From Spirogloea muscicola (taxonomy: Eukaryota > Streptophyta > Zygnematophyceae > Spirogloeales > Spirogloeaceae), in NCBI GenBank assembly GCA_009602725.1, contig WELB01000057.1, forward strand, positions 126,442 through 161,819: a DNA stretch of 35,378 bases, read 5' to 3'. Each line of letters opens with the position of its first letter. Position 1 is the first letter of the stretch. The notes below the pieces were generated by a model. That model searched no databases. It saw only the letters and a list, made by a program, of their open reading frames with translations, and was not told where the DNA came from. Position numbers and translations under genes: made by a program. This document shows, one piece after another, positions 1 through 35,378 of this stretch.

Positions 1-70
1 CGCCGCCGCCGCCGCGGCGGCGGCGGCGCGAGGCGCGGAGGGGCGGGGGCGGCTGGCAACGGCAATCAGG

Positions 71-165
71 CCCTTAAACCCTGGCTCGCAAAACCCCAGA
101 CGCCGAGCACCCCCCAAAACCCTGGACCAGAAGCAGCGGTCCCCCAAACCCTACTCCTAAACCCG
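71..165 (+). promoter_or_regulatory. Telo-box-like motifs upstream of the WDR74-like gene
   Basis: The leader before the first ATG has several telomere-like words: CTTAAACCCT near 73, AAACCCTA at 146-153 and CCTAAACCC at 157-165. AAACCCTA is the telo-box known from plant promoters and 5' UTRs of ribosomal-protein and ribosome-biogenesis genes. The downstream gene encodes a predicted ribosome-biogenesis factor, so the placement fits. The regulatory role is inferred from motif and context only. The first 50 bases are a CCG/CGG-rich run. Confidence 0.4.
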
Positions 166-209
166 CGGCGGCGGCCGCGGCAGCGTTGGCGGCGGCGGCG
201 GCGCGCGGG

Positions 210-3200
210 ATGCCGCGCCTGAGCACGTCGCCGCCGGGCGCCTGCCCGGCCTTCCGCGCCCTGGTCGGCGACGAGCTCGGCTTCGTCAAGGGTACGGCGC
301 AGCGGCGGCGCCGCGCGAACTGCGGCGGCCATGCATCGGCGCCCTTTCTCCCTTCGGCCTCCTCAACGGGGTGCCGCCCCGCCGGCGATTGCGTGCGCAG
401 CCGTGCATTGCGGTGGCGGTGGCGGCGGCACCGGAGGCGGCGGCTCGCCAGCCGTGGTCGCCCGGTGGGGCGAGCCTCGTCGAGCGCGCGGCGTGCGGTG
501 CCTGGACGTCTGTGGCGACACGGACCTCGGGGTGAGCGGGGTGCGACCTTGACGGCAGCGCTTCCGCCCCGCAGGCAAAGAAAAGGAAGCTGCGGCATGA
601 TTGTACACGAGATTGGCAGTCCTCACATGGACAAGCGTTACCAAGCTGCTGAGATAGCACTCTTACTGCGACGGCAAAGCTGCGACGGCGTCGGCACGAT
701 GCCCGACGGCCCAGCGGCTCTCGCTCAAAGACCGCTGATCGCCTGTGGCGCGTCCGCCGTCGTTTCTCCCCAGGTGGCGGCTGTTGGGAGGCGCGACGGT
801 ACGGTGAGCCCCCGCATCCAGTGGCTGCTATGAGCTGCACTCGCCTTCCTGGAATAAGCAACGGAATTCGTCACTTATCATGGGACTTTGCGCCACGGTG
901 CTGTGCGGAGCTACTCGGACCCCGCTTCCCACCGTCGACTCCAGCACTGGTTTCGGGAGCTCTTGGGCGCCCGGCGGGCGCCAGCTCCGTCGCGAGCAGG
1001 GCTGACCAGTCGCAGGCCAGGGGAGCTGATGGTGACCCCATCCCCGCGCTGGCCTGTGTGGGCCAGGTCGAGCTCCTGGACCTGGACAGCGGCGCCACTC
1101 TCCTGAGCGCGAGCGCGCACTCCGAGGCGGAGGGCGCCCCTCTCGTCGACGACGCAGGCGGCGCCCCTGTGGCGGGAGTTCAGTTGTGGCAGCGGGGCGA
1201 ATCAGGGTGCGCAAGAAACCCATCTTCTTGTTGTGGGCGCTGATAATACCTTTTGCCGAAGCATCTGACAGTATCACGTGCCAGCCTCACGAGTAACTGC
1301 TGCACTTGCCTCCTTGCAGCCAGCTCTGCATCGTCTCCTGCACTGAGGCCGGCAAGGCCCGCTTGATGGAGGTGTCTGTCACCGGCGGCGGCGACGACGA
1401 GCTGCAATGCTCCACGGCAAAGGTGGCTGCCTCATGGCAGGTCCTGAGTGGTGGCAGAGGAGAGATTGGGAGCACGCAGCTTTCGCCCGACAGACTTGCG
1501 CTTGCTGTGGGAGGGTGAGCAACCGGCCGTCCTGCTTGCACAGTGATGGTCATAAGCTCGGCATCTGGAGCCACTGTTGAGCACAGAGTGGCGTGGATTC
1601 TAGAGCCTGGAAATGATGGTGATGGCGTTCACGACTCTGGGTCCAACAAGGGCCAGCCTCATCAGCAATTGACGAAATTTCAATCGAGCTCAACGGCTTG
1701 CAGGGATGGCGCGGACCTTGCGCTGTGGGACCTAGAGAAGCGGAGCCGGGCATGGGCTGCAAAGAATGTGAGCAACCTCTCACTGCTGGCTGGCTGATGG
1801 GCGACTGCTTAGCACAGGCGCTAGTATCACTGTGGTGCTTCTTGATAATGTGGCCCACGCCCGCCCTGGGCATCAAGTGTTTGCCCCTCTGCCAAGTAAG
1901 GAAGAGCATGGCCAAGAGTCATCCTGATATCTGGAGATCTTCGAGAAATGTTTTGGTACCTCCAATAGAAGACAGATGAACGGAGATGTGGACATTGACC
2001 CAACTCGGTATCATGACCCAATCCTGTCAAGGCCTCACTTATTAGTCTGCTGAATATTGTCCAACTCCTCCCGTATCTGCTGCACAGCCCAAGCCGGACA
2101 TGCTCGGCCTTATCCCGTCTGTGCGAGTGACCGCTATCTGCTTCACGGACCCTGCTAGACCGTCGAAGGTTGCGGTGGGGACTGGCCAGCACGAGGTCCG
2201 GCTGTATGACACTGCCAGTCAGCGACGACCCGTGTCAAGCTTCTCCTATGGGGAGGTGCCAATCAGGGCCGTCACCGCAAGTGGAGATGGATATACGTTG
2301 TACGTGGGAACAGCGGCAGGCGATATGGCCTGCTTTGACAGTCGAAATGGTGATGCCTTGTTCATGTTGGCCCATCCTTCATATATGACCATGGTCCTTG
2401 TACATTCTTCATTTCTGCTTTTGCGCCACGAGGCTAGCTGTCTAGCTTCTCCCATCAGCATCGAAGTGCAGACCTCTCAGCTGCTAACTTCTTGCTTGTC
2501 AAGCTGCCTTCAGGTAAGCTGGTCGGAGCCTTCAAGGGGGCCTGCGCTGGGAGCGTACGATCTATTGCCAAGCACCACACGCTACCCTTCATTGCATCCT
2601 GTGGTAACAACCGCCCCAAGGCTGGCTACCAACCAGCGTCTGTAGCCTACTGCATCAGCTAGCGGTTTTGACATTCGGATCTTCACTATTCCAGTCCCTA
2701 AGTAGTCCATTCTGTTGATGCCAATGCGAAAAGGCAGCAACAAGTGGGTCTTGTGCACTGTCTCACAAAGAGAGTGCACAGTCAGCTATCTAATCTGAGA
2801 AAGTGCCCTGGTCCGTATGCCTGATGTCCAGACGCCCCATGGCCTGCCCTTGTCAATGTATTGCAGGCCTAGATCGCTTCCTGCGAGTCCACAGCACCAC
2901 CTCCCGGCAGCTTGTTGCAAAGGTGATGCCCTCAGTCATCCATACAGTAGCATGCTACACCTGTCCTTGCTGAAGTCCTCTACTGTTGACTGAGCCAGTG
3001 GCCACTATTAAGACTTGCGTATGCTGACCTGCATCTGCTCCAATCTGGTTGTGCCAGGTCTTTCTAAAGCAGCACCTCGTGTCAGTCGCCTTTGACACTC
3101 GAGAGAGTGCTCCAAGTATTCAAGCTCTCACTGCTGGAGGTTTGTGCCCACCGTGCAACCTTACATTGTCATTGTCAAGGAGCTGAGCAACTCCAGAGTT

Positions 3201-3513
3201 TTTGCTCTTATCGAACTTAGTCACTGCTCCTGCTAGCAGTCTACTGCCCATGTTAAGCGACCAGCAGGCCACTCATGCAGGCGCTGCGTGACTCTTTGCA
3301 GAGAAGAAAACAGTGGAGAGCAAGCAATTGCAATTAGGTGAAGAAGTGGTGGAGGCGAAGGGAAATGCAGATAGTAGTGACGTCGATGGCAGGGTGGATA
3401 AGCGGAGGAGGGGGCCTGAGAAGCAGGGCCGGGTGATGAGGCCGAGGAGCCTGGAGGACAGGCCAAGCGGCAGCCGGCACCCGTCTCTCAGGACAGGCAC
3501 TGTGGCCTCTTGA
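210..3513 (+). CDS. WDR74: WDR74/Nsa1-like WD40 ribosome-biogenesis protein, 11 exons
   Basis: Proposed exons: 210-291, 401-531 (or from 452), 774-803, 1067-1206, 1320-1514, 1704-1767, 2088-2349, 2514-2603, 2867-2922, 3058-3139 and 3302-3513. All phases agree, giving about 447 residues. Family landmarks are clear: an N-terminal VVARWGEP, LALWDLEKRSRAWAAKN, then VAVGTGQHEVRLYDTASQRR, TLYVGTAAGDMACFDSRNG, SVRSIAKHHTLPFIASCG and GLDRFLRVHS, followed by VFLKQHLVSVAFDT. These match the WD40 repeats of WDR74 (yeast Nsa1), a nucleolar protein acting in pre-60S ribosome assembly. The C-terminus is charged and Lys/Arg-rich (DKRRRGPEKQGR), as expected for nucleolar targeting. Exon 3 is only 30 nt. The start ATG is the first in frame with MPRLSTSPPGACPAF. 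The exon 2 acceptor is ambiguous because two AGs fit the phase. Family call is firm; the first four exon borders are less so. Confidence 0.83.
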
Positions 3514-3802
3514 TCGCACACTTAGCACGACTGCTGAAATTACCCAAGCATGGAAGCCCTCCTGGATTCTAACTTCGGGAAGCTTCTTGAAGGTGAGCCC
3601 ACTTGCTGGCCCTCCCTACTCTCATCTTTGATGCTCGTTCAGGCCTGCGTGACAGTGAAGACCAAAGGCCATGGGATTGCTTGCTAGCACTGGCTCTTGC
3701 ACCCGCAAAGGAGGCAGTCTCCAATTGGAACTCACCAAAAGCGTTGAGTGGCGCTCCGCAGCGCTCCTGCTCCATAATGGGAGTCTGAGCACATACTGAG
3801 CT

Positions 3803-5466
3803 TCACTGCAAGGGTCCTGCCGACCAGGACGCGGAGGCTGGAGTTGCATGCGATGGCTGCGAACTTATGGTGGACTTCTTGCCCTCTAAGTGGTAGGGAA
3901 TGACAGGCAATAGATAGTTGCCAAAAGCCGATTCGCAGCTCCGAAAGCTACCAGTGGCGCCCATTGCAAGCGCCTTCTGGATGGTTGCCCCCAGCCGCAA
4001 CTGCACCTCTGCTCGCCGTGCCATGGCCTCCTTGGGGTCTGGCGGCCACTTGACGGGAGGAGGTAACTCTTTTTGAGGCGGTCGCACTGCCGCTGGTTCG
4101 TGCCTCCTCGCCACCTGCCAATGAGACAGACATGCCCACCCAGAGGTCAGGCAGTGAAGCCAAGAATGCTAGAGCTGCTCAAGGAAATGTTTCAGGCTGA
4201 AGTCAAGCAAGGCCAGCGACAAGTCTGGTAATGCCAGCAACAAGACCATTGCAGGAAACATTCATTCACCTCTAATCTCTTCTGGGCTGTCGGCGGTCTC
4301 AGCTCACCAGGTCCAAAAGTTTGCCTGCAAGATGTACGTGGGCTTGGCTTGGCTGAAATGTCTTATGAAAGGATCACCTTGGCAGCGTCAGCCCATTCTC
4401 TTAAAGGGGACCATTCCTTGAAGCAGACCAAGCTGAGTACGAGGTAACAAGGTTGCAGGCGTTGGCCACAAACCTGGCTCCCTCAGGCATCCGCTGGACC
4501 TTCGTCTGTGGACCTGCAGCATGCAAGCAAGCACTGCAGTTGGTTGGTTGTCACAGTGTGCAGTGTGATGCCCGTCCCAAGGTGCTGTGAATGTTTGACA
4601 GTGCTGGCCTCCACTCCTGCTGTAGTAGTAGCGCACTGCACCTTTGGCAGGACCTCCGCTGCTGCCGCTGGCGCTGCTACCGCCGCTACCACCGCTGCTG
4701 CCAACGCCAGTTCGTTGCCCAGGCCGCACTGGGGCACTGCCCGTAGGCGCCTCACCCGCAAGCCGCGGAGCAGAAGGTGTTGCGCCACCTGCTGTGAGCT
4801 GACAAGTCATCAGCACCTACATTAGCAGGACCTGGCAGCTGGAACTTTTAACTACACATATTGTACACCTGCTTTACCTCAGCTTGTTACGAGTGGACAC
4901 AACAAGCAGCAAGACTGCTGCCACCACCATACAGTCTTGCTGCATCTTGGCTGCGCCTGGCCAACGAGGACGTTGCACGTCAACACGGTGCCAGAGCAGG
5001 CTTGAGGCTCTCAGACAGCAACCACGCTGCTTTACTGTAAGCAGCTGGCAGTGTACATGCAGGAGCCTCCGGCTTCTAGAGACCTCTCTGAGGCAAGGAG
5101 ATGAAGCCCCAGCGGCAGTGGCGACGATAGTCAGCCACGCGTCTGTGAAGGCGTGTGCCTAGCGGGCTCACCGGGCTGTCGCTGCTCGGGCGCCGGGCCG
5201 GAGGCGGCGCTGCTGGCGGCAGCCAAGGCCGGGCCGGCCGCGGCGGCGCCAGCTGCGGGGGTCGGCCTNGGGCGAGAAGCCAACGCTGACGCGGCTGCTG
5301 ACTTCCATCACGCGGCCGCTGACTTCCATCAAGCTCAGCGGGGTCTTACCAGCGGCCGGCGAGCCAGTCCGGGTACGACAGCGGCCCGCTGCCGCCGCCA
5401 CCATTGCCGCCGCCGCCGCCGCCACCGCGGCCGCACCCGCCGCCGCCGCCGCAGCTGCCGCCAAGG
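3803..5466 (-). CDS. Unrecognised low-complexity protein, partial multi-exon model
   Basis: I do not recognise this protein. Four exons join with consistent phases on the minus strand: about 5466-5350 (Gly-rich, ending PLSYPDWLAGRW), 5266-5172 (Ala/Pro-rich), 4791-4642 (Gly/Ser-rich, SSGGSGGSSASGSSGGPAK) and 4513 to about 4400 (VQRMPEGARFVANACNLV). A final exon, about 4113 to the stop at 3803, encodes PPPVKWPPDPKEAMARRAEV and later SAFGNYLLPVIPYHLEGKK. The links into the last exon are not resolved: several donors fit, and a 17-nt exon near 4304-4320 is possible. No ATG is visible in the chosen frame of the first exon, so the start may lie in an alternative frame or an undetected leader. The gene would be divergent from the WDR53-like gene across roughly 370 bp. 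One unresolved base (5269) falls at an acceptor. That some gene is present is likely; the model is provisional. Confidence 0.4.
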
Positions 5467-5640
5467 AGAATGCGGCTGCTGATGTATAAATAGGCCTTTG
5501 GCAGCAGAATAAATAGCTATCCAGCCCCTTCGGACCTTGTCCCTTTTATTTTGGGCTGGCTTTTCGCAGCCCTCTGAATGCTTTCGGTTCTGTTAGTCCC
5601 TGTGCATTCGTATTGTGCTGGCTTCTCACAGCCATTGCCT
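5465..5640 (+). mobile_element. Retroelement 3' tail in a divergent promoter region
   Basis: The stretch starts with GAATGCGGCTGCTGAT (5468-5483), which reads as the worn end of the retroelement ORF (MRLLMYK-stop). It continues with AGCCCCTTCGGACCTTGTCC and the hallmark GGGCTGGC ... GCAGCCC stem (5553-5572). A second worn stem, GTGCTGGCTTCTCACAGCC, lies at 5615-5633. The same order of elements occurs in copies elsewhere in this window. The insert sits between the first exon of the minus-strand gene and the WDR53-like gene, and contains a TATA-like TGTATAAATAGG near 5482. Confidence 0.6.
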
Positions 5641-5790
5641 TAAGTAGGAGAAACTGTTTCTTTCGTTTATGTAAAGCCCCTTTCTTTTATTTTGACTGCG
5701 GAGATTGATAGAGCCAACGCGTCCCGGAGACGAAGGACCTGCAGGCCCCCCGGTCTGGCTGCTGCCGGCGGCGGAGGAGGCGACGGGCGT

Positions 5791-5821
<31 letters not shown>

Positions 5822-5835
5822 GGGAGGCGGCAGTG

Positions 5836-8707
5836 ATGACTGACCGCGGCAGCGCCGCGCTCGTGGGCGTGCTGCGTGGCCATGAAGACGCGGTGCTGTG
5901 CTGCGAGTTGGCCCCTAGTCGCGCGGCAACAGTGGCCTCTGGGAGCGAGGTCCGGCCCCCATCTCGGCAGCTGCGCAGCAGTTTCTTGCCTGTGGAGCTT
6001 GACGCCGCTGCACAGGCTAGCTCGTTGCACGTAGCAGGCGATAGCTAGGCGATGAGGAGCAGGTGCAGCGGCGTTACTGATGGTTGTGGCTGCGCTTCTT
6101 GGTCGAGGAAGGACGGCACGGCTGGCATCTCCGACCTCAGGACCAGAGCGATGGAGCAGCGCCACAGAAATGGCGGCTCGGATGCCGTCACATCCGTCGT
6201 TTGGCAGCCACGTACGTGAGTGTCGAAGCAGAGGTGCTTCCATAGGAGGATCTGTGTTGGAATAACTGACATAGTGGCGTCAATTTCCTTGTAGAACTCT
6301 GATTTGCAACCTCGGGCCTTGAGCTTGCAGACAATGAGAATATATTCCACTTCTCAGCCGCAACCACTGTCTACTCTATTGATTTACGCCAGGTAATGTA
6401 GCAGCTAACTTGCTGTACACCTTCGGAGTAGCTTGAGCCTGCAGGCAGATGCAAGTAGGAAAGCCGTTGATGACAACTGAGCTAGTCAGGTTGCCAACGT
6501 TTGCACTGCGTCTCGTCAGTACCCTGTCACTTGACCTCATCAGGGCTACATATCGCCCTGCTGACGATCCAGGGACCCGGGGTCGAGCCTCTGCACAAGT
6601 TTGCTTTCAATCGCGAGGAGATCAATCAGGTCGATCTTATTACCATATTCTGAGCACCTTTGCATTGACTGTTGGATAATGTTGCGTGGCAAGTGGGCAA
6701 CTAGGCACAGTGCATGGCTTCCTTGTCTTGTCCTTCTTTGTCTGGCCATAAACTAGCTCAAGAGCGTGCTCATAGCTGGGTGCAGGTGGCAATAACCAAC
6801 AAGGGCACCTTCTTGGCCGCGGCTGACGATTCAGGGGAAGTGAAGGTATATTCTAATCTGATCTGGACATTCTGGGGAGTGCCTGATTCCCAGTGAATCT
6901 CTTTATTGACATATCCGCCTGAACAATGTACTGGCTTGAATTGGCCTCCCTTTCATTTCATGCGCCCCGCGCGCCTTCTCTCTTTATTGACATCTCTCCA
7001 TGTTTTACGATGTATGTGCAGGTTGTGGACCTTGCAGAGGGAAAGCTGAGGAAAACACTTCAGGCCGCTCATTCAAATGTAATTTGAGCAATGCGTCACT
7101 CTGGCCTTGGGCTCCTTAGCTTTCTGCACGCAATGTATGAAGAGCAAGAGCAGTATGTCAGCATCCATCTCATCGAGAGTTTGCCACATTGGGCAACCCT
7201 TCAGGCGCAAATGGTCTCACAGTTCACAGGGATTGGCTGCAACTGCGACAACTGATGTGCAGGTATAGACTCCTCATACAACATCTTCGTACATTTGCTG
7301 ACCTGCAGATCTGCAGCAGTGTGCAGTTCCACCCAAGGAGGCCATGGGAGGGAAGGTCTTCTCACAAGTCTCTTCGCTTCCCTGTCGCCCCTTCTCACAT
7401 ACCATATGGAACTAGAATTGCAAGGATATGGAGTAGAGCTCTTCGACTTGCCCCATCTGCAATGCACTCAAGTGCAAGCATGTCAGCACTAGCAGCTGAG
7501 GCAGTCCTCTTGGCTGTTGCAGTGGTGACTGGAGGCCTGGATTGCAAAGTGGTCAGATGGGATTTCTCGCGAGGCCTGCCCCGGCACTCCTGGGACTTCT
7601 GTGAGCACTCTACTCTACATTGTTCTCAGGCTTTGCACCCTGCAAAAATTGCTTCGGCATCTTCCTGCGCCGCACAACTGCTATTCTCAGGATTGCCTAA
7701 GACCGAGGCATTTATGGCTCACTGCATTCACATTATTCTTTGTTGCATCTTCTCAGTTTCCCCTTGGCAGCAAGCTGTACTTGACATCTTGCTGTCTTCC
7801 AGCCTCAGAGGTTGTTAGGAGCTGTGAAGGACTTGGCGCAATGTGCAACCCACCACTGGTGCACTCAGTGGCTGTTCCACTGACAGAGGTACCAGGCAGG
7901 GCTGGCAAACTCTTGGCTGTTGCCAGGGGGGATGCCTGTGTGGCACTATATGATCTGGACTTTGAGGCCAGCAGGTCATTGACTGGCTCGGGCAAAGTGA
8001 GAGGAGCCGGACAAGCTGAAAGGCATGAAGCTTCGGATATTGCATCTGGCAGTGGAGTAGCAGGTGCACTGAGCCGTGATGAAAACAGAAACGGCAGATT
8101 ATGTCTCCTGGGACCGAAGGACGGGGGTCACAAGGCTGCCGTCTCGCATGTGTGGGTGCTTGCCACCTTGCCCCCAACTCCTTAGAACGTTGTGTCAATA
8201 TGTTCTCATGCCTGAAAATTTGCTCAGGCACTTCTGTCAGCGATGCTTATCTTGACTCTCTGATAGTGGCAAAGCAACAGGGAGAGATAGGCTTTTAAGC
8301 ATTGTTCTTGACAACACTCTTCTTCGTTTGAGTTGGTAGCAGGCACTTTGCCAACTTCTGCCCGGGAGCAAGGCACATTATATCGGGGGGAGAGGATGCA
8401 AAGATCAAACTCTGGAGAGTAGACGAAGTGGAGTATCTCATAGCTGGGAGGTGGCTATCATTGTCAGTAGACCATACAAGCAAAGTATGTTACCACTTTG
8501 CCATTTCAAGTTTCAGGGTGGCAAGCTACTTGCTCATGTATGACATCAATATCTGGTGGCAAGTCATGGCCATCATATGCTAGCCTTGACCTTTGTGATC
8601 AGCTTGTGCGAATACAGGTGAATTGGCTGGCAACAAGTAGCCTGCAGCACGACAACTTGCTAGCTGCGGATGTCACAAGCAGCATCAGCATCTACAATGT
8701 CCTCTGA
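5836..8707 (+). CDS. WDR53: WDR53-like WD40-repeat protein, 11 exons
   Basis: Proposed exons: 5836-5949, 6112-6211, 6331-6392, 6573-6629, 6786-6845, 7022-7078, 7309-7351, 7523-7600, 7803-8151, 8343-8484 and 8618-8707, giving about 383 residues. WD40 blades are visible in order: LRGHEDAVLCCELAP, DGTAGISDLR, FHFSAATTVYSIDLRQ, PLHKFAFNREEINQ, GTFLAAADDSGEVK, VVDLAEGKLRKTLQAAHSN, ICSSVQFHPRRPWE, VVTGGLDCKVVRWDFSRG, NPPLVHSVAVP, GHKAAVSHV and HIISGGEDAKIKLW. The ending NLLAADVTSSISIYNVL matches the family's last blade. WDR53 is a WD40 protein linked in animals to CUL4-DDB1 ligase complexes; its role in algae is unknown. All introns are GT-AG except the one after exon 7, where the phase needs a GA-AG junction or an alternative. 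Intron 5 contains a retroelement fragment. Start ATG chosen because it opens MTDRGSAALVGVLRGHED directly before the first blade. Confidence 0.83.
6917..6985 (+). mobile_element. Short retroelement ORF fragment in WDR53 intron 5
   Basis: CGCCTGAACAATGTACTGG ... CCCTTTCATTTCATGCGC ... GCGCGCCTT closely matches 31925-32015, where the same words lead into the C-terminal coding end of the retroelement (PFQFMRTARLVS there, PFHFMRPARLLS here). The piece lacks the hairpin tail, so it is an internal fragment rather than a simple 3'-anchored insertion. Confidence 0.55.
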
Positions 8708-9108
8708 GTAGCTATCTGCACGTGACGTGTCAGTCGCTGTCAGCCTGAGAGGCATGGTGCAAGTGACAGGGCAAGAACGACTGTGGTAACAGCTACTGCA
8801 AAGCGCGGCAAGCAGCCAAACAGGGCCATGGGGTCCTAGCCAGAGGTATAGCGTGTGTTTAGTCACAGTGGGCCAGAATGGCCCAAGTCCGACGGCAAGC
8901 GCACCTGTCTGTAGGATGCATTTAGTGTCAAAATATTCGCCCTCAATCTTGTCAGTTTCTCTTTGGGCTGGGGTTCTTACCTGCTGTGAGTTACTCTGTA
9001 AGTTGCAATTGCTGAAACAAGAGAGAAGGCGCGCGGTGCGCATGAAATTGAAAGGGAGGCCAATACAAATGTCCTGTTAACTGGGTAATGAGCTGGCTAA
9101 GGGGGACA
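8708..9108. other. Intergenic, no gene recognised
   Basis: From the WDR53-like stop to the end of the retroelement remnant I see no conserved coding frame, RNA gene or clear repeat. It presumably holds the 3' UTR of the upstream gene. Confidence 0.5.
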
Positions 9109-9563
9109 CTAATATCCCCGAGTGAGCACATGCATATCTGACAAGCTATACTGAGGCGCCAAACCACCGCCATGGAAGCCACTAGCCTGGGCTAATGCAC
9201 ACGACCAGCACGCTGGTGAATCGCGAGTGCCTGGGAGTGCTGCAGACTTAATGATAGCCGCATCCTGTAGCATGCTACGATGGCTTGCGGGACGCTAGAA
9301 TGCCCTAAGCTACCCGCCCGACTACGTTGACGGGCATCAACATGCAGTGCCAGGCGATGGAGGAGGGAAGACCACTTCGTTCCGTAGCCGCCGTATATGT
9401 CCATGGCGCACGGGAAGAAGTGGTCGCCCCGGGGGTGGTCATTATAGTGCCTCTCCTTCTTCCTCTCCGCATGATGTGTCGCCCAACTTTGCACAGTCGG
9501 TGTGAGTGCGGCCCTGGTTGGAATAACACAAGGGTACTGAGTGGCTCTTTGTAGCGGCCACAT
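9109..9563 (-). pseudogene. Degraded retroelement ORF C-terminus, divergent subfamily
   Basis: The minus-strand frame reads ERHYNDHPRGDHFFPCAMDI, then YGGYGTKWSSLLHRLA, then YRMRLSLSLQHSQALAIHQR. This aligns with the better copy at 22.4-22.7 kb: EKKHADHPVGDEFAALAIDV, HGAFGSRWLDLLQRLA, then FRMRLAVRFQRSLAHAVHTR. After a frame change the ending continues as ALAQASGFHGGG and YSLSDMHVLTRGY-stop (9109-9111), the family terminus. Sequence identity is clearly lower than among the other copies, so this is an older insertion or a separate subfamily. It is frameshifted and 5'-truncated, hence not functional. Confidence 0.75.
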
Positions 9564-9861
9564 GCTTCGCTGATGGCACTTTCCTTTCTCTACGTCTCTA
9601 TGTCACCCGCCGTCCCGTGCTCGAGACCAGTAGAGCCCGCCAGTGACGGGCGGGAAGTCCCAAAGTCAACGAGGCTGCCGTGGCCTCAACTGACGCTGGA
9701 CCCCTCGCCGGACGTCCGGGGGCGGGCGCGCGCAGCCTCGGGGCCCCCGCCGCCGCCGCCGCCATGGCGGCTACCTCCGTGGCGCCTGCAGCGGCCCGCT
9801 GGCCGCCTCTGGCGAGCGCCGCGCGGCAGCCGTCTGACCAAGCTCGGCTCGTGGAACCCAC

Positions 9862-11596
9862 ATGGCAAGCTCGCCGCCGCAGCGGGGGGCTCCGCCAGAG
9901 GAGATCGAGGGGCCTCCGGCGACCGCCGTCGACCAGGCCGCCATCGTGGCTCGCACCTGCCAGCTGCTCATGGCGGGCGAGAGCTCGAGGTGCGCTGCAA
10001 GCTAGCAAAATTCATCAGCATGAGCTCTTGTCCGGCTGCAGTCGCCGGCGCAATGCAGCAGGGTGGAGGACTGGCAGCTCTTGCTGGGCACTCGCTACCC
10101 AGAGACTACTTTCTCTGGCCTGCGGCTGCCCAATAGGGGATACTGAGCACCCAGTGGCCACTTAAGTCGCTATGTGCCTTACCGCATTTCTGGCCCCTTC
10201 GAACTTCGTTATACTCTTATGGGCTGGCCCATAACAGCCATCGCCCACTACTCGAGAAGTCTCTTGTTTGCTCAGCATGCAGCTCCTACTGCCGGAGCTC
10301 ATGGCAATGCGGGCCACCCAGCCTCTGATACACATAGGCTTCTAGTGAAGCACTCCTTCTGCCCTGCTTTTCAGGCAGAAGCAGCTCAGTGGCCTGTGGC
10401 GAGTCGTGGCCAAGGCCCTTGCCGAGCTGGACGGCCTGCGCACGGAGCAGGAGGGCGCCGCGGGGATGCTGGCAGCGCAGGTGGCCGAGGTGATCCATAA
10501 GTGGAGGAGCAGCAGCTTCAACACTGGGGACGGTGATCTTGGACGCCCCCTCGCAGTGACCGACTGTGAGGAAGTTGCAGTGGCAAACGGAAGCCTAGGC
10601 TGCAGGCAAGCTGGCAACGGCCGCGTTGAGCTTGTCGCGGAGAGGCCCAGCACCTGGCTGCAGCAGTACTCAAGGAGTGGCCGGCAGGCCAGCCAGATCG
10701 TGGCAGCTGAAGAGGGTCCTAAGCCATGCGACGTATATCCCAACCACTCATCAGACCCGGCCCGAAGCCTCTGGCGTGATACCCTACTGGCCAACCTGGA
10801 CGAGCACCCGCCACTGTGCCTCGACGATGATGACGAGGATGAAAGGCGGCCCCTGGCTTCAGCCTTTTACTCTGCAGACAGCCCCTCTTGTGTGGACACT
10901 GCTTGGAGTTCCCCCGGGGGTCCATGCGAGGCAGTGGCTACAACAGTTGCAGCTATGAGGTCAGAGCAAGCAGCGGCACACCTAAAGAGGGCTTCTATTG
11001 GGGATAGCAATACCACAGGACTTCTGCTGCCGGTGTCAACCGAGGACCCTGCAGGGCCAGGCACTGAAAAGAGAGACGTCGAGGTCAGCATAGTTGAGGA
11101 GGCTCCACCTGCGAGGCAAGACGCAAGCCACGTGGAGGATATTATATTTGCGCTGCAAGCCGTCCAGGAGGACATCAGCAATGCTCTACGCGGCAGCGTC
11201 AACCACTCGCAAGTGGCGCAGCAAATGCCATCTCCGGCGTCCAAGCCAGCACATCCACTAGACGATGTTACGAGGATTGCCGCAGCACAATTTCCTCCAT
11301 TACCCGCTCTTGGAGACACCACATATGTGCCGCATCATCTCAGATTTGACAGGGCGGGAGGTGGGTTGACAACTCCAACTGAACGTGGTGACAAGCAACA
11401 TGATCAATTCCATGATAACAGGCCTGCTCGACCTGACGGGGCTTCGGTGCCCGTGCGAGCAATGTACGGGGCCGCAAGCACTGTAGATATCTCTAGGTTG
11501 CAGTATGTGGCAGGAGGCCCTAAGATCGCCCATGACACCAGCCAGCGATCTCACCTGCGCGACCAAGTCACACCCTCTCTTATGCGGCGTACATAG
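9862..11596 (+). CDS. Orphan two-exon protein, 449 residues
   Basis: I do not recognise the family. Exon 1 is 9862-9989 and exon 2 is 10375-11596. The junction (AG before GTGCGC; CAG before GCAGAAG) joins in phase to read LLMAGESSRQKQLSGLWRVV. The N-terminal 110 residues look helical (VDQAAIVARTCQLLMAGESS, VAKALAELDGLRTEQEGAAG, MLAAQVAEVIHKW) and may form a coiled coil or helical bundle. The remainder is probably disordered, with an acidic patch (CLDDDDEDERR) and a later helical stretch HVEDIIFALQAVQEDISNAL. The long final exon without stops supports real coding. The start is the first ATG in frame after a GC-rich leader. The single intron carries a retroelement tail. The gene converges on the response regulator. 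Function unknown. Confidence 0.65.
10115..10265 (+). mobile_element. Retroelement 3' tail in an intron (copy A)
   Basis: Begins with the ORF end SGLRLPNRGY-stop (about 10113-10145). Then come CACCCAGTGGCCACTTAAG, TGGCCCCTTCGAACTT and the stem GGGCTGGCCCATAACAGCC at 10221-10239, followed by a CTCGAGAAGTCTCTTG tail. It is strongly similar over about 150 bp to copy B at 12171-12322. It lies wholly inside the intron of the orphan gene and in the same orientation. Confidence 0.7.
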
Positions 11597-11735
11597 GGGC
11601 ATCTTGGTGAAGAAATGCCCTTGCTCATGGAGCTTATGATGGCTTCTTCCATCTTGATGAGAAGCCCACAGACTCTTTTGCCCGTTGTACATGATAATTA
11701 CCATGATGTGAGAATGACAAGCAACCCTGCAACTA

Positions 11736-12059
11736 CAGTATAACCTGTCTAAGATTATGCGGTCGGTTGGGGAGGTTTGTATAACGATACACAGGATATA
11801 ACGGCACACAGGTCGCACAGTCCGTCGCACGGCTGTCGCACGGTCCGCCGCACGGTCCGTCCGCACGGTCCGTCCATAAAGAATGCGTGTTATCAAGCGA
11901 TATCCATAGGTATAAGCTTATATTTTGAGAAAAATATATAAAGTATGGAAATATAGAGGATTATAAGCTTATGCCACTAAACCGACTCGGTTTGCCAGAA
12001 TTTGATAACGTTATATAGGATATAAGCTAATGGAGGATAAGCTTAGACAGGTTTTACTG
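11736..12059. mobile_element. MITE with 18-bp TIRs and TA target duplication (pogo/Tc1-like)
   Basis: The left end is CAGTATAACCTGTCTAAG (11736-11753). The right end, read on the other strand, is CAGTAAAACCTGTCTAAG (12059-12042). The two agree at 17 of 18 positions. TA dinucleotides flank both ends (11734-11735 and 12060-12061), the target duplication of the Tc1/mariner/pogo superfamily, and a CAGTA start resembles pogo/Tigger ends. The 324-bp element has no transposase frame. Its right half is AT-rich with repeated TATAAGCTTA words; its left half carries a GC-rich minisatellite. It is inferred to be non-autonomous, mobilised by an element elsewhere in the genome. Confidence 0.75.
11812..11875. 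repeat. Minisatellite of GCACGGTCCGTC-like units inside the MITE
   Basis: About six imperfect 10-12-nt units (GTCGCACAGTCC, GTCGCACGGCT, GTCGCACGGTCC, GCCGCACGGTCC, GTCCGCACGGTCC) lie head to tail. The block contrasts with the AT-rich rest of the MITE and opens accidental reading frames on the minus strand. Confidence 0.7.
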
Positions 12060-12170
12060 TATCTCTTTCCGATACTTAGCATCCACCTCCATAACTTGAT
12101 TAGATCTGGTAAAGATAGGCAGGTAAAGATAGGCAGTGCAATACGTGACAATTGAGTGCCAACCTCCAGA

Positions 12171-12322
12171 CCTGCGGCTGCTCAATAGGCGATATGAGCA
12201 CCCAGTGGCCACTTGAGTCGCTGTGTGCTTTAGCGCTATTCTGGCCCCTTTGAGTTATGTTCATTCTTTTCCTAGCTGGCCAATCACAGCCCTCGCCCTA
12301 TTTTGGAAGAGTCTGTCTTCTT
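12171..12322 (+). mobile_element. Retroelement 3' tail, intergenic (copy B)
   Basis: Reads DLRLLNRRY in place of the ORF end. CACCCAGTGGCCACTTGAG and CTGGCCCCTTTGAGTTATG follow, then a worn stem AGCTGGCCAATCACAGCC (12275-12292) and GGAAGAGTCTGTCTTCTT. It is a diverged sister of copy A. The stop codon position is mutated (GAG), so it is older. It lies just beyond the MITE. Confidence 0.65.
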
Positions 12323-12325
12323 ATT

Positions 12326-13084
12326 GGGCATAACGTAAGGGCACGATGCATCGAATTTTTGCTTGGCAGATTATTCAGCGGGCGTTGCATTGCAGCAAAA
12401 AGAAGAAGCCTACATTGGCTAGTATCACTCAGAAGTAGCCATCGGCAGCAAGCGGATGCAGGAGACATGGAGAATGTATTGGCAGTCATAAACAGAGGTA
12501 ATTAACTTTCACTGACATATTCCAAGTGTACACTATGATCATGCACAACAAGGAGTCAATTGTACAACCTTGTGAAACTCGGGGTGAGGGTTTGACATCC
12601 CAAATCCCGAAGGGTCTGAACGCAGCTATTCTGCGCACGTCAAGTCAAGTGTGGGGCTAACCATGCTTCAATACTAGGTTCATCGCATCTTCGGACTGCT
12701 ATTCACGTATGGTCAACCTACAGTGATAGCTGACAGCTCATCAACAGCTTCATTGCCAAGAGCGATGCATAAGTCGTGGGGCTATATCTCGATCCACAAA
12801 GCCTGTTAAGCAGGCCCTGAGAAGGGCTACCGTTTGTCCAAAAAGCCCGGTGACCAGGCCCTGAAAATAGCAATTGCTCCCTCGCCATTTTCTCCTCTGA
12901 GTGTGCTTATTCTGTGCCCCAGAATCGCTAGAAGGCTACTCTCTATCTCATTCCAAGGGGCCATGCGTTGTGCAAGCTGAGGGTGTCAAGTTGAGGTGAA
13001 TGACATGCCCACAGATCGACCCCATGAGAAGAGGGCAGGCAGCCAGAGCCTGGGTTCAGGTATTGCCTGCCAGCCACTTGGACC
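12326..13084. other. Convergent intergenic region, no gene recognised
   Basis: Between the second tail copy and the stop of the response regulator I find no coding frame with family similarity. It probably holds the 3' UTR of the minus-strand gene. AGGCCCTGAGAAG near 12813 and AGGCCCTGAAAAT near 12857 form a weak direct repeat of no clear meaning. Confidence 0.5.
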
Positions 13085-15492
13085 TCATGTATCGTACCTC
13101 GTCGTATTTGCCTCATACTTGGCCCTTGCCGCTGAGTTGCTCTGCTGACTGCTCATGTAGTGATTGAACAGCATGGAGGACTGCGCGTGGGCGCCACTCA
13201 GATCGACGCTGCCCGGCTGGTTGATGAGGTACGCTTCAGCTTGCGACAGGTCGCCGAAGTTGCCGGAAGTGCCCTCCCCTAGGCCGTCACTGCTGGCTGC
13301 CGTGCCGAGCGAGCCTGGCAGCGGGTGGGAGCTCGGCACCCCCATCAGCTGGTCCATGCCCGGCACAGCCTCTCCCAGCACATCCGTGCCAGCAGCCGCA
13401 GCCAGCCGCTGCCGCTGTGACTGCTCCTGCTGAGCCTGCATGAGCATGTTCAGGTCGTACGGTGACAAGGCCTGAAGCTGCGAAAGAGTGCCACTGCTGC
13501 CATCGCCGCCGCCGCCAAGCACGTTGCCCTTTGACGCTGTCGTTATGCCATCGAGTCCAGTGAGCATTGTAGGCTGCACAGGCATTCCATCCAGGCGCTG
13601 CAGCTGCTGTAGCTGGGCGAGGGTCGCAAGCGTCCGAGAGTCGATCTCGCCCACGCTGGGCCGTCCATAGTTGGTCCTCTTTGCAGCCGGCTGCAACGTC
13701 GCAGGGCTGCCCGTGCCTGAGCCAAGGTTTGCACTGGACTTGGTCTGCACTGCTGCCTGTGAGCCGCGGCCCCCAGGCTGGATCTGCATGACGCCGCCCT
13801 TCTCTCCCTCTCTGGACGCCTGGAACGAAGCCACGGGATGCGGTTGCGGCTGGACCCCACTTAAGCGCTTCAAATACAACCGGTACTTCTGCAGCAAGCA
13901 AGCCAGCCAGCCACCGCCATGCCGACAATCAGCCAGGATCAGGACTGAAGGCCATGTATACCCAAGCCATGAGGACCTGTTCCTGCCACGTGCCAGTTAG
14001 ACCCTGAGGGCATGACAGAAAGACCTTGGAAACACTGCAACCATGCCTGGACGCCTAGCTGCACAGTATCCCGACACATCGTGCTCGCAAGAACATGCTT
14101 CCACAATAGTGAGGAGGTCACAGAGAGCTCTCTGTGAATAAGACAGAGTAAGGGTCGTAAGGTAACCAGCGGTAGGACCTGGAGGTGACTAGCCACATTC
14201 TCGCGAGTCAAGCCAGTCACATTCATAATCTCCAGTATTCTTTTAGGGACAGCCTCTGCACCAGATAGTAAACTAGTTGAGAGCGAGCACATTACAAAAG
14301 ATTGACATGCGACAACATAAAAGAAATTCATTTGTCCCAGAAGCAGACATCTGAAGCTGGTGTCAGATCAGTCTGTGCTGCATTGCTGAGGCGTGCTCCT
14401 GCATGCCGGTGCGTGAAGAGCAGGCAGGTGAGGGTCCGCACTCTCTATGCCGAGATCATTCACGGCGTTGACAAACTGCTGGTGCAGCTCAACAGACCAC
14501 ACGACGCGAGGCTTCTTGAGGCCGTTGGGCTCCTCCAAAAGCTCCTCGGCAAATCTCTCCTCGGCGGACTCGCCCTCTGGCTTGCGCTTCCGGGTCGAGG
14601 ACGTGAGCTCCTGCTCCTGGCTATCAGGCAGCCGGCTCTCGTCCCACTCGCCGTGCCCGAGGACGTCGTCGCGCTGGATCTCGCGCGTCTTCTTCCGCAC
14701 CACGTGCTGCCAGATGTTGCGCAGCTCCTCCACGCGCACCGGCTTGATGAGGTAGTCGCAGGCGCCGTGCGTGATGCCCTTCATGACCACGTTAGTCTCT
14801 CCATAGGACGACATCACTGCAGGGGCGCAACACAGTTGCACAACGTAAGGCCCTGCATAAGCGTCTTTTCCCACAGCAGCAACTTGACCCCGGATAGAGT
14901 CGTTTTTTGCTCGTTATGGCAGCGTAGGAGGCCGCCGTCAGGGCACTGTCAGTCCGGCCCTGTCTGTGCACACGCCATGAGGGCCTTCTCCGGGCGCGGC
15001 GTACGCGTGACGGGAAGATGGCAGGCGGCGACTCACTGATGACAGGGAGGTCGAGCTCCAAGCCGATGAGCTCCAGGAGCTTGAAGCCGTCCATTTGCGG
15101 CATGTTCACGTCGCTAATGACCAGGTCGAACTTGTCCTTGTTCTCCCGCAGCATCTTCAGCGCCACCATGGGGTTGCTGCACGTCGTCGCTGCCAGCCAG
15201 CACCGCCGCCCAATGCAAGGAGGTGAGGGCAGGGCGCAGACCGAAACCCGGCCAGCTGTCCCGGAGCTCCGGCACTGAGAGGCCGGGCGAGAGGCTGCGC
15301 CGCGGCGAGGGCGGCGCTCCTCGCCGCCGCCGCCGCCGCCGCCGCCCCCGGCAGGGGCAGCACAGACGGGCGCGCACCGTGGTAGGAGCAGGCGCGCAGC
15401 ATGCGGTCCAGGATGGTGAGGCACAGGATGTCGTCGTCCACGACCAGCACCCGCAGGCCGGCCGGGAAGGCGTCCAGGGACCCCGCCGCCAT
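13085..15492 (-). CDS. Type-B response regulator (receiver + GARP/Myb-like DNA-binding domain)
   Basis: Five exons: 15492-15378, 15189-15037, 14816-14442, 14255-14179 and 13888-13085, giving about 507 residues with all phases consistent. The receiver domain has the acidic pocket ([13 protein letters not shown]), the phosphoacceptor Asp in [14 protein letters not shown], then VIMMSSYGE and the conserved Lys in [10 protein letters not shown] linker with an RKRK basic patch follows. The GARP domain then reads [40 protein letters not shown] and [20 protein letters not shown]. The C-terminal 250 residues are Gln/Ser/Gly-rich, a likely activation region. By family it is a nuclear transcription factor receiving phosphate from a His-Asp phosphorelay, as type-B ARRs do in cytokinin signalling; the algal input is unknown. 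An in-frame ATG at 15531 would add 13 residues. An unresolved base at 15614 lies upstream. Confidence 0.93.
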
Positions 15493-15889
15493 GGCCGCCG
15501 CCGCGCGCTTCCTCGGTGGGGGGGGCCTCAAGCCCGGCAGCGCCGGCTGCCACCTGTGCCGGCCGAGTACTCCCCGCGCAGGGAGCGCCGCGAGAGGGCG
15601 GCGGCGGCGGCGGCNGAGCTGGCCGCCGTGGCGCGAGCATGCGCTCTGAGGAGGCGGCCGCCGGCGCCGGCGAGTATGTGCCTCTCGGCGGCGGCGGCGT
15701 CGGCGGCGGCGGCGGCGACGGCGGATGGCACGGCGCGGCGCCCGGGTGGTGGTGGGCCAAGCAGAGGGGACTGGGGATGACGGGGCGGTCGTGGCTCTGG
15801 CCCCGTCGCCGCCCGCTCAGCCAAGCGGCCCAACAACCCCCCCCCGCTCCGTCGCTGGGGTTGGGGTTGCACTTCTTCCACCTTGTTTG

Positions 15890-16149
15890 TTTTTCCCCCA
15901 GTCAGCAGCCGCAAGTCGGAGTGGCTTGCAGCTGGCACCCCGACGAGAAGTGGCTGTCCCAATGGGGGCAAGGACTGTGAGAGATAGCGCTTCCAGGTTG
16001 AGAAGCCAGCCCGAGAAGGAGTTGACAAAACGACTCCCGACGAGACCCAGAAGTAGCAGCCAAAGCGCGGCCTGCCAGCAAAGTGCAGTGCGTGAGCCTG
16101 GGATCGTTGGAAGGGAATGCGGAACACCGCATAGCCGCATGCGGAACAC
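15890..16149 (-). mobile_element. Retroelement ORF end interrupted by a tail segment
   Basis: On the minus strand the sequence reads VFRIPFQRSQAHALHFAGR, then in a shifted frame AGRALAATSGSRRESF, the family C-terminus. It is then interrupted by about 100 bp of 3'-tail sequence (TTGTCAACTCCTTCTCGGGC, TTGCCCCCATTGGGACAGCC, ACTTCT). It resumes as VPAASHSDLRLLTGG. The ORF is split between SF and PAAS, adjacent residues in the copy ending at 32158. The locus is thus composite and non-functional. Confidence 0.65.
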
Positions 16150-16199
16150 CTGGGCAAGCGACCCAGCGGCGTTGAAGCGGGGCAGCTCCCCTTGCTGTC

Positions 16200-16275
16200 C
16201 CTACCGACGATCGATGGCCTGCCGTGCAAGCGCCCTCAGCTCATCTGATTTCCTAATGCTGACACGGGAGTACAA
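16200..16275 (+). mobile_element. Possible retroelement ORF-end stub
   Basis: The frame reads ACRASALSSSDFLMLTREY, which resembles the family ending (SYSDLMLLTRGY). The homology is short, and no hairpin tail follows directly, since the next feature is a foldback. This is a weak call from one motif. Confidence 0.35.
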
Positions 16276-16329
16276 AGAGCGCCCTGTCTGCCTAGCCTGT
16301 GGCTCCGCTAACAGAGTCATGAGCACCAT

Positions 16330-16488
16330 CTGTATGCACCTGGCTGGCCTTTACAGCCGCTCTCCGTTTCCCAACAACCCGCATTCTTCTTGCTGCTGCT
16401 GCTGCTCCTGCTGCTTGGCACTGAGCGAAGAAGAATGCGGCTGCTGATATTAGAAGAGCGCCTGTAAAGACCAGCCAGGTGCATACAG
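16330..16488. repeat. Foldback element with nested inverted repeats
   Basis: Outer arms 16330-16363 and 16455-16488 are inverted copies with 2 mismatches in 34 (CTGTATGCACCTGGCTGG at the left end). Inner arms CCGCATTCTTCTT (16379-16391) and AAGAAGAATGCGG (16428-16440) pair perfectly over 13 bp. The loop is a CTG-rich microsatellite (TGCTGCTGCTGCTGCTCCTG). The inner right arm overlaps GAATGCGGCTGCTGAT, the word also found at the retroelement terminus at 5468. A direct duplication AGGTGCATACAG x2 follows at the right edge. Confidence 0.7.
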
Positions 16489-17700
16489 AGGTGCATACAG
16501 CGGGCCCTGCCCCCGAGAACGTGCTTGCCTCGGTGCTCGAGGCCGCTCTGGCCCTCTGCCACTCAGTCAACGCCGTCCCCCTGGCTTGAGACATGTTGCT
16601 CATCCGAAGAGGCAGTGGAAAGCCAGTATTGGAAGTTCCAGCCCAAAGCATGGCCTGCCCCGGCCTGAGGCTTCCCAGCGCTGTTGATGGAGTCTGCTGT
16701 GGCCACCTGTGCCGCACTTGGCTGGCCACCACAGTGCAGCAAGCACTTCCTGACTTGTGACCCCAACCTCTGTTCCGCCTCCGCCTTTCGGCCAGCCCAC
16801 ATGGTGTGCCGGCCTACATCATGCAGCTTGCTGCTGTTGGGGCCGCGCCTGGTACTGACTGGCCCTCCGACCTGTTTCTTTCTTGTGTAGGAGCAGCCTA
16901 TGCCTCTCCATGTACACAAAGTAGTAGAAGGAAATGAAAGCAAATTATCAACTGAGCGTCCACATCACCCAGCATAGAGCTCGCAAAATTGACAGAGCAG
17001 CAGTGATAGCCAGTGAATGCGCACAATAGATGAGTAATGGGTAAGTATTTTGACATCATCAGATCCTCAAAACAGGAGGGCCACTCTGTGACCGCTCGTC
17101 ACCGCTCGTCAAGCAGAAAGCAAGTACAAGAGGTGGACCGCGGAGAAAAGTCCACCACGCAAGCCAGAGGGAGCTCCTAGGGCTCGACCAGCAAGCATAT
17201 TGGGGTACATTGCCACTCAGCTTCCGCACGAACATGCATGTGTGTTGCGGGCAATACATGCTGCCTGATCCAGGAAAACAACTCCTGTCCCCGAGCTTCA
17301 GCTTCGAGCAGCCCTAGTACCGCAGAGGCGATTGTCCTGCATGCTCGCCTCTCGTATGCACCCGGTTAAGTGCTCACATATCACCAAGCACCCGGCTTGC
17401 ATTCCGTTCCACCCTCTGCCCTGCTGTACATCCTGCACAACCCCAGCATATGCGCTCTGGGACCTGGCACTCTTCGTTGGTGCAACCTAGGCACTCGTGC
17501 CGATGAGAAGGCTCGCCTGCCCTTGCCCACCGTAGGTGGAGTAGTAGGCAGGCAGCAGCCTGGTGCTACCAAGCGGTGCTGCAAAGATGGCTGCTGCAGC
17601 AGGCTTGGAGGTTGCTCACGGCCGACATGTGAGAAGGGCCTCCATCTGGCTGGTGGATCCAAACTGCCTGTGGAAAGAGGCATATGTGCCCGAGAGTAGG
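16489..17700. other. Intergenic, no gene recognised
   Basis: No frame here shows family similarity or consistent splice joins. A short plus-strand peptide (ENVLASVLEAALALCHSVN, about 16516-16571) looks coding-like but has no supported continuation. ACCGCTCGTC is tandemly duplicated near 17090-17110. The right part presumably holds the 3' UTR of NOSIP. Confidence 0.4.
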
Positions 17701-19983
17701 CTACAGCTTTGTCACTGGTCGCAGTGGGGCCGCCCCACTCCCGCTCCCCAAGTGCTTGAAAACCTCACCAACAAGGTTCTCGCCATGGCCTGCCATTCCC
17801 GTGCCTCCCCTTGCTATCTCAATCAACTCCTTTGCCTTGCAAGCCTTGCCGCACACACAGCAGCAATGGTCTTTGACTACAAATTTGTCTGCACTCAGCT
17901 CAGAGGAACTTGTCAAACGCGTAGGCAGACCTTGCTAAGAACAGGTGCTCCAGATGGTTGCTGTAATGTTTAGACTTGCTTAAACGACATCAAGTCACAA
18001 ACCAAAGATGGGCTGCGAACATAACAGCGCAGCTACAATGAGCTAGGTCTGCCTCAATGATGGTGCTCACCTGCACACTTCTTGCAGATGACGTGGCCGC
18101 AAGTGCTAACGGCAGCTAGGTATGTCGTGTTCGTGAGAGTTGTCTTGCAAGAGGGGCAGATGAATCTAGACCACAAGATAGCAGGGGTCCAGTGGTCAGT
18201 ATAGCACCCAAATACCTTGCAAACCAGTGCAACCTTACAAAGACCCAAGAAAAGGACTACACTGAAGATACAAGGTGCATGCATGAACTTGCACACAGCA
18301 AAAGTGCAACGTGTAGCACCGTTCATGTGACAATTGTGCATCCTGGCTGTACTGCAGATCTATTGGTAAAGGGCGGCAAAATCTGGCATAGGAGAAAGTT
18401 TAGTCACCAATCAGGGGAGTAAGCAGCTGCCTCCTGACCTGTCATTTGACACCACGCTACTAGGCTCTGGGTCCGGCAGCTCTGTGAATATGATTGGATA
18501 GAGGTCCTTCAGTCGCAGTTTCTCCTTGCCCTCGGGGCATACCGTGTCAGTGCTAGGAGCTTCAGCCCTCTCCACGGCCTCAGGTGTGGCTGAAGGAAGC
18601 CAGTATGCCTTCATTGTCCTGAGTGATTCCTCTTCAAAGGCTGTCGTCTTGGCGCTGCTGGCCCCATGGAAGCTGGAACTGCGGTCAACCTGGACGTGCT
18701 TCTTTGGTCATCGCTACAGGCCAACTCCAGGCAGAACTTTGGACGACAAATTTCTCAAACAAGCAAGGACCTAGATTCGAAGTGTAATTCCTAGCGGCCT
18801 GCCAAGCCCATAGCAGAAAGGCCATCTAGAGGCTGCCAAGACTGCCACTACGTATGCCCTGTCTCAGTAACATAACTGCGTTGGTTTGTGTCGATTGCAT
18901 GAATTTGGCAAGAAGGATTGACAGCTAGCGCCACTCACTTGCTTTTTGCTATCATACTCGGTCGGGACTGCGCTATTGTTTTGCCGGTCGAAGGCCTCCA
19001 GCCGGCGTTCCTTCTCAGCAACTTCAACTTCTAATTGCTCCTCCTCGTCTTGCTTTTGCTGGCTCGCAAACAATGCAAGCTTCCTGCACCAAGTCGAATT
19101 AACCTGCAAATTAAAGGCAGGCTCGCAATAACTGCAATTGGAAGGGATGCTAGCACAGAGAAAGTCTCAGAGGAAAGGTGGGCAGTATGTAGACGTCAAA
19201 ACATCCCACTGCTGATCATCTATCTTAGATCAGGCAGATGCAGATAGATCAAGGCAAACAGCTAATAACAGCACTGTACAAGGGCCAGCAAAACCATGGC
19301 CACCCAGGCGACTTGTTACGGTTGCACAGTGGGTTGCCTGGTCATGGTCTTGTGATAACAAAGGGAGGCCCTTGGCGGATAGAATAAACCTCAACCTAGA
19401 CCTGGAACCAAAACCTAAAATCAAATCCTAACCTTAATTTTACACTCTGACCCCTTGTAGTCAAACCTTAGACGATCAGTCGCGAAGTGCGGGGCGGGTG
19501 AGAGAAGAAGGTGGGGTGGTTCACGCAGCATGAAAAGCCTAGCAATGAAAAGACTAAGACACTGCCACGACATCCTCGTACTCACACAGCGTGGCAGTGC
19601 AGCTTACAACATGCAGCCTCAAGGGCCCACAAGTCAGAATTGCTGCAGAGACGCCTTCTACAAACCGAGGCTTTAGCCTGTGGAGCGGCACCACGACAGG
19701 GCGGCCCGCGCGAGGAAGGGGCGAAGCAAGCAAGCAGGCCTCACTTCTTGATGCCCTTCTTCTGGTGGAGGAGGCACTCGTAGATGCACTCCTTGCAGAA
19801 GACGTGGCCGCGGCGGCAGGCCAGCGGCTCCAGCAGGCGCTGCAGGCAGAGGCAGCAGGCGTCGAACTGCTTGATGGAGTCCTTGCCCAGCCGCTCGCGC
19901 TGGCTCCCGAACCCCAGCTTCCGCTTCTCCTCGTACGTGAAGATGGCCAGGTCATTGTTGTTGCGCGAGTGCCGCTGCGGCAT
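17701..19983 (-). CDS. NOSIP: NOSIP/CSU1-type RING E3 ubiquitin ligase
   Basis: Five exons: 19983-19745, 19083-18939, 18689-18439, 18165-18071 and 17888-17701, giving 305 residues with every phase consistent. The N-terminus MPQRHSRNNNDLAIFTYEEK followed by FDACCLCLQRLLEPLACRRG and HVFCKECIYECLLHQKK is the NOSIP N-terminal split U-box/RING half. A central coiled-coil, Lys/Glu-rich segment follows (KQDEEEQLEVEVAEKERRLE), then CPEGKEKLRLKDLYPIIFTE. The C-terminal half has FICPSCKTTLTNTTYLAAVS, TCGHVICKKCADKFVVKDHC and CCVCGK. The end, GGTGMAGHGENL and FKHLGSGSGAAPLRPVTKL, matches the plant orthologue CSU1. Family members are spliceosome-associated ubiquitin ligases; plant CSU1 targets COP1/SPA proteins. 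Intron 1 (19084-19744) holds a telomere-like degenerate repeat. Confidence 0.95.
19385..19440. repeat. Degenerate AACCTA-rich tract in NOSIP intron 1
   Basis: The plus strand reads AACCTCAACCTAGACC, AAAACCTAAAATC and AAATCCTAACCTTAA, a loose array of AACCTA-type words. It resembles eroded telomere-like or polypyrimidine sequence but has no exact TTTAGGG tandem. Confidence 0.35.
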
Positions 19984-20109
19984 GGTGCCCCGCAAGGTGG
20001 CGCGCGAGGCGCAGCGCAGGCGCCTCCTGGGCAGCGGCGGCCGCTGCTCTCGGCGGCAGAGGCCGCGGCCGCGGGGCGCGCGGGCGAGCTTTCGGGAAGA
20101 CGGCAGGCC

Positions 20110-20520
20110 GCTGCTGCCCGGCTTCAATTCAAGTGGGGCTGCTAATACTAGAAGAGTGGGGCCGTCAAAGGGTTTAGGGGAGTGTGTTCCGTCTTGCTGT
20201 GTTGCTGTGACATTACTGCCTTTCTATTCCGTGCTTTCTTTCAGGCCCCTTCATGTCTTTTGTTTTCGGGCTGGCCTTTTCCACTTTCCCTGTGGGAGAA
20301 TCACTTTGTTAGTAACCACGAGTCAGAGAGACTCTTCCCAATAGAAAAGGGGCAAAGGGGCAAGAAGAAAGTGCGCGCCCATAGAGAAGAGGGGCTGGCA
20401 AAGCCAGCCCAAAAACAATGTACAATGTCCAAAGCCAAAAAGAACGAGGTGCCGAAAAAGGACTACGCTAGGGCTGTCAAACAGCCAGCCCGAACAAAGT
20501 AAATAAGGTCAAAAGGGGCC
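20110..20520. mobile_element. Cluster of opposed retroelement tails
   Basis: A plus-strand tail runs from GGGCTGCTAATACTAGAAG (about 20137) through GGCCCCTTCATGTCTTTTG to CGGGCTGGCCTTTTCC (20267-20282) and CTGTGGGAGA. Two minus-strand tails follow. One has the stem GGGCTGGCAAAGCCAGCCC at 20392-20410 with ACAATGTCCAAAGCC. The other has GGGCTGTCAAACAGCCAGCC at 20471-20490 and GGTCAAAAGGGGCC. All three carry the family hallmarks but no ORF. This lies in the region upstream of NOSIP. Confidence 0.65.
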
Positions 20521-20579
20521 AGACAACCAGACTTCTGTGAGGCGGCCTTCCTGGGAAGCTGGGCGCAGGTGGCCGCCCC

Positions 20580-20897
20580 CATGTGTCAGAGGTTCCTCGT
20601 GCACGGACAACGAGAGAAGGAGCTCGCCCATTGAGAATATGGGCTGGAACAGCCAGCCCAAAAAAGAATGAACAGAGTACAAGAAGAGGGGGGGGGAAGC
20701 CAGGCGAAGCCCTAAGGCGAAGCAGCAGAAATGACAAGCACACAAGAAAAAACAAAGCAGCTACTAACCACTCAGTAACCCCTGCTAAGCAGGCGCAGGT
20801 CGGAGAGGCTATGCTCCTGGAAGTATGTCCCCTGGCCAGAGCCAGAGGCAGCAGCAAGGGCTCGGCCAGCACGCAGGTGCAGCGCACGGGCCATGGA
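20580..20897 (-). pseudogene. Retroelement copy 1: ORF C-terminal end plus 3' tail, cut by gap
   Basis: Minus-strand coding runs from the gap edge to the stop at 20772-20774: MARALHLRAGRALAAASGSG, then QGTYFQEHSLSDLRLLSRGY-stop. This aligns directly with the plus-strand copy at 22.65-22.75 kb. The 3' UTR continues leftwards to the stem GGGCTGGAACAGCCAGCCC (20641-20659), followed by CATATTCTCAATGGGCGAGC on the minus strand. The visible ORF part is intact; the rest lies in the assembly gap, so activity cannot be judged. Confidence 0.8.
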
Positions 20898-21701
20898 NNN
20901 NNNNNNNNNNNNNNNNNNNNNNNNNNNNNNNNNNNNNNNNNNNNNNNNNNNNNNNNNNNNNNNNNNNNNNNNNNNNNNNNNNNNNNNNNNNNNNNNNNNN
21001 NNNNNNNNNNNNNNNNNNNNNNNNNNNNNNNNNNNNNNNNNNNNNNNNNNNNNNNNNNNNNNNNNNNNNNNNNNNNNNNNNNNNNNNNNNNNNNNNNNNN
21101 NNNNNNNNNNNNNNNNNNNNNNNNNNNNNNNNNNNNNNNNNNNNNNNNNNNNNNNNNNNNNNNNNNNNNNNNNNNNNNNNNNNNNNNNNNNNNNNNNNNN
21201 NNNNNNNNNNNNNNNNNNNNNNNNNNNNNNNNNNNNNNNNNNNNNNNNNNNNNNNNNNNNNNNNNNNNNNNNNNNNNNNNNNNNNNNNNNNNNNNNNNNN
21301 NNNNNNNNNNNNNNNNNNNNNNNNNNNNNNNNNNNNNNNNNNNNNNNNNNNNNNNNNNNNNNNNNNNNNNNNNNNNNNNNNNNNNNNNNNNNNNNNNNNN
21401 NNNNNNNNNNNNNNNNNNNNNNNNNNNNNNNNNNNNNNNNNNNNNNNNNNNNNNNNNNNNNNNNNNNNNNNNNNNNNNNNNNNNNNNNNNNNNNNNNNNN
21501 NNNNNNNNNNNNNNNNNNNNNNNNNNNNNNNNNNNNNNNNNNNNNNNNNNNNNNNNNNNNNNNNNNNNNNNNNNNNNNNNNNNNNNNNNNNNNNNNNNNN
21601 NNNNNNNNNNNNNNNNNNNNNNNNNNNNNNNNNNNNNNNNNNNNNNNNNNNNNNNNNNNNNNNNNNNNNNNNNNNNNNNNNNNNNNNNNNNNNNNNNNNN
21701 N
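20898..21701. other. Assembly gap (804 N)
   Basis: A run of N from 20898 to 21701. Retroelement ORF ends face outwards on both sides, minus strand to the left and plus strand to the right. The missing sequence therefore lies within the bodies of two head-to-head copies, and the true length may differ from 804. Confidence 0.99.
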
Positions 21702-22748
21702 CCCCTTCCAAGTCGCCCTCCGCACTGCCCGCGACAGGCTCCTGCAGGTCCACCCCAACATGTCCGAGCAGACTGTTCCTTTCCGGCACCTCGCCCACAC
21801 TCCAGACCTGCGGGCTCAGGCACGCTTCACGGCGTTGGTCGAGAAGGCGGCCTCCGACCAGGCGGTGGAGCTTCTCCCTCCGTCTGACGTTCGCGGGCGT
21901 GCTCGGCTTCTCTCCGCCTCTTCCCCTGGGGCGGCGGCGTGGCTCCAAGCGCTCCCACTCTATGCCGCACTTACCATGCCCGACGAGGTCTACCGGACGG
22001 CGGTGCATCGGCTCTTGGGGCTCCTCCCTCCCTGCCTTACAGGTGTCACACAGTGCGAGTGCGGCGCCCGGCACGCCGACCCTGCGGAGCTGGCCGCGCA
22101 CATGCTCCGTTGCGCCCACGGAGGCGAGAGGACCGCTTCCCATGATCTTTTGCGCGATGGTATGCAGGGGGTGTTCATAGAGGCGGGCTTCAAGGTGGCG
22201 GTGGAGTGCTCCTCAGTCATGCCCATCCTGCGGGGCGAGGACGGCCGGTCGCACACCCGACGCGCCGACCTGGTCGCTATCCCGCCCGGCGACGGTCCCC
22301 GCATCATCGCTGATGTGGTGACAACGGACAGCTACGACTCCGGCAACCCCACCAGGTCGGCGTCGTTTGCAGGGCATGCGGTAGGCCTGGCAGCCCGGGC
22401 AAAAGAGAAAAAACATGCCGATCACCCGGTCGGTGATGAGTTCGCGGCCCTGGCGATAGATGTTCACGGGGCCTTCGGCAGCCGCTGGCTGGATCTCCTC
22501 CAGCGGCTTGCTCGTCAGGCTATTGATCGGCGGTCGGGTCCGCCCGGGCGCTGCCCGGCTTCAACGCCGCCGGGTCGCTCGCCCAGGTCTTTCGCATGCG
22601 CTTGGCGGTAAGGTTCCAGCGATCCCTTGCCCACGCTGTCCACACGCGCGCAGGACGCGCTCTGGCCGCTGCCTCCGGGTCTCGGCGGAGTGCCTCCTTC
22701 CCTGCCTCGAGCTACTCGGACCTGATGTTGCTCACCCGCGGGTACTGA
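21702..22748 (+). pseudogene. Retroelement copy 2: C-terminal ORF with knuckle and RLE-like motif, frameshifted
   Basis: About 300 residues are readable from the gap edge. The order is: a region ending ASSPGAAAWLQALPLYAAL; a Cys/His knuckle CECGARHADPAELAAHMLRC; GGERTASHDLLRDGM; then RRADLVAIPPGDGPRIIADV, in which two Asp are spaced by 13 residues within an R-x-D-L context; then HPVGDEFAALAIDVHGAFGS and RWLDLLQRLARQA. A knuckle followed by D-x13-D matches the C-terminal layout of R2-type non-LTR retrotransposons (restriction-like endonuclease, RLE). The frame breaks near 22535-22560 and terminates at 22611. The shifted frame carries the true end: GFNAAGSLAQVFRMRLAVRF, HTRAGRALAAASG and SYSDLMLLTRGY-stop (22746-22748). 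The reverse transcriptase domain would lie in the gap. Family assignment is inferred from motifs only. Confidence 0.75.
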
Positions 22749-22890
22749 GCTTCCCTAGTATGTTGTCGTGATTGGTAGAGTAGAGGAGTCCTTCCTCGGC
22801 ATCTCATTCTTCGGCTTTGGACATTGTCCATTCTTTTTTGGGCTGGCTTTGCCAGCCCCTCTTTCTCTATGGGAGAGCCTTCTTCTGTTG
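22749..22890 (+). mobile_element. 3' UTR and stem-loop tail of retroelement copy 2
   Basis: After the stop come about 80 nt of UTR and then GGCTTTGGACATTGTCCATT, itself a small palindrome. The best stem of the family follows: GGGCTGGCTTTGCCAGCCCC (22840-22859), then CTCTATGGGAGAGCC and TTCTTCTG. The same order recurs after the ORF stub at 32665, which defines this as the element's own 3' end. Confidence 0.75.
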
Positions 22891-23309
22891 TCGCAGGAAA
22901 GGCTTGACAGATGCCTGGAGACCGGACACTTCACCAGGAGGAGGCGGCAGCTTTGTGGACTACCTTAATGGCAGCAACAGTGGTCGTCGATGTTAACGTG
23001 GATATCAGACCGCTCATGCTACCCCGTTGTCAGTGGAATGTCAGTTGCTATTGACGGGGCATTGCCGGGGACTGTCAGTATGAACCGCAAGCGCGCCAGA
23101 TTGACGTACGGCGGTGGTGGCCGACCGATGGGGAGGATTGCCGGTGGTCGACTGCCGATGGCATTCGACAAGTCATGGACGGGTAGTTAACGGGAGAGTG
23201 TTGGTGCCAACTTTAGCAACACGGGCTGGTAGGGCCGTGACGCGAGGAGACGCGCAGTCCGTTGGGCTATCCAGGTCCATATTCCCCACGTTCTGACGTA
23301 GCATCTTCA
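22891..23309. other. Inter-element spacer, no gene recognised
   Basis: No recognisable coding frame, hairpin tail or RNA gene. The short frames present show no family similarity. Confidence 0.5.
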
Positions 23310-23445
23310 GGCCCCTTCGTCGCTGCTAAGCGCTGTAGGCCCCTGCGTCATTTGGCCTCTTCGAACCTTTGTCAACTCTTTTCGGGCTGCCTTTACACAG
23401 CCCTTGCCCCCATTGAGAGTGCCACTTCTTCTATATAGGGGGAAA
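23310..23445 (+). mobile_element. Retroelement 3' tail
   Basis: TTTGGCCTCTTCGAACCTTT and GTCAACTCTTTTCGGGCTGC are followed by CACAGCCCTTGCCCCCATTG and AGAGTGCCACTTCTTC (to about 23431). This is a clean example of the tail consensus, with the CTTCTTC end and no ORF part. Confidence 0.65.
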
Positions 23446-23991
23446 TCCGGAGGGGAAGGTGATAAGTCATCTGCAGCTCCATCCCAATGCCTTCTGCGCT
23501 TTTCTTGCTCCACCGGCAGCCGGGCTTCGTGATGTACAGCATTCATTACACTTCATAAGTACGTACCATGTCTTTCAGAATTGCGACACTGTTCATCATT
23601 CAGCATGCACTATTGCAGATATTAGTCAATTCAACATTCTTAAGGACCGCTCTTGGAGTCCATGTCTTTGAGCAGTATAACACAATCATGTCCAACAGTA
23701 GGTGCACGATCGCCCTCAATTCACACACAATACCGGGTCTTGATTAGCACAATCACTGACAGAGCTCAAAGGCCTTTCACCTTGTTCACAGCTATGGGAG
23801 TGGCTGCTATTGAGCCAATCATCAACTGCATTGAAAAGTTTAACGAGCATGTACACAAAGAGCACCGAAGCAACTATAAGAATACTTGTAATAGGGCTGA
23901 TGCAATTTTTGCATCAGAGTGAAGGACGTCAGGGCAGGGAAAGGTTGAGAGGCTTATATGTGCTTAAGCTTGATACATTAGTGACTCGGAT
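23446..23991. other. Region 3' of CARB, no gene recognised
   Basis: No similarity to known proteins in any frame, and base composition falls to AT-richer values than the coding regions. It presumably holds the 3' UTR and terminator of the minus-strand CARB gene. Confidence 0.5.
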
Positions 23992-26900
23992 CTAGTTGAC
24001 AGAAATGGGCTCGCCTGCCTTCTCCACAGTAAAGAAATCTTGAAGAGCCATCATCTCAATGGGCGACTCAATCAGACCCTGGATGGCTTTCAAATTTGCC
24101 TGGGCAGCTGCAATTGTTGTGACCACAGGAATCTGCAAATGACGGGGCATTACTTTGAGATACCAATACACAATCAACAGTTACGAGAGCACAAGACCTG
24201 CAAAGCTGCTCGCCTCTACAAACTCTTGGAATACTTGACATGCGGATTTTGCTTGTCACTGACCCTGCTTGACTTCAATGTGATTGCTCCCTGAAATGCA
24301 TCGCTAGCAAAACTGACCTTGTACGCCAAGGCGGAGCGCCTGAGGAAACGGCCATCCTTTCGGTCGAGCTCGTCACCAGACGAAGTAATGAGGAGCATTT
24401 GGATGTCACCATTTGCAACCATGTCTCCAGCATGAGGCCGTCCCTCGTGGAGTTTGAGGACTCTCTCTACAGGCACTCCAGCTTTCTCTATTGCTGAAGC
24501 AGTGCCGCCCGTGGCTAAGAGCTTGAAGCCCAGCTCGTGGAACCCCTTGGCAATGGGTAGCACCTGTGCACATGGTCAGAAGCGCAGGTGAATATGGCAG
24601 ACCTGTGCCCACTGACAGCCTTGGTTGTGCAGAAACTTATACAAGATTCTGCAATGGCAGCTGAAAGGAGACAGAATGCTTACCTTCTCCTTGGTTTGGT
24701 CGTTCATGGAGATGAAGATGGAGCCAGAGAGGGGCAGCCGTTGGAATGCAGCAATCTGTGCCTTTGCAAAGGCCTTCGAGAAAGTTCTGTCAATGCCCAT
24801 GACCTCTCCTGTGCTGCGCATCTCCGGCCCCAACAGGACATCGGCCCCAGGGAACTTCTCAAAAGGAAGAACAGCCTCCTTGACAGCCACATGATCTGGA
24901 ATCACTTCCTTGGTGTAGTTCAAGTCATGCACTGCAGATGCGGATGAGCAGAGGTTGATCAGGCAATGCTCCAGCACAATCAGGCAAGCGCGCAAGAGTA
25001 TCATTTCAGTATAATCTGAAAACTTCATTCAAGTTCTCAATGTCCCACCTTGAGACTTCATATACTACAGATCTGCTCACCTTTCTTCCCAGACATCACC
25101 AAGGATGCATACTTTGCCAAGGGGTGTCCAATGGCTTTGCTGACAAAGGGTACCGTCCTTGATGCCCTGGGGTTGGCTTCAATAATGTAACAGTCACCAT
25201 TTTGCATGACTGCATACTGGCAATTCATGAGCCCCACCACATTCAACTTCCTTGCAAGCTTGACTGTCCAGTCTCTGATGATTGTCAAGGCCTCTTCGCT
25301 GATGGTTTGTGTCGGTATCGAGCAGGCAGAGTCACCAGAATGTACACCTGCCTCCTCAGTGTGCTCCATAATCCCACCAATCACCACATTCCCATCGTGG
25401 TCCGCCAATGAGTCCACATCGAGCTCAGTGGCTCCCTGCAGGAGAAGATAGAATTAGGAGCTAGTAGCACTGCGAAGCTCTTGTGGCGCAGGAAATTGGT
25501 TGAGTGCAGATCGGATGCTAAAATGCATGTGATTTGGCCAACTATGCATGATTGCAGTCCCTAGCGACCTTTATGTTTTGACCCGTGGTTACTGAGCGGG
25601 TCACTTTGCTGTAGATTATGTAGGTCTTTAGATGTGCTTGCCTTTGTACTTGGCCTTTGGCCTTCGTTTGTTTCATATACACGAGATCTTTCTCTAAGGG
25701 GGCATCAAGTAAGCAGTCCATGAAACTGGATATGATCATATAATTACCGTAATAACCACGGCCAGCCTCAACGAGCTGCAGGCGCAAGCTGGACAAAGCC
25801 CTTAGCACAAGTAGGATTACTCACAATGAGATATTTGTCAACAAGGACAGGCCTCTCTGGGTCCACCTCCACAGCGGTCACCAGGTACTTCTTCAGGGCA
25901 GCATCGCTGTAGACAATCTCCATGGCCCTTCCTCCCAGGACATACGATGGTCGTACCACAACAGGATAGCCCACTCTTTCTGCCACTGCCAATGCATCTT
26001 CCTCGCTCCTGGCAATACCGCCTGTACATCCATAAGCAGAAAGAATGAAATCTAGATAAGAGAGTGAGATAATAGTGGATGAGAACAGGACGAAAAGCTA
26101 CCAGTTGACAACATCCTATTTACTATGCCCGTGCAACATGGGGACTGCAAGCTGTCAAGGATCTCTGACCTGGTGGTTGCTTGATGCCAAGCTCATTGAG
26201 CATGGCCTCGAAGCGCTTCCGATCTTCAGCAGCATCGATGGAGTCCGGTGATGTACCCCAAACCTTCACAAGGCCTTTTCCACTTGAAGAAGGAATTTGA
26301 TTCTTGTCGAGGTATTGTTGGATGGGCAGAGCAAGTTTCAATGGCGTCTGCCCGCCAAACTGCAATGACCTCACCAATGACAGCGCAAGGTCAGGCATGA
26401 GCTTTTCTATATCTCCAAATGATTACAAATGCACATGGACTGCTATGGGCAAGAGTGTGCCACTGCGCAAGCATGTGACAGAAGGGGCTGACACCTAAAA
26501 GTGGACCACTTACCTGCACAATGATGCCATCTGGACGTTCCAGATCAATGACATTGATTACATCCTCAACAGTCAAAGGCTCAAAGTAGAGACGGTCACT
26601 TGTGTCATAGTCAGTAGACACAGTCTCAGGGTTGGAGTTCATCATAATAGTCTCGAAGCCAGCAGCCTGCATCACATTCAAAGCCTTGCAAACATCAGGT
26701 ATATCAATCATGTATTGCAAAGCTGCACAGCTGTGTTGATCGAAAGACAGGAGTGGATATATGACAGCAGGTCAATGAAGCAGGAGACATAATCAGATGC
26801 AGCGACCCGTAGAACAGGGCACTCTTGAGAGGCCAAGAGCTCAAGTAAAGCTCTGAAGCAAGTAAGCCTTACCTGCAGCGCAAATGAAGCATGGCAACAG

Positions 26901-29900
26901 CAGTAATCAAACTCAATACCCTGCCCAATTCTGTTTGGGCCACCTCCGAGGATGAGGACTTTTTCATTGGAAGTGGGCTCTGTCTCGTCTTCGTCGTCAT
27001 AGGAAGAGTACTGCAAACAGCAATTAGGTCCAGGATGAACATCACAAAGGTCACCTGCTGCACTGAAGAATAGAAAAGCAAGCCTGATAGTCTTCAATAA
27101 TTCCAGGACATAGCTGCTCAATTGACAGAACAACACCCAGAGAATGTTTGCCCATCGACATCTTAGCACTGACAACCACACTTTGATCTGAACGGATGTG
27201 TCGAAAATTTATGTGCTACACACAGCATGACCTGTACGCGCTTACCTGGTATGGAGTAAGAGCCTCGAATTCTGCTGCACAGGTGTCCACGCGCTTGAAG
27301 GCAGGCACAACATTCAGGGCCTGCAAGATGAGAAAAAGCAGGCTTTCGTATGGGTGAGAATGGTGCCCTTCTGCCTTGAGTCTGACCAGCTAAATCATCA
27401 GACAGAGCTGCAGAGTTTCCAGCCAGGCGGTGCAGTTTCTAAGCTCATCAGTCATACACCAAACATGCCGCATCTGCAGCATTTGTGCTCAACTGCTCAC
27501 CTTGCGGAAATCGCGGACGTTGTCCTCAGTGGCATGGACTGCATAAGCAATTTGCTTGTCACTGAAGCCTCTCCTCTTGATCTGCAGGTGTCAGTGTGAG
27601 CACCCTTATTACGTTGACTTGACCATACCAACAAGGAAAATTAGGAGCACAACATGCTACATAAATGCGTGCAAATGTCATCATCAGATGCAATAACTGC
27701 AACAAGGATAGGGTATCGAACCTGGCGAAGGTCTTCCTTGGTCAATTCTTGCAGCTTTCCACTGAACTGCTCCATGAAATTCTCAACCTCCAGTAGCTCC
27801 CCAAGTTGAGCCAGGAACCAAGGGTCGATCTTGGTCAGGTCGAAGACCTGATACACTCAACACAGCCAATAGCGAACTGGAATCAAGGACCTGGCACAAC
27901 CAGAGGCCATAGCAAGAGGGCTCACCGCATGCCTTCCAGCAGATTAAAGCCCAGAAAATATAAGAGGCAAAGTAGCCTCCCTTGGCAAGAGAAGTGAACA
28001 AGCCAAGTACCTCTTTCTGGGACATCCCCCGCTTCATGGCTGCGTAGACGGCATACATACGGTCCGGATTGGGAACTCTGAGAGCGTACTTGATCTTCTC
28101 CATGCTCCACTCCAACTCCTTAGCCATCTCGCAGCCCCAGCCACTGTGACCAGTCTCCAAGGATCGCAGCGCCTTCTGGAAGGACTCCTGGAAGGTCCTG
28201 CCGATTGCCATGGCTTCTCCAACAGACTTCATCTGCGTAGTGAGGATGGGCTCACTTCCTGGGAATTTCTCGAATGCAAAGCGGGGTATCTTTGTGACTA
28301 CATAATCAATGGATGGCTCGAAGCTGGCTGGTGTCTTCTTTGTGATGTCGTTCGCAATCTGCAATGAGCAAGACTCAATAGAGAGACTTCAGGATTGCTT
28401 CAATCCGAATCCGAAGCCACAAGAGAGCTTTGTCATCTCCAGGATCAGTACCTTCTACTGATTTACTGCAAGTGTTGCTGAAGGGCAGGCTAATGAGCTG
28501 CACTTTGCATGTTTTACAAGCAAAGGATTGGATTCGGCTCAAAGAGTCAGTTTCAATAGTGACAAACCTGGTCAAGAGTGTAGCCAACCGAGAGCTTAGC
28601 AGCAATCTTTGCAATCGGGAAGCCAGTGGCCTTTGACGCAAGGGCTGAGGACCGCGAAACGCGAGGGTTCATCTCAATGACCATGACCTCGCCATCCTTT
28701 GGATTGACAGCAAATTGCACATTGGAACCACCACACTCAACGCCAATCTCCCTGATGATTGCAACAGCAAAGTCCCTCAAGCGCTGCAAGAAGCAAAAGC
28801 AAATGTCAGAGAACATTTCAAACTGTGTGATTGCAGAAAACCTGAAAGCTCTTGGAGAGTGGCAGTCAACCAATTCCTAATCCTTTTAGCAGTTTCAAGG
28901 ACCTTCAGCTGCAGATAAACCTGTGAGTGCTCTATGTCTCAGTCTCACAGCGGGCCCGGCCGGCCAGACATGATGCCATGCCATGCAGATATTTGATTGA
29001 CTATCTGGTCGGACCTGATACTCCTTATCCGTAAGTGTTTGAGCAGGTGCAACGGTGATGGAATCTCCCGTATGGACTCCCATAGGATCTATATTCTCAA
29101 TAGAGCAGATGATGACGACGTTGTCTGCCATTTCAATCAACAAGCCTTGCCATAATCAGGATTCGACTTCATCTTTCCATTGATCTTTCTTTCCATCAAT
29201 CTTTGCTGCAAGAGCTTGAAAGGTCTGCCAAGGCCCTATCTGATAGCGAAAGCTCCATGACTTTGTGAATATACATACACTGCACATACATGTATATATA
29301 TGTGTAGATATAGTGTCTGCTGGGGCATACAACGAAGCAACACCTCGCCTTGATGTACTTGATTTGTAAACTGTGTCACTGACCTGCAAGGTCTCGCATC
29401 ACCTCCAACTCATACTCTTTCCAGCCCAAGAGGGACTTCTCCACAAGCACCTGGGTGGTCACACTGGCTGCTAGACCAGCTTTGCAGATCTGCTCAAACT
29501 CGTCCTTGTTGTATGCAATGCCTCCTCCGGTTCCTCCCAAAGTAAAAGCAGGCCTGATGATGAGAGGGAAATTGCCAATCTGCCAAAGATGAATGTGGCC
29601 AACAATGGGACAAGTAAGGATACAACTGCAAGTAGGCAAGCGAGTGTATGACATAGGTAAAAAAGGTATCAGCTTCCGAGGAGCTGATACCTTTTGAAAA
29701 GATAGAAAGGTAAATCATAAGTCAATCACAAGGTCGACCAATGTATAAGTGCGGAAAAATATCAATAGAGCTGATTCAGAAACAAGCAGCTCACCTTCTC
29801 AGCAACCTGGTAGCACTCCTCAAGGGTGCTGGCGGTTCCTGATGGAGGATTGCTCACTCCGACTTTCTCCATGGCCTGCTCAAAACAAAGAGTGCATTTG

Positions 29901-31577
29901 AGCATTGTGAACTGTGGCAACCACAGAGCATCCTGTCAATTGTCAACAAGAGTAATGCAAGAGTGCAAGTTATCATTGTCAGCTCCCCATACCTAATTGT
30001 AAGAACTTTCCACCATCTATGGTCTTCTGGCAGATGCATGGCTGCTCAGCCAACTGCTTGCCTACCTGTTTGAAGAGCTCTCGATCTTCGGCTTTGTTGA
30101 TGGCATCCAGTTTAGCGCCAATGAGCTCCACCCCGTACTTGTCAAGAATGCCTTGCTCAGCCAAAGCTTTTGCTAGATTGAGAGCAGTCTGACCTCCCAT
30201 GGTGGGCAGAAGGGCATCTGGTCGCTCCTTGGCAAGGATCTGCATCCACATTATACAAGACACCTTGGCATGCTCAAGAATCTACTCAATCTGGTGACAG
30301 ACAGCACAGCAACATCAGCCTATCCAATGATCCACAGGGTGAGACGCAGCGATGTGCCTTTTCAGGCCTAGCATTTACACCATTAAGCCCTGTAGAGCTC
30401 AGAAAGTAAGCACTCAACCCTAGCAGCCCCGATCATGTTGCAGGCTGACCTGCTCAACAAGCTCTGGAGTCATGGGCGCAACATAAGTGCGGTCGGCTGT
30501 CCCAGGGTCCGTCATTATAGTGGCAGGGTTTGAGTTCAGCAGGATGACTTGGTACCCCTCCTCTTTCAGGGCTTTGCATGCCTACTCCCAAAGCATCGCA
30601 GAAACAGAGGTAAGCTATAGCAGCCACAAGGCATGAGTATGCAATTTGAACAGAGTGTCCCTTAAGCAGTTTAAGAGCAGGGTGGTCAAGCGAGTGGCTC
30701 TATAAGGTCTGCTGGCTGATGATCCTGACATAATGCAACTGCTACAGTTGCTCTCTGTGTTGTCGAGGCATGCTCCAGACACGCCTTCAGGCAGGCACAA
30801 GCTCAAAGCTTTCCCGTCTGAAGGTCAAGTTTCCTTACAGTAACGAGTCGAGGAAGAGGATAGTCACCTGGGTGCCGGAGTAGTCGAATTCACAAGCCTG
30901 ACCAATAACAATAGGCCCAGCACCGAGGATCATGATCTTCTTCAAGTCCGTGCGCTTCCCCACAGGCCTGGCTCCGGGGCTGTTCCAAGGCGTGAATGTG
31001 GACTGCTCCTCCTTGACTGGAGCCTCTCTCTCGCTGACGATACATCTGGGACCCCCCTGCTGGGAGCAGACTCAAACGCAGAACTTAGCATCTCGAGCTT
31101 GCAGCAGCCACCCTCTCTGCAAGCAGTGCTGCAGTGCTTGTAGAGGAAGCCTGCGCAAGCAGGTATCAGCTCTAGAGTGGACGAAGTCTACACTGGATGA
31201 TGACTGCGTCAAGTCACGGATCAGCAGTCAGCTCGTGACTCCACAATGCATAATGCTGGCATCCTACACAAGCAATGCCGCCCCTTGTTTGCGCGGATCG
31301 TGGGGAATCAAAGCTGGCGGCATGCAGGAGCTCGCACCTTGGCGGGGAAGCTGCGGCCAGCCGCCGCAGGCTTGGCAGCGGTCTTCGCGGCAAGCGAGGG
31401 CCCCGCCAGGGAGTCATGAGCAGAGGCAGTGGCCGCAAGAAACTCGGAGCGGAATGCAGGGCGTCCGGGGCGAGCGTGGGAGCTGGCCGCCGGCGAGGAC
31501 GGGGAGGGCGTCGGCTCGCGCGCGCGCGCCGCCGGGCCCCCCGCCGCGGCGCGGAGGGAGGAGGCCGCGGCGGCCAT
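23992..31577 (-). CDS. CARB: Carbamoyl-phosphate synthase large subunit, 20 exons, plastid-targeted leader
   Basis: Exons: 31577-31338, 31059(or 31056)-30868, 30581-30450, 30239-30066, 29875-29795, 29579-29384, 29124-29015, 28783-28568, 28358-28011, 27847-27722, 27581-27501, 27320-27246, 27010-26873, 26666-26514, 26359-26170, 26021-25825, 25435-25081, 24931-24684, 24563-24318 and 24132-23992. All phases fit, giving about 1212 residues. The first 80 residues ([14 protein letters not shown]..., Ala/Ser/Arg-rich) look like a transit peptide. The first synthetase half has [49 protein letters not shown] and [18 protein letters not shown]. An oligomerisation segment follows. The second half has [36 protein letters not shown] and [18 protein letters not shown]. 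The C-terminal MGS-like allosteric domain has [20 protein letters not shown]. The enzyme makes carbamoyl phosphate from glutamine, bicarbonate and ATP for arginine and pyrimidine synthesis. The glutaminase subunit is separate and absent here. Confidence 0.96.
29661..29695. repeat. Perfect 14-bp hairpin in CARB intron 5
   Basis: AAAAGGTATCAGCT (29661-29674) and AGCTGATACCTTTT (29682-29695) are exact inverse complements around a 7-nt loop. It lies in the intron between the exons at 29875-29795 and 29579-29384. It is too short for a typical miRNA precursor and has no TSD that I can identify. On the transcript it would bring the intron ends nearer, or it may simply be a small foldback remnant. 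Confidence 0.75.
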
Positions 31578-31809
31578 GACGAGCCCGGGCCCGGCGCGGC
31601 ANTGTCGGTCTGCGGCCCATGTGGCGCCGGTCCCTGTGCTTCTCAGCAGCCGCTTCTCTTGTGCTTGCCGGGGGGCGCCGGTCGCGAGGCGCCTGGCACG
31701 GGGGCCCCCATGTGGCTCCCGGCGGCGCGGCGGCGCCGCGGCTGGTCCCCCCACGGGCGGCTCCCCCGGCGCCTGCTGCCCTGCGCGGCGCCGCCACCTG
31801 CCCCCCCCA

Positions 31810-32158
31810 CTCCCACTACCACTCCATTCTTATCGGGCAGGCCTCTGCCAGCCCCATTTCCTTCTTTGGCCTTTCCCAGCCACCAGTCAATCTGGCCGCG
31901 CTTCCCCTCTTTGCACTAACTTTTGCCTGAACAATGTATCGCCTGGAATGTATTGGCTGGCCCTTCACTGGCTAGGATGGGCCACCCTTTCAATTCATGC
32001 GCACTGCGCGCCTTGTCTCCCACCGTCAGCGGTCCATGGCCCACGCTCTGCATCTGCGTGCTGGCCGTGCTCTTGCTGCGGCCTCCGGCTTTCGTCAGGG
32101 GGATAGTTTTCCGGCAGCTAGTCTGTCGGATCTGAGGCTCCTCACTCGTAACTACTGA
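31810..32158 (+). pseudogene. Retroelement remnant: tail, internal fragment and ORF C-terminal end
   Basis: Starts with a tail-like TCTTATCGGGCAGGCCTCTG (31828-31847) and CCAGCCCC. Then comes CCTGAACAATGTATCGCCTG, shared with WDR53 intron 5. Coding follows from PFQFMRTARLVSHRQRSMAH through ALHLRAGRALAAASGFRQGD and SFPAASLSDLRLLTRNY to the stop at 32156-32158. The last 50 codons are open and well conserved. The piece is 5'-truncated and lies upstream of the CARB start (31577). Confidence 0.75.
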
Positions 32159-32381
32159 TTAGATCCATCCACCCCCTGATCTGACATAGCATCTTCCTAC
32201 CCCTTTGTAGCTGGGAGTGCCACTTCTTCAATGGGGGCAAGGGCTGCGAAAACAAAGTTTCGGAGGGTGCCTACAAGCGTGTAGCAGCTACAAAGGGGTA
32301 GGAAGATGCTATGTCAGATCAGGGGGTGGATGGATCTAATCAGTAGTTACGAGTGAGGAGCCTCAGATCCGACAGACTAGC
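32117..32381. repeat. Perfect 97-bp inverted repeat with 71-bp spacer
   Basis: The left arm 32117-32213 and right arm 32285-32381 are exact inverse complements. The left arm starts GCTAGTCTGTCGGATCTGAG and ends CCCTTTGTAGCTG. The arms contain the retroelement ORF end (SLSDLRLLTRNY-stop) and about 55 nt of 3' UTR. The spacer holds GGGAGTGCCACTTCTTC and a GGGGGCAAGGGCTGCG word, both tail sequences. Perfect arms point to a very recent event, or to an assembly artefact of opposed copies. Confidence 0.85.
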
Positions 32382-32389
32382 AGGCACTC

Positions 32390-32885
32390 CCGTTGGGAGT
32401 GCCACTTCTTCTTCTGTCACGCGTGCACTGCGGCCAGGCCGCACTACGTAGCTGCTTTGTTTCTTTGTGTGCTTGTTTTTCCCACCCCCTACACATGTAT
32501 ACGTGCTTGCTTCCGTACTTGGCCGCCCTTATTGCTCGATACTATGTCCGTTCTTTCTGGGCTGGTCTGTCTACAGCCCCTGCCTTATTTTGGACGAATG
32601 TGGCTCTCCCAACGGCTTTCCCTGCAGCGAGCTACTCTGACTTGATGTTGCTCACTCGTGGGTAATGAGCTTCCCTCTGCATCGTCTCGTGTTTTGTAGT
32701 GTAGTCCTCTTTCGGCACCTCTTTCTTTGGCTTTGGACATTGTCCATTCTTTTTGGGCTGGCTTTGCCTGCTTTTCTTCTCTATGGGCGCGCACTTTCTC
32801 CCAAAAGGGGGCAAGGGCTGTCAACAGCCAGCCCAAAAAGTTCGACAAAGTCCGAAGCGGCCAAAGAGCGCTGTCTCAGAGCTTG
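32390..32885 (+). mobile_element. Composite: tail, ORF-end stub, 3' UTR and opposed tail
   Basis: In order: GGGAGTGCCACTTCTTC (32394-32410); CTTTCTGGGCTGGTCTGTC and TACAGCCCCTGCC (about 32552-32584); the stub FPAASYSDLMLLTRG-stop (about 32621-32667); UTR with GGCTTTGGACATTGTCC; GGGCTGGCTTTGCC (32756-32769); CTCTATGGGCGCGC. A minus-strand stem then follows, GGGCTGTCAACAGCCAGCCC (32816-32835), with the rest of an opposed tail. A tail immediately before an ORF-end stub repeats the arrangement at 15.9-16.1 kb. Confidence 0.65.
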
Positions 32886-32902
32886 GCCGGTAGGATGAAG
32901 CA

Positions 32903-33055
32903 CTAGTAAGCACGAGTGAGGAGCCGCAGATCAGAAGAGTAGAGCCGGAAAGCAAACCCCTGACGAAAGTCAGAGGCTGCAGCTAGAGAACGGCCAGCAC
33001 GCAGATGCTAGGCGTGGGCCACGGACCACTGGAGTGAGATGGAGAGGCGCACACT
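32903..33055 (-). pseudogene. Retroelement ORF-end remnant
   Basis: On the minus strand: SVAHA, an in-frame stop, then HLRAGRSLAAASDFRQGFAF and SSDLRLLTRAY-stop (32903-32905). It is nearly the same sequence as the copy ending at 32158 but with an internal stop. It faces leftwards, opposed to the plus-strand copies beside it. Confidence 0.7.
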
Positions 33056-33109
33056 AAGGACCTGAAGATTCTTCCTTCACAGCCATAGCTACTTTGAAGA
33101 GCTTCACTC

Positions 33110-33182
33110 ACGCCATCCACTCTGATGGGCTGGCTCTTCGCAGCCATTGGCCTTACTTGAAAGGGGGCTTCTTCTTCCCGTG
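33110..33182 (+). mobile_element. Retroelement 3' tail
   Basis: TCTGATGGGCTGGCTCTTCG and CAGCCATTGGCC are followed by TTGAAAGGGGGCTTCTTCTT. This is the tail stem and CTTCTTC end without an ORF part. A further worn stem, TGGGCTGACTTCTACAGCC, lies near 33389-33407. Confidence 0.55.
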
Positions 33183-33846
33183 CACGCTCTCCACCCACTA
33201 CACTGCCACCCTCCAAACGCCAGGTCTAACACTCCATCCCTGCGGATTCGTCTCCTGCCACCAGTCTGTCCAGCCTCCGGCACGTCTTAAGGGATTCTGC
33301 ATATGCGTGCCAGTGGCTGTCCTCACCAAACTACATCGGCGTCTGCTGACGTCCTGCCTTTCATGCTGTTTATACAATGGGCTGACTTCTACAGCCAATG
33401 CTCTTTTCGGAAGCCCTATTTATCTGCTGAGGGCGACGATTGCCAACTGTGCCTCACTGCTGTCAATGACACTCTGCATGAGTGAAAGCACTGCCCGGCC
33501 ATGCCCACAAGCATGACCAAGCCTGGCAAGACCACTACTCACGCAATCATGCTGTACTATGCCATGCATTTCCATGCCAAGCCTGCACCCGTGTAGAAGT
33601 CAAGTACCGTCACCTGGCTGAGGCAATACACCCAAGTGCAATCCAAGTCAAGTACCAGTCACCTGGCTGAGGCAATTTGGCTAACATGTCCACTGCCACT
33701 CGGCTTGTGGAGTCCAGCGCAAGCTGGGTTCGAAGGCAAGCATCCCCATGGGCTAGGGAACATGTTGTCTGCGTCGGTCAGATGCATGCTTCACGAAGGT
33801 GTATCTCAGTCTGCCACCACCAGCCCGTCCTAGATATACACCTGCT
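33183..33846. other. Region 3' of the peroxiredoxin gene; contains a 31-bp direct repeat
   Basis: No coding frame recognised. A 31-32-bp unit is present twice (33597-33627 and 33645-33676; it includes CACCTGGCTGAGGCAAT), spaced 48 bp start to start and differing by one inserted base. It probably holds the 3' UTR of the minus-strand gene and the distal upstream region of CARB. Confidence 0.5.
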
Positions 33847-35151
33847 CTACGCTGATAGCTCTATTGTGCGCAGATAGTCTCTGCCCGATGGCATCTGCGC
33901 AACCTCAACCTTGTTATGAAATTTCTTCTGCGCCTCCTCAGTGGACATATTGGCAGGAATGACAACCTTGTCGCCTGGCTTCCAACCTGCTGGGGTTGCA
34001 ATGTCATATTTGTATGCCAGCTGGAGCGCATCCACGGTTCGCAAGACCTCGTCAAAATTGCGGCCAACCTTCCCAGGGTACAGGAAGCTCAACCTCAGCT
34101 GCAAGGATGGTGTCAGTGTGAGAGCCATCAGTGGGGCTGGAAAGCAACAGCAAGCACAAAAGAGGGCCCTATGTGGCTTTGCTCAGCAGACGCTGCTTGT
34201 GATGCCAATTGCGACACAGCTGGCAAATGCGCGCACCTTCTTGTCTGGTGCCACGACATGGAGTGCGCGAGAGGTCAGCGGTTTTCCCTTGTTGTCCTTC
34301 TCGTCCGGGTCAAGCATGTTCAGTTCTGTTGAGATAGCCCGCTCTGGATCCCCGATGAGAGGAAAATCTACCTCTGCATCCGGCTGGTATGTCTTGATGT
34401 CGTTGAGCCATTTCTCAAAGTCTGGGACCTGGTTGTTTGAGAGGCCTGCTTACAAAGAAAGCGGCATGCAGCACCTTAGCAGACCACAGCTTGCAGGAGA
34501 CCTTGGAGCCAGCTGCCCAGAAGCATCAGCATCACAACATGTCAAACTCTGACATGCAGTTGCTCCATGATCTCGTCATGAATGACGATGGCAACTCATG
34601 CATACATCGTAAGCAGCTATCGATCGGAGAGAGCCACAGTGGCCGAGATAATAAAAGTGAAAGAACCCACCTATAAGCTTCACAGCACGCTTCTTGAATT
34701 CAGGATTGTACTTTGCAACCTTCATGAGCTCCGTTGTGCAGACAGGGGTGAAGGCACCGGGAAAGGAGAATATGATGGCCCAGCTGTTGATGTCAGGCAC
34801 TCAGAGAAATGATAAGGAGGTATTATTGGCATCCTTGAGAATTGGAGGGCACTTTACTGTAAGTCGGCAAACTGTGGTTGATTGTGTCTCTATGCAAAAG
34901 GCACTACCATATCACCATCCAGGGACCTCAAACAGCAACTATCAAGTGGCTAGTGCAGGCTGCTAACCACCATGCAACGCAGAAAATGAGAGCAAGACAA
35001 GGAGAGAGGCAATGCAGCAGCACAAGGAAGGAGGTGGACACTTCAGCCAGGCAGCTCACCTGCTGTCGATGAAGTCGTGCAGCTTTATCTTCCCCATGGT
35101 GCTGTCGGTCTCCACATTGGGCACCTCGTCGCCCAGCTTGATGACACCCAT
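33847..35151 (-). CDS. PER1: 1-Cys peroxiredoxin (PRDX6/PER1 type)
   Basis: Four exons: 35151-35060, 34783-34671, 34445-34237 and 34098-33847, giving 221 residues, the usual size for the family. The N-terminus [16 protein letters not shown] is followed by [20 protein letters not shown] with the peroxidatic Cys. Then come [52 protein letters not shown] and the C-terminal domain [20 protein letters not shown], which marks the 1-Cys (Prx6) class rather than 2-Cys enzymes. It reduces hydrogen peroxide and alkyl hydroperoxides. The motif around the active Cys has Ala where the class usually has Asp (PxDFTPVC). The start is the first in-frame ATG. The open frame upstream contains no ATG before a stop, so no targeting peptide is supported unless an upstream exon exists. 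Confidence 0.94.
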
Positions 35152-35378
35152 AGTTTGCCGCGTTGAATGTTGGGCTCCGAAACAGCGAGGAGGGTCTAGC
35201 CTGAAGCTAACGCCGCCGCAGCCTGGACGACGGCGCGCTGGCTGGGCCGCCCGGAACAGCGCTGCAGCTGACAGGCTGCCGAGGGCCACGAGCCTCGCCG
35301 TGGCCGGCGAGCTGCAGCAGCGCGGCGCTCCGCCCGCTGGCCGGCAGCCGCGGCCGGGAGCTCAGCGCTGCGCCGGGC
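35152..35378 (-). promoter_or_regulatory. 5' region of the peroxiredoxin gene
   Basis: A GC-rich leader upstream of the ATG at 35151. A frame in phase with the gene is open from about 35360 but has only a GTG, so it is treated as 5' UTR/promoter. No core promoter motif is obvious. Confidence 0.35.

What the first reader, a model, noticed from the sequence alone, without database searches (positions are those of the whole stretch)
21702..22748. Algal non-LTR retroelement with knuckle and RLE-like D-x13-D C-terminus
The ORF end combines a Cys/His knuckle, an R-x-D-L ... D motif with 13-residue spacing, a downstream conserved block (GDEFAALAIDVHGAFGS) and an almost invariant terminus SDLxLLTRGY-stop. 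The knuckle plus spaced Asp layout is that of R2-type elements, which use a restriction-like endonuclease and are often site-specific. The conserved tail block after the endonuclease may mark a distinct clade.
Basis: partly seen in the sequence, partly recalled or inferred. Interest (0 to 1): 0.75.

Follow-up and report, generated by a model that had tools for sequence, protein, structure and literature searches.

The report
Self-nesting R2-like algal jumping gene
This is the broken tail end of one copy of a common green-algal jumping gene that encodes an R2-type cutting enzyme, and copies of these elements tend to lie inside the tail ends of their relatives.

Summary
21702-22748 is the 3' part of one 5'-truncated, broken copy of a non-LTR retrotransposon in a 153 Mb green-lineage genome. 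Near-identical intact copies elsewhere (4.31 kb, 1,358-residue ORF) carry two C2H2 fingers, a reverse transcriptase closest among solved structures to R2, a Cys/His knuckle, and a C-terminus with the published motif pattern of restriction-like endonucleases (RLE). The spacing is D-x14-D. The 'tail block' is the end of the RLE fold. The terminus lies in another frame here (one-base deletion). Filling the gap would not reveal an RT, because this copy starts downstream of it. Two features may be lineage-specific: a CxCx11-12Hx3C knuckle, and a C-terminus SD-x3-L-[TS]-RGY kept at protein level between families whose synonymous sites are near saturation. New here: 33 of 41 insertions lie within 15 bp of a sibling element's 3' end, against 102 of 367 points in the same flanks and about 9% of arbitrary sequence. 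No rRNA gene was found in the 40 insertion loci scanned. I file it as a new variant of RLE-type LINEs, clade unassigned.

The parts
20534..20612 (+). 5' piece of the same family-A copy (element bases 3005-3083); the 5'-truncated start of this copy
   Evidence: 98.7% identity to intact copy L001
20613..20897 (-). 3' end of a sibling element inserted antisense into the family-A copy, running into the assembly gap; C-terminus SDLRLLSRGY-stop near 20804
20898..21701 (.). assembly gap (804 N); hides about 42 bp (element bases 3084-3125) of the family-A copy and, by inference, the rest of the antisense sibling
21702..22886 (+). 3' part of the family-A copy, element bases 3126-4310, 98.6% identical to L001
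21934..21957 (+). AAWLQALP linker motif (position of R2's KXRINALP)
   Evidence: motif described in PMC5678591
22054..22113 (+). zinc knuckle C-x-C-x12-H-x3-C
22138..22488 (+). restriction-like endonuclease: H (SHDLLRD), E of strand 1, D-x14-D (in 22258-22320), KEKKH (22402-22416; KEKKY in L001-L003), beta4 and G-x-x-W block (22432-22488)
   Evidence: hallmarks from PMC5678591
22547..22549 (+). one-base deletion in a G run relative to intact copy L001; breaks the frame
   Evidence: place read from the printed sequences; a run, so approximate
22554..22748 (+). C-terminal helix region and terminus SDLMLLTRGY-stop (22716-22748), out of frame with the RLE in this copy
22749..22886 (+). 3' UTR; hairpin GGGCTGGC-GCCAGCCC; the element ends at about TTCTTCT with no poly(A)

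Best explanation
The region is the 3' end of a dead, 5'-truncated copy of a single-ORF LINE with N-terminal C2H2 fingers, an R2-like reverse transcriptase and a C-terminal restriction-like endonuclease. [quoted passage not shown] Insertions fall preferentially into the 3' ends of sibling elements, in either orientation, which builds nested clusters. Shown by sequence: domains, catalytic residues in intact copies, near-identical copies, 5' truncation, duplications above shuffled controls, the enrichment at sibling 3' ends. Inferred: recent activity, RNA recognition, order of nicking, and that the enrichment comes from target choice by the protein rather than from base pairing or survival of insertions.
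For: Intact ORFs in L001-L003; L002 and L003 are 99.9% identical to L001 over 4.3 kb. RVT_1 in families A, B and F. Family profile against PDB finds R2 proteins at 1.8e-13 to 2.4e-11, retron-type and group II intron RTs from 2e-4, LINE-1 ORF2 from 0.025 (an entry named only RNA-directed DNA polymerase at 0.013). RLE residues invariant in the six sequences of A3 as defined in PMC5678591. Shared 3' end without poly(A). Target duplications of 5 bp or more in 16 of 41 against 7% of shuffled flank pairs. Insertion point within 15 bp of a sibling 3' region in 33 of 41 against 102 of 367 local control points; spanned by one alignment in 18 of 41 against 68 of 367. Arbitrary background 2,146 of 23,707 readable bases.
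Against: The RLE part alone matches no solved structure and no Pfam family (also none over the C-terminus), and the single-sequence fold was of no use (mean pLDDT 42.5), so the RLE rests on motif correspondence. The knuckle spacing differs from the published CX2-3CX7-8HX4C. Of the 41 sites 8 are not near a sibling 3' end (2 of 22 A, 6 of 19 F), and no target sequence is strict: nearness to any hairpin within 20 bp is not enriched (10 of 41 against 170 of 722). Family F junctions start with pyrimidine-rich bases (0.90 against 0.50), so base pairing or untemplated tails may contribute there. Duplications of 4 bp or more were found in only 21 of 41, and 16% of shuffled pairs reach that length. 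The arbitrary background is uneven (four readable stretches, most matches in two).
Confidence: 0.8

Rival explanations
1. No target choice: the elements insert anywhere, and nesting only reflects that 3' ends of relatives are abundant in repeat-rich compartments where insertions survive.
For: Sibling 3'-end matches cover about 8% of sampled DNA (1,863 of 23,707 readable bases in arbitrary stretches; 2,753 of 34,571 in the window), and coverage declines slowly over hundreds of bases around insertions, so clusters exist.
Against: Controls taken 400-1400 bp away in the very same flanks give 28% against 80% at the insertion points.
Confidence: 0.15
2. The nested junctions arise mainly by template jumping of the RT from one RNA to the 3' end of another, or by recombination between copies, not by targeted insertion.
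For: R2 RT is known to jump between templates (title in the reference list printed). In some sites the upstream flank ends at or near a sibling's own 3' terminus (L008 and L047).
Against: In 18 of 41 sites one sibling sequence continues across the reconstructed empty site, some in antisense orientation, with target duplications above shuffled expectation.
Confidence: 0.1
3. The lineage is a Dualen-type element (known from green algae, with APE and RLE) that lost or never had its APE domain, so it is not a separate RLE-only lineage.
For: The LINEs named for core-Reinhardtinia algae in the passages read of PMC8226300 are L1-type and Dualen.
Against: No APE match in Pfam scans of the family A and B proteins and of the longest family F frame; the N-terminus is Pro-rich with C2H2 fingers, as in R2 and NeSL. 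No RT tree could be built.
Confidence: 0.2

Closest known systems
R2 (R2Bm, R2Tg) and the R2 superclade
   Same: Single ORF with N-terminal C2H2 finger(s), RT, linker LP motif, Cys/His knuckle and RLE motifs D..D and KX2KY; structured 3' UTR; 5'-truncated copies. R2 proteins are the best solved-structure relatives of the family profile.
   Different: No rRNA gene at the insertions scanned; knuckle spacing CxCx11-12Hx3C; conserved C-terminus SDxxxL[TS]RGY; insertions enriched at sibling 3' ends with loose specificity.
NeSL/Utopia and HERO clades of RLE LINEs
   Same: One to three N-terminal fingers, central RT, C-terminal knuckle and RLE; loose specificity as in HERO and some Utopia families (PMC4640811, passages).
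   Different: No U2 or rRNA gene in the 40 loci scanned (one U5 gene lies about 70 bp from one insertion); clade membership not testable here.
Dualen LINEs of green algae
   Same: An RLE-bearing LINE known from green algae (PMC8226300, passages; APE plus RLE from PMC4640811).
   Different: Dualen also has an APE endonuclease; none was found here.
Zepp / ZeppL (L1-type LINEs of Coccomyxa and Chlamydomonas)
   Same: Nested or tight clusters of green-algal LINEs (PMC3446292 and PMC8226300, passages).
   Different: Zepp is L1-type and forms one cluster per chromosome in Coccomyxa; here an RLE lineage lies nested on many contigs, with insertions enriched at siblings' 3' ends.

Membership tests
RLE-type LINE | non-LTR-type reverse transcriptase | tested here: met
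   RVT_1 2.5e-13, 1.1e-14, 6.5e-19 in families A, B, F; R2 proteins best in PDB
RLE-type LINE | C-terminal PD-(D/E)xK variant with D..D and catalytic K in KX2KY | tested here: met
   D-x14-D and K-x2-[KH]-Y in 6 of 6 sequences of A3 (hallmarks from PMC5678591). The motif is xD, not PD. Window copy has KEKKH. Motif level only; searches gave no support from profiles or fold.
RLE-type LINE | CCHC-type knuckle between RT and RLE | tested here: met
   C, C, H, C invariant in 6 of 6
RLE-type LINE | published knuckle spacing CX2-3CX7-8HX4C (a usual, not a defining, property) | tested here: not met
   CxCx11-12Hx3C in 6 of 6
RLE-type LINE | strand-4 and GxW end of the RLE fold | tested here: inconclusive
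   A-x-D-x2-G-x2-G-x2-[W/F] in 6 of 6, W in 5: a counterpart with spacing G-x-x-W; the fold itself was not obtained
R2 clade | insertion in 28S rDNA | tested here: not met
   No rRNA match at gathering score in 40 insertion loci
R2 clade | RT phylogeny within R2 | not testable with these tools
   No reference sequences of the LINE clades available
R2 clade | 5' HDV-like ribozyme (recalled) | tested here: inconclusive
   No such Rfam match in L001 and L002 up to E=5; only these two loci were scanned that way
Dualen | APE endonuclease plus RLE | tested here: not met
   Pfam scans (E up to 1) find no APE domain in family A and B proteins or the family F frame
Utopia | U2 snRNA gene target | tested here: not met
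   No U2 in 40 loci; one U5 gene near one insertion

The most novel reading that the evidence does not exclude
A lineage of RLE-only LINEs in green algae whose protein is specialised, with a lineage-specific C-terminal tail (SDxxxL[TS]RGY) and altered knuckle, to land in the structured 3' ends of its own relatives. Each insertion breaks the recognition end of an older copy and supplies its own, so the families would compete by replacing one another's 3' ends while sparing host genes.
Probability: 0.3. Interest if true: 0.75.

Novelty: new variant of a known kind. Interest (0 to 1): 0.5.

Why it matters
RLE-type LINEs are usually known for hitting fixed host repeats such as rDNA, and R2 is now used to insert genes. 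An abundant RLE lineage in an alga that prefers its relatives' 3' ends would show how such elements loosen or shift target choice, how a small genome tolerates many copies, and would offer a natural test of whether the RNA-recognition end doubles as a landing site. The conserved C-terminal tail gives a defined handle for mutagenesis.

Tried and rejected
Palindrome targeting: I asked whether insertions lie close to hairpins (stem of 6 or more). Within 20 bp it was 10 of 41 against 170 of 722, not enriched, so I dropped the idea that the RLE simply reads cruciforms. Only the looser median distance differs (41 against 80, p=0.003), as expected if sites lie in 3' ends that contain a hairpin.

A fixed target motif: 13 of 41 insertions lie next to the tail landmark (TATGGGCGAGC or CATTGGGAGTGCC, up to 3 mismatches) against 119 of 1,129 controls, a hot spot but not a strict site. 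At least three of the 13 (L007, L022, L047) are loose matches to other sequence.

Pyrimidine tracts as the sole cause: seen at family F junctions (0.90 against 0.50) but not family A (0.55 against 0.52, p=0.34); the F boundary is ambiguous.

Covariation of the outer 3'-UTR stem: 14 mutually dissimilar 3' UTRs give a two-helix consensus. One family group differs in both arms (GTCAA/GTGAA with ATTGGG against GTCCA/GTTCA with ATGGG), but the shuffle control did not settle it (observed 3.52, shuffled mean 3.10, maximum 3.93).

Structure prediction from the window sequence alone failed. The C-terminus found nothing in Pfam or PDB; no relatives in IMG/VR or GTDB contigs. No HDV-like ribozyme match. 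Locus L038 was fetched for a 5' end but does not reach it.

Dropped before counts: 53 distinct insertions were defined (32 family A, 21 family F), 41 had readable flanks on both sides. L004 (the window copy again) and L013 (same place as L003) were left out beforehand. L002 was not counted because its own 3' end stops at the hairpin; by eye it lies in a sibling 3' end. One of five arbitrary background stretches (L064) was all N. The rRNA scans covered 40 of the 50 loci behind the counts; L001 was scanned, where all ten listed matches lie in one palindrome.

Full report
What was checked. The window lies at G000:C57:126442-161819 of a 153,112,186-base genome in 471 contigs. Matches to RuBisCO small subunit at four places point to a green-lineage photosynthetic eukaryote (established knowledge: rbcS is nuclear there).

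The observation. One frame of 21702-22748 contains the knuckle (22054-22113), the R-A-D-L...D stretch (22258-22320) and the GDEFAALAIDVHGAFGS block (22432-22488); the terminus SDLMLLTRGY-stop (22716-22748) is in another frame. Compared with intact copy L001, the window copy lacks one base of a G run near 22548. The two Asp are 14 residues apart. The window copy also reads KEKKH where L001, L002 and L003 read KEKKY.

What it is. A protein search of the window's genome listed 142 matches (a lower bound by the tool's own note), 25 of them, the window's own included, over the full query at 97-100% identity without a stop. Three copies were fetched: L002 and L003 are 99.9% identical to L001 over 4.3 kb, and each holds an open frame to the same terminus. 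From the first in-element ATG the L001 protein has 1,358 residues: C2H2 fingers at 140-160 and 318-338, RT motifs from about 574 to 862 (YADD from 792), WLQALP in 1088-1095, knuckle 1128-1147, RLE from about 1156 to 1272, terminus 1349-1358. Pfam reports only RVT_1 (2.5e-13; also in families B and F). The window copy begins at element base 3005 (window 20534), after the RT, is interrupted at 20612 by an antisense sibling, and resumes at 21702 (element base 3126); the gap hides about 42 bases of it.

Families. Diverged relatives were found: A2 (L036), B (L034, L035), F (L039), E and H (both in L041). Searches with the tails of F and E each returned the maximum of 150 scored matches, so copy numbers are unknown but high. 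Over the C-terminal 288 residues the families are 41-81% identical to family A. Invariant in 6 of 6 sequences of that alignment: C, C, H, C of the knuckle; H-x-L-L-R at the first helix; E of the first strand; D-x14-D; K and Y of K-x2-[KH]-Y; A-x-D-x2-G-x2-G (followed by x-x-W in 5, x-x-F in family F); S-x-S-D-x3-L-T-R-G-Y at the end.

Reading the motifs. Mahbub et al. 2017 (PMC5678591; passages seen) describe for RLE LINEs an LP linker motif, a CX2-3CX7-8HX4C knuckle, an RH or H at the first helix, D/E at the end of strand 1, a PD..D core whose catalytic K sits in KX2KY, and a GxW just beyond strand 4. Each has a counterpart here, with three departures: the knuckle is CxCx11-12Hx3C, the core reads xD rather than PD, and GxW is G-x-x-W. 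Hence the 'conserved block after the endonuclease' is most simply the end of the RLE fold. What follows it (a helix RMRLxxSLQRSxAxAxHxRAGRA and the SDxxxL[TS]RGY terminus) is not in the passages read and may be lineage-specific; a text search for LLTRGY found 0 papers, which says little. Across families A, B, E, F, H the last ten codons have pS 0.77 and pN 0.20, against 0.74 and 0.37 over the whole C-terminal alignment, so the terminus is kept as protein rather than as DNA.

Relation to known proteins. A single family-A protein finds nothing in PDB. A four-sequence profile finds only two R2 proteins below 0.001 (8.9e-5 and 1.5e-4). The seven-sequence profile finds R2 proteins at 1.8e-13, 5.8e-12 and 2.4e-11, retron-type and group II intron RTs from 2e-4, and LINE-1 ORF2 from 0.025. 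This favours an R2-like RT among solved ones; it is no phylogeny. The RLE part alone finds nothing.

3' end. The family-A copies compared end at, or within a few bases of...ATGGGCGAGCCTTCTTCT with no poly(A); L002 stops earlier, at the hairpin. The 3' UTR RNA folds better than shuffles (z -2.56; 4 of 200 shuffles as good). Fourteen mutually dissimilar 3' UTRs share a hairpin GGGCUGG/CCAGCC enclosed by a stem between (U)GUYCAU and AUGGGCG; covariation support is weak. A structured, unpolyadenylated 3' end fits R2-type TPRT (inference).

Target sites. From 48 of the 50 loci brought in by 3'-end searches (family A; family F) plus L001, L003 and the window, 53 distinct insertions were defined (32 A, 21 F); 41 had both flanks readable (22 A, 19 F). 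With a library of 145 sibling 3' regions (30 bases before the stop to 170 after), same-locus entries excluded, 33 of 41 insertion points lie within 15 bp of a match, against 102 of 367 random points 400-1400 bp away in the same flanks (odds ratio 10.7, p=6e-11). One alignment spans the reconstructed site in 18 of 41 against 68 of 367 (p=5e-4). By family the 15-bp count is A 20 of 22 (controls 51 of 195) and F 13 of 19 (controls 51 of 172). In arbitrary stretches 2,146 of 23,707 readable bases meet the 15-bp condition, unevenly between stretches; in the window 3,339 of 34,571. Spanning matches occur in both orientations. Target duplications of 5 bp or more occur in 16 of 41, against 7% of shuffled flank pairs. 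A recurrent position is the junction between hairpin and tail (13 of 41 against 119 of 1,129). Eight sites are not near a sibling 3' end. The window copy was not in the 41 because the gap hides its flank at 21702; its true start (20534) lies 63 bases from the nearest library match, so it does not itself meet the 15-bp rule. No rRNA gene was found in the 40 loci scanned; one U5 snRNA gene lies about 70 bp from the L015 insertion.

Mechanism. Best supported: TPRT by an R2-like protein with loose preference for sibling 3' ends. Whether protein recognition, RNA-DNA pairing or survival causes the preference is open. For family F pyrimidine-rich junctions suggest pairing or untemplated tails; for family A they do not.

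Known and new. RLE LINEs are known for target specificity, and transposons are among the targets listed for target-specific LINEs (PMC4640811, passages). Nested algal LINEs are known as Zepp and ZeppL, L1-type (PMC3446292; PMC8226300; passages only). Non-site-specific R2-like elements are known in cockroach (PMC7650587, passages). Searches of the held open-access papers for RLE LINEs in algae or with nesting (listings only, three of them empty) showed no description of such a lineage. Subscription papers and Repbase are not covered, so this does not show it is unreported.

Changes on checking: the LINE-1 E-value, the count of 25 (the window included), the scope of the Pfam and Rfam scans, and the status of the GxW row were corrected.

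Noticed in passing
window 9112-9512 (-), 16037-16231 (-), 31867-32213 (+), 32618-32873 (+), 32883-33064 (-), 23276-23432, 25566-25700: Other short 3' ends of sibling families lie in the window; sibling 3'-end matches cover 2,753 of 34,571 readable bases, about 8%.
   Followed up: partly
L015 1097-1208 (+): A U5 spliceosomal RNA gene (93.3 bits) lies about 70 bp upstream of a family-A insertion.
   Followed up: no
L001 7003-7167: A GC-rich inverted repeat resembles several microRNA precursor models below their gathering scores; probably a plain long palindrome.
   Followed up: no
L041; loci L008, L021, L025: Copies stacked head to tail or tail to tail, for example a family E frame opening about 100 bases after the stop of family H in L041.
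   Followed up: partly
window 19741-20000 (-): A short Cys-rich reading frame looks by eye like a zinc-binding end of a host gene just upstream of the nested elements; not searched.
   Followed up: no
family F 3' ends, L043-L062: Bases after CACGAAAT vary between copies and are pyrimidine-rich, as if untemplated nucleotides were added before or during priming.
   Followed up: partly
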